A stretch of 40,488 nucleotides of DNA from an uncultured Clostridiaceae bacterium (GTDB lineage Bacteria; Bacillota; Clostridia; TANB77; CAG-508), in contig CAKNOI010000011.1 in NCBI GenBank assembly GCA_930990125.1, forward strand, positions 1-40,488, read 5' to 3'. The notes beneath the pieces were generated by a model. It had not been told where the DNA came from. It saw only the letters and a list, made by a program, of their open reading frames with translations, and did not search any database. Shown piece after piece: positions 1 to 40,488 of this stretch. How positions within the stretch are numbered: the first letter of the stretch is position 1; every line of letters begins with the position of its first letter. The position numbers and the translations under genes were made by a program.

Positions 1-59
1 AAGGGATTAATCAATTAAATAGATTAATATTTCTATATAATTGATTATACGAGAGAAAT
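1..59. other. AT-rich leader upstream of rbgA with a 10-bp inverted repeat
   Basis: This is the window edge. TAATCAATTA at 8-17 is the exact reverse complement of TAATTGATTA at 38-47. The two arms are separated by 20 AT-rich bases and there is no T-run, so it is not a clear terminator. It may be an operator or chance in AT-rich DNA. No complete promoter can be called. Confidence 0.3.
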
Positions 60-947
60 ATGAACATCAACTGGTATCCAGGTCATATGGCAAAGGCAAA
101 AAGAGAAATAAAAGAAGACTTAAAGCTTGTTGATATTGTTATCGAATTATTAGATGCAAGATGTCCTCTAGCTAGTCAAAATCCAGATATAAAAGAGATT
201 ATTGCAGGAAAAAAGAGAATTATTGTATTAAATAAAGCAGATTTAGCAGAGGATGCTATTACAAAGGAATGGATAGAATATTTTAAAAGACAGGGAATCT
301 GTGCGCTTAGCACAGATTCTAACTCCGGTTTTGGGGTAGATAAAGTATCAGCAACAGTAGAAGCAAATATGCAAGCCGAGTTAGAAAAAAACGCTGGAAA
401 AGGTAGAGTAGGAAGAACAATCCGTGCTTGTATTATCGGAATTCCTAATGTAGGAAAATCTTCTTTTATTAATCGAATGGCTAAAAAAACAGCAGTAGAA
501 GTTGCCAATAGACCAGGAGTGACCAAGAAAAATAAATGGATTCGCGTAAATAATAAAATAGAATTGTTAGATACTCCAGGAGTATTATGGCCTAAATTAG
601 AATCTAGAGAAACAGCGTTATATCTATCTTTTACAGGAACCATAAAAGAAGAGATACTAGATAAAATAGAAATAGCCTATGAACTTATTCGCTATTTTTT
701 ACAAACAGGTAGAGAAGAAGTACTAATAAGTAGGTACGGAATAACCAAAGAGCAAATACAACAAATTAGACAAATGGACGCAGAAGAAAACGAAAAATAT
801 TATGCTATCTTTTTAGAAATTGGCAAAAAAAGAGGTGCCATTATTTCTGGTGGAGCCATTGATGAGGAAAAAGTAGCAAGAATGTTATTAGAAGAATTTA
901 AAAATGGAAAATTAGGAAAAATAAGTTTAGAAAGACCACATAAATAA
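60..947 (+). CDS. rbgA: Ribosome biogenesis GTPase RbgA (YlqF)
   Basis: This is a circularly permuted GTPase needed for late assembly of the 50S ribosomal subunit in the cytoplasm. The permuted motif order is visible: the G4 motif NKAD comes first (around residue 58), followed by the G1 P-loop GIPNVGKSS (around 129), the G2 region PGVTK and the G3 motif DTPG (around 173). The N-terminus INWYPGHMAKA is typical of the YlqF family, and 295 aa is close to the usual length of about 280. The start ATG has only a weak purine-rich site (GAGAGAAAT) before it. It is followed after 20 bp by mrnC, another ribosome maturation gene, so the two are probably co-transcribed. Confidence 0.95.
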   Translation: MNINWYPGHMAKAKREIKEDLKLVDIVIELLDARCPLASQNPDIKEIIAGKKRIIVLNKADLAEDAITKEWIEYFKRQGICALSTDSNSGFGVDKVSATVEANMQAELEKNAGKGRVGRTIRACIIGIPNVGKSSFINRMAKKTAVEVANRPGVTKKNKWIRVNNKIELLDTPGVLWPKLESRETALYLSFTGTIKEEILDKIEIAYELIRYFLQTGREEVLISRYGITKEQIQQIRQMDAEENEKYYAIFLEIGKKRGAIISGGAIDEEKVARMLLEEFKNGKLGKISLERPHK

Positions 948-967
948 AGAAAGGAAGAAAAAACAAT

Positions 968-1372
968 TTGAAAGAATTACTACCACAAAAAGAAGAAGAT
1001 GTTGTAAACTTAATGTCACCACTTGTATGGGCCTATATAGGAGATGCGGTTTACGAAGTATATATTCGCACCTATCTTATTAATACAACCAAATTAAATG
1101 CACATATGTTGCATGTAAAGGCAATTCAATACGTAAAAGCCGGTGCACAAGCCAAAGCACTACAAGCAATACATGAAAAGCTAACAGACAAAGAAAAAGA
1201 AATTGTAAGAAGAGCAAGAAACACGAAAAAACATCATGTAGCCAAAAATGCAGAAGTGGTAGATTATGCCTATGCAACTGCTTTCGAAGGACTAATTGGC
1301 TACCTATATTTAACCAAACAAGATAGTAGAATACAAGAAATAATAGAATGGATAATAAGGCAAGAAAATTAA
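968..1372 (+). CDS. mrnC: Mini-ribonuclease 3 (MrnC)
   Basis: This is a short RNase III-type enzyme lacking the double-stranded RNA-binding domain; in Bacillus it trims the ends of 23S rRNA precursor. The catalytic signature AYIGDAVYEVYIR lies near residue 23, with Asp and Glu as likely metal ligands. The length of 134 aa is usual for the family. The start is a TTG codon preceded by AAAGGAAG with suitable spacing; no in-frame ATG lies before the conserved region. It follows rbgA, and a terminator overlaps its stop codon, which closes a two-gene ribosome-maturation operon. Confidence 0.93.
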   Translation: MKELLPQKEEDVVNLMSPLVWAYIGDAVYEVYIRTYLINTTKLNAHMLHVKAIQYVKAGAQAKALQAIHEKLTDKEKEIVRRARNTKKHHVAKNAEVVDYAYATAFEGLIGYLYLTKQDSRIQEIIEWIIRQEN

Positions 1373-1387
1373 TGCCTTATTTTTTTG
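1354..1387 (+). terminator. Rho-independent terminator of rbgA-mrnC
   Basis: AATAAGGCA (1354-1362) pairs with TGCCTTATT (1373-1381) around a 10-nt loop and is followed by a T-run. The loop contains the mrnC stop codon, so the hairpin partly lies within the coding sequence. Confidence 0.8.
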
Positions 1388-1447
1388 TATAAAAAATAGA
1401 ATTTGGTAAACACTAAAGAAAAATCAAGAAAGAAAAGAGGAAATGGT

Positions 1448-2404
1448 ATGTATAATTTTAGAACCGATATGGCAATAGAAAGAAGAGATTTGTATCAAAA
1501 GGCAAACAAAGTAAAAGAAACGCCAGGAATACAGGTGTCACAAGAGCAAGTAAACAAAGATATTTCTATTTCTAGGGTAGAGGTACAAAATGAGCAAGGA
1601 GAACAAGCAATTGGAAAGCCAATAGGAAACTATATTACCATTGACATTAAAAATTTAAAAATTGCAACAGAAGAGGAAATTACAAAAGCAGGAGAAGTAG
1701 TAACAAAGGAATTAAAAGCATTGATGCAACCTTTGGTACAAGAAAAAGAAGATATTTTAGTAGTAGGACTAGGAAATGTTTATGTAACTCCAGATTCATT
1801 AGGACCTTCTGTTATTAAAGATATTGATATTACAAGACACTTAATAGAACATCTTCCCCAATATGTAGATGAAAATACAAGACCAGTTAGTGCTATTTCA
1901 CCAGGGGTATTAGGAACAACAGGAATTGAAACACAAGAAATTTTAACAGGAATTATAGAAAAGGTAAAACCAAAACTAGTCATTGTTATTGATGCATTGG
2001 CTTCTAGAAGTATTGAAAGAATTAGTAGTACGATTCAGTTAGCCGATACGGGAATTGTACCAGGAGCAGGGGTAGGAAACAAAAGAAAAGAACTAACCAA
2101 GCAAACACTAGGAATACCAGTTATTGCAATAGGAATTCCAACAGTTGTAGAAGCAGCAACTATTGCAGCAGATAGTTTAGATTTGGTATTTCAGAAAATG
2201 CAAGAAGAAGCAGAAAAAACAGCAACGGATGGGGAAAAATTATATACAATTTTTAAAGAAATAACAGAAGAAGATAAATACAATATGATAAAAGAAGTAT
2301 TATTACCAAAGGATTACAATTTTATTGTTACCCCAAAAGAAATAGATGAATTAATAAAAACCATGTCCTCTATTGTAGCAAGAGGCATTAACGCTAGCTT
2401 ATAA
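1448..2404 (+). CDS. gpr: Germination protease GPR
   Basis: This is the spore endopeptidase that degrades small acid-soluble DNA-binding proteins at germination (family A25). The N-terminal FRTDMAIER resembles the IRTDLAVE region where the zymogen pro-sequence is cleaved. Conserved blocks include VVGLGNVYVTPDSLGP, PGVLGTTGIET, IDALASRS and GAGVGNKRKEL. I chose the ATG at 1448 because AGAGGA lies about 7 nt upstream; an in-frame TTG at 1403 would add 15 residues but has no ribosome-binding site. The product is 318 aa. Gpr is usually forespore-expressed under sigma-G, but no convincing sigma-G promoter was found just upstream. It is monocistronic, with terminators on both sides. Confidence 0.95.
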   Translation: MYNFRTDMAIERRDLYQKANKVKETPGIQVSQEQVNKDISISRVEVQNEQGEQAIGKPIGNYITIDIKNLKIATEEEITKAGEVVTKELKALMQPLVQEKEDILVVGLGNVYVTPDSLGPSVIKDIDITRHLIEHLPQYVDENTRPVSAISPGVLGTTGIETQEILTGIIEKVKPKLVIVIDALASRSIERISSTIQLADTGIVPGAGVGNKRKELTKQTLGIPVIAIGIPTVVEAATIAADSLDLVFQKMQEEAEKTATDGEKLYTIFKEITEEDKYNMIKEVLLPKDYNFIVTPKEIDELIKTMSSIVARGINASL

Positions 2405-2426
2405 AAATAAAGCTAGCTCTTTTATT
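2393..2426 (+). terminator. Rho-independent terminator of gpr
   Basis: GCTAGCTT (2393-2400) pairs with AAGCTAGC (2410-2417), with a 9-nt loop and a following T-rich run. The left arm lies in the last codons of gpr. Confidence 0.75.
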
Positions 2427-2482
2427 TTCTTCTCTTTTATGGTATGATAGAAAGGAAGAGTAAAAAAAGAGGAGTAAAAAAT

Positions 2483-3715
2483 ATGAAAAAACCAGAATTA
2501 TTAGCACCAGCAGGATCTTTTGAAAAAGCAAAAACAGCATTTCGTTATGGAGCAGATGCCGTATATGCAGGTACTTCATCCCTTTCTTTACGCTCTAGAG
2601 CAGAAATGGATGATAATGATTTAGTAAATACCATACAATATGCACATCGTATTGGGAAAAAAGTATATGTTGCTTTAAATATTTATGCTTGGGATACGAT
2701 GTATGAAGAAATAAAACAGCAAGCGCGACTTTTAAATTCTTTGAAAGTGGATGGTATTATTGTATCTGATGGTGGTATTGTAGAAATATTAAAAGAAGAA
2801 GCACCAGATGTAGATATCCATATTAGTACACAGGCCAATGTAGTAAGTCTACATTCTAGTATGTTTTGGTATCATAATGGAGCTAAAAGAGTTATTTTAG
2901 GTAGAGAATTAAACAAAGAGCAAATACGAGAAATTATGGAGCATAAACCAATGGGATTAGAAGTAGAAATGTTTATCCATGGAGCTATTTGCTTTGCTTA
3001 TTCTGGAAGATGCTTTTTAAGCGACTTTTTAGCATCTAGAAGTGCTAATTTAGGAGATTGTGCACAAAGTTGTAGATGGGCATATAACCTATATGCAGAA
3101 GAAGCAAATAACCCGGGAAACCTAATGCCTGTAGAACACGATGAAAAAGGAACCTATATTTTTTCATCAAAAGACCTTTGCTTAATAAAACAATTACCAG
3201 AAATAATAGAAATGGGAGTAGATAGTCTAAAAATAGAAGGAAGGCTAAAAACAGAATATTATCTAGCTACTGTAGTAAATGCTTACCGTAATGCTATAGA
3301 CGATTATATGCAAAATCCAAAAGATTTTAACCCAAAAAAATATTTAAAAGAATTAGAAAAAACCAAAACCAGAGGGTTAACCACTTTTTATTATGAAGAT
3401 AGAAATAATAAAGATATTCAAGAATATGAAGGAAAACAATATAATCCAGATTATGAATTTGGTGGTAAAGTAGTACAAATAGAAGAAAACGGAACAGTAG
3501 TAGTAGAAATTAGAAATCGTTTGCAAGTAGGAGATACTTTAGAAATTCTATTACCAGGAAAAATAGAACCGGTTAGCTTTACTATTTCTGACTTATGGGA
3601 TGCCGAAACAAAAGAAGAAATCCCATTTGTGAATCCAGGAAAATTAGGACAAAAAGTAAGAATGCAATTACCAATACAAGTGTCAGAAGGAATTATCCTA
3701 AGAAGAAAGAAATAA
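2483..3715 (+). CDS. Peptidase U32 family protein, TrhP/YegQ-like (probable tRNA 5-hydroxyuridine synthesis)
   Basis: This U32 family member is most like TrhP (YegQ in E. coli, YrrO in Bacillus), which takes part in 5-hydroxylation of uridine 34 in tRNA using prephenate. The start KPELLAPAGSFEKAK and the Cys-containing U32 signature HGAICFAYSGRCFLSDF are clear. A further Cys pair (GDCAQSCRW) and SLKIEGRLKTEYY also fit this branch. The ATG at 2483 is chosen because AGAGGAG lies 8 nt upstream; an in-frame ATG at 2444 sits in a -10-like sequence and lacks a ribosome-binding site. The length is 410 aa. A second, longer U32 protein lies at 25302-27746. The TrhP-type role is inferred from overall resemblance; membership of the U32 family is secure. 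Confidence 0.85.
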   Translation: MKKPELLAPAGSFEKAKTAFRYGADAVYAGTSSLSLRSRAEMDDNDLVNTIQYAHRIGKKVYVALNIYAWDTMYEEIKQQARLLNSLKVDGIIVSDGGIVEILKEEAPDVDIHISTQANVVSLHSSMFWYHNGAKRVILGRELNKEQIREIMEHKPMGLEVEMFIHGAICFAYSGRCFLSDFLASRSANLGDCAQSCRWAYNLYAEEANNPGNLMPVEHDEKGTYIFSSKDLCLIKQLPEIIEMGVDSLKIEGRLKTEYYLATVVNAYRNAIDDYMQNPKDFNPKKYLKELEKTKTRGLTTFYYEDRNNKDIQEYEGKQYNPDYEFGGKVVQIEENGTVVVEIRNRLQVGDTLEILLPGKIEPVSFTISDLWDAETKEEIPFVNPGKLGQKVRMQLPIQVSEGIILRRKK

Positions 3716-3718
3716 CAA

Positions 3719-3747
3719 TTGCAAGTACTTCCTAAAAATGTTATAAT
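3719..3747 (+). promoter_or_regulatory. Sigma-A promoter for the gene at 3795
   Basis: TTGCAA (3719-3724), a 17-nt spacer and TATAAT (3742-3747). Just downstream a short hairpin (TACAGC 3755-3760 with GCTGTA 3766-3771) falls in the leader. Confidence 0.6.
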
Positions 3748-3794
3748 AATAGTATACAGCAAATAGCTGTAAATACTAAAAAGGGGGCATTGTA

Positions 3795-4367
3795 ATGCCT
3801 ACAATTATTGTTTTTGATGGCGGTCAAATGGTAACGTTGGACAGAGAACGGGAGGAGATTTATCCTATTGGAGTCCCACTTGTGGAGTTAAAACCTATAT
3901 TGGATCGTCAATCTAGTGCAGATGTTAAAAAAATAATACTGAGTGCGGAAGAAGAGGAAAATCCTATGTTGCAAGAGGAAATAGCTTTTTTAAAAAACAT
4001 TGAAGAAAGGATTGATGAAACACTAGAAACTTTAACAAAGCTAAGACCACAAGTAGAAATTATTGCGATTTCACTTGAGAAGATTTGCCCCTCAGCAGAG
4101 AACATGCAAATCAAAACCGTGACATTTCATTATGGCAATCATGCAGAAACACACGATTATAACAAGGAGTGGTTTTATAGGCTATTGTCTAGCTATATCA
4201 ATGAAAATGAATACTATCGAAAAAGATGCAAGCAAAAAAGCGTAAGAAAGGCAAGTGCAAGAAAGGTAAAACATTTGTTGTTTATGAGTAAGCCAAAAGA
4301 AAGGACAGCAAGAAGCAGATGGGCAATGGGTTCGCAAGAATTCCGCCGTCAAAACAAGGAACATTAG
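3795..4367 (+). CDS. Hypothetical protein with coiled-coil middle and strongly basic C-terminus
   Basis: I do not recognise this 190-aa protein. The N-terminus (TIIVFDGGQMVTLDRE) looks like a beta-strand start. Residues about 50-85 are Glu-rich and likely helical, and the last 50 residues are very rich in Lys and Arg. There is no signal peptide or membrane segment. The start is well supported by AAGGGGG about 8 nt upstream. The gene has its own promoter and terminator, so it is a single-gene unit. Codon use differs somewhat from its neighbours, with CGG, CGC and CGT for Arg, which could mean transfer or frame damage near the end. Function unknown. Confidence 0.7.
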   Translation: MPTIIVFDGGQMVTLDREREEIYPIGVPLVELKPILDRQSSADVKKIILSAEEEENPMLQEEIAFLKNIEERIDETLETLTKLRPQVEIIAISLEKICPSAENMQIKTVTFHYGNHAETHDYNKEWFYRLLSSYINENEYYRKRCKQKSVRKASARKVKHLLFMSKPKERTARSRWAMGSQEFRRQNKEH

Positions 4368-4395
4368 AAGGAGAGATTTCTCTCCTTCTTTTTTG
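4366..4395 (+). terminator. Rho-independent terminator after the gene at 3795
   Basis: AGAAGGAGAGA (4366-4376) pairs with TCTCTCCTTCT (4379-4389), followed by a run of T. There is no A-run on the left, so it works only on the plus strand. Confidence 0.85.
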
Positions 4396-4421
4396 TATAA
4401 TAAGTATAAAATATTAGAAAT

Positions 4422-5213
4422 TTACCTTTGCATATGGTAAGAGATAGAAAAACAAATTCCAAATAAAATAAGGGAAATAAGATAGATAGGGTGAAATTGA
4501 AAACCAGGAAACAGCACAAGAACAGAACCTAATACGAATCCGATGATAGCATAATAGGTAGGAGCAAAGAATTTTTTTAAAAGAAATTGAATCAAGTTTA
4601 AAAATAAAATAGAGCCTATTAGTAAACCTATTCCCATAGGAAGTAAAATAGAAATATCTAAGCTAGAAATAGCATGTAAATAAATATCATATACTCCGAA
4701 AAGCATTAGAATAACACTGCTACTAACCCCTGGAACAACCGTACCAATAGACATGCAAAAACCAACCATACATAAGAAAGCCAAACTTAGATTGGTGGTA
4801 GTAATATACGGCATGGTTTGTTCTACAAAAAGAAGAACAAGGGTTAGAATAAAGGAAACTAGTAAATAAAAAAGATAGTGAAGTCGAAACCCATTTTTAT
4901 GATTTGCTTGTTTCAAAAGAATAGGAAGGCTTCCTAAGATAAGTCCAATAAAGCAATATTTTGTAGGAATAGCATAATAGCGAAAAAAGTACATTAATAG
5001 CTTTCCTAGCAGTACAACGCCAATACCACATCCTAACAGAATAGGAAACAAAAAGCAAAAATTTTTTTTCGGATTTTTAAAAAAATGCAGTACTTTATCA
5101 ATCAAAGTTTCGTATAGACCGAACACAACTAATAATACGCCACTACTAATACCAGGTAAAATAGCACCTGCTCCTATTGCTACACCTTGGAGAACACGAA
5201 GAAAAAAATTCAT
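4422..5213 (-). CDS. popT: DUF368 family membrane protein, PopT-type polyprenyl-phosphate transporter
   Basis: This is a polytopic membrane protein of 263 aa in the DUF368 family. Members named PopT are reported to recycle undecaprenyl phosphate, the lipid carrier for cell wall precursors, across the membrane. The family signatures are present as two related halves: GAGAILPGISSGVLLVVFGLYE near the N-terminus and a second copy, GTVVPGVSSSVILMLFGVYD, near residue 157. This inverted-repeat-like architecture and about eight hydrophobic stretches support the call. The ATG is preceded on the minus strand by AAGGGAG. It is a single gene, convergent with the unknown gene at 3795 and divergent from sigK. 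Confidence 0.85.
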   Translation of the reverse strand: MNFFLRVLQGVAIGAGAILPGISSGVLLVVFGLYETLIDKVLHFFKNPKKNFCFLFPILLGCGIGVVLLGKLLMYFFRYYAIPTKYCFIGLILGSLPILLKQANHKNGFRLHYLFYLLVSFILTLVLLFVEQTMPYITTTNLSLAFLCMVGFCMSIGTVVPGVSSSVILMLFGVYDIYLHAISSLDISILLPMGIGLLIGSILFLNLIQFLLKKFFAPTYYAIIGFVLGSVLVLFPGFQFHPIYLISLILFGICFSISYHMQR

Positions 5214-5391
5214 AGTCTACTCCCTTCTCTTAATTTGTTCTTTCTTCTTTGTATTGTATTCGTAAGAATGAGAAATATGAAAAACGAAAAACAGAAAAAC
5301 AGAAAAAAGAAAGAAAAAAGAGTCATGCACTTTTGCAAAACGTAAGGCATATATTTTAGGTGTAAGTAAAGAAGAAGCGGAGGTGCCTTAT

Positions 5392-6102
5392 ATGTTTGCA
5401 GTAGGAGCTACGTTAGCCGGATTTTTAGCATTTATGAAATCAGCTATTTTTGTTGTGGGATATATACAAAGTAGTAATTTGTTTCCAGAACCGCTAACAG
5501 CGGAAGAAGAAAAAATGTATTTAGAAAAGTTAAAACAAGGAGAAGAAGAGGCAAGAAATATATTAATAGAAAGGAATCTAAGATTGGTGGCTCATGTATG
5601 TAAAAAATATACTACTACCAATGTAGAACAAGATGACCTAATCTCAATAGGTACCATAGGATTAATCAAAGGAATTAATAGTTTTGAACCATCGAAAAAC
5701 GTAAGGCTTGCCACTTATGTATCTAGATGTATTGATAATGAAATTCTGATGTTTTTACGTTCCAATAAAAAAACACAATCAGAAGTATATTTAAATGAAC
5801 CAATTGGAAAAGACAAAGATGACAATGAAGTAACCCTGCAGGAAGTAATTGAAAATAACAGCAAAAGTATTGAAGAAGAAGTGGATTTAAAATTCAAGAT
5901 ACAAAAGTTATATCAAAAAATAAGGGAAGTGTTAAAAGATAGAGAAAGAACAATTATAGAGTTACGTTTTGGGTTAGATGGTAGTAAGCCCAAAACACAA
6001 CATCAAATAGCAGAAATGATGGGAATTTCCAGAAGCTATGTATCTAGAATAGAAACAAAGGCAATAGGAAAACTGGCAAAAGAAATAAAAGGGCAAGAAT
6101 AA
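5392..6102 (+). CDS. sigK: RNA polymerase sporulation sigma factor SigK (pro-sigma-K)
   Basis: This is the late mother-cell sigma factor that drives spore coat and maturation genes. The first roughly 20 residues are hydrophobic (FAVGATLAGFLAFMKSAIF), matching the membrane-inserted pro-sequence removed by SpoIVFB in Bacillus. Then come FPEPLTAEEE, the region 2 core NLRLVAHVCKKY with DLISIGTIGLIKGI, and region 4 with HQIAEMMGISRSYVSRIE as the helix-turn-helix. The ATG at 5392 has GGAGG at ideal spacing; an in-frame GTG at 5383 overlaps that site and is unlikely. At 236 aa the gene is complete, and no skin-type element interrupts it. Confidence 0.95.
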   Translation: MFAVGATLAGFLAFMKSAIFVVGYIQSSNLFPEPLTAEEEKMYLEKLKQGEEEARNILIERNLRLVAHVCKKYTTTNVEQDDLISIGTIGLIKGINSFEPSKNVRLATYVSRCIDNEILMFLRSNKKTQSEVYLNEPIGKDKDDNEVTLQEVIENNSKSIEEEVDLKFKIQKLYQKIREVLKDRERTIIELRFGLDGSKPKTQHQIAEMMGISRSYVSRIETKAIGKLAKEIKGQE

Positions 6103-6107
6103 AATAC

Positions 6108-6134
6108 AAAAAAGGTGGAAAAACCACCTTTTTT
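6108..6134. terminator. Bidirectional terminator between sigK and the convergent gene
   Basis: AAAAAAGGTGG (6108-6118) pairs with CCACCTTTTTT (6124-6134) around a 5-nt loop. It has A-runs on the left and T-runs on the right, so it can stop transcription from sigK and from the minus-strand gene at 6155. Confidence 0.85.
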
Positions 6135-6154
6135 GAGAATCTTGACTATCAGGC

Positions 6155-6487
6155 TTAATGAGCTAATACTTCACGGATTTCTTTCAAATGAGATTGTATG
6201 CTATTTAGCTGAGGGATATATTTGTCTTTGTCTGCTTCTTCCGAATCGGACATTAAAACTTTTTGCAGAATTCTGAAAGTATCAAGAATACCTTCTAAAT
6301 AAGCCAAAAAATCTTCATCCGATTCAAAAGGTTCTTGAAGAATGCGTGTGACATCATTCATAGCTATCATGTACGCACCCCGTCCGCTTGGTGTAAAATC
6401 TTTGGTAAGTAATTTATTAAGCAGAAGATTTGCTTTTTCTCTTTGAAATTCCTCACTTACCAATACCTGATTCATCTGTTTCATCAT
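6155..6487 (-). CDS. Hypothetical helical protein, 110 aa
   Basis: I do not recognise this protein. It is predicted to be mostly alpha-helical, with charged and amphipathic stretches (SEEFQREKANLLLNKLL, ILDTFRILQKVLM) and no signal peptide or membrane segment. It begins with two adjacent ATG codons, and an AAGGAG site lies upstream on the minus strand. It has its own extended -10 promoter and shares the bidirectional terminator with sigK. Function unknown; a small cytoplasmic regulatory or structural protein is possible. Confidence 0.7.
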   Translation of the reverse strand: MMKQMNQVLVSEEFQREKANLLLNKLLTKDFTPSGRGAYMIAMNDVTRILQEPFESDEDFLAYLEGILDTFRILQKVLMSDSEEADKDKYIPQLNSIQSHLKEIREVLAH

Positions 6488-6558
6488 AGATTTCTCTCCT
6501 TAAATTGTATTTCCTATGTTGCTCTTAACCTGAGAGAATGAAAACATAGAATAATTTT

Positions 6559-6587
6559 ATTATACCACACATTTACCGTAAAATCAA
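6559..6587 (-). promoter_or_regulatory. Sigma-A promoter with extended -10 for the gene at 6155
   Basis: Reading the minus strand: TTGATT (6587-6582), 17-nt spacer, TATAAT (6564-6559), with TGTGG directly before the -10 box. Confidence 0.65.
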
Positions 6588-6668
6588 ATTTTATTCGTAT
6601 ACCATCTAAGTAGTAAGCAGGCTATATGTACTTGAAATACCATGAAACTGCAACAAAATTAGAACTGC

Positions 6669-6696
6669 TTTACAAAGAGCTAACATGTGGTATAAT
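6669..6696 (+). promoter_or_regulatory. Sigma-A promoter with extended -10 for the XRE gene
   Basis: TTTACA (6669-6674), 16-nt spacer and TATAAT (6691-6696), preceded by TGTGG. The start codon at 6724 is about 27 nt after the -10 box. Confidence 0.6.
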
Positions 6697-6723
6697 AGAG
6701 AAAAAATAAAAAAGGGGAAAAAG

Positions 6724-7170
6724 ATGGAATCAGAATATAAAAATTTAGAGGAATTCTTGTACGCACTAAGAAAAGAAAAAGATTGGAGCTATGATGAATT
6801 AGCGCATAAGCTAGACTTAGATTATGTGTTGCCAGTAACCGTAAAAAAATGGGAAAAAGGGTTAAAGTATCCAGAATTAAAGGAAATTTATCGCCTGGCA
6901 GAAGTATATAATACAGACCCTAATAAAATCTTATATTATAAACAATTATCACTAAAAGCAGGTATGGATAGTATTCATACACAGTTTATTAAATGGGTAA
7001 GTTTTTTACTAAATGTTTCTTTTATTACAGCAAAGTATATTTGTATAGGGGTTTTAGTGCTTTTAGTTATTTTTGCATTTTCCTTTATTCATATCCAAGG
7101 AGAAAGGGTAAAAACAGAAGGAACCATTGTGGGGAAGAATTACCTATGCAATTTTGCAAAATGGGCTTGA
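6724..7170 (+). CDS. XRE-family helix-turn-helix protein with one membrane segment
   Basis: Residues about 5-65 form an XRE/Cro-type helix-turn-helix (FLYALRKEKDWSYDELAHKL, then VTVKKWEKGLKYPELKEIYRLAE). A hydrophobic segment at about 105-125 (ICIGVLVLLVIFAFSFI) predicts a single membrane span with a short tail outside, so this is likely a membrane-tethered DNA-binding protein of 148 aa. The start at ATG 6724 is set by GGGG 6 nt upstream; an in-frame ATG at 6685 lies before the -10 box and cannot be used. The rny promoter's TTGACA overlaps its stop codon. Regulation of rny or of itself is possible but not shown. Confidence 0.8.
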   Translation: MESEYKNLEEFLYALRKEKDWSYDELAHKLDLDYVLPVTVKKWEKGLKYPELKEIYRLAEVYNTDPNKILYYKQLSLKAGMDSIHTQFIKWVSFLLNVSFITAKYICIGVLVLLVIFAFSFIHIQGERVKTEGTIVGKNYLCNFAKWA

Positions 7171-7195
7171 CAGTTTACGATAATAAGGCTAAAAT
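7167..7195 (+). promoter_or_regulatory. Sigma-A promoter of rny
   Basis: TTGACA (7167-7172), exact 17-nt spacer, TAAAAT (7190-7195). The -35 box contains the TGA stop codon of the upstream gene. It leaves a leader of about 80 nt before rny. Confidence 0.7.
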
Positions 7196-7283
7196 AAAAT
7201 AGTAAGCTAAAAATATATTCTAAGAGATTTAGTTATATATATTTATCTGTACATTGAAAATTAAATAGAAAGGGTGATATTTC

Positions 7284-8825
7284 ATGGAATTTTTGATTGG
7301 AATCATTACTTTCTTAATCTCTGCTGTAATTTGCATACCACTTGGTATGTTCTTAAGAAAAAAAATTGCAGAATCTAAAATTCAAGGAGCAGAAGAAGAA
7401 GCCAAAAAATTAATCGAAATGGCGAAAATAGAAGCTGAGAATAAAAAGAAAGAAGAAATATTCAAAGCAAAAGAAGAAATTATGAATGCAAGAGGAGAAT
7501 TGGATAAAGAGATTAGAGAAAGAAGAAATGAAGTACAAAATCAAGAAAGAAGAATGATTCAGAGAGAAGAAAACTTAGAAAGACGTTCTGAGGTGTTTGA
7601 AAGAAAAGAAAAAGAATTAGAAAGAAAGTATGAAGAGGTAGACAAAAAGAAGGTAGAATTAAACGAAGTATTAAAAAAGCAAATGGAAGAACTTCAAAGA
7701 ATTTCGCGCTTATCGCTGGAAGATGCTAAAAAACAATTATTAAGCGAACTAGAGAAACAAATCACAGCAGAAAAAGCCGCTTTAGTAAAAGAAATGAATC
7801 AAAAAGCAAAAGAAGAAGCCGACAAAAATGCAAAAGAATTGATTAGCTATGCAATTCAAAAATGTGCGGCAGATCATACCTCAGAAACTACAGTATCTAT
7901 TGTAAATCTTCCAAGTGATGATATGAAAGGTAGAATCATTGGTAGAGAAGGTAGAAACATTAAAGCTCTAGAAACCTTAACAGGAATTGACTTAATAATT
8001 GATGATACCCCAGAAGCAGTTGTTATTTCTGGGTTTGATCCATTAAGAAGAGAGGTTGCTAAAATAGCACTAGAAAAATTAATTAATGATGGTAGAATTC
8101 ATCCAGCTAAAATAGAAGAAATGGTGGAAAAAGCAAAAGAAGAAGTAGAACAAACCATCAAAGAAGAAGGCGAAAGAGCTGTTATGGAAACAGGTGTTAT
8201 TGGTCTTCATCCAGATTTAGTAAAATTAATTGGAAAATTAAAATATAGAACCAGTTATGGACAAAATGTATTAAATCATTCAATCGAAGTATCTAATTTA
8301 GCAAGAATTATGGCAGAAGAACTTGGTATTGACCCTAAAATAGCTAGACGTGCAGGGTTATTACATGATATTGGTAAAGCCCTAGACCATGATATGGAAG
8401 GAACCCATGTAGAAATTGGTGTAGACATTTTGAAAAAATATAAAGAAAACGATTTAGTGATTAATGCGGTAGAGGCACACCATGGTGATGTGGAACCAAA
8501 AACCATAGAAGCTGTTTTAGTACAAGCAGCAGATGCTATTTCTGCATCTAGACCGGGTGCTAGAAGAGAAACATTAGAAGCCTACATAAAAAGATTAGAA
8601 ACATTAGAACAAATTGCAGATTCTTTTGAGGGCGTTGAAAAATCTTTTGCAATACAAGCAGGACGAGAAATACGAATTATTGTTAAACCAGAAAAAATAT
8701 CAGAAAATGAAATGACTCTAATGGCAAGAAATGTAGCTAAAAAAGTGGAAGATGAAATGGAGTATCCGGGACAAATTAAAGTAAATGTCATAAGAGAAAC
8801 AAGAGCAATTGAATATGCTAAATAA
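7284..8825 (+). CDS. rny: Ribonuclease Y
   Basis: This membrane-anchored endoribonuclease starts mRNA decay in many Bacillota and organises the RNA degradosome. An N-terminal membrane helix (about residues 1-22) is followed by a long charged coiled coil (about 30-190). Next come a KH RNA-binding domain ([19 protein letters not shown], about 212-230) and an HD domain with [12 protein letters not shown] near residue 360. The length of 513 aa matches the family. AAAGGGTG lies upstream of the ATG. It is followed by a strong terminator and then by ymdB, a pairing conserved in Bacillus. Rny is the best-supported enzyme call in this region. Confidence 0.97.
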
Positions 8826-8837
8826 AAATTACAAAAA

Positions 8838-8868
8838 AGAACTTTTGATTTTTAAAAGTTCTTTTTTT
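8838..8868 (+). terminator. Rho-independent terminator of rny
   Basis: AGAACTTTT (8838-8846) pairs with AAAAGTTCT (8854-8862) and is followed by a T-run. Confidence 0.85.
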
Positions 8869-8972
8869 GTGTGTATCAAAAAACTTTTTTGTAATTTGTT
8901 TGTGAAAAATATTTTAAAATCTTTTTAAATAATGTATAATACACAAAAAAGCAAAAAGAAAGGAATAAAAGA

Positions 8973-9743
8973 ATGAAAATATTAGCAATAGGAGATTTAG
9001 TAGGAGATATTGGATATCAAAAATTAAGAAAAATATTACCAGAATTAAAAAAAGAAAATCAAATTGATTTTACCATTGTAAATGGAGAAAACGTAGCAGG
9101 CGGAATGGGAATTACCCAAAAGCATTTGGATGGAATTTTAACAGCAGGAGCAGATGTTATTACAATGGGAAATCATACATGGGGAAAAAAGGATATTTTT
9201 AATTTTATTGATTGCTCACAACTAATAAGACCAGCCAATTACTCAAAAGGCGTACCAGGAAAAGGATATGGTGTGTATGAATGTAAACAAAAAAAGATTT
9301 TAGTCATCAATCTAATTGGAAGAACCGATATGAATGTGTTATCAGAGAATCCTTTTACTGTAGTAGACGCTATATTGCAAACATTCCATTCTAAAGTAGA
9401 TTATACTATTGTAGATTTTCATGCAGAAGCGACAGCTGAAAAAATAGCAATGGGATATTATCTAGACGGAAGAGCTCAAATTGTATTTGGAACACATACC
9501 CATGTGCAAACAGCAGATGAAAGCATATTACCAAAGGGTACTGCCTATATTACAGATATTGGAATGACAGGACCTAAGTATTCTGTTATTGGAATGGATA
9601 TTGCAACATCCATGAAACGTTTTGTAACATCCTTACCAGAAAGATACAAACTAGCAGAAGGAGAGGCGGTATTAAACGGATGCCTTTTTGAAATAAATGA
9701 CGAGACAAATACAATGGTGCAGATTCAAAGAATAAATAGGTAA
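8973..9743 (+). CDS. ymdB: YmdB family metallophosphoesterase (2',3'-cyclic nucleotide phosphodiesterase)
   Basis: This is a calcineurin-like phosphoesterase of the TIGR00282/YmdB family. In Bacillus it acts on 2',3'-cyclic nucleotides and influences biofilm versus motility decisions. The metal-binding motifs are intact: GDLVGDIG at the N-terminus, NGENVAGGMGIT, MGNHTWGKK, DFHAEATAEK and GTHTHVQTAD. The length of 256 aa is normal. AAAGGAAT precedes the ATG. A -10 box TGTATAAT ends at 8940, but the -35 is weak. The neighbour rny is the usual partner, and spoVS follows, as in Bacillus. Confidence 0.95.
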   Translation: MKILAIGDLVGDIGYQKLRKILPELKKENQIDFTIVNGENVAGGMGITQKHLDGILTAGADVITMGNHTWGKKDIFNFIDCSQLIRPANYSKGVPGKGYGVYECKQKKILVINLIGRTDMNVLSENPFTVVDAILQTFHSKVDYTIVDFHAEATAEKIAMGYYLDGRAQIVFGTHTHVQTADESILPKGTAYITDIGMTGPKYSVIGMDIATSMKRFVTSLPERYKLAEGEAVLNGCLFEINDETNTMVQIQRINR

Positions 9744-9803
9744 TAATTGCCGAAAAATAAAGAAAAATGGCGAAAACTTTTTCCTTTTTTTACCAAAAAC
9801 CTA

Positions 9804-9832
9804 TAGACTTTTTTAGGAAAATATAATATAAC
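9804..9832 (+). promoter_or_regulatory. Possible promoter of spoVS
   Basis: TAGACT (9804-9809), 17-nt spacer, TATAAC (9827-9832). The fit to sigma-A is partial. SpoVS is driven by sigma-H in Bacillus, but no clean sigma-H site was seen. Confidence 0.35.
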
Positions 9833-9882
9833 TATACCTGTCAGTAATTGAAACAAAATTAAAATTTTAGGAGGCAGAAAAA

Positions 9883-10146
9883 ATGGAAGTTTTAAAAATT
9901 TCATCAAAATCAAACCCAAATTCAGTAGCAGGAGCAATTGCAGGTCTTGTAAAAGAATCGAACAGAGCTGAAATGCAAGCTATTGGAGCAGGAGCATTAA
10001 ATCAAGCGGTAAAAGCGGTAGCAATAGCAAGAGGATTTGTAGCACCAGCAGGAGTGGATTTGGTTTGTATTCCCGCTTTTGCAGAGGTATCTGTAGAAGG
10101 GGAAGACCGTACTGGTATTAAACTTATTGTAGAGTCTAGAAAATAG
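9883..10146 (+). CDS. spoVS: Stage V sporulation protein S (SpoVS)
   Basis: This small Alba-like protein of 87 aa is needed for normal sporulation; its biochemical role is unsettled and may involve nucleic acid binding. The sequence is almost the family consensus: VLKISSKSNPNSVAGAIAG at the start, then GAGALNQAVKAVAIARGF and a C-terminal IKLIVESRK. A strong TTAGGAGG site precedes the ATG at normal spacing. It follows ymdB and ends in its own hairpin. Confidence 0.97.
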   Translation: MEVLKISSKSNPNSVAGAIAGLVKESNRAEMQAIGAGALNQAVKAVAIARGFVAPAGVDLVCIPAFAEVSVEGEDRTGIKLIVESRK

Positions 10147-10185
10147 TATAGGTAGGGGAAAGAAAAAAGTGCAATAGAAAAAATT

Positions 10186-10222
10186 AGGGGGAAAAGTAAA
10201 AAAATACTTTTGCCCTTTTCTT
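10186..10222 (+). terminator. Probable terminator of spoVS
   Basis: GGGGGAAAAGTA (10187-10198) pairs with TACTTTTGCCC (10205-10214) with a small mismatch, followed by TTTTCTT. Confidence 0.6.
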
Positions 10223-10230
10223 AAATGTAC

Positions 10231-10259
10231 TTGAAAAAAAATCTATTTTCCTGTATGAT
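10231..10259 (+). promoter_or_regulatory. Sigma-A promoter of the orphan solute-binding protein
   Basis: TTGAAA (10231-10236), 17-nt spacer, TATGAT (10254-10259) preceded by TG. The -10 box lies in the centre of a perfect palindrome. Confidence 0.7.
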
Positions 10260-10271
10260 AGGAAAATAGAT
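10241..10271. repeat. 12-bp perfect inverted repeat over the -10 box (candidate operator)
   Basis: ATCTATTTTCCT (10241-10252) and AGGAAAATAGAT (10260-10271) are perfect reverse complements around a 7-nt centre that holds the -10 box. The right arm abuts the ribosome-binding site AAGGAGAG. There is no T-run after it, so it is not a terminator. An operator for a dimeric repressor is the simplest reading. Confidence 0.6.
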
Positions 10272-10286
10272 AAGGAGAGATGTTTC

Positions 10287-11876
10287 TTGAAAAGAAATGG
10301 TATAAAATATATTATTTTTATAGTTATTATAGGATTTATATTTGGTATGGCGTTTTTATTTTATACAAATTCTTCTAAAAAGCATGAAAATACCATAGCA
10401 GAAACAGAGAAAAAAGAAGAAATAACAATGTTAAAAGATATGCGCTTAGGAATTGCAGAATATGATACCATGAATCCTATTATTAGTAAAAATAAAAACA
10501 TACAGAGTATTGCTAAACTTATTTTTGAACCTCTACTCACACTAACAGAGGATTACAAAATAGAAAACTGCCTTGCAAAAGAATGGTCCAAAACAGGAGA
10601 TAATACCTATGTGCTTAAGTTACAAGAAGGAATTGTATGGCAAGATGGAACAGAATTTACAGCTTCTGACGTAAAATTTACCATAGAACAGATACAACAA
10701 GTAGATTCTATTTATACACCACAAGTAGCAGATATTACCAGTGTAGAAGTAGTAGATGTTATGACAATAAAACTTACCTTAAGTAAGGAAATACCTTTTT
10801 TTGAATATCAACTGACCTTTCCTATTCTTAGTCAAAAAAATTGGGAAGGAGAGGACTTTATGACTTCTACCAAAATCCCAATGGGAACGGGAATGTATAA
10901 AATTGCAGATATTACAGCAGGAAATATTTACTTAGAAAAAAACCAGAATTATTGGCAAAAGGAAGAAAAAAATAGTAAAATAGAATCTATTGCCATACAC
11001 CGCTATGAAAAAGTAGGGGAATTATATAATGACTTTAAATTAGGAAATATTGATTTTATTCATACAGATTCTGATATTCTAGAAGATTACATAGGAACAT
11101 TGGGCTATCATAAAAAAGAATATAAAGGAAGAGCACTAGATTTTTTGGCAATTAACTGTCAAAACCAAGCATTATCCCAAAAAGAAGTAAGACAAGCCAT
11201 TCAATATGGAATAGATAAAACCGGAATAATAAATACTATTTTCCAAAATAAATATGAAAGTTCTAATTTTCCATTAGACTTTGGACAGTATTTATATACA
11301 GAAGAAAAGGAAAGTGTATATGATACAGCAAAAGTAAAGCAAGTTCTAGAAGAAAATGGTTGGACATTACAATCAAAAGTATGGCAAAAAAGAGAGAATA
11401 GAACAACACTACGATTATCCTTTACTCTTACCGTATTAGAAACGAATGAAAAAAGAGTACAAGTAGCAGAAGCGATTCGCGATTCTTTAGAACCATTAGG
11501 AATAAAACTTACTGTCCGAAAAGTTTCCGAAAAAGAATACCAAAATATATTAGAAAAGAAAAATTATGAGTTATTATTAACAGGAATATATTCTTCTTTT
11601 AGTCCAGATTTAACTTATTTTCTAGGAGAAGGAAATTTAGCAGGTTATCGAAATGAAACCGCATTGCAACTATTGCAAGAGATAAACGATATTACAGAAC
11701 AAAATCTATTACAACAAAAAATACAAGAACTTGCGAATATTTATCTAGAAGATGTACCATATATTTGTTTATACCGCAACAAAGAAACAACAGCATATAA
11801 TCAAAAATTAGCAGGAAACGTAGCAGGAAATTGTTATAACATCTTTTATCATATCGAAGATTGGTATCGACAATAA
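10287..11876 (+). CDS. ABC transporter substrate-binding protein, family 5 (peptide/oligopeptide type), membrane-anchored
   Basis: This is an SBP_bac_5 (OppA/DppA-like) extracellular binding protein of 529 aa. After an N-terminal hydrophobic anchor (about residues 5-26, YIIFIVIIGFIFGMAF) the mature part carries family blocks such as IAKLIFEPLLTL, LKLQEGIVWQDGTEFTASDV and VRQAIQYGIDKTGI-like sequence. There is no Cys lipobox, so it seems tethered by an uncleaved helix rather than by lipid. The start is TTG, with AAGGAGAG upstream. No permease or ATPase gene is adjacent, so it is an orphan. It has its own promoter with a palindrome over the -10 box. The ligand is unknown; a peptide is likely from the family. 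Confidence 0.85.
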   Translation: MKRNGIKYIIFIVIIGFIFGMAFLFYTNSSKKHENTIAETEKKEEITMLKDMRLGIAEYDTMNPIISKNKNIQSIAKLIFEPLLTLTEDYKIENCLAKEWSKTGDNTYVLKLQEGIVWQDGTEFTASDVKFTIEQIQQVDSIYTPQVADITSVEVVDVMTIKLTLSKEIPFFEYQLTFPILSQKNWEGEDFMTSTKIPMGTGMYKIADITAGNIYLEKNQNYWQKEEKNSKIESIAIHRYEKVGELYNDFKLGNIDFIHTDSDILEDYIGTLGYHKKEYKGRALDFLAINCQNQALSQKEVRQAIQYGIDKTGIINTIFQNKYESSNFPLDFGQYLYTEEKESVYDTAKVKQVLEENGWTLQSKVWQKRENRTTLRLSFTLTVLETNEKRVQVAEAIRDSLEPLGIKLTVRKVSEKEYQNILEKKNYELLLTGIYSSFSPDLTYFLGEGNLAGYRNETALQLLQEINDITEQNLLQQKIQELANIYLEDVPYICLYRNKETTAYNQKLAGNVAGNCYNIFYHIEDWYRQ

Positions 11877-11897
11877 GAAAAAAATAAATAAAAACTA

Positions 11898-11925
11898 TTG
11901 ACAAAAAAATATTTTACGATATAAT
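11898..11925 (+). promoter_or_regulatory. Sigma-A promoter of recA
   Basis: TTGACA (11898-11903), 16-nt spacer, TATAAT (11920-11925). The flanking bases are strikingly like those of the recN promoter at 29347-29374. Confidence 0.8.
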
Positions 11926-11930
11926 AATTA

Positions 11931-11944
11931 CAAACATGCGTTTG
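11931..11944 (+). promoter_or_regulatory. LexA-like SOS box in the recA promoter
   Basis: CAAACATGCGTTTG is a 5-bp half-site palindrome (CAAAC, 4 nt, GTTTG). It resembles the Bacillota LexA box CGAAC-N4-GTTCG, with the same spacing and two changed positions. It lies between the -10 box and the recA start, where a repressor would block transcription. Confidence 0.6.
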
Positions 11945-11962
11945 AAATGGGAGGAAAAAAAC

Positions 11963-13033
11963 ATGGGAGATATAAACCAAGAAAAAAGAAAAGCATTAGA
12001 AGTAGCAATGAGCCAAATTGAAAAACAATTCGGAAAAGGCTCTGTAATGAAATTAGGAGATTTTTCTGCGATGAATGTAGAGGCAATTCCAACAGGTTCT
12101 TTAGGATTAGATATTGCATTAGGAATTGGAGGCATTCCAAGAGGAAGAATTATAGAAATATTTGGACCAGAGTCTTCTGGAAAAACAACATTAGCATTAC
12201 ATGTTATTGCAGAAGCGCAAAAGATGGGAGGAGAAGCTGCTTTTATTGATGCAGAGCATGCCTTAGATCCAGTATATGCAAAACATTTAGGTGTTAATAT
12301 TGATGAATTAATTGTTTCTCAACCAGATACAGGAGAACAAGCATTAGAAATTGCCGAAGCTTTAGTAAGAAGCGGGGCATTAGATGTTATTGTTGTAGAC
12401 TCTGTTGCAGCACTAGTACCAAAAGCAGAAATAGATGGTGAAATGGGAGATTCTCATATTGGTTTACAAGCAAGATTAATGTCTCAAGCATTACGAAAAT
12501 TAGCAGGAGCAATCAATAAATCAAAAGCAGTTATTATTTTTATTAACCAATTAAGAGAAAAAGTAGGTGTTATGTTTGGTAATCCAGAAACTACACCAGG
12601 AGGAAGAGCTTTAAAATTTTATGCTTCTGTTCGTTTAGATATCCGCAAAATAGAAAATATTAAACAAGATGGAGAAGTAACTGGAAATAGAGTAAGAGTA
12701 AAAATTGTAAAAAATAAAGTTGCACCTCCTTTTAGAGAAGCAGAATTTGATATTGTATATGGAAAAGGAATTTCTAAAGAAGGAAATGTTTTAGATTTAG
12801 CAGTAAATTTAGACATTATTGAAAAAAGTGGTTCTTGGTTTAGCTATAATGGAGAAAGAATTGGACAAGGTAGAGAAAATGTAAAGAAATACCTTGCAGA
12901 TAATCCAAAAATCTTAGCAGAAGTAGAACAAAAGGTTCGTGATAACACGAAAAAAGCATTTGAACAAAGTTTGAACGAAGAGGAAATAGAAGAAGATAAC
13001 ACAGAAGAAGAGGAAGAGAAAATAGAAGAATAG
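11963..13033 (+). CDS. recA: Recombinase RecA
   Basis: This ATP-dependent strand-exchange protein works in homologous recombination and triggers LexA self-cleavage in the SOS response. Walker A is GPESSGKTT near residue 67; other clear blocks are [30 protein letters not shown], and the loop region [21 protein letters not shown]. The C-terminus is a long acidic tail, as usual. The ATG at 11963 has GGGAGG upstream; an in-frame ATG at 11936 sits inside the LexA-like box and is unlikely. The length is 356 aa. recX follows directly, so the two are probably co-transcribed. Confidence 0.98.
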
Positions 13034-13049
13034 AAAGGCACTATCCATC

Positions 13050-13499
13050 ATGTATACAATAGAAGAATTTGATAAAGAAAAAACAAAAGTGGTCAAATAT
13101 ATTGTTTATAAAAAAAGAACAGAAAAAGAAGTCTATCGTAAATTTCAAGGTTCTATACCAGAAAATATGTTAGAAGATATTATAGAATATTTAAAAGAAA
13201 ATGGATATATTCAAGATAAAGAGTACATTGCAAAAGCAGTTCAAGAATATATGCTATTGCAAACATTATCACAAAAAGAAATAGAATATAAACTCTATGC
13301 AAAAGGAATTTCTAGGGACGATATAGAAGAGTATTGGAATTTACATCAAGAAGAATTACAAGAATATGAAATACATTCTGCTAAAAAAATATTTCAAAAA
13401 AAAGCAAACATCATGGAAGAAAAAGACATTGTACAGTATCTATTAAAAAAAGGATATACTAGAGAAAACATACAAGAAGCACAAGAAAGTCAGGAATAA
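13050..13499 (+). CDS. recX: Regulatory protein RecX
   Basis: RecX binds RecA filaments and limits their activity. The sequence has the three-helix RecX repeats: YIVYKKRTEKEVYRKF, then IIEYLKENGYIQDKEYI, and later LLKKGYTRENIQEA. The length of 149 aa is in the normal range. It lies 16 bp after recA, and GAAAGG about 11 nt before its ATG serves as the ribosome-binding site. The recA-recX order is common. Sequence identity in this family is low, so the neighbour strengthens the call. Confidence 0.9.
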   Translation: MYTIEEFDKEKTKVVKYIVYKKRTEKEVYRKFQGSIPENMLEDIIEYLKENGYIQDKEYIAKAVQEYMLLQTLSQKEIEYKLYAKGISRDDIEEYWNLHQEELQEYEIHSAKKIFQKKANIMEEKDIVQYLLKKGYTRENIQEAQESQE

Positions 13500-13511
13500 G
13501 GAGTAATAATA

Positions 13512-14261
13512 ATGCCATTACTAACGCTAGAAACTAATAAATATGCAATTAAAATAGAAAATTTTGAAGGACCATTAGATTTATTATGTCATTTAATAGA
13601 AAAAAATAAAATGAATATTTGTGATATTAAGATTAGTGAAATAACAGACCAATATCTCGAATATCTAAAACAAATGGAGCAATTAAATTTGGAAATTGCA
13701 AGTGAATTTATTATTATGGCATCTACGCTCCTTTATTTAAAATCAAAAACACTACTTCCAACAGAAGTAGAAGATGAAAAGGAAATTTCAGAAGAAGAAC
13801 TAATCCGAAGAATTATAGAATACAAAAAATACAAAGAAATAACTAAAACATTAAAAGAAAATTATGAACAATATTCCAAACGCTTTTTTAAAGCAGGAGA
13901 AACAATTTCTCTGCCAAAACAAAAGTTAGAAAAGCAATATGATTCTTCTATGATACCAGAAGTATATAAGGACTTATTAAAACGAAACGAAGAAAAAATA
14001 AATAAAAATGCAAAAAACATAGAAAAAATAGCCATTGTAGAAAATTACACCGTAGCAAGCAAAGTAAAAGAAATGTTTCGTGCCTTAATTAAAAAACCAA
14101 GATTTGTATTTAATACTCTATTTTCTTTACAAAGATGTAATAAACAAGAAGTGGTAACTGCTTTTTCTGGACTCTTAGAATTAACACGTAGAAAAAAAGT
14201 AATTACTATACAAGAAGAATTATTTGGAGATATTACAGTAGAAAAAGCGAAAAAGGTTTAA
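13512..14261 (+). CDS. scpA: Segregation and condensation protein A (ScpA)
   Basis: This is the kleisin subunit of the SMC-ScpAB complex that compacts and segregates the chromosome. The N-terminus is diagnostic: IKIENFEGPLDLLCHLIEKN, then KISEITDQYLEYLKQ and EFIIMASTLLYLKSKTLLP. The C-terminal winged-helix part includes VVTAFSGLLELTRRKKV. The length of 249 aa is normal. AAGGAG precedes the ATG, and it lies 12 bp after recX, suggesting one transcript with recA-recX. The partner scpB, often next to scpA, is absent here. Confidence 0.95.
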   Translation: MPLLTLETNKYAIKIENFEGPLDLLCHLIEKNKMNICDIKISEITDQYLEYLKQMEQLNLEIASEFIIMASTLLYLKSKTLLPTEVEDEKEISEEELIRRIIEYKKYKEITKTLKENYEQYSKRFFKAGETISLPKQKLEKQYDSSMIPEVYKDLLKRNEEKINKNAKNIEKIAIVENYTVASKVKEMFRALIKKPRFVFNTLFSLQRCNKQEVVTAFSGLLELTRRKKVITIQEELFGDITVEKAKKV

Positions 14262-14289
14262 AAGATACTTATTTTTTTCTGGAAAATTG

Positions 14290-14318
14290 TTGTAAAAAAA
14301 GAAATAAATTGGTATACT
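14290..14318 (+). promoter_or_regulatory. Promoter of the Asp23 module
   Basis: TTGTAA (14290-14295), 17-nt spacer, TATACT (14313-14318). Confidence 0.55.
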
Positions 14319-14352
14319 AATAGTAGATAAAAATTAAAAAGGAGGAATGAAA

Positions 14353-14784
14353 ATGGAAGAAAATAATGAACAAAATGTTGTAAATGAAGAAATAGAAGTA
14401 GGGGTAAATGGAAACAACGGAATTAAAATAGCAGATGATGTAGTTGCTGTTATTGCAGGAGTAGCTGCTTCTGAAGTGCCAGGAGTATATAGTATGTCTG
14501 GCGGATTTGCAGGTGGTATTTCCGAGGTACTTAGTGGTAAGAAAAACTTGGCAAAAGGAATTAAAGTAGAAGTAGGAGAAAAAGAGACTAAAATAGATGT
14601 TAACATTATTGTAGAATATGGAACAAGAATTCCAGATGTTGCTTTTGAAATTCAAAACAGAGTTAAAAAAGCAGTAGAATCTATGACTGGTTTAAAAGTG
14701 TTAGAAGTAAATGTTCATGTTCAAGGTGTTAATACAGAAATGATGAATGAAGAAGAAAAAAAATCAGGTGAAAAAACAGAATAA
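14353..14784 (+). CDS. Asp23/Gls24 family envelope stress response protein
   Basis: This DUF322/Asp23 family protein of 143 aa coats the inner face of the membrane in relatives and is linked to cell envelope stress. The core is clear: IADDVVAVIAGVAASEVPGV, then GTRIPDVAFEIQNRVK and LKVLEVNVHVQGV near the C-terminus. The ATG at 14353 is chosen because GGAGGA ends 6 nt before it; the ATG at 14347 touches that site. It is followed by AmaP and DUF2273 proteins, the usual partners that anchor it to the membrane. It has its own promoter. Confidence 0.93.
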   Translation: MEENNEQNVVNEEIEVGVNGNNGIKIADDVVAVIAGVAASEVPGVYSMSGGFAGGISEVLSGKKNLAKGIKVEVGEKETKIDVNIIVEYGTRIPDVAFEIQNRVKKAVESMTGLKVLEVNVHVQGVNTEMMNEEEKKSGEKTE

Positions 14785-14796
14785 AAAATAAAAAAT

Positions 14797-14823
14797 TAGG
14801 GCACTCTTCTTTACTGTGCCCTA
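14797..14823 (+). terminator. Stem-loop between Asp23 and AmaP genes
   Basis: TAGGGCAC (14797-14804) pairs with GTGCCCTA (14816-14823) around an 11-nt loop. No strong T-run follows, so it may be a weak attenuator or an mRNA-stabilising hairpin rather than a full terminator. Confidence 0.45.
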
Positions 14824-14854
14824 TTAAATTGGAAAAGTATTGGAGGAAACAAAA

Positions 14855-15415
14855 ATGAAATTATCAAGTAAAATAGCCTTGGTATTATTTGCAAATTTAA
14901 TCTTAATATTTTGTATTGTACTTTGCCTAATGATATTTGGCTGGTTAGACCCAGTATTAGTAACAGGATTTTTAGAATATTTAACAGCAATGCCAACCGT
15001 TTCTAATATTACATTAGTAGTTAGCATCTTACTTATGCTTCTTGCTATAAAATGTATCTTTTTTGACAATTATGATAAAAACAATATGGAAAGCAAAAGC
15101 GGAATTCTACTTGCAAACCAAGACGGAAAATTATTAATTTCTAAAGAAACATTAGAAAATTTAATTATTAATGTTGTTAAAGGATTTGAAGCAGCGCAAA
15201 ATGCACAAACCAAAGTCATTTTTGATAAAGAAAACAATATTATTGTCTACTTAACACTCTTTGTAGAGCCAAATACAGTAATTAAAGAATTATCTTTAAA
15301 TTTACAAAATAGAATAAAAGAAGAAGTAAAAAAAGCCTCTGATTTAGAAGTAAAAGAGGTAAACATTACCGTAAGAGATATTGCTCCTGTAGAAGAGAAA
15401 AAAATGCAAGAGTAA
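14855..15415 (+). CDS. amaP: Alkaline shock response membrane anchor protein AmaP
   Basis: AmaP anchors Asp23 to the membrane. Two hydrophobic segments occupy about residues 7-30 and 48-70 (IALVLFANLILIFCIVLCL and ITLVVSILLMLLAIKCIFF). They are followed by a soluble domain related to Asp23 itself (TKVIFDKENNIIVYLTLFVE, then EVKEVNITVRDI). The ATG at 14855 has GGAGG 8 nt upstream; an in-frame TTG at 14840 overlaps that site. The length of 186 aa is normal. The gene sits between Asp23 and DUF2273 genes, a conserved trio. Confidence 0.88.
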   Translation: MKLSSKIALVLFANLILIFCIVLCLMIFGWLDPVLVTGFLEYLTAMPTVSNITLVVSILLMLLAIKCIFFDNYDKNNMESKSGILLANQDGKLLISKETLENLIINVVKGFEAAQNAQTKVIFDKENNIIVYLTLFVEPNTVIKELSLNLQNRIKEEVKKASDLEVKEVNITVRDIAPVEEKKMQE

Positions 15416-15433
15416 AGAAAGGATGTAGAATAT

Positions 15434-15637
15434 ATGAATAGTTTTAAAGATTTTATGAGTAACTATGGTGGAGCGGTCATTGGAGCAATTGTTGCTATTT
15501 TAATTCTATGTACACAACTATACCAGTTATTTATTTGGATTATTTTAATATGCATTGGTATCTATATTGGAAATTATATTCAACATAATAAATATGAAGT
15601 AAAAGAAAAATTAAAGAAATTCATTGATAAATTATAG
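15434..15637 (+). CDS. DUF2273 family small integral membrane protein
   Basis: This 67-aa protein has one hairpin-like hydrophobic core (YGGAVIGAIVAILILCTQLY and FIWIILICIGIYIGNYI), followed by a basic C-terminal tail. It belongs to DUF2273, a small partner that often accompanies Asp23 and AmaP. AAAGGATG precedes the ATG. Its precise role is unknown; a structural part of the Asp23 membrane complex is inferred from context. Confidence 0.85.
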   Translation: MNSFKDFMSNYGGAVIGAIVAILILCTQLYQLFIWIILICIGIYIGNYIQHNKYEVKEKLKKFIDKL

Positions 15638-15703
15638 GAAAATTAGAGAATATCTGACGAACTTTCCTATGGTATAAAAATTAAAAGCAGAAGGGGAAAT
15701 AAT

Positions 15704-16114
15704 ATGAATATATCATCCATGAGAGAAATGGCTTTTCAATGTATCTATAGTCTAGAAGTGCAAAAACAAAAAATGTCCGAAGACTATATAGATTTATTTA
15801 TAGAGTCAGAAGGAATAACCGATAAAAACGCACAAAACTATATCAAAACAATTGCAATGGGAGTAGCAAATCATGAAGAAGAAATAGAATCTTTCATTGC
15901 TAGTAATTTAAAAAAGGACTGGAACATTAATAGAATATCCAAAATAGATTTAAGTTTATTAAAACTAGCCATTTATGAAATACAATACAAAAAACTAGAA
16001 TATAAGATTGTTATTAATGAGGCAGTAGAACTTGCAAAAAAATATGGAGAAGAAAATTCTGCCAACTTTATTAACGGTGTTCTAGCAAGTGTGGTAAAGG
16101 AGCTAGAAGAATGA
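15704..16114 (+). CDS. nusB: Transcription antitermination factor NusB
   Basis: NusB binds boxA RNA with NusE (S10) and supports antitermination in rRNA operons. The all-helical sequence begins SSMREMAFQCIYSLEVQKQ and carries the family block ISKIDLSLLKLAIYEIQY, then INEAVELAKKYGEENSANFI and a C-terminal NGVLASV. The length of 136 aa is normal. GAAGGGGAAAT precedes the ATG. Its stop overlaps the xseA start (ATGA), and the nusB-xseA-xseB order is common in Bacillota. Confidence 0.95.
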   Translation: MNISSMREMAFQCIYSLEVQKQKMSEDYIDLFIESEGITDKNAQNYIKTIAMGVANHEEEIESFIASNLKKDWNINRISKIDLSLLKLAIYEIQYKKLEYKIVINEAVELAKKYGEENSANFINGVLASVVKELEE

Positions 16115-17298
16115 AATACCAAGCAATTACAGTAACAGAACTAAATAAGTACATAAAAGAAAAGATTGGTGCAGATGAATTTTTAAATAATGTACTAATA
16201 AAAGGCGAAATATCCAATTTTAAACACCATTATACTGGACATATGTATTTTACATTAAAAGATGAAAATTCTCTTATTAAATGCATTATGTTTAAATCTT
16301 ATACCACTACTTTAAAATTTATGCCAAAAGATGGTATGAAGGTAATGGTATTTGGTACGGTATCTGTATTTGAAAGAGATGGCGTATATCAAATTTATGC
16401 TAAAGCCATGCAAGAAGATGGTATGGGAAGTTTATATACTGCTTATGAAGAATTAAAAGCTAAGTTAGAAAAAGAAGGCTTATTTGATGCTTCTCACAAA
16501 AAGAAAATTCCTTTTATGCCAACATGTATTGGAGTTCTTACATCGAATACCGGTGCGGTTATTCGCGATATTATTAATGTGTCTACTAGAAGAAATCCAA
16601 ATGTATATTTAAAATTGTTTCCTGTTCCTGTACAAGGAGAAGGAGCAGGAGAAAAAATAGCAGAAGCCATTCGCATTATGAATAAACAGAACATGGCAGA
16701 TGTTTTAATTTTGGCTAGAGGTGGAGGTTCTTTAGAAGACCTATGGCCGTTTAATGAGGAAGTGGTTGCAAGAGCAATTTATGAGTCAGAATTACCTATT
16801 ATTTCTGCGGTAGGACATGAGACCGATTTTACGATAGCAGATTTTGTAGCAGACTTACGAGCACCAACTCCTTCTGCTGCAGCAGAACTTGCTGTTCCAG
16901 ATATAAAAGAAGTAATGAGAAAGCTAGAAAATTGTGAATCTAGAAGTAGAAATTCTTTAAATAAGAAAATAGAATTGATGCGATTACGTTATGAAAAATG
17001 TATGGCAAGTAGAGTATTTAAAGAACCATTACAAAAAATAAATGAATGGTATCTTAGTGTAGATATGAAAATAAAAGCAATGGAAAATAGTGTTACTACT
17101 ACTTTACAACAAGCACAAAAAAATGCAGGAAAAGTAATCGCTAAATTAGATACACTAAGCCCTTTAAAAACATTAGCAAGAGGATATTGTATTACCCAAA
17201 AAGAGGGAAAAGTAATTAATAAAGCAGAGTATCTAAAAAAAGAAGATGAAATATCACTTTTGTTTTGTGATGGAGAAAAAAAGGCAAAAGTATTATAA
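16111..17298 (+). CDS. xseA: Exodeoxyribonuclease VII large subunit
   Basis: XseA is the catalytic subunit of exonuclease VII, which degrades single-stranded DNA. It has an N-terminal OB-fold (VLIKGEISNFKHHYTGHMYF) and then the nuclease domain with GVLTSNTGAVIRDI, LARGGGSLEDLWPFNEE and PIISAVGHETDFTIADFVAD. A coiled-coil stretch and a short C-terminal segment follow. The length of 395 aa is near the usual 400-450. The start overlaps the nusB stop, so translation is coupled. Confidence 0.97.
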   Translation: MKYQAITVTELNKYIKEKIGADEFLNNVLIKGEISNFKHHYTGHMYFTLKDENSLIKCIMFKSYTTTLKFMPKDGMKVMVFGTVSVFERDGVYQIYAKAMQEDGMGSLYTAYEELKAKLEKEGLFDASHKKKIPFMPTCIGVLTSNTGAVIRDIINVSTRRNPNVYLKLFPVPVQGEGAGEKIAEAIRIMNKQNMADVLILARGGGSLEDLWPFNEEVVARAIYESELPIISAVGHETDFTIADFVADLRAPTPSAAAELAVPDIKEVMRKLENCESRSRNSLNKKIELMRLRYEKCMASRVFKEPLQKINEWYLSVDMKIKAMENSVTTTLQQAQKNAGKVIAKLDTLSPLKTLARGYCITQKEGKVINKAEYLKKEDEISLLFCDGEKKAKVL

Positions 17299-17331
17299 AT
17301 AGAATCTAGAACATAGTAATGGGGGAAAAGT

Positions 17332-17568
17332 ATGGAAGAAAAAGAAATGAATTTTGAAGAAGCAATCCAAGAATTAGAAACAATTACAAGAGAATTAGAA
17401 AAAGGTGATTTAAGTCTAGATGAATCTGTAAAAAAATTTGAAAAAGGTATGGAAGTATCCAAAAAATGTAATGAAATCTTAGAAAATGCGGAAAAAAGAA
17501 TTACCATTTTATTAAAACAAGAAAATGAGGAATACAAAGAAGAAAACTTTGTACCAGAAGATAAATAA
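17332..17568 (+). CDS. xseB: Exodeoxyribonuclease VII small subunit
   Basis: XseB is a small helical partner of XseA. The family pattern is FEEAIQELETITRELEKGDL followed by SLDESVKKFEKGM and a third helix with CNEILENAEKRI. The length of 78 aa is normal. GGGGG lies just upstream of the ATG at 17332. It follows xseA after 33 bp and is surely co-transcribed with it. Confidence 0.95.
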   Translation: MEEKEMNFEEAIQELETITRELEKGDLSLDESVKKFEKGMEVSKKCNEILENAEKRITILLKQENEEYKEENFVPEDK

Positions 17569-17594
17569 ACATAAAAAAAGGGGAAACAACACAG

Positions 17595-18038
17595 ATGAAT
17601 GATTTTAGTCAATTTATTACAAATAAATATATTATTGTTCCATTTTTATTGTGGTTTAGCATACAACTTTTTAAAGTGATATGGGATTTAGTTACCACAA
17701 AAAAATTTAATTTTAAAAGAATTATGGGAGCAGGAGGAATGCCAAGTTCTCATAGCGCGGTTGTAGTTGCTTTAGCTGTGATGATTGGAAAAGCAGAAGG
17801 CTTTGGTTCTCCAACATTTGCACTAGCTCTTATTTTTTCTTTTGTAGTAATGTATGATGCAGCAGGAATTCGAAGAGCAGCAGGAAAACAAGCAAAATTA
17901 TTAAATAAACTCATTGAAACACCAGGATTAACTGGTGTCCAAGTTTCTGAAAAATTAGTAGAAGTTTTAGGACATACACCAACACAAGTTATTGTAGGAG
18001 CTATCATCGGAATAATAGTAGGATTTATTTTTGCATAA
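17595..18038 (+). CDS. Divergent PAP2 (DUF212) family membrane protein
   Basis: This 147-aa membrane protein belongs to the DUF212, or divergent PAP2, family, distantly related to lipid phosphatases. Family blocks are GAGGMPSSHSAVVVALA near residue 46 and MYDAAGIRRAAGKQA near residue 90. Four or so hydrophobic stretches span the length. AAGGGGAAA precedes the ATG. The reaction is not established; phosphatase activity on a lipid phosphate is plausible from the SSH motif. It is close to xseB and probably on the same transcript. Confidence 0.85.
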   Translation: MNDFSQFITNKYIIVPFLLWFSIQLFKVIWDLVTTKKFNFKRIMGAGGMPSSHSAVVVALAVMIGKAEGFGSPTFALALIFSFVVMYDAAGIRRAAGKQAKLLNKLIETPGLTGVQVSEKLVEVLGHTPTQVIVGAIIGIIVGFIFA

Positions 18039-18082
18039 TTGCAGTAGAATAAATGATAGTAAAAAGTAAAGGAGGAACTTGA

Positions 18083-19744
18083 ATGCAAGATATTGAAATT
18101 GCAAGAAAAGCAACTTTACAGCCAATCACACAAATAGCGCAAAAACTAGGAGTGCCAGAGGAAGAGTTAGAAACATATGGAAAATATAAGGCAAAAATTC
18201 CTATTTCATATTCTTCGCAAATACAACAAAACAAAAAAGGAAAACTAATTTTAGTAACGGCAATTAATCCTACACCACTAGGAGAAGGAAAAACAACCAT
18301 AGCAATAGGTTTAGCAGATGGATTACAAAGAATAGGGAAAAAAGCAGTGCTAGCTTTAAGGGAGCCATCTTTAGGACCTGTATTTGGCATTAAAGGAGGA
18401 GCTACAGGAGGAGGATATGCGCAAATTGCCCCAATGGAAGATATTAATCTGCATTTTACAGGGGATATTCATGCAATTACTTCTGCTAATAATTTGTTAT
18501 CCGCATTAATAGATAATCATATCTATTTTGGAAACAGCTTAGAAATAGAAAAAGTAACATGGAAAAGATGCTTAGATTTAAATGATAGACAACTAAGAAG
18601 AGTAAATACAGGCTTGTCCGGAGAAAAAAACATTGTTCCAAGGGAAGATGGATTTGATATTTCTGTTGCTTCTGAAATTATGGCTATTTTTTGTTTAGCT
18701 ACTGATTTGCGAGATTTAAAAAGAAGATTAGGAAATATTGTTATTGGTTATAATAAACGAGGAAAATGCGTTACAGCAAGAGATTTGAAAGCAGAAGGCA
18801 GTTTAACAGCATTATTAAAGGATGCATTTTCTCCTAACTTGGTACAAACTTTAGAAAATACACCTGCTATTGTGCATGGAGGACCATTTGCTAATATTGC
18901 TCATGGTTGTAATAGTATTGTAGCAACACAAATGGCCCTAAAATTAGGAGAATATGTAGTAACAGAAGCAGGATTTGGAGCAGATTTGGGAGCAGAAAAA
19001 TTTTTAGATATTAAATGTAGGAAAGCCAATATCAAGCCAGATGCTGTTGTATGTGTGGCAACTATCAAAGCACTTAAATATCATGGTGGAGCTGACAAAG
19101 AAGAAATAGAAACAGAAAACCTAGAAGCACTACAAAAAGGAATTAAAAATTTAGAAAAACATATAGAAAACCTAAAAGAAAAATTTGGACTACCTGTTGT
19201 GGTAGCGATTAACCGTTATGTGCAAGATACCAATCGCGAAATAGAATTATTACGAGATACGCTAACAAAGCAAGGCGTAGAATTAAGCTTAGTAGAAGCA
19301 TGGGGAAAAGGAAGCAGTGGTAGCGAAGATTTAGCAAAAAAGGTAATAAGCTTATGTGAAGAATCCTCTACACTTCATTATATGTATTCGCTAGAGGAAA
19401 GTATAGAGCAAAAGATAGAAGCTGTTTGTAAAAAGATATATGGGGCAAATGAGGTAATATTTACAGAAAAAGCGCAAGAAGAAATGCAAACAATTCAAAA
19501 ATTAGGATATGGAAATTTACCAATATGTATCGCAAAAACACAATATTCCTTGTCCGATGATCCAAAAAAACTAGAAATAACGGAGCCTTTTTCTATCACG
19601 GTTCGTGATTTGTTTTTAAAAGCAGGAGCAGAATTTATTGTAGTGATTACAGGAAAAATTATGACAATGCCAGGCTTACCAAAAGTGCCAGCAGCAGAGC
19701 AAATTGATGTGGATGATAATGGAAATATCATAGGAATTTTTTAA
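18083..19744 (+). CDS. fhs: Formate--tetrahydrofolate ligase
   Basis: This enzyme joins formate to tetrahydrofolate using ATP, giving 10-formyl-THF for purine synthesis or, in acetogens, for the Wood-Ljungdahl pathway. The P-loop is NPTPLGEGKTT near residue 72, followed by EPSLGPVFGIKGGATGGGYA and APMEDINLHFTGD. The C-terminal MTMPGLPKVPAAEQIDVDD is conserved. The length of 553 aa is usual. A strong AAAGGAGG site precedes the ATG. No other one-carbon gene is in the window, so acetogenesis cannot be inferred. Confidence 0.98.
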   Translation: MQDIEIARKATLQPITQIAQKLGVPEEELETYGKYKAKIPISYSSQIQQNKKGKLILVTAINPTPLGEGKTTIAIGLADGLQRIGKKAVLALREPSLGPVFGIKGGATGGGYAQIAPMEDINLHFTGDIHAITSANNLLSALIDNHIYFGNSLEIEKVTWKRCLDLNDRQLRRVNTGLSGEKNIVPREDGFDISVASEIMAIFCLATDLRDLKRRLGNIVIGYNKRGKCVTARDLKAEGSLTALLKDAFSPNLVQTLENTPAIVHGGPFANIAHGCNSIVATQMALKLGEYVVTEAGFGADLGAEKFLDIKCRKANIKPDAVVCVATIKALKYHGGADKEEIETENLEALQKGIKNLEKHIENLKEKFGLPVVVAINRYVQDTNREIELLRDTLTKQGVELSLVEAWGKGSSGSEDLAKKVISLCEESSTLHYMYSLEESIEQKIEAVCKKIYGANEVIFTEKAQEEMQTIQKLGYGNLPICIAKTQYSLSDDPKKLEITEPFSITVRDLFLKAGAEFIVVITGKIMTMPGLPKVPAAEQIDVDDNGNIIGIF

Positions 19745-19819
19745 AATAAGTATAAAAAGCCTATTTTTGGAGAAAATATGAATAAGTGTTAAGTATTTTT
19801 GAAGAAGGTGGCTTTTTTT

Positions 19820-20521
19820 ATGAGTGAAAAATGGAAACAAAATAAAGGAAAAGTAATGGCAGTTGTCATACTTACTCTATTAGCTATTGGAATTGCTATA
19901 TCACTTTTTTGTTTTTCGAATAATGAGGTAGAGGCATTATCTAAGTACGGTTCACGAGGTAGTGAAGTAACACAGATTCAAACTAAATTAAAAAGATGGG
20001 GCTATTATAATGGAAATATAGATGGTATTTATGGAAGTCAAACAGTAGAAGCTGTTAAATATTTTCAAAGAAAAAATGGATTAGCAGTAGATGGAATAGC
20101 AGGACCTAGAACATTAGAGGCAATGGGAATTTTTAATTCTTCTAATAGTTCGGGAAGCTCTAGTTCGAATAGTAGTGACCTAAATTTACTAGCAAGGTTA
20201 GTATATGGAGAAGCAAGAGGAGAAAGTTATACAGGACAAGTAGCGGTAGCAGCAGTGGTACTAAATAGGGTTAAAAGTAGCTCCTTTCCTAATACCATTT
20301 CAGGAGTTATTTATCAATCAGGAGCATTTGACGCTGTAAGCGATGGACAAATTAATTTAACGCCTAATAGCACTGCAAAAAAAGCAGCACAAGATGCATT
20401 AAATGGTTGGGACCCTTCTTATGGAGCTATTTACTATTTTAATCCTAAAACAGCAACCAATAAATGGATTTGGTCAAGACCAATGACAGTAACAATTGGA
20501 AATCATAGATTTTGCAAATAA
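19820..20521 (+). CDS. sleB: Spore cortex-lytic enzyme SleB-like
   Basis: SleB is a lytic transglycosylase that cuts spore cortex peptidoglycan at germination. It has an N-terminal membrane or signal segment (about residues 12-31) and a peptidoglycan-binding domain (YYNGNIDGIYGSQTVEAV). After a Ser/Asn linker comes the Hydrolase_2 catalytic domain, beginning LARLVYGEARGESYTGQVA with the likely catalytic Glu. The ATG at 19820 is chosen because AAGGTGG lies 8 nt upstream; an in-frame TTG at 19799 lacks such a site. The length is 233 aa, slightly below Bacillus SleB. The usual partner ypeB is absent. A vegetative hydrolase of the same fold is possible. Confidence 0.85.
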   Translation: MSEKWKQNKGKVMAVVILTLLAIGIAISLFCFSNNEVEALSKYGSRGSEVTQIQTKLKRWGYYNGNIDGIYGSQTVEAVKYFQRKNGLAVDGIAGPRTLEAMGIFNSSNSSGSSSSNSSDLNLLARLVYGEARGESYTGQVAVAAVVLNRVKSSSFPNTISGVIYQSGAFDAVSDGQINLTPNSTAKKAAQDALNGWDPSYGAIYYFNPKTATNKWIWSRPMTVTIGNHRFCK

Positions 20522-20525
20522 AGAA

Positions 20526-20554
20526 TTGACAAAAGCCCCACGTATTGATATGAT
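20526..20554 (+). promoter_or_regulatory. Sigma-A promoter of the yqeG-like gene
   Basis: TTGACA (20526-20531), 17-nt spacer, TATGAT (20549-20554). It starts 4 bp after the sleB stop. A TTGATA/TATCAA inverted repeat (20545-20565) overlaps the -10 box. Confidence 0.7.
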
Positions 20555-20581
20555 AAACGTATCAAAAACGAGGAGGCTTTT

Positions 20582-21076
20582 ATGCTTTTGTATCCAAAAG
20601 TATATCTTAACAATGTACGAGAAATTACAATGGATTTGTTAGAAAAAAATCATATAAAAGGGCTTATCTTAGATGTGGATAATACCCTAATTGATTATTA
20701 TCAAAATTTGCCAGAAGAGACTTTTTCTTGGTGTCAAGACTTAAAAGAAAAAGGAATAAAAATGTGTATTTTGTCGAACAGCAATAAAAAAGAAAAAGTA
20801 AAAATGGTTGCAGATAAGCTTAATTTACCATATCGCAATTTTGCTTGTAAGCCGTTTAAGTCTGGTTTTCAAAAAGCAATGCAAGTATTGGAACTAAAAA
20901 ATACAGAAATTGCCGTAGTAGGAGATCAAATATTTACAGATGTTTTAGGGGCTAACCGAATGAATATGTTTTCCATTTTAGTAAGACCAATAGAACAAAA
21001 AGATATATGGATTACTATTTTAAAAAGACCATTAGAAAATAGAATTATACGTAATTATCAAAATAAACAAAAATGA
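20582..21076 (+). CDS. yqeG: YqeG family HAD IIIA-type phosphatase
   Basis: This haloacid dehalogenase-type phosphatase of 164 aa has DVDNTLIDY near residue 31 (motif I), CILSNSNKKEK (motif II) and VVGDQIFTDVLGANRM (motif III). It begins LLYPKVYLNNVREI, as in the YqeG family. The natural substrate is not known to me. GAGGAGG lies close before the ATG. It is followed at 23 bp by a prepilin peptidase gene and then a pepP-like gene, probably one transcript. Confidence 0.9.
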   Translation: MLLYPKVYLNNVREITMDLLEKNHIKGLILDVDNTLIDYYQNLPEETFSWCQDLKEKGIKMCILSNSNKKEKVKMVADKLNLPYRNFACKPFKSGFQKAMQVLELKNTEIAVVGDQIFTDVLGANRMNMFSILVRPIEQKDIWITILKRPLENRIIRNYQNKQK

Positions 21077-21098
21077 GAAAAAGAAACGAGGAACGAAA

Positions 21099-21851
21099 AT
21101 GTATATTAACGACGTACATATTATGTATTATGTAGTATTAGGATTAATAGGATTATTAGTAGGACAATTTGTAGATTGGTGTAATACGCGTCTACCAGAG
21201 TATAAAAAAATATTTCCCAAAAACATGTTAAAAGAATATAAAAAAGTGTTTAAACCAAACTATGTATTAATGATAGTAACAGCCATTATTTATTTGGTGC
21301 TACTCTATATTTTAGGAATAGGAACTACTTTTATGTCCAATATTAGACTGCTAAAATACCTTATTCTTACCCCAATGTTACTTTCTGTTGTTATTATTGA
21401 CTATAAAATGCAAATTATTCCTAACCGATTAAATCTTACCATGTTTGAAATTGGTATTATCTTTGTTTTTCTACAAGGAATGGAAAGCATAAATGTGGCA
21501 ATAGATGGATTACTTGGTATGTTAGTAGGAGGAGGAATTTTTCTACTTATCACCTTAATTGGAGGACTTATTGCGGGGAAAGAAGCAATGGGATTTGGTG
21601 ATGTAAAACTAATGGGAGCATTAGGATTGTTTTTTGGATGGATAGACATGCTTATTATTTCCGCACTTGCTTTCTTAATTGGAGCAATTTTAAGTATTAT
21701 TTTACTAGCAACCAAAAAGAAAAAAACAAATGAATATATTCCGTTTGGACCATTCATTGTTCTTGCAACTTTTATAGTAATGTGTATACCATCTAACTTA
21801 CTAATTACCGCATTACTAGAGATTTTTACATTAGGTATGTATCAAGGATAA
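21099..21851 (+). CDS. Prepilin peptidase (A24 family)
   Basis: This 250-aa integral membrane aspartic protease cleaves the leader of type IV pilin-like proteins. The two catalytic Asp sites are visible: VVIIDYKMQIIPNRLN and GFGDVKLMGALGLFFGW (the GxGD motif). About seven hydrophobic helices are present. The cytoplasmic methyltransferase loop with CxxC pairs found in PilD is missing, so it probably only cleaves, or another enzyme methylates. GAGGAACG precedes the ATG. No pilin gene lies in this window. Confidence 0.9.
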   Translation: MYINDVHIMYYVVLGLIGLLVGQFVDWCNTRLPEYKKIFPKNMLKEYKKVFKPNYVLMIVTAIIYLVLLYILGIGTTFMSNIRLLKYLILTPMLLSVVIIDYKMQIIPNRLNLTMFEIGIIFVFLQGMESINVAIDGLLGMLVGGGIFLLITLIGGLIAGKEAMGFGDVKLMGALGLFFGWIDMLIISALAFLIGAILSIILLATKKKKTNEYIPFGPFIVLATFIVMCIPSNLLITALLEIFTLGMYQG

Positions 21852-21874
21852 CCTAAAAAAGAGGTGAAAAGTCT

Positions 21875-22942
21875 ATGAATTTAAAAATAAAATGTTTAAG
21901 AGGAAAACTAGCAGGAAAAAATATGCAAGGCATGATAATAACAAACCCTATTAATATCCGCTATTTAACAGGAATTACGGCAGAAGGGCTTCTTCTTCTT
22001 ACCAGACGTGAAAATATATTTATTACAGATGCAAGATATATAGAAGAAGTAAATAGTACCTTAACAATTGATGATGATGTTATTGTATATAATGTGTCTG
22101 ATATATCGAAAGAAGATTATGAGAACTTTTTTACATTTTGTGAAAATATAGGCTTTGAAGAAAACCATATTACCTATGCAAAATATAAAGAATATAAGCA
22201 CAAATACATTATTAATAATCTAGAAGAAACAGAAGGAATGATAGAAGCACAAAGAGTAATAAAAGACGAAAAAGAAATAGAATATATTAAAAAAGCTTGT
22301 CAAATTACCGATCAGTGCTTTGAACATCTATTACAATATATTAAAATTGGCAAAACAGAAAAAGAAATAGCATTTGAAATTGAACGATACTTTAAAACAC
22401 ATGGAGCAGAAAAAGAAGCTTTTGATACCATTGTTGCATCTGGACCAAATTCATCCAAACCACATGCTATTCCAACCGATAGAGAAATAGCCTATGGAGA
22501 TTGTATTACAATTGATTTTGGATGTATGTATGAAGGATATTGTTCTGATATGACAAGAACCATTTTTATTGGAGAACCAAAAGAATCTGTTAAAAAAGTA
22601 TATGATTTAGTTTTAAAAAATCAGTTGCAAACACTAAAAGATTTAAAAGAAGGAGCTAATTTAAAAATTTTATCCAAAATGGTGGATAATGATTTTAAAA
22701 CACATGGCTATAGTTTAATACATGCATTAGGACATGGCGTAGGACTAGAAATACACGAAAAACCATTTTTTAGTATCTATACGGACCACTTCTTAAAAGA
22801 AAACATGGTTGTTACAAATGAACCAGGAATTTATATTCCGAATGAATTTGGCGTACGTATAGAAGATACGGTTTTAATTACAAAATCTGGGTGTATAACT
22901 TTAACCAATTCGGAGAAGAATTATAGTATATTAGAAGGATAG
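21875..22942 (+). CDS. Aminopeptidase P family protein (Xaa-Pro peptidase, M24)
   Basis: This is a cytoplasmic metallopeptidase that removes an N-terminal residue before proline. An N-terminal creatinase-like domain (ITNPINIRYLTGITAEGLLL) is followed by the pita-bread catalytic domain. Its metal ligands are the two Asp in TIDFGCMYEGYCSDMTRTI, His in HALGHGVGLEIHE, Glu in VTNEPGIYIP and Glu in VRIEDTVLI. The length of 355 aa is typical of the short PepQ/YqhT type. AGAGGTG precedes the ATG. It lies upstream of efp, as in Bacillus. Confidence 0.93.
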   Translation: MNLKIKCLRGKLAGKNMQGMIITNPINIRYLTGITAEGLLLLTRRENIFITDARYIEEVNSTLTIDDDVIVYNVSDISKEDYENFFTFCENIGFEENHITYAKYKEYKHKYIINNLEETEGMIEAQRVIKDEKEIEYIKKACQITDQCFEHLLQYIKIGKTEKEIAFEIERYFKTHGAEKEAFDTIVASGPNSSKPHAIPTDREIAYGDCITIDFGCMYEGYCSDMTRTIFIGEPKESVKKVYDLVLKNQLQTLKDLKEGANLKILSKMVDNDFKTHGYSLIHALGHGVGLEIHEKPFFSIYTDHFLKENMVVTNEPGIYIPNEFGVRIEDTVLITKSGCITLTNSEKNYSILEG

Positions 22943-22974
22943 CCGTGCTATAGAAGAAAAAATACGTATAACTA

Positions 22975-23003
22975 TTGATTTTTAGCCAAAAATGTAGTAA
23001 TAT
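22975..23003 (+). promoter_or_regulatory. Possible promoter of efp
   Basis: TTGATT (22975-22980), 17-nt spacer, TAATAT (22998-23003). Confidence 0.45.
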
Positions 23004-23039
23004 ATATAAGATGAATTAAAATATTAGGAGGAATTATTT

Positions 23040-23606
23040 ATGGCAGAAGTATATATGGCAGGAGATTTTAGAAACGGAACTACTTTCGAAATGGATGGAA
23101 ACGTATACAAAGTAGTAGAATTTCAACACGTAAAACCAGGAAAAGGAGCAGCATTTGTTCGTACAAAATTAAAAAATGTAATTAATGGCTCTGTTTTAGA
23201 AAAAACATTTAACCCATCTGAAAAATATCCAGCAGCTCAAATAGAAAAAAGAGATATGCAATATTTATACCAAGATGGTGATTTATATTATTTTATGGAT
23301 AATGAAACTTACGAACAAATCCCATTAAATAAAGAACAAATTGGTGATAGTTTAAAATTTATGAAAGAAAACATGAACGTTAAAATACTATCTTATAAAG
23401 GAAACGTATTTGCTGTAGAACCACCAATCTTTGTAGAACTAGAAGTTACTTATACAGAACCTGGATTTAGTGGTAATACTACTACAACTGCTGGAAAACC
23501 TGCAACATTAGAAAATGGTTATGAAATTAGTGTTCCATTATTCGTAAACATTGGAGATGTTATAAGAATTGATACAAGAACTGGCGAATATATGGAAAGA
23601 ATTTAA
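23040..23606 (+). CDS. efp: Translation elongation factor P
   Basis: EF-P relieves ribosome stalling at polyproline. The sequence is almost consensus: [20 protein letters not shown], then [20 protein letters not shown] with the modifiable Lys near position 35, and C-terminal [19 protein letters not shown]. The length is 188 aa, complete. A strong TAGGAGG site precedes the ATG. Its modification enzyme is not in the window. It is probably co-transcribed with the zinc-ribbon protein 21 bp downstream. Confidence 0.98.
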
Positions 23607-23627
23607 GATAAGAAAGGAAAACATATC

Positions 23628-24131
23628 ATGTCAGAGTTAAGTCAAAGATTTAAAAATATCATAAAAGAAGTGGAAGAACGAATTCAAGATCCAAAAGATG
23701 TAGAATTTGTAAAACAAAAAATTTCTGAAATATCTATTCTATTTTTAGACACCATTGATAAAATAACAGAAATGAGCGAACAAAAAATGAAAAGGATAGA
23801 AGAAACACAAAAAAATTTGCAAGAAAAAATAAATAAAATTGATAGTTCTTTATCCAATATAGAAAAAGATATTTACGATGAAGAAGATATGGACGAAGGA
23901 TACGACTTTGAAATTGTTTGTCCATATTGTAACCATGAATTCACTTGTGATATAGAAGCAAATGAAAATGCAGAAGTACAATGCCCAGAGTGTAAAAATA
24001 TGATAGAACTAGATTGGAACGGAGAAGAAGACGGATGTGCAGATTGTTCTTGTTGCGATTTTGATTGCTGTGAAGAAATAGAAGAGGAAGAAGAAAAAGA
24101 CGACCCAAACGAAGAAGATGATGATATGTAG
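23628..24131 (+). CDS. CD1247 N-terminal-domain-like protein with coiled coil, zinc ribbon and acidic tail
   Basis: This 167-aa protein resembles clostridial proteins annotated as having a CD1247 N-terminal domain; the function is unknown. Residues about 1-85 are a helical coiled coil. Next is a zinc-ribbon-like part with CPYCNHEF (about 98-105) and CPECKNMIELDWN (about 119-131). The end is unusual: a Cys-rich patch (CADCSCCDFDCC) and then a run of Glu and Asp. No membrane segment is seen. AAAGGAAA precedes the ATG. It follows efp and ends in a strong terminator. Confidence 0.75.
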   Translation: MSELSQRFKNIIKEVEERIQDPKDVEFVKQKISEISILFLDTIDKITEMSEQKMKRIEETQKNLQEKINKIDSSLSNIEKDIYDEEDMDEGYDFEIVCPYCNHEFTCDIEANENAEVQCPECKNMIELDWNGEEDGCADCSCCDFDCCEEIEEEEEKDDPNEEDDDM

Positions 24132-24135
24132 GTAA

Positions 24136-24166
24136 GGAAAGTAGCAAAAGCTACTTTCTTTTTTGG
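24136..24166 (+). terminator. Rho-independent terminator of efp and the zinc-ribbon gene
   Basis: GAAAGTAGC (24137-24145) pairs with GCTACTTTC (24150-24158) around an AAAA loop, then a T-run. Confidence 0.88.
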
Positions 24167-24237
24167 AATAACATAAAGTAAAAAAGTAACTTAAGTAAAC
24201 TATTGTTGGCATGGGAAGAATCGTTTATAGAATGTGT

Positions 24238-24810
24238 CTAAGAAAATAAAGTAAGAGGATTGATTAATGAACCATTTTTCCTTACCGTTAAATGCAAATG
24301 AGCACCGGTAGTAGCACCATTGGTTGGATTGCCATTACTGTCTTTATACGGATTACCCCAAATTCCATACACATTTTTAGGCCCCACATGTGCAATTACT
24401 TGCCCTTGTTTGATACTATCACCCACTTGCACTAGATAATTAGGTGAAACATGACAATAAGAAAAAGTATAATCCTTATGCTTAAAGGTAACAGTGCAAC
24501 CACCAGCACCATTAAACTCAGCCATTGTTACCGTTCCACTGGTAATCGCTAAAAGAGGTGTGTCAGTAGGAACACCAATATCCACGCCACTATGAGAAGT
24601 AGAAGCTCCCGCAGTAGGGGCTTTTCTTTTACCAAAAGGAGAAGTAATGTGTGTATAACCAGGACAAGGCCACAAAAAGCCATTATCTTCTAATGAAAAG
24701 AAAGAAGATGCCGTGGGAGGAGTGTAAGAAAAAGTAACAGAATCCGAAGAAGTAAGAACGGGAATAAAAAAGCAAGATAGCAAAATAACAAACAAAAGTA
24801 AAAAAAGCAC
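24238..24810 (-). CDS. M23 family metallopeptidase (LytM-like peptidoglycan endopeptidase)
   Basis: This is an exported zinc endopeptidase of the LytM type. A hydrophobic N-terminus acts as signal or anchor. The catalytic part has ITSPFGKRKAP, then SHSGVDIGVP (His and Asp zinc ligands), FSYCHVSPNYLVQVGD and AHLHLTVRKNGS with the HxH zinc motif, so it looks active. The start is unclear. The in-frame GTG at 24810 has no ribosome-binding site. A strong TAGGAGG with ATG at 24844 lies in another frame and gives only six codons, yet the peptidase frame stays open upstream past that point. The true N-terminus may be longer, or the start may be frameshifted. It lies 81 bp downstream of ssrA on the same strand. 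Confidence 0.8.
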   Translation of the reverse strand: MLFLLLFVILLSCFFIPVLTSSDSVTFSYTPPTASSFFSLEDNGFLWPCPGYTHITSPFGKRKAPTAGASTSHSGVDIGVPTDTPLLAITSGTVTMAEFNGAGGCTVTFKHKDYTFSYCHVSPNYLVQVGDSIKQGQVIAHVGPKNVYGIWGNPYKDSNGNPTNGATTGAHLHLTVRKNGSLINPLTLFS

Positions 24811-24826
24811 AAAAGAAAAAAGCTTA

Positions 24827-24856
24827 TGAGAAAATAGTCCGCATAAAAAACCTCCT
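24827..24856 (-). other. Six-codon ORF with strong ribosome-binding site upstream of the M23 gene
   Basis: On the minus strand AGGAGG (24856-24851) is 6 nt before ATG (24844-24842), and that frame reads six codons to TAA. The site is better than any for the M23 peptidase, whose frame is offset by one base. It may be a leader peptide or a disrupted start. Confidence 0.45.
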
Positions 24857-24890
24857 ATAAGCCCCCATAAACTTTTAAAAACCCCTTATT

Positions 24891-25252
24891 TGGTGGAGAT
24901 GAGGAGAGTCGAACTCCTGTCCAAGCCCCTTTCCATAAGAACTTCTCCGAGTGCAGTTTGTTGTTTTATTTCCTTTTTCCTTTCTACAACAAACAAGAAA
25001 AAGAAAAAAGTATCCTTTTGGTTACCCACTATTTTCAAGGAAAAAATAGTTTTGTTATCCTACTTGTTTTTAAACACCTTATCTCAAAACCGTAGGAAGT
25101 TCTAAGAAAGATGTGCCGCCAAACTTAGGCAGCGTATGCTAATTCTCTATTATCAGCGTTTATTTTTATTTTCTCGTTTTTTAAGTGGCCAACGAGAATC
25201 CACTACTCGCTATTCTTACTTCTAGAGGATTGTCGAAACCAAATACATCCCC
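24891..25252 (-). ncRNA. ssrA: Transfer-messenger RNA (tmRNA)
   Basis: tmRNA rescues stalled ribosomes and tags the unfinished protein for degradation. Read on the minus strand, it starts GGGGATGTATTTGGTTTCGA at 25252 and ends in TTCGACTCTCCTCATCTCCA followed by CCA at 24891, so both tRNA-like ends are present. It is one-piece and 362 nt long. The tag frame runs from a GCT resume codon at 25157 to a TAA stop at 25125 and reads ADNRELAYAA. That ends in AYAA rather than the commoner ALAA. The exact resume codon is inferred by position and typical tags. Confidence 0.95.
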
Positions 25253-25263
25253 ATGTAAAATCT

Positions 25264-25292
25264 ATTATACAATATTTTACAGGAAGATGCAA
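25264..25292 (-). promoter_or_regulatory. Sigma-A promoter of ssrA
   Basis: On the minus strand: TTGCAT (25292-25287), 17-nt spacer, TATAAT (25269-25264), 11 nt before the tmRNA 5' end. Confidence 0.7.
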
Positions 25293-25301
25293 CAGGAAAA
25301 A

Positions 25302-27746
25302 TTATACTTGTCTGTAGAAATTTCCATTGGTATACTGGTTTCCTTCTAATTTTTTTCCTTGTTTTAAAATAGGGATAATAGTATTTAATTCTGCAACAGA
25401 TTCTTCTAAAGCATCAATACGTAAAAAATCTACTGGTAAGTCAGAGGTATCTATTGAAGTTATTTTACTGTTATAAATTTCGGTAACGGTTTGCACATTA
25501 TCTGGAACAATTCGAAAAGCATAACCTAATCTATCTTTTAACCAGTAAGTATCTTCTGCACTGGTACATCTAGCACCACAGGTAGGGTAGCACTTATTGG
25601 TAACTCCGAGTAAGCAATAGTTAGTACTCATAATGCGTGCTTTACCATAGCAGGTAAGTTCAGTAGAAACTGGTAAAGGGGAACTTAACATAGTTAACAT
25701 ATCCTCTTTATTAAGTTCCGGTGAAAAAGTAATAGTTTTTATCCCAAGTTTTGCTATTTCTTCTATACTAGTCCTATTAAAAAGATTCATTCCTGAACTT
25801 GCAATAAACGAATACGAACTACCATATGTAGCAAGTAAATCCATGCAGGAAAGATTAGATACCACAAAACCGCAAATAGGATATTTGGCCAAGGCGTTTT
25901 CTATATTATCGTCTATCAATTTACTATAATTTGCTTTAATAATAGTAGGCATATAAATATAAGTAGCAAAAGAATGTGTAATTTTTTCAATAGCAGAATC
26001 ATACTTTCGAAAAGCAAAATATTTTAATGGTAAATAAATACGGTCTATTCCGTGTAGTAAAGTATAGTCGGTATTTAAATCAAGGACAGGTAGATATAAT
26101 GAAATCTTTTTCTCCTTAGGAGGAAGGACACTATTAGTAGCAGAAGTAGCAGGAATAGAAAAAGGATGGGTAATTTTTCTGGTTACCTTTTGTAAAACAG
26201 CCCTTTGTAGCTTTTCTATCGTTTCTCTTCGCAAGTTATTTAACATACTAATGCTAGGAACAAATAAATTCTCATCCAAATATACCGTAATTTTTTCGAA
26301 AACATAAGGAGTATCCTTCGTTTTGGAAATTTGATGAATTACTTTATCTACCGTAATAGGAGCATTCTTAGCAGGAACCGGCTTACAATCTGCTTGTGCA
26401 GATACCTTAATTCCTTGGTAGCATTCTCCAGAAGCACGGGTAGTAGAAACCTCCATGCGAATAGGCATGTCTTTTTTTATGGCAATGGTGCAATGGAGAG
26501 GGATTTTTTTCAGCTCTTTATCACTATAACTATCCTTTACCGATGCTACTAAACTCTTACTACTAATTTTGTACACCTTATCCCCAGCAGAAATATTTCC
26601 CTTCATTCTACCAATGCGGACTGTACTATTTGCAAGAGCTTCTTTGGTATTTTCTTTTCCAAGCATGAGTTCAGAAACAGTATATTTAGCATGTTCTTTT
26701 TGTAGCATAATGGTATCTCCAATAGCAAGAGGTTCCTTAAGAGTAAGCGTAATAATACCTTTTTGCTCGTTATAACGATGCACATAACCAAGGAGTAATC
26801 CCATATTATCTGGTTTTTCCTTGTAAATTAAATCCTTGTTGGCAGAAGTAGAAAAATGACCACTAGAAAAACCACCACGGTTAAATGCTTGTAATAAATT
26901 TTGCTTGTCCTTAAGATCTACCACATATTCTTTACCAGAAAGGGCAAGGTCAATATACTTACGATAAATTTTTGTAGTAATAGCAACATATTCCGGTGGC
27001 TTCATTCTACCTTCTATTTTAAAACAAGATACACCGGCTTTTATTAATTCTGGAATATAGTCTAACCCACATAAATCTCTAGGGCTTAATAAATAGCCAC
27101 TATCGATAGTAGTTTCTTTGCCAGAAGTGTTCTTTTGCAATAGGTCATAATTCATTCTGCAAGGTTGAGCACACTTTCCACGATTTCCAGAACGTCCTCC
27201 CACCATACTAGAAAAAAGGCATTGCCCAGAATAACTAATACACAAAGCACCATGAATAAACGTTTCTATTTCAATGTCAGTATGCTCGCAAATATAACGA
27301 ATTTCGTTAATGGGAAGTTCTCTTGCTAAAACTACTCTTTTAAAACCTAAGTTTTGGCAAGCAAGGGCACCTTCTAAGTTATGAATAGTCATTTGCGTAC
27401 TGGCATGAATAGGAAGGTCTGGAAAATGAGAAATTAAAAATCTTGCAAGACCAATATCTTGTACAATAATAGCATCAATACCATACTCATATGCCTTAGA
27501 TGCTACTTCTACCGCTTTAGGAAATTCCTCTTCTTTTACCAAAGTATTTAAGGTAAGGTGTGTCTTTACATTACGTAATTTTGCATAGCTAATAGCTTTT
27601 TGTAACTCTTCCAACCCAAAATTAGAAGCAAACGCCCTAGCATTAAAAAAAGAAGAACCAAAATATACACTATCGGCACCATTTTGCACAGCAGCCTCTA
27701 AACATTTGAAATCTCCAACAGGAGCTAATAATTCTACTTTATTCAT
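25302..27746 (-). CDS. Long U32 family protein with C-terminal DUF3656-type region (RlhA/YdcP-like)
   Basis: This is an 814-aa U32 protein. The N-terminal half holds the U32 core: VELLAPVGDFKCLEAAVQNG, then the signature HGALCISYSGQCLFSSM and GKCAQPCRMNY with conserved Cys. A long middle and C-terminal part matches the layout of U32 proteins with DUF3656, such as E. coli RlhA (YdcP), which hydroxylates C2501 of 23S rRNA. A late Cys cluster (NKCYPTCGARC) suggests an iron-sulfur or metal site. AAGGGA precedes the ATG on the minus strand. It is much longer than the U32 gene at 2483, so the two likely act on different RNAs. The substrate is inferred. Confidence 0.85.
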   Translation of the reverse strand: MNKVELLAPVGDFKCLEAAVQNGADSVYFGSSFFNARAFASNFGLEELQKAISYAKLRNVKTHLTLNTLVKEEEFPKAVEVASKAYEYGIDAIIVQDIGLARFLISHFPDLPIHASTQMTIHNLEGALACQNLGFKRVVLARELPINEIRYICEHTDIEIETFIHGALCISYSGQCLFSSMVGGRSGNRGKCAQPCRMNYDLLQKNTSGKETTIDSGYLLSPRDLCGLDYIPELIKAGVSCFKIEGRMKPPEYVAITTKIYRKYIDLALSGKEYVVDLKDKQNLLQAFNRGGFSSGHFSTSANKDLIYKEKPDNMGLLLGYVHRYNEQKGIITLTLKEPLAIGDTIMLQKEHAKYTVSELMLGKENTKEALANSTVRIGRMKGNISAGDKVYKISSKSLVASVKDSYSDKELKKIPLHCTIAIKKDMPIRMEVSTTRASGECYQGIKVSAQADCKPVPAKNAPITVDKVIHQISKTKDTPYVFEKITVYLDENLFVPSISMLNNLRRETIEKLQRAVLQKVTRKITHPFSIPATSATNSVLPPKEKKISLYLPVLDLNTDYTLLHGIDRIYLPLKYFAFRKYDSAIEKITHSFATYIYMPTIIKANYSKLIDDNIENALAKYPICGFVVSNLSCMDLLATYGSSYSFIASSGMNLFNRTSIEEIAKLGIKTITFSPELNKEDMLTMLSSPLPVSTELTCYGKARIMSTNYCLLGVTNKCYPTCGARCTSAEDTYWLKDRLGYAFRIVPDNVQTVTEIYNSKITSIDTSDLPVDFLRIDALEESVAELNTIIPILKQGKKLEGNQYTNGNFYRQV

Positions 27747-27845
27747 AAAAATATATTCCCTTCTTGCTATCTGCTACTAGAATAGAAACAGAAAGCACAA
27801 ATAGTTTTTAAATAACGAACATAAAAATTCTCTAACACTATTGTA

Positions 27846-27873
27846 ACACAAAAAATGAAATTCGCATACTATA
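27846..27873 (+). promoter_or_regulatory. Sigma-K-like promoter for the Cys/Gly-rich gene
   Basis: AC (27846-27847), 17-nt spacer, CATACTATA (27865-27873). This fits the Bacillus sigma-K pattern AC-N16/17-CATANNNTA. No good sigma-A promoter lies there. Sigma-E, whose -10 is similar, cannot be excluded. Confidence 0.5.
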
Positions 27874-27927
27874 ACATAGAAAAGTGATAAAATCACGAAA
27901 AGATTAGCAAAAAGGAGGTCAAAATTC

Positions 27928-28113
27928 ATGCAAGACGAAGTAAGAAACTGCGGATGTAACAATGGTTGCGGATGCAATAACGGAGGATTTTTAGGAAACT
28001 TATTTGGTGGATGTGGAAATAACTGCGAAATGTTATTCTTCATCTTAGTTTTCCTATTATTATTTACCAACTTTGGAGGAAGAAGCGGAAACAATTGCGG
28101 TTGTGGATGTTAA
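27928..28113 (+). CDS. Small Cys/Gly/Asn-rich protein with hydrophobic core (candidate spore coat or membrane component)
   Basis: This 61-aa protein has CGCNNGCGCNNGG near the N-terminus, GGCGNNCEM before a hydrophobic stretch (LFFILVFLLLFTNF), and GNNCGCGC at the end. That makes eleven Cys in 61 residues. It recalls the small YjcZ-type sporulation proteins and other low-complexity coat proteins, but it is not a clear family match. AAAGGAGG before the ATG and a strong terminator after it show that it is a real gene. A sigma-K-like promoter upstream would fit late mother-cell expression, matching the sigK gene in this window. The function is not known. Confidence 0.7.
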   Translation: MQDEVRNCGCNNGCGCNNGGFLGNLFGGCGNNCEMLFFILVFLLLFTNFGGRSGNNCGCGC

Positions 28114-28117
28114 GCAA

Positions 28118-28151
28118 AAAGAAAAAGTGGCAAATCTGCCACTTTTTCTTT
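28118..28151. terminator. Bidirectional terminator between the Cys/Gly-rich gene and the gene at 28150
   Basis: AAAGAAAAAGTGGCA (28118-28132) pairs with TGCCACTTTTTCTTT (28137-28151) around AATC. It can stop both convergent genes and overlaps the stop codon of the minus-strand one. Confidence 0.85.
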
Positions 28152-28431
28152 AGGTACGGAAGCGCTCGTCTAAGCATTGCAAAAACTGAATAACATCTGC
28201 ACGACTGGGAAAGATAACAGAACTAACCATAGCTATTCCATTTTCAGGCAAATTAACAGCCAAAGGACCTTCCTTATAAAACTTAGCCTTAAATTTGCTA
28301 GCAAATACAAGAACGCACATAAGCTCATAAAGCATAATTCCTCTATATAACGGGGAAATATCTTCAGCTACACGTATTACCCGAATATCCACAATCACCT
28401 TTTGCCGTAAAGCACAATATAACATAAACAA
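28150..28431 (-). CDS. Hypothetical protein, 93 aa
   Basis: I do not recognise this protein. It has alternating strands and helices (VIVDIRVIRVAED, IMLYELMCVLVFASKF) and ends RADVIQFLQCLDERFRT. No clear membrane span or motif is visible. The start is either TTG at 28431 (AAAGGA about 5 nt upstream) or ATG at 28425 (about 11 nt); the choice does not change the body. A TATACT -10 with preceding TGC lies at 28496-28501 on this strand. It is convergent with the Cys/Gly-rich gene and shares its terminator. Confidence 0.6.
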   Translation of the reverse strand: MFMLYCALRQKVIVDIRVIRVAEDISPLYRGIMLYELMCVLVFASKFKAKFYKEGPLAVNLPENGIAMVSSVIFPSRADVIQFLQCLDERFRT

Positions 28432-28495
28432 GCCATCCTTTCTATAGTAAAATGTTACTCTACTTGTACCTATGCTGTTTTACAACACTTACTAT

Positions 28496-28523
28496 AGTAT
28501 AGCACAAAATAGGAGAAAAGCAA
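28496..28523 (-). promoter_or_regulatory. Possible promoter of the gene at 28150
   Basis: On the minus strand: TTGCTT (28523-28518), 16-nt spacer, TATACT (28501-28496), preceded by TGC as an extended -10. Confidence 0.4.
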
Positions 28524-28594
28524 GAATTTACATAAACTATTTGTAACAGTAACTTGAAAAAAGAAAAGGACTTCTGAAAATTGCAAAAAAACTA

Positions 28595-28623
28595 TTGCAT
28601 AATGCCTAAAAGTATGCTAAGAT
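28595..28623 (+). promoter_or_regulatory. Promoter of tRNA-Trp
   Basis: TTGCAT (28595-28600), 17-nt spacer, TAAGAT (28618-28623), preceded by TGC, 18 nt before the tRNA. Confidence 0.6.
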
Positions 28624-28641
28624 ATATTTGCTGATGCAGAT

Positions 28642-28717
28642 AGGGGTATAGTGTTAATGGCTAGCACGATGGTCTCCAAAACCACAAGTCTGAGTTCGAA
28701 TCTTAGTACCCCTGCCA
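28642..28717 (+). tRNA. tRNA-Trp (CCA anticodon)
   Basis: The acceptor arms AGGGGTA and TACCCCT pair fully. The D stem GTGT/GCAC and the T arm CTGAG-TTCGAAT-CTTAG fold. The anticodon loop CTCCAAA gives CCA at 28676-28678. The 3' CCA is encoded (28715-28717). The anticodon stem ATGGT/ACCAC has an A-C mismatch at its base (27-43). Total length is 76 nt. It stands alone, with its own promoter and terminator. Confidence 0.95.
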
Positions 28718-28720
28718 AAA

Positions 28721-28758
28721 ACATTGCCTACTAATTAAGTACTAGGCAATGTTTTTTC
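28721..28758 (+). terminator. Terminator of tRNA-Trp
   Basis: ACATTGCCTA (28721-28730) pairs with TAGGCAATGT (28743-28752), followed by a T-run. Confidence 0.85.
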
Positions 28759-28772
28759 TTTTGCAAAGTATC

Positions 28773-28802
28773 TTGCAAGATATAAAGAAGATGTGGTACA
28801 AT
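28773..28802 (+). promoter_or_regulatory. Promoter of the GtrA-like gene
   Basis: TTGCAA (28773-28778), 18-nt spacer, TACAAT (28797-28802), preceded by TGTGG as an extended -10. Confidence 0.5.
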
Positions 28803-28845
28803 GACACTATCATAGGAAAATAAAAAAGAAAAAATAGGAGTAGAT

Positions 28846-29268
28846 ATGGAAAAAGTAAAAGAAATAATAAAAAAAGTATGTACAAGAGAAGTAATTTTTT
28901 ATGCGATATTTGGAGTATTAACTACTTTAGTAAATGTTGGTACATTTTCTTTATTAAACTTAGTATTTCATGTAGAAGAAAATTTATCTAATAATATAGG
29001 TATTGTAGTAGCAGTGCTATTTGCTTATGCTACCAATAGAAAAATAGTATTTCATTCCGAAGCTGCAACCAGAAAGGAAAAATGGATAGAGTTTGGTAAG
29101 TTTATTTTAGGAAGAGCTTTTACCATGGTAGTAGAATCTGCTGGCTTTTTCCTACTATTTAACATTTGCCACATTCAAAAAATGATTAGTAAATGTGTTA
29201 TTACGGTTTTAGTAATTATTCTAAACTTTTTTGTAAGCAAATTTTTTGCTTTCCGTAAAAAGAAATAA
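28846..29268 (+). CDS. GtrA family membrane protein
   Basis: This 140-aa protein with four predicted membrane helices belongs to the GtrA/DPMS-like family. Some members are thought to flip lipid-linked sugars used to decorate surface polymers. Family features are FYAIFGVLTTLVNVGTFSLL in the first helix, FAYATNRKIVFHSEA after the second and a C-terminal NFFVSKFFAFRKKK. AGGAGT precedes the ATG. No glycosyltransferase gene is adjacent, so its substrate cannot be guessed. Confidence 0.88.
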   Translation: MEKVKEIIKKVCTREVIFYAIFGVLTTLVNVGTFSLLNLVFHVEENLSNNIGIVVAVLFAYATNRKIVFHSEAATRKEKWIEFGKFILGRAFTMVVESAGFFLLFNICHIQKMISKCVITVLVIILNFFVSKFFAFRKKK

Positions 29269-29346
29269 TTTACAAGAGGGACGGGGAATTTTGGCAGACA
29301 TTGGCAGTATACTAAAATAAAAACAAAAAAATGTTTGCAAAAACTA

Positions 29347-29374
29347 TTGACAAAAATGTAAAATACGATATAAT
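29347..29374 (+). promoter_or_regulatory. Sigma-A promoter of recN
   Basis: TTGACA (29347-29352), 16-nt spacer, TATAAT (29369-29374). It shares CTATTGACAAAAA and TACGATATAATAAT with the recA promoter. No CAAAC-N4-GTTTG box follows. Confidence 0.8.
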
Positions 29375-29421
29375 AATACCAAACAAAAATTCTATTTGAT
29401 TTTTGGGAGGTATTCTTTTTT

Positions 29422-31047
29422 ATGATTACAACACTACATATTAAAAATATTGGTATTATTGATGAAATGAGCATTGATTTAAACGAAGGGTTTAATGTGC
29501 TTACTGGCGAAACAGGTGCTGGTAAAACGCTTATTATTGATTCTTTAGGTATTATTGCAGGTGGCAGATTTTCCAAAGAAATGATTCGTAAAGGAGAGAA
29601 TTATTCTTATGTGGAACTTTGCTTTTATGCTCCAGAAAATGAGCAAGCAATGGATGGCAATATTATTGTATCTCGCGAGATTTATGCAAATGGAAGAAAC
29701 CTTTGTAAAATTAATGATAGAATGGTAACCGTTTCTGCCTTAAAAGAGTTTATGAAAACCATGTTAGATATACACGGACAGCATGACAATCAATTTTTAT
29801 TAGACCCTACCACACATATTCGTTATTTGGATAATTTTGTAGGAAGTGAAATGAAAGCAAGAAAACAAGAGTATCAAGCGTTGTATCAAGAATGGAAAAG
29901 TATAAAAACAGAACTAAAACAAAACTATGGAGATGAAAAAGAAAAGGAAAGAAGATTAGATTTACTAGAGTACCAGTTAAAAGAAATACAAGAAGCAGAA
30001 TTAACAGTAGGAGAAGAGGAAAAGCTAGAAACAGCAAGAAGAAAAATAGAAAATAACGAAAAAATCCAAAATGCATTAGGAATAGCACATGAACAAATAG
30101 AAATGCAAGGAATAGATGCTATTAGTACATCTATTCATGCATTAGAAAAAATATGTGGTGTAGAAGAAGAAATAGAAACTATTTTAAACAACCTAAAAAG
30201 TATGTACTATGATTTACAAGAGATGGGAAGAGACATTGGTTCTTTAAAAGAGCAAAACGAAGAAGCGGGAGAAAATAAACAAGAAATAGAAGATAGATTA
30301 GACCTTATTTATTCCTTAAAAAGAAAATACGGAAATACCATACCAGAAATTTTAGAATATGGCAAAAAAGTAGAGGCAGAAATAGAAAAAATAACCAATA
30401 TGGATGGCTATATTAAAACCTTAAAGGAAAAGAAACAAAAATTAGAAGTACAAATGGAAGCAATAAGCAAAAATATGCATGATTTACGAGAAAACAAGGC
30501 AAAAGAGTTAAGCACTAGTATTGATAAAGAACTAAGCGAGCTAGAAATGCAAAACAGCAAATTTCAGGTAAGAATAGAGTATAATACGCAAAAAGAATTT
30601 GGACCAGATGGCTTAGATAGAGTAGAGTTTTTTATTTCTACCAATATAGGAGAAGAGGCAAAACCATTACATAAAATTGCATCTGGTGGTGAAATGTCAC
30701 GTATGATGTTAGCTATTAAAACTATTTTAGCAAATGCAGATGAAATACCAACCCTTGTTTTTGATGAAATAGATACAGGAATTAGTGGTAAGGCTGCAAG
30801 GGCGGTAGCAGAAAAAATGAAGCGTATTGCAAAAACACATCAAGTAATTTGTGTTACTCATTTAGCCGTAATTGCGGCAAAAAGTGATTACCATTACTAT
30901 ATTAACAAAGAAGTGGTATGCCATCATACAAAAAGTAAAGTAAAACTATTAAAAGAATCCGAGGTAATAGAAGAAATCGCAAGGCTTGCCAGTGGAGAAA
31001 ATACCCCAATTGCTTTAGAACACGCAAAACAATTAAGAGCAAGTTAA
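29422..31047 (+). CDS. recN: DNA repair protein RecN
   Basis: RecN is an SMC-like ATPase that acts early at DNA double-strand breaks. Walker A is TGETGAGKT near residue 30. A long coiled coil fills the middle (about 150-370). The signature SGGEMSRMMLAIK and Walker B TLVFDEIDTGISGKAA lie near the C-terminus. The length of 541 aa is near the usual 550-570. GGGAGG lies about 11 nt before the ATG. Its stop codon is only 2 bp from the stop of the convergent vanW pseudogene, with no terminator between them. Confidence 0.97.
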   Translation: MITTLHIKNIGIIDEMSIDLNEGFNVLTGETGAGKTLIIDSLGIIAGGRFSKEMIRKGENYSYVELCFYAPENEQAMDGNIIVSREIYANGRNLCKINDRMVTVSALKEFMKTMLDIHGQHDNQFLLDPTTHIRYLDNFVGSEMKARKQEYQALYQEWKSIKTELKQNYGDEKEKERRLDLLEYQLKEIQEAELTVGEEEKLETARRKIENNEKIQNALGIAHEQIEMQGIDAISTSIHALEKICGVEEEIETILNNLKSMYYDLQEMGRDIGSLKEQNEEAGENKQEIEDRLDLIYSLKRKYGNTIPEILEYGKKVEAEIEKITNMDGYIKTLKEKKQKLEVQMEAISKNMHDLRENKAKELSTSIDKELSELEMQNSKFQVRIEYNTQKEFGPDGLDRVEFFISTNIGEEAKPLHKIASGGEMSRMMLAIKTILANADEIPTLVFDEIDTGISGKAARAVAEKMKRIAKTHQVICVTHLAVIAAKSDYHYYINKEVVCHHTKSKVKLLKESEVIEEIARLASGENTPIALEHAKQLRAS

Positions 31048-31049
31048 AA

Positions 31050-31704
31050 TTATGTGTCAATGCGTACAATACGGGTAGTTACGGTCCAATCGTCTGTGGT
31101 AGCATAAATACGTATTGGTTTATCTAAGGTATTTTTAAAACGAAAATCTACACTGCCATAGGCAACGGCAGCATCTTTGCCTTCTTCTACATAGGTTACT
31201 TTCCTACTATGTTCGTGCCTTTCTACTACTTCTAATTCTGGAACAGCTAATACGGCATTGTACAAGGTACTACTAATCTGGCAGTTTCCGCCTCCTAATC
31301 CTTGGGTTACATTTCCTTCGGAATCGTAGACATCGGCTTCTTCATATCCTTTTTCTTTGGTGGCTTTTCCTACGGTATTACAAAAAGAAAAGGTTTCTCC
31401 GAGGTTCTACACGGGTGCCATTTAGCGTATTGCATGTTAAATGTAAGTTATGTTGCCTACCTTCTTCTTTTACCATAATTTTGGTAGAGAATGTAGCAAT
31501 TTCTGTTTCCTTTGTTTTAACTAAGTTAGAGGTTTGTGTATTGCTTTTTTCAGAAGAAGATTCTTGGGAGGAAGGTAAACTTTCGTTGGTAGAGGTTCTA
31601 CTAGCACTCGAAGTCTGATTGTTTGTATCTTTCTCTTCTTCAGGAGTAGAGCAACCAGTAAGTAATAAGATACTAGCAATACAAATAAGAATAAATTTTA
31701 ACAT
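31050..31704 (-). pseudogene. VanW family lipoprotein, interrupted by a one-base frameshift
   Basis: The first part (31704 down to about 31402) encodes a lipoprotein signal with lipobox LLTGC, a Ser/Thr-rich linker and the start of a VanW domain (CNTLNGTRVEP). There one extra base, the G at 31401 on the plus strand, shifts the frame and leads to an early stop at 31378. Dropping that base restores GETFSFCNTVGKATKEKG, then GLGGGNCQISSTLYNAV and VAYGSVDFRFKN, all typical of VanW. The whole locus is 655 nt, which is one more than a multiple of three. AAAGGAG precedes the ATG. VanW function is unknown; some members affect glycopeptide response or the envelope. Causes could be a real pseudogene, programmed slippage at CCT-CGG, or an assembly error. 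Confidence 0.85.
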
Positions 31705-31786
31705 TTCTATGTCTCCTTTTTATGATTTTATGGTTTTAGTTGTACAAGAAAATCTAGGATAGGTACAACAAAACTAATTTTGTTAT

Positions 31787-31815
31787 AGTATAACCAAAAA
31801 AAGAAAAATTATGAA
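31787..31815 (-). promoter_or_regulatory. Possible promoter of the vanW locus
   Basis: On the minus strand: TTCATA (31815-31810), 17-nt spacer, TATACT (31792-31787). The -35 is weak. Confidence 0.35.
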
Positions 31816-31854
31816 AAGTAGAAACAATTTTACTATAATGCAATAACAGAAAAA

Positions 31855-31887
31855 GAAAAAAACATTCCAGAATAAAATTCTGGAATG
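31855..31887 (-). terminator. Terminator of the gene at 31908
   Basis: CATTCCAGAAT (31863-31873) and ATTCTGGAATG (31877-31887) pair. Read on the minus strand, a T-run follows the stem. Confidence 0.85.
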
Positions 31888-31907
31888 AAATACTCTATTT
31901 TTTATGT

Positions 31908-32816
31908 TTATCTAGTCCAATCTTCTTCATGACTTAAGTCACGTTGGCTAGAGACAATATATTTAGAATTATTTTTTTCAATAGATAAGTTGGTATCTAA
32001 TACTTTAGCAGATTTTGCATAGGCATCCACAATATTTTGTACTTTGGTATTGCCGGCTTGTAATAATACAATAGCATGTACGGCATCATAAATTTCTGGT
32101 GCTTCTTTAAAGTTTAAAGGAGTAGAACCAATTTTAGCAGCTTGATAATTGGCATCAGATACATTTAAAAAGGTAATGTCACGTGCAGACATTGTATCTG
32201 GAACTTTGGTGCCATCTGCAAGAGTTAATTCATGTGTATTGGTATAGGTGTCTGCAATTGCTACTTTTACTAGGCTTAGCATAGTGGAATTTACCATACT
32301 AGTATTTTGATTATAGTAATCTTGAATTTCTGCAGTGCAGGCTTGTAATTCTTTCTTTTGCTCGCTAGTAAGATTTTTTGCTTCTTTTAAGTTAGAATAG
32401 GTAATAATATTATTTTCAAATTTTTTCATTTCTTCTAAATCATTTCTTTGGGTATAGGTAAAAATGTCATCTAATTGGCTATTCTTTGGTTGAAGCATTG
32501 CAGATTCTATTTGTTCCATTACAGTAGCTTGTTCTGGAAGGTAGGTATCTCTATGCCTAAACATACTATTTTCAGAAATAGCTAAAGAACCTAATACTAA
32601 TATACCAGAGGCACCTAAAGCAGCTAATGTTTTCTTAAAAGAAGAAGTCTTGGTTTTTTGTACTGCTTTATCTCTTTGCATAATAGAACCTTTAAAGCGT
32701 CTTGCTTCCTTTTTAGAATTATTACTTACCTGATATTTTTTTAAAAACGCATTATGCTTATCTTCCGTGGTTTGTGCATGGTGGTTATTTACCATATCTA
32801 TAAAATGATCACTCAT
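31908..32816 (-). CDS. Unknown membrane-anchored protein, 302 aa
   Basis: I do not recognise this protein. A basic cytoplasmic N-terminus of about 55 residues (KKEARRFKGSIMQRDKAVQK) leads into one hydrophobic segment (LAALGASGILVLGSLAI, about 64-80). A Gln/Asn/Thr-rich, mostly helical extracellular part of about 220 residues follows, without Cys in most of its length. It is not a cleavable signal by appearance, so it is a single-pass protein facing outward. The ATG at 32816 is set by AAAGGAGG just upstream. It has its own extended -10 promoter and terminator, so it is a single-gene unit, divergent from the phosphorylase gene. Confidence 0.75.
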   Translation of the reverse strand: MSDHFIDMVNNHHAQTTEDKHNAFLKKYQVSNNSKKEARRFKGSIMQRDKAVQKTKTSSFKKTLAALGASGILVLGSLAISENSMFRHRDTYLPEQATVMEQIESAMLQPKNSQLDDIFTYTQRNDLEEMKKFENNIITYSNLKEAKNLTSEQKKELQACTAEIQDYYNQNTSMVNSTMLSLVKVAIADTYTNTHELTLADGTKVPDTMSARDITFLNVSDANYQAAKIGSTPLNFKEAPEIYDAVHAIVLLQAGNTKVQNIVDAYAKSAKVLDTNLSIEKNNSKYIVSSQRDLSHEEDWTR

Positions 32817-32849
32817 ATAAAATTCCTCCTTTGTATGGAAACTACTACT

Positions 32850-32878
32850 ATTATACCACGAAATGAAAAAAATCTCAA
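32850..32878 (-). promoter_or_regulatory. Sigma-A promoter with extended -10 for the gene at 31908
   Basis: On the minus strand: TTGAGA (32878-32873), 17-nt spacer, TATAAT (32855-32850), preceded by GTGG. Confidence 0.7.
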
Positions 32879-32905
32879 ATTTTCCAAAAAAATCACAAAA
32901 ATCAT

Positions 32906-32934
32906 TTGACAAAACCATATTCTTAATAGATAAT
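32906..32934 (+). promoter_or_regulatory. Sigma-A promoter of the glucan phosphorylase gene
   Basis: TTGACA (32906-32911), 17-nt spacer, GATAAT (32929-32934). It is back to back with the promoter of the gene at 31908. Confidence 0.7.
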
Positions 32935-32991
32935 ATAGGATGAAAACAGCAGAAGAAAAAGAAAGGAATTTACTAAGGAGGAAAGAAAACT

Positions 32992-35550
32992 ATGTACGTA
33001 TTTAATAAAATTATGGTAAATCCACAATTACCAAAAAGAATTGAAAAATTATCTGAAATTGCCAATAATCTATGGTGGTCTTGGAATACAGAATTTTTAA
33101 GATTATTCAAAGATATTGATATTGATTTGTGGGAAAAAGTAGATAAAAACCCAGTCAAATTTTTAAAATTAGTTTCGCAAGAAAAATTAGAAATGGTAGC
33201 AGAAAATTTTGCTTTCCTTTGGAATTACGACCGTGTTGTAAAAAATTTTGAAGATTACATGAAAAGTAAAACAACATGGTTTTCTAAAAACTATCCAAAT
33301 AATCAAAAAGATTTAATAGCTTATTTTTCAGCAGAATATGGACTAGACCAAATACTATCTATTTATTCAGGAGGACTTGGTATTCTTTCTGGTGACCATT
33401 TAAAATCTGCAAGTGATTTAGGTATTCCATTAGTTGCAGTTGGTTTGTTATATAAAAACGGATATTTCCATCAAAAGATAAATGGATATGGAATTCAAGA
33501 AACAGAGTATAAAAATATAGAATTAGATAATTTGCCAATTGTTCCTGTAATGGATGCAGAGGGAAAAGAACTGATTATAGATGTAAAACTACCAAAAAGA
33601 AAATTATATTTAAAAGTATGGAAAATAGCAGTAGGAAGAGTAACACTTTATTTAATGGATTCTGATATTAAACAAAATCATGAAGAAGATAGAAATACTA
33701 CTATTCGTCTTTATGGTGGAGACCAAGATATGCGTATTCGTCAGGAAATTGTGCTAGGCATGGCTGGAACAAATCTTCTAAAAAAACTAGGTCTTAATCC
33801 AACTGTATATCACATGAATGAAGGTCATTCTTCTTTCTTAACCATAGAGTTAATTAGAAGTATTATGGAAGAAAAACAAATTTGTTTTGAAATGGCAAGA
33901 GATATTGTTACTTCTAAGACAGTGTTTACTACTCACACGCCAGTACCAGCAGGAAATGACATTTTCCCGGTAGAATTAGTAGAAAAATATTTTGATGGAT
34001 TCTGGGATAGATTAGGTATTACAAAAGAAGAATTTATGAAATTAGGTATGAAACCTGAAGATAAAGAACAAAAAACATTTAATATGGGAATTTTGGCTTT
34101 AAAAATAGCAGGAAAGAAAAATGGTGTTAGCAAACTCCATGGAGCAGTTTCTAGGGAATTGTTTAGTGAAGTTTGGCCCAATATTGCAGCGGAAGAATCT
34201 CCTATTACCTATGTAACCAATGGAATTCATACTTGTACATGGCTTGCTGCTAATTTAAAGGAATTATACAACAAGTATTTAATCCCTTATTGGCAAGACC
34301 ATATTCAAGAACCAGAAATTTGGGAAAGAATCCGTAATATTCCAGATGAAAAACTATGGGAAGAACATCAATTTAGAAAAGAAAAACTAATGCAATTAGT
34401 AAAAGAAAATATCACCAACCGTTTAAGAAGTAGTAATATTTCTTATGAAGAAATAAACGAAATTACCTCTAAATTAGATGCTAAAGCATTAACCATAGGT
34501 TTTGCAAGAAGATTTGCTACATATAAAAGAGCTACTTTAATTTTTAAAGATTTAGAAAGAATTACGCAAATTTTTAATAATTCCAAAAGACCAATCCAAA
34601 TTATTATTGCAGGAAAAGCACATCCGGCAGATAAGGAGGGACAAGATTTAATTAAATATATTCACGATATTGCTATGAAACCACAATTTAAAGGAAAAAT
34701 ATTCTTACTAGAAAACTACAATATTGCGATGTCTCGTTACTTAGTAAGTGGTGTAGATGTATGGCTTAATACGCCAAGAAGACCAATGGAGGCTTCTGGA
34801 ACAAGTGGACAAAAGGCAGCAGTTAATGGCGTTATTAATTTTAGTATTCTAGATGGCTGGTGGGCAGAAGGGTATACGTCTAATAATGGATGGATTATTG
34901 GCTCTAACAAGGAATATACAAATTACGAAGAGCAAGATAGAGAAGATTCAGAAAGTATTTATCAAACATTAGAAAATAAAATTATACCAATGTATTATGA
35001 GCAAGATAAAAATGGTGTTTCTAGAAGATGGATGGAAATGATGAAAAATTCTATTATTACGAATGCACCAAAATATAGTACTTCACGTATGTTAATAGAT
35101 TACACTAGTAAGTTATATATGCCACTTTGCAATTTGACTAAGACCTATTATGAAGATATTGCAAAGGTTTCCGAGTTTAACACATGGAAAAAAGAATTAC
35201 GTAAAAACTGGAATGATATTAAGATTATACAAGAGCAAAATGCCAATAATATTACGATTAATGCAGGAGAAAAAATTCCGGTAACCTGCAAAATAGAATT
35301 ACCAAATCTAGATAAAAACAGCATTGAAGTACAAGTGTATTGCGGAAGAATTCAGGAAAATGGTATTATTGAAAATGCAAAAAAGATACCAATGACCTAT
35401 GTAACATCACAAGATAATGTTCATACTTATACAGCGCAAATAGAACTAGAAACTGGTGGAAATTATGGTTACACATTTCGTGTAATACCAAAACATGATA
35501 TGTTGCTAGATGCTGCTAATTTAGATTTAATAAAATGGGTAACCGTTTAA
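32992..35550 (+). CDS. glgP: Alpha-glucan family phosphorylase (GT35, glycogen phosphorylase-like)
   Basis: This enzyme releases glucose-1-phosphate from glycogen or other alpha-1,4-glucans with a pyridoxal phosphate cofactor. The 852-aa protein starts with the N-terminal DUF3417-type region (SEIANNLWWSWNTEFLRLF). The catalytic parts are IAYFSAEYGLDQILSIYSGG, YHMNEGHSSFL and the cofactor site EASGTSGQKAAVNG, whose Lys binds pyridoxal phosphate. GFARRFATYKRATLIF is also conserved. It is the TIGR02094-type branch, not the classical maltodextrin phosphorylase. A strong AAGGAGG site precedes the ATG. No glycogen synthesis gene is in the window. Confidence 0.93.
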   Translation: MYVFNKIMVNPQLPKRIEKLSEIANNLWWSWNTEFLRLFKDIDIDLWEKVDKNPVKFLKLVSQEKLEMVAENFAFLWNYDRVVKNFEDYMKSKTTWFSKNYPNNQKDLIAYFSAEYGLDQILSIYSGGLGILSGDHLKSASDLGIPLVAVGLLYKNGYFHQKINGYGIQETEYKNIELDNLPIVPVMDAEGKELIIDVKLPKRKLYLKVWKIAVGRVTLYLMDSDIKQNHEEDRNTTIRLYGGDQDMRIRQEIVLGMAGTNLLKKLGLNPTVYHMNEGHSSFLTIELIRSIMEEKQICFEMARDIVTSKTVFTTHTPVPAGNDIFPVELVEKYFDGFWDRLGITKEEFMKLGMKPEDKEQKTFNMGILALKIAGKKNGVSKLHGAVSRELFSEVWPNIAAEESPITYVTNGIHTCTWLAANLKELYNKYLIPYWQDHIQEPEIWERIRNIPDEKLWEEHQFRKEKLMQLVKENITNRLRSSNISYEEINEITSKLDAKALTIGFARRFATYKRATLIFKDLERITQIFNNSKRPIQIIIAGKAHPADKEGQDLIKYIHDIAMKPQFKGKIFLLENYNIAMSRYLVSGVDVWLNTPRRPMEASGTSGQKAAVNGVINFSILDGWWAEGYTSNNGWIIGSNKEYTNYEEQDREDSESIYQTLENKIIPMYYEQDKNGVSRRWMEMMKNSIITNAPKYSTSRMLIDYTSKLYMPLCNLTKTYYEDIAKVSEFNTWKKELRKNWNDIKIIQEQNANNITINAGEKIPVTCKIELPNLDKNSIEVQVYCGRIQENGIIENAKKIPMTYVTSQDNVHTYTAQIELETGGNYGYTFRVIPKHDMLLDAANLDLIKWVTV

Positions 35551-35552
35551 AA

Positions 35553-35590
35553 AAGAAGAACTAGTATTTTAGGATACTAGTTTTCTTTTA
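35553..35590 (+). terminator. Terminator of the glucan phosphorylase gene
   Basis: AACTAGTAT (35558-35566) pairs with ATACTAGTT (35573-35581) around a 6-nt loop, then TTTCTTTT. Confidence 0.75.
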
Positions 35591-35598
35591 GAAAAACC

Positions 35599-35627
35599 CT
35601 TGTCGAAAAAAGTAAAAAATGGTAGAA
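35599..35627 (+). promoter_or_regulatory. Possible promoter of the PF06541 gene
   Basis: TTGTCG (35599-35604), 17-nt spacer, TAGAAT (35622-35627), preceded by TGG. Confidence 0.5.
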
Positions 35628-35659
35628 TAGACAGCAAAGAAACATACAGGAGATGAGAT

Positions 35660-36553
35660 ATGGAGATAGTGGCAGAAAAAGAAAAACAAGAAAATACTGT
35701 AGAACAAAAAAATGTGTCAAAGAAAACTAATTTTGACTTTTCTATTTTTGGCTTTTCTATTTGGAGATTACTAACCTATTTTGTATTATATAGCATACTA
35801 GGTTTTATCATAGAAACATTATTTGGATTATGTACAAAAGGTGTAATTGAAAGTAGGAAAAGCTTTCTATATGGTCCTTTTTGTGCAATCTACGGTTTGG
35901 GAGCTGTAGTAATGCTTATCTTTTTACAATATTTTAAAAAGAATAACGGAACGCTATTTTTAGGAGGCTTTCTCATTGGTTCTATTGTAGAATATTTAGT
36001 CAGTTGGATTGGAGAAATGTTACTTCATGTAAAATGGTGGGACTATTCTGCAGTACCTTTTAATATTCAAGGAAGAGTATGTGTTTTCTTCTCTTTGTTT
36101 TGGGGAATACTAGCTATTTTCCTAGTGAAGACCGTTCACCCAAGAGTAGATAAATTTATAGAAAAGCATATTTCTACTAAATACCTAAAAGTCTTTTCTA
36201 TTATTCTTATCTTGTTTATGTTTGTAGATTGCTTAATAACAGGATTTGCCTTACGAATGTTTAACACAAGACTTGTTTTAAATTATGACCTAGAGTTACA
36301 AAATGTAGAAAACTATATAGAAGACTATAAAAAATTATATAGCATTCCAGAAGTAAAAGAATTTGCAGATAAGCATTTTTCGGACGAAAAAATGTTAAAA
36401 ACATTTCCAAATTTAAAGGTGACTGGAAAAGATGGACAAATTATATATGTAAGTGATATCTTAAAAGATATTCAGCCATATTATATAAGAGTGTTTACCC
36501 CAACCGTTCGTGGAAAGCCAATTATAGAGCCGGAGACCTATGAAGAAAAATAG
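35660..36553 (+). CDS. Putative ABC transporter permease-like protein (PF06541, CmpB type)
   Basis: This 297-aa membrane protein has about five hydrophobic helices and the family blocks YSILGFIIETLFGLCTKG, SRKSFLYGPFCAIYGLGA and LLHVKWWDYSAVPFNIQGRV. Despite the family name, no transport role is proven and no ATPase is adjacent. The C-terminal 90 residues are charged and probably soluble. It is a single gene with its own promoter; the ATG has GGAGATGAG upstream. Confidence 0.85.
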   Translation: MEIVAEKEKQENTVEQKNVSKKTNFDFSIFGFSIWRLLTYFVLYSILGFIIETLFGLCTKGVIESRKSFLYGPFCAIYGLGAVVMLIFLQYFKKNNGTLFLGGFLIGSIVEYLVSWIGEMLLHVKWWDYSAVPFNIQGRVCVFFSLFWGILAIFLVKTVHPRVDKFIEKHISTKYLKVFSIILILFMFVDCLITGFALRMFNTRLVLNYDLELQNVENYIEDYKKLYSIPEVKEFADKHFSDEKMLKTFPNLKVTGKDGQIIYVSDILKDIQPYYIRVFTPTVRGKPIIEPETYEEK

Positions 36554-36655
36554 CATCTAAAAAGCAAAAAAATCTTAAAAAACTAAAAATACTTTTTTAT
36601 ACTTTAGACAGTAGTCAATAGAGATAAAATTAAACTTAAAATTTTGCAAAAGCGA

Positions 36656-36684
36656 TTGACTTATTTCTTTCTTTTGTGTATACT
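36656..36684 (+). promoter_or_regulatory. Sigma-A promoter of the glucosaminidase gene
   Basis: TTGACT (36656-36661), 17-nt spacer, TATACT (36679-36684), preceded by TGTG. A second TATAAT at 36695-36700 could be an alternative -10. Confidence 0.6.
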
Positions 36685-36738
36685 TTATTCGTGATATAAT
36701 GACGAAGATTTACAAAGGAAGAGGGAGAAAAAAGTAAT

Positions 36739-38469
36739 ATGAAATCGAACCATAAAAGCAAAACAAGATTTTTGCTATATATACTAATTATTTCTATTTT
36801 ATTTACCGTTCTTTTGCCATATAGTGGCACTTTTTCCGCAACCAATGAATATACACAAGAATTAAAATCTGGAATTGATAGTTTTCCAGAAAGTTATAGA
36901 CCATATTTAGAGAAACTTTCTGAAATTTATCCTAATTGGACATTTGAAGCTTATTACACTGGAATTGATTGGGATGAACTCGTAGAAAAAGAAACCAATA
37001 ATTGCGACAATCCTAAAAATAGAATATATAAAACAAGAAAAGATTCTTGGAAAGATAGTTGTGTAACACCAGAAAATGGGGCTTCCTATGTTTGTGCCAG
37101 TCCACAAATTATTGCATACTATATGGATCCAAGAAATTTCTTAAATGAGATTAATATTTTTGAATTTGAAGAGGTATCCTTTAATCCACAAATCCATACA
37201 GTAGCTAATGTAAATAAAATATTACAAGGTACCTTTATGGAAAATGCAAAAGTAACCTATACCAATAGTGAAGGAAAAGAAGTAACTACAGGATATGCAG
37301 AAATATTAGTAGAAGCAGCAAAAGAAACCAATTGGAGTCCTTTCCAAATTAAAACCAAAATAGTACAAGAAGTAGGCTCTTCTGGAAGTGGTTCTGTTTC
37401 CGGACATTATGTGGCAGCAGATGGCACAGTGTATGATGGCTATTATAACTTCTTCAATTATGGAGCATATGATACCGGAGATGCTATTCAAAATGCGCTA
37501 GAATATGCCAAACGAGAAGATGTGAATTGGAATAATCCATACAAAGCTATTGTAGAAGGAGCTAAGCTAATATGTAATTCCTATATTAATGCCGGACAAA
37601 ATACAGCATATTTTTTCAAGTTTGATGTAGTAGGAACAAGCATTTTAGAAACAGGAAAAACACAAACAGTAAATGCAAACACGATGTTTGCACATCAGTA
37701 TATGACAAATATAGAAGATCCATATAATCAATCCAAAGGATTATACAACACTTATGTAGCCAATGGACTTATTTCACAAAAAATGAATTTTATTATTCCG
37801 GTATATAACAATATGCCAGATGTAGTAAAAAAACCAACTACATTAACAGAACAAGATGGAGATTTATATTATGTGAATGTGAAATCAACACCTCTTTCTA
37901 TAAGGCAAGAACCGTCTTATACGGCAAATGTAGTAGCAACAATAGAAAAAGATGAAGTTGTTGCTATGTTAGAACAAGCTTGCAAGGTGGAAGGAAATGC
38001 TGTTTGGAATAAAATTAAATTAGAAGACGGAACAGTAGGATATACAACAGATGAATATATTACGTCTTGTAAAAACGGAAGCACACATGGATTTAACATA
38101 ACAGCTTCTAGTAAAGAAATAGTAGCAGCACCAGAGGTAACCGTTTCGGACATTCAAGCAAAACAAAAAGGAGCTGTTGTTAAGAATACAGAAGGAAAAA
38201 CGATAACTGGAGAAACTTTAGTAGGAACAGGAAATACGGTAACCATAGATAAAACAACTTACACCATTGTAAAACTAGGAGATGTTAATGGGGATGGCAA
38301 GGTTACAGTAAATGATTCGTTACGTATTCTAAGATATGCAGCAAAAGAAATCACCTTAAAAGGAGTATACTTAAAAGCAGTAGACGCTAATCAAGATGGA
38401 AAATATAATGTAAAAGATTCGCTAAGAATTCTAAATTTTAAAGCGAATATTTCAGATATTTTACTATAA
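36739..38469 (+). CDS. Exported N-acetylglucosaminidase with SH3 and C-terminal dockerin-type module
   Basis: This is a peptidoglycan hydrolase of 576 aa that likely cuts the glycan strand after N-acetylglucosamine. A signal peptide (about residues 10-33) is followed by a LytD-like region (LSEIYPNWTFEAYYTGIDWD). The GH73-type glucosaminidase domain follows (about 190-350, with PFQIKTKIVQEVGSSGSG and GYYNFFNYGAYDTG). A bacterial SH3 domain (about 375-440, SIRQEPSYTANVVATIEKDE) and a short linker lead to a dockerin-type end. The dockerin has two calcium loops, DVNGDGKVTVND (from residue 515) and DANQDGKYNVKD (from 549). GAGGGAG precedes the ATG. It heads a cluster with a cadherin-like protein and a dockerin-bearing amidase. 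Confidence 0.9.
   Translation: MKSNHKSKTRFLLYILIISILFTVLLPYSGTFSATNEYTQELKSGIDSFPESYRPYLEKLSEIYPNWTFEAYYTGIDWDELVEKETNNCDNPKNRIYKTRKDSWKDSCVTPENGASYVCASPQIIAYYMDPRNFLNEINIFEFEEVSFNPQIHTVANVNKILQGTFMENAKVTYTNSEGKEVTTGYAEILVEAAKETNWSPFQIKTKIVQEVGSSGSGSVSGHYVAADGTVYDGYYNFFNYGAYDTGDAIQNALEYAKREDVNWNNPYKAIVEGAKLICNSYINAGQNTAYFFKFDVVGTSILETGKTQTVNANTMFAHQYMTNIEDPYNQSKGLYNTYVANGLISQKMNFIIPVYNNMPDVVKKPTTLTEQDGDLYYVNVKSTPLSIRQEPSYTANVVATIEKDEVVAMLEQACKVEGNAVWNKIKLEDGTVGYTTDEYITSCKNGSTHGFNITASSKEIVAAPEVTVSDIQAKQKGAVVKNTEGKTITGETLVGTGNTVTIDKTTYTIVKLGDVNGDGKVTVNDSLRILRYAAKEITLKGVYLKAVDANQDGKYNVKDSLRILNFKANISDILL
38269..38422 (+). repeat. Dockerin-coding repeat, copy 1
   Basis: This stretch encodes both calcium loops of the glucosaminidase dockerin. 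It aligns without gaps to 40335-40488 in the amidase gene, and the encoded proteins share a run of 23 identical residues across the first loop. The DNA match is close enough to suggest a fairly recent duplication or gene conversion. Confidence 0.75.
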
Positions 38470-38530
38470 AAATTGTAACTTTTTCTATTCCAGTATGGTA
38501 TAAAAAATAGTTACAAGGAAAGAAGGAAAA

Positions 38531-39346
38531 ATGAAAAAGAAAAGTATAGTTTGGATTGTCTGTATCATGCTTCTTTTAGGAATGTTTGCAATACCGGTAT
38601 ATGCTATTCCTAATAATAATCCGGCATTAAAGGAATTAAAAAGTAATGTGGGAGAATTAAATCCTAAATTTGATTATCTTACAATAGACTACAGTATTGT
38701 AGTGCCAAGTGAAACAGAAAAGATAGAAATTACAGCAGTTCCGGAAGAAGAAACATCTACCGTAACAATAACAGGAAATGAAAATTTGGAGCTAGGCCTA
38801 AATACCATAGAGGTTCTGGTAACAGCCGAAGATGGAACTAGTAGAACTTATACCATTCGTGTAACAAGAGGAGATGTAGAAAAAGCAAATACCAACCTAA
38901 AGAGTTTGACAATAGGAGATTATAACTTGGTTCCAGAATTTAATAATGGAATTACAGAATATGTACTTCCTATTCCAAAAGATGTTACTTCTATAGAGGT
39001 AGAGGCTGTTCCGGAAAGCGATGGCGCGACGGTACAGATAGAAGGACAAGAAAACATTACTGGAAATGACCAAATGGTAACTGTACTTGTAACTGCCGAA
39101 GACGGCATTACCCAAAAACAATTTAACATTATTGTGACAAAAGGAGAAACGGAATCTGAGAAGTGGCAAGAAGAAGGACAAGTTGGAGAAAACACACAAT
39201 CTACAGAGAAACCTAACTTTTGGTTTGCCAAATATATGGCATTTGCAATAATTGTAGTAATTGTACTTGTTATGCTGTTACGCATTATACAAGTAAAAAG
39301 GGCAAAACAAGAAAAGGTAAAGGAGAAGACAGATGACAAGAACTAA
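38531..39346 (+). CDS. Membrane-anchored protein with two cadherin-like beta-sandwich domains
   Basis: This 271-aa protein has a signal peptide (about residues 4-25). Two tandem cadherin-like (PF12733-type) domains occupy about 28-115 and 119-202. Each ends in the typical motif VLVTAEDGTSRTYTIRVTRG or VLVTAEDGITQKQFNIIVTK. A polar linker (about 205-230) leads to a C-terminal membrane helix (YMAFAIIVVIVLVMLLRII) and a Lys-rich cytoplasmic tail. It thus stands outward on the cell surface. AAGGAAAGAAGG lies just upstream of the ATG. It lies between two dockerin-bearing hydrolases and overlaps the second by 14 bp. A scaffold or receptor role is inferred from position; no classical cohesin signature is seen. 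Confidence 0.85.
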   Translation: MKKKSIVWIVCIMLLLGMFAIPVYAIPNNNPALKELKSNVGELNPKFDYLTIDYSIVVPSETEKIEITAVPEEETSTVTITGNENLELGLNTIEVLVTAEDGTSRTYTIRVTRGDVEKANTNLKSLTIGDYNLVPEFNNGITEYVLPIPKDVTSIEVEAVPESDGATVQIEGQENITGNDQMVTVLVTAEDGITQKQFNIIVTKGETESEKWQEEGQVGENTQSTEKPNFWFAKYMAFAIIVVIVLVMLLRIIQVKRAKQEKVKEKTDDKN

Positions 39347-40488
39347 AGCAAGTATATTACTTATACTAATTACTTTTATACTGTATTTTTTGGTTGTTTC
39401 TTTTGGAAATATTAGTTCGGCAACAGAAAAAGATAAAATTGTAATTGCACTAGACCCAGGACATGGAGGTATACAACCAGGAGCTGTAAATGGAAGTTTA
39501 CTAGAAAAAAATTTAACATTAAAGGTGGCAAATTACATAAAAGAATACTTAAGCGAATATGATAATGTAGAAGTAGGACTAACTCATAATGGACTACCAA
39601 GCAATCAGGAATTAGAAATATTTGATAGAGGCGTGTATGCAAGAAACATTAATGCGGATATGTTAATTAGTTTGCATTTTAACTCTAGCGATAGCAGTAG
39701 CCCTAACGGGGCAGAGGCTTATGTGACAGCCTGCAAAGCACTTCCTAAATATAATGAAAATTGTACGGCTCTTGCTAATAAAATATTAAATAATATTGCA
39801 AAACTAGGAATTAAAAATAACGGAGTAAAAACAAGAGTTATTACAGGTGATAAAACCGATATTTATTATCCAGGATGCCCAGCAGACTGGGATGGACCAA
39901 TACGTTATGCTATGAGAGGTACCATGATTGACAATGGTGTAACATCGGTTTTGAAAGATGGTAAAAAGGTAAAAGTATCTGCAGACACCTCTGCAGATGT
40001 CAAAAATGGTGAAGGAGTACCAGGAATATTAATAGAGCATTGTTATATCAAAAGTGATGCAAAATACATTGATTCAGAGGAAGACATTAAAGCACTTGCA
40101 AAAGCAGATGCAGATGGAATTATAGAACACTTTGGATTAACAAAGGAAAAAGAAGTAACAGTACAAAAAGATGAAGAAGGTAAACTAGTACTAACAGGAC
40201 CAGAAGTAGGAAAAGCAGAATTAATAAAAAATATTTCAGGGGCCACAGTAACCACACAAGATGGAAAAGCGGTAGAAGGAGATACTTTAGCAACAGGATA
40301 TAAAGTAAAGGCAGGTAATAAAACCTACCAAGTAGTAAAACTGGGAGATGTGAATGGAGACGGCAAGGTTACGGTAAATGATTCACTTCGTATTTTACGA
40401 TACTGTGCCAAAGAAGTAACTCTAGAAGGGGTCTTCCTACGAGCAGTTGATGCAAATAGAGATGGCAAATATACGGTAAACGATTCGT
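39333..40488 (+). CDS. Exported N-acetylmuramoyl-L-alanine amidase with dockerin-type module (partial, runs off window)
   Basis: This is a zinc amidase (Amidase_3) that cuts the bond between muramic acid and the stem peptide. A signal segment is followed by ALDPGHGGIQPGAVNG with a zinc His at about 44. Glu in LLEKNLTLKV (about 57), His in LISLHFNSS (115) and catalytic Glu in ILIEHCYI (235) follow. The 120-residue gap between His115 and Glu235 is longer than usual and holds an insertion (GCPADWDGPIRYAMRG). A linker leads to a dockerin module with DVNGDGKVTVND from residue 339 and a second loop, DANRDGKYTVND. The window ends inside that loop. AAAGGAG precedes the ATG, which overlaps the upstream gene by 14 bp, so translation is probably coupled. 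Confidence 0.9.
   Translation, partial: MTRTKASILLILITFILYFLVVSFGNISSATEKDKIVIALDPGHGGIQPGAVNGSLLEKNLTLKVANYIKEYLSEYDNVEVGLTHNGLPSNQELEIFDRGVYARNINADMLISLHFNSSDSSSPNGAEAYVTACKALPKYNENCTALANKILNNIAKLGIKNNGVKTRVITGDKTDIYYPGCPADWDGPIRYAMRGTMIDNGVTSVLKDGKKVKVSADTSADVKNGEGVPGILIEHCYIKSDAKYIDSEEDIKALAKADADGIIEHFGLTKEKEVTVQKDEEGKLVLTGPEVGKAELIKNISGATVTTQDGKAVEGDTLATGYKVKAGNKTYQVVKLGDVNGDGKVTVNDSLRILRYCAKEVTLEGVFLRAVDANRDGKYTVNDS
40335..40488 (+). repeat. Dockerin-coding repeat, copy 2 (to window edge)
   Basis: This stretch matches 38269-38422 of the glucosaminidase gene along its full visible length. It continues past the window end, so the full extent cannot be measured. Confidence 0.75.

Follow-up and report, generated by a model that had tools for sequence, protein, structure and literature searches.

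Cohesin–dockerin pairs are mainly regarded as tools to digest food polymers. With the cellulosome, the system described here shares dockerin-tailed enzymes, cohesin receptors, sortase-anchored cohesins and a module ahead of the dockerin. Dockerins on peptidoglycan hydrolases, as found here, have also been described, and a 'lyticome' was proposed after lysozyme activity had been found in the Ruminococcus champanellensis cellulosome, alongside a rumen survey (both as cited in PMC6403190). In those cases, the hydrolases are in, or associated with, cellulosomal scaffoldins, whereas the present system has a dedicated operon, its own membrane-anchored cohesin and no cellulosome. Single-cohesin proteins with a C-terminal membrane helix were reported in Lachnoclostridium sp. 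MSJ-17, C. cibarium and H. luporum, and their partners are stated to be unclear for two of these organisms (PMC11557425). The membrane-held monovalent cohesin is common to both cases, but here gene order and fusion link it to a glucosaminidase–dockerin. A further parallel is SagB–SpdC of Staphylococcus aureus, in which a membrane-held GH73 glucosaminidase frees newly made peptidoglycan and determines glycan length (PMC12272431; NF052642). SagB is held by the CAAX-protease-like membrane protein SpdC, whereas the enzyme described here would be held by dockerin–cohesin docking. Wall hydrolases with dockerins and single cohesins anchored in the membrane are already known, each separately. A literature search that covered few subscription papers returned related work but no description of the conserved operon.

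The window analysed here, a stretch of 40,488 nucleotides from an uncultured Clostridiaceae bacterium, closes with an operon of three ORFs on the same strand, the last two sharing a 14-nt overlap (Table 1). They encode a glucosaminidase–SH3–dockerin protein, a secreted protein that is anchored in the membrane and carries two PF12733 domains, and an amidase–dockerin protein. ORF and Pfam analyses confirm the three-gene cluster of the initial annotation, with a membrane-anchored two-domain protein between two hydrolases. Its statement that both enzymes end in a dockerin can be read directly for the glucosaminidase, while the contig ends within the amidase dockerin. Chance is ruled out for this architecture because relatives show the same one.

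Table 1. Features of the operon that closes the window (positions in the window).
Feature	Position	Strand	Basis or details
SagB/GH73-like glucosaminidase, secreted, 576 aa	36739..38469	+	ORF, Pfam, NCBIfam, solved structures
Glucosaminidase modules			Signal peptide, catalytic region (aa ~41-370), SH3_3 (386-440), linker/X-like module (~446-512), dockerin
Glu211 codon, probable catalytic acid	37369..37371	+	Invariant QE; opposite autolysin E 'ETG'
Glucosaminidase dockerin	38275..38430	+	Pfam; two 12-residue calcium loops: DVNGDGKVTVND, DANQDGKYNVKD
Middle protein, 271 aa	38531..39346	+	Signal peptide, two PF12733 cadherin-like domains, C-terminal membrane helix, short basic tail; without cohesin
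Amidase_3 N-acetylmuramoyl-L-alanine amidase, secreted, X-like module and dockerin	39333..40488	+	385 aa, open at contig end
Amidase dockerin, incomplete	40341..40484	+	83% identity to glucosaminidase dockerin across 48 shared residues

Pfam searches of the glucosaminidase retrieved Dockerin_1 (residues 513–564, 9e-10) and SH3_3, and no glucosaminidase family. The protein matched the NCBIfam SagB family (NF052642) at 6e-11, far under the family's cut-off, as well as the solved GH73 structures of the Atl glucosaminidase (1.5e-9) and autolysin E (3.9e-8). Using a glucosaminidase family profile, SagB (6fxp/6u0o) was matched at about 4e-18. By sequence homology, it is a SagB homologue with a SagB-type GH73 catalytic domain, not a member of the curated NF052642 family. 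Its Gln-Glu pair at residues 210–211 is invariant across 16 relatives, with the Glu aligned opposite the 'ETG' of autolysin E, and, by analogy with GH73 enzymes, this Glu211 is the probable catalytic acid. No SpdC-type, CAAX-protease-like partner was recognised by eye among the ORFs of the window. The amidase matched Amidase_3 (PF01520, 1e-30) and Dockerin_1 (residues 337–384, 7.7e-9), and the zinc-site motifs DPGHGG, LEK, SLHFN and IEHCY were read in its translation. Both dockerins are of type I, with two F-hand calcium loops in ~57 residues (PF00404, ligand positions read). The glucosaminidase dockerin has both loops intact; the amidase dockerin spans 48 of the 57 profile positions, the rest lying beyond the contig end, with the second loop present and the last helix missing.

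The initial annotation had suggested looking for cohesins elsewhere in the genome, and four were found in the 1.38-Mb assembly (97.9% complete), on contigs C12, C19 and, twice, C1. Each protein has one cohesin match, and none of the four is a multi-cohesin scaffoldin. These are single-cohesin anchors, not the classical scaffoldins that the initial annotation had considered, and their pairing with the window dockerins is unproven. The genome differs in this respect from those with cellulosomes, as it does in its nine dockerins, which are found on the glucosaminidase, the amidase, two LRR, two transglutaminase-like and two Ig-repeat proteins and one protein cut by a contig end, but on no recognised plant-polysaccharide enzyme. 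The two dockerins of the window stand apart as a class, with 83% identity to each other and at most about 38% to the others. Every other dockerin class of the genome adjoins its own cohesin; next to the window genes, no cohesin was found in this assembly. The gene at the end of C1 encodes a longer paralogue of the middle protein, with a signal peptide, a cohesin (the COH module), two cadherin-like domains (CAD) and a membrane helix (TM), and lies directly downstream of another dockerin.

Given that Pfam returned no match for the COH module of this C1 paralogue alone, the family alignment and the predicted fold were used. Eight of the 13 members match PF00963 (best 1.4e-8), and the top matches for the model of the COH module of a homologue, L100, are cohesins (2jh2, TM 0.76 by target, Z 15.4). 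A PDB profile search with the module retrieved cohesins only, at E ~0.05, a result that is consistent with this identity, not proof of it. By profile and predicted fold, the COH module of the stalk paralogues is a cohesin. The nearest solved folds, the NagJ-type cohesin modules of C. perfringens (2jh2, 2w1n), are likewise non-cellulosomal, but they are fused to secreted glycosidases and not to a membrane stalk.

Related gut Clostridia contain more than 30 loci that encode, in this order, a cohesin-LPXTG protein, a sortase, a glucosaminidase–dockerin (GLU-DOC) and a COH-CAD-CAD-TM protein, and two loci (L105 and L112) encode GLU-DOC-COH-CAD-CAD-TM as a single polypeptide. Family-wide, cohesins are present in 120 out of 145 genomes and dockerins in 136. 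The order glucosaminidase, cadherin-like protein, amidase is retained in two relatives, G005 and G026, as the initial annotation had asked of related genomes. G005 encodes a glucosaminidase–dockerin, a CAD-TM protein, an amidase–dockerin and a 467-aa protein, the N-terminus of which matches the window genome's own cohesin on C19 (E 0.003). This N-terminal domain, together with 31 similar domains, reached 96% in hhalign against the cohesin profile and 58% against Big_2, and the outcome was unchanged when the Ig-like N-terminal domains were hand-grouped into two subsets. In the type-A stalk proteins, the N-terminal domain has diverged and could instead be an ordinary Ig/Big_2-like domain, and not every window-type stalk protein carries a recognisable cohesin. 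Searching the window genome with the 467-aa protein revealed no orthologue, only the known paralogues and the weak match to the C19 cohesin. Among loci that are mutually related and were selected by similarity to the glucosaminidase, with three reclassified by hand and L077 and L078 counted in, the presence of a dockerin tracks that of a cohesin, or a cohesin-like domain, at the N-terminus of the stalk (87/93 vs 0/4, Fisher 6e-5).

Domains, homology, gene order, fusions and predicted fold make it probable that a cellulosome-like, non-cellulosomal system tethers the SagB-like glucosaminidase and its partners to the membrane or wall via cohesin–dockerin pairs; binding, partner choice, site of action and role in growth are inferred. 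The hydrolase complex of the initial annotation is retained in this form, since relatives pair non-cellulosomal cohesin–dockerin hydrolases with an adjacent membrane-anchored cadherin-like protein, but not with the middle protein of the window as the anchor. It is unlikely that the docked hydrolases instead form a bacteria-killing lyticome that lyses neighbours or uses their walls as food. The concept and dockerin-bearing cell-wall hydrolases are already in the literature (PMC6403190), and an amidase and a glucosaminidase would be synergistic. However, the membrane-anchored stalk is short, the cohesins are monovalent with no multi-cohesin scaffoldin among them, the enzyme is SagB-like and the cluster is common in a reduced-genome family, so a housekeeping role fits better.

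Even less likely is that the dockerins are merely calcium-binding stabilising modules without cohesin partners, the co-occurrence in relatives concerning other paralogues. The lack of a cohesin adjoining the window genes and the window-type stalk proteins without a recognisable one would agree with this. Against it, the glucosaminidase dockerin retains both calcium loops, the two window dockerins are near-identical, as a shared receptor would predict, dockerin loss coincides with loss of the stalk's N-terminal domain and the L105 and L112 fusions join the two halves of the proposed pair.

The middle protein matches PF12733 Cadherin-like twice (1.9e-24), the sole Pfam family above the cut-off. 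No PF00963 match was found in it, and the genome cohesin searches gave none on the window contig, C11. Its predicted fold retrieved Rib, cadherin and Ig-type domains and no cohesin among the best 50 matches, which is not proof taken alone, and hhalign between the cohesin and cadherin-like profiles gave 0.2%. In homologues, these PF12733/Rib-cadherin stalk repeats lie downstream of a separate, true cohesin. In a tree, the middle protein belongs to a supported five-member clade without cohesins, in which L077 and L078 adjoin a glucosaminidase and an amidase without dockerins; it was, therefore, kept for something other than docking. The middle protein belongs to the stalk family but lacks a recognisable cohesin; it is described here as a stalk that lost its cohesin and is probably not a cohesin itself. 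Its likely role is that of an accessory or regulator conserved together with the hydrolase pair, not that of the dockerin receptor. That its two cadherin-like domains bind both dockerins and anchor both enzymes, as the initial annotation had proposed, would suit an outward-facing, membrane-anchored beta-sandwich protein encoded between the enzyme genes in an order kept in G005 and G026, but is contradicted by the separate cohesin of the homologues, the fold and profile comparisons and the persistence of its clade beside dockerin-free hydrolases, and is very improbable.

Under the preferred reading, tethering by cohesin–dockerin pairs, this family of gut Clostridia with small genomes would have a widespread surface system, with the window operon as one of its branches, that holds the cells' own peptidoglycan hydrolases by such pairs and not through a membrane helix or repeats that bind the wall. 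The SagB-like glucosaminidase, here together with the amidase, would be secreted with its C-terminal dockerin and dock on a monovalent cohesin, borne on a membrane-anchored cadherin-like stalk or a sortase-anchored LPXTG protein. The docked enzyme, kept at a constant distance from the membrane, may trim new glycan strands or release them, or it may split the septum. The receptor for both window dockerins would most likely be the product of a fourth gene, with a cohesin-like domain, two cadherin-like domains and a membrane helix, located after the amidase in G005 and presumably beyond the contig end in the window genome. More tentatively, the family may possess a cohesin–dockerin machine dedicated to its own wall growth, in which the cohesin-bearing stalk would replace an SpdC-like partner and position the strand-releasing glucosaminidase; the amidase would add a second docked activity, and the stalk without a cohesin would serve as a regulator. 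If cohesin–dockerin pairs do place housekeeping wall hydrolases at the membrane, a large group of reduced-genome uncultured gut Clostridia would gain plug-in control of peptidoglycan cutting, and many 'orphan' monovalent cohesins would receive natural partners.

The final three genes of the window, itself an entire contig (G000:C11), lie on a common strand, with genes 2 and 3 overlapping by 14 nt, and the architecture given for them in the initial annotation is correct. The product of gene 1 is a glucosaminidase of the SagB/Atl/autolysin-E type; it is secreted and carries an SH3_3 domain and a C-terminal dockerin. Gene 2 encodes a protein with a signal peptide, two cadherin-like domains (PF12733) and a C-terminal membrane helix, and gene 3 an Amidase_3 enzyme whose dockerin is interrupted by the contig end. 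A gene for a PF06541 membrane protein (putative ABC-transporter type IV) lies immediately upstream. Relatives of the glucosaminidase were also retrieved from faecal records labelled 'Bacteriophage sp.', MT836697.1 among them, one of which spans 93% of the protein, including the dockerin region; these represent either phage lysins or mislabelled bacterial contigs.

The system is not a cellulosome, since no multi-cohesin scaffoldin was found in the genome (1.38 Mb, 97.9% complete) and none of its nine dockerins was found on a recognised plant-polysaccharide enzyme. Wall hydrolases bearing dockerins and the 'lyticome' idea have been described (PMC6403190), as have membrane proteins with a single cohesin and unclear partners (PMC11557425). 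We found no description of this conserved dedicated operon in the literature searched.

Cohesins are present elsewhere in the genome: three were detected with PF00963 (contigs C12, C19 and C1), and a family profile added one more at the opposite end of C1. Two of these proteins carry LPKTG near the C-terminus and a third IPQAG followed by a hydrophobic tail, and sortases adjoin the cohesin genes at C19 and C1:61.9k. The fourth is related to the middle protein but longer: a cohesin stands between its signal peptide and its two cadherin-like domains, which are followed by a membrane helix. Its gene lies directly downstream of a dockerin-bearing ORF that is itself interrupted by the contig end. 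C19 terminates within a second glucosaminidase, just short of the expected dockerin start, and in relatives the C19-end and C1-end pieces (ends of regions L013 and L015) form a single glucosaminidase-dockerin gene, indicating that a second cluster was probably split by assembly. The window contig likewise ends within a dockerin.

With profiles built for this analysis, we annotated 20 regions of related genomes, together with 80 loci taken from GTDB genomes. More than 30 loci showed the order [cohesin-LPXTG]-[sortase]-[glucosaminidase-SH3-Big_2-dockerin]-[cohesin-cadherin x2-TM]. The last two are a single ORF at L105 and L112, possibly a self-docking chain. Named records were uncultured Clostridia MAGs, including one Candidatus Merdicola; a two-gene form, with a cadherin-like domain within the glucosaminidase, was seen in Lachnospiraceae and other Clostridia and Bacilli. 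Family-wide, cohesins occur in 120 of 145 genomes and dockerins in 136. In Lachnospiraceae and relatives (L124, L142, L117, L106), the cohesin(-like)-cadherin membrane protein extends into the cytoplasm with a long acidic tail that may connect it to the cell interior.

The coupling of dockerins to cohesins was tested among loci with a judgeable stalk gene (that of the cadherin-like membrane protein). Dockerin-bearing glucosaminidases accompanied a stalk whose N-terminal domain is a cohesin or cohesin-like at 87 of 93 loci; all four dockerin-less ones accompanied a bare stalk (Fisher 6e-5, a guide only, because the loci are not independent). The script alone gave 84, 6, 0 and 2; L129, L133 and L146 (stalk gene masked by a second glucosaminidase match) and L077 and L078 (stalk gene upstream) were added by hand. 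Two of the six exceptions, L079 and L090, appear frame-broken or truncated.

The initial annotation had raised, as a testable idea, a cellulosome-like surface complex with the middle protein as its anchor. Its paralogues carry the identical type of two cadherin-like repeats downstream of a cohesin. For L100, a homologue that has a cohesin, the predicted structure (pLDDT 86) best matched cohesins (2jh2, TM 0.76, Z 15.4 over 120 residues); that of the middle protein (pLDDT 85) matched Rib, cadherin and related domains. In the repeat tree, the middle protein groups with full support with cohesin-less proteins from G005 and G026 (related genomes), L077 and L078. This clade is nested among cohesin-bearing ones, so that the cohesin was most simply lost, with the root of the tree a midpoint guess. 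The L077 and L078 stalks adjoin a glucosaminidase and an amidase with Big_2 repeats and no dockerin. A stalk retained with nothing to dock argues against the middle protein as a dockerin receptor.

Coordinates of cluster variants and neighbouring features
Feature	Location	Remark
Window-like cluster (cadherin-like TM protein, glucosaminidase, amidase)	L077:3263-9284; L078:9029-12763 and beyond	Many Big_2-like repeats replace both dockerins
Fused glucosaminidase-dockerin-cohesin-cadherin x2-TM ORF	L105:10010-13486; L112:9884-13348	Two rabbit-gut MAGs
Related glucosaminidase, then 215-aa cadherin-like TM protein	L083:268-3747	Many ChW-like (GW..W) repeats replace the dockerin
Second dockerin class of this genome	L014:3965-14563; L016:8800-11193	LRR-type and transglutaminase-like proteins, with a sortase and a single-cohesin protein in their midst
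Third dockerin class of this genome	L011:12168-18700; L012:5285-6076	Long Ig-repeat surface proteins, dockerin N-terminal, then LPKTG cohesin protein
PF06541 gene	window:35660-36553	
By-eye look-alike of PF06541 protein	L011:8129-9049 (C12)	Near amidase and dockerin proteins

The two window dockerins share 83% identity over 48 residues and are unlike the remaining dockerins of the genome; every class but theirs has members beside a cohesin. Members of the second class share a modified second calcium loop. In G005, the three window genes are followed by one for a 467-aa protein whose N-terminal domain is cohesin-related and which also has a membrane helix and a pair of cadherin-like domains, and a comparable protein is also encoded downstream of the amidase in G026. 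We expect that the same gene, encoding a candidate receptor for the two window dockerins, probably lies past the end of the window contig.

Cohesin-dockerin binding is calcium-dependent. Together with SpdC, SagB frees newly made peptidoglycan from its membrane anchor and determines how long the glycan strands are (PMC12272431). Our best guess is that the cohesin-less stalk serves the glucosaminidase and amidase as a putative accessory protein or regulator. The dockerin may substitute for a direct membrane or wall anchor of the enzyme, and the stalk would determine the height of the docked enzyme.
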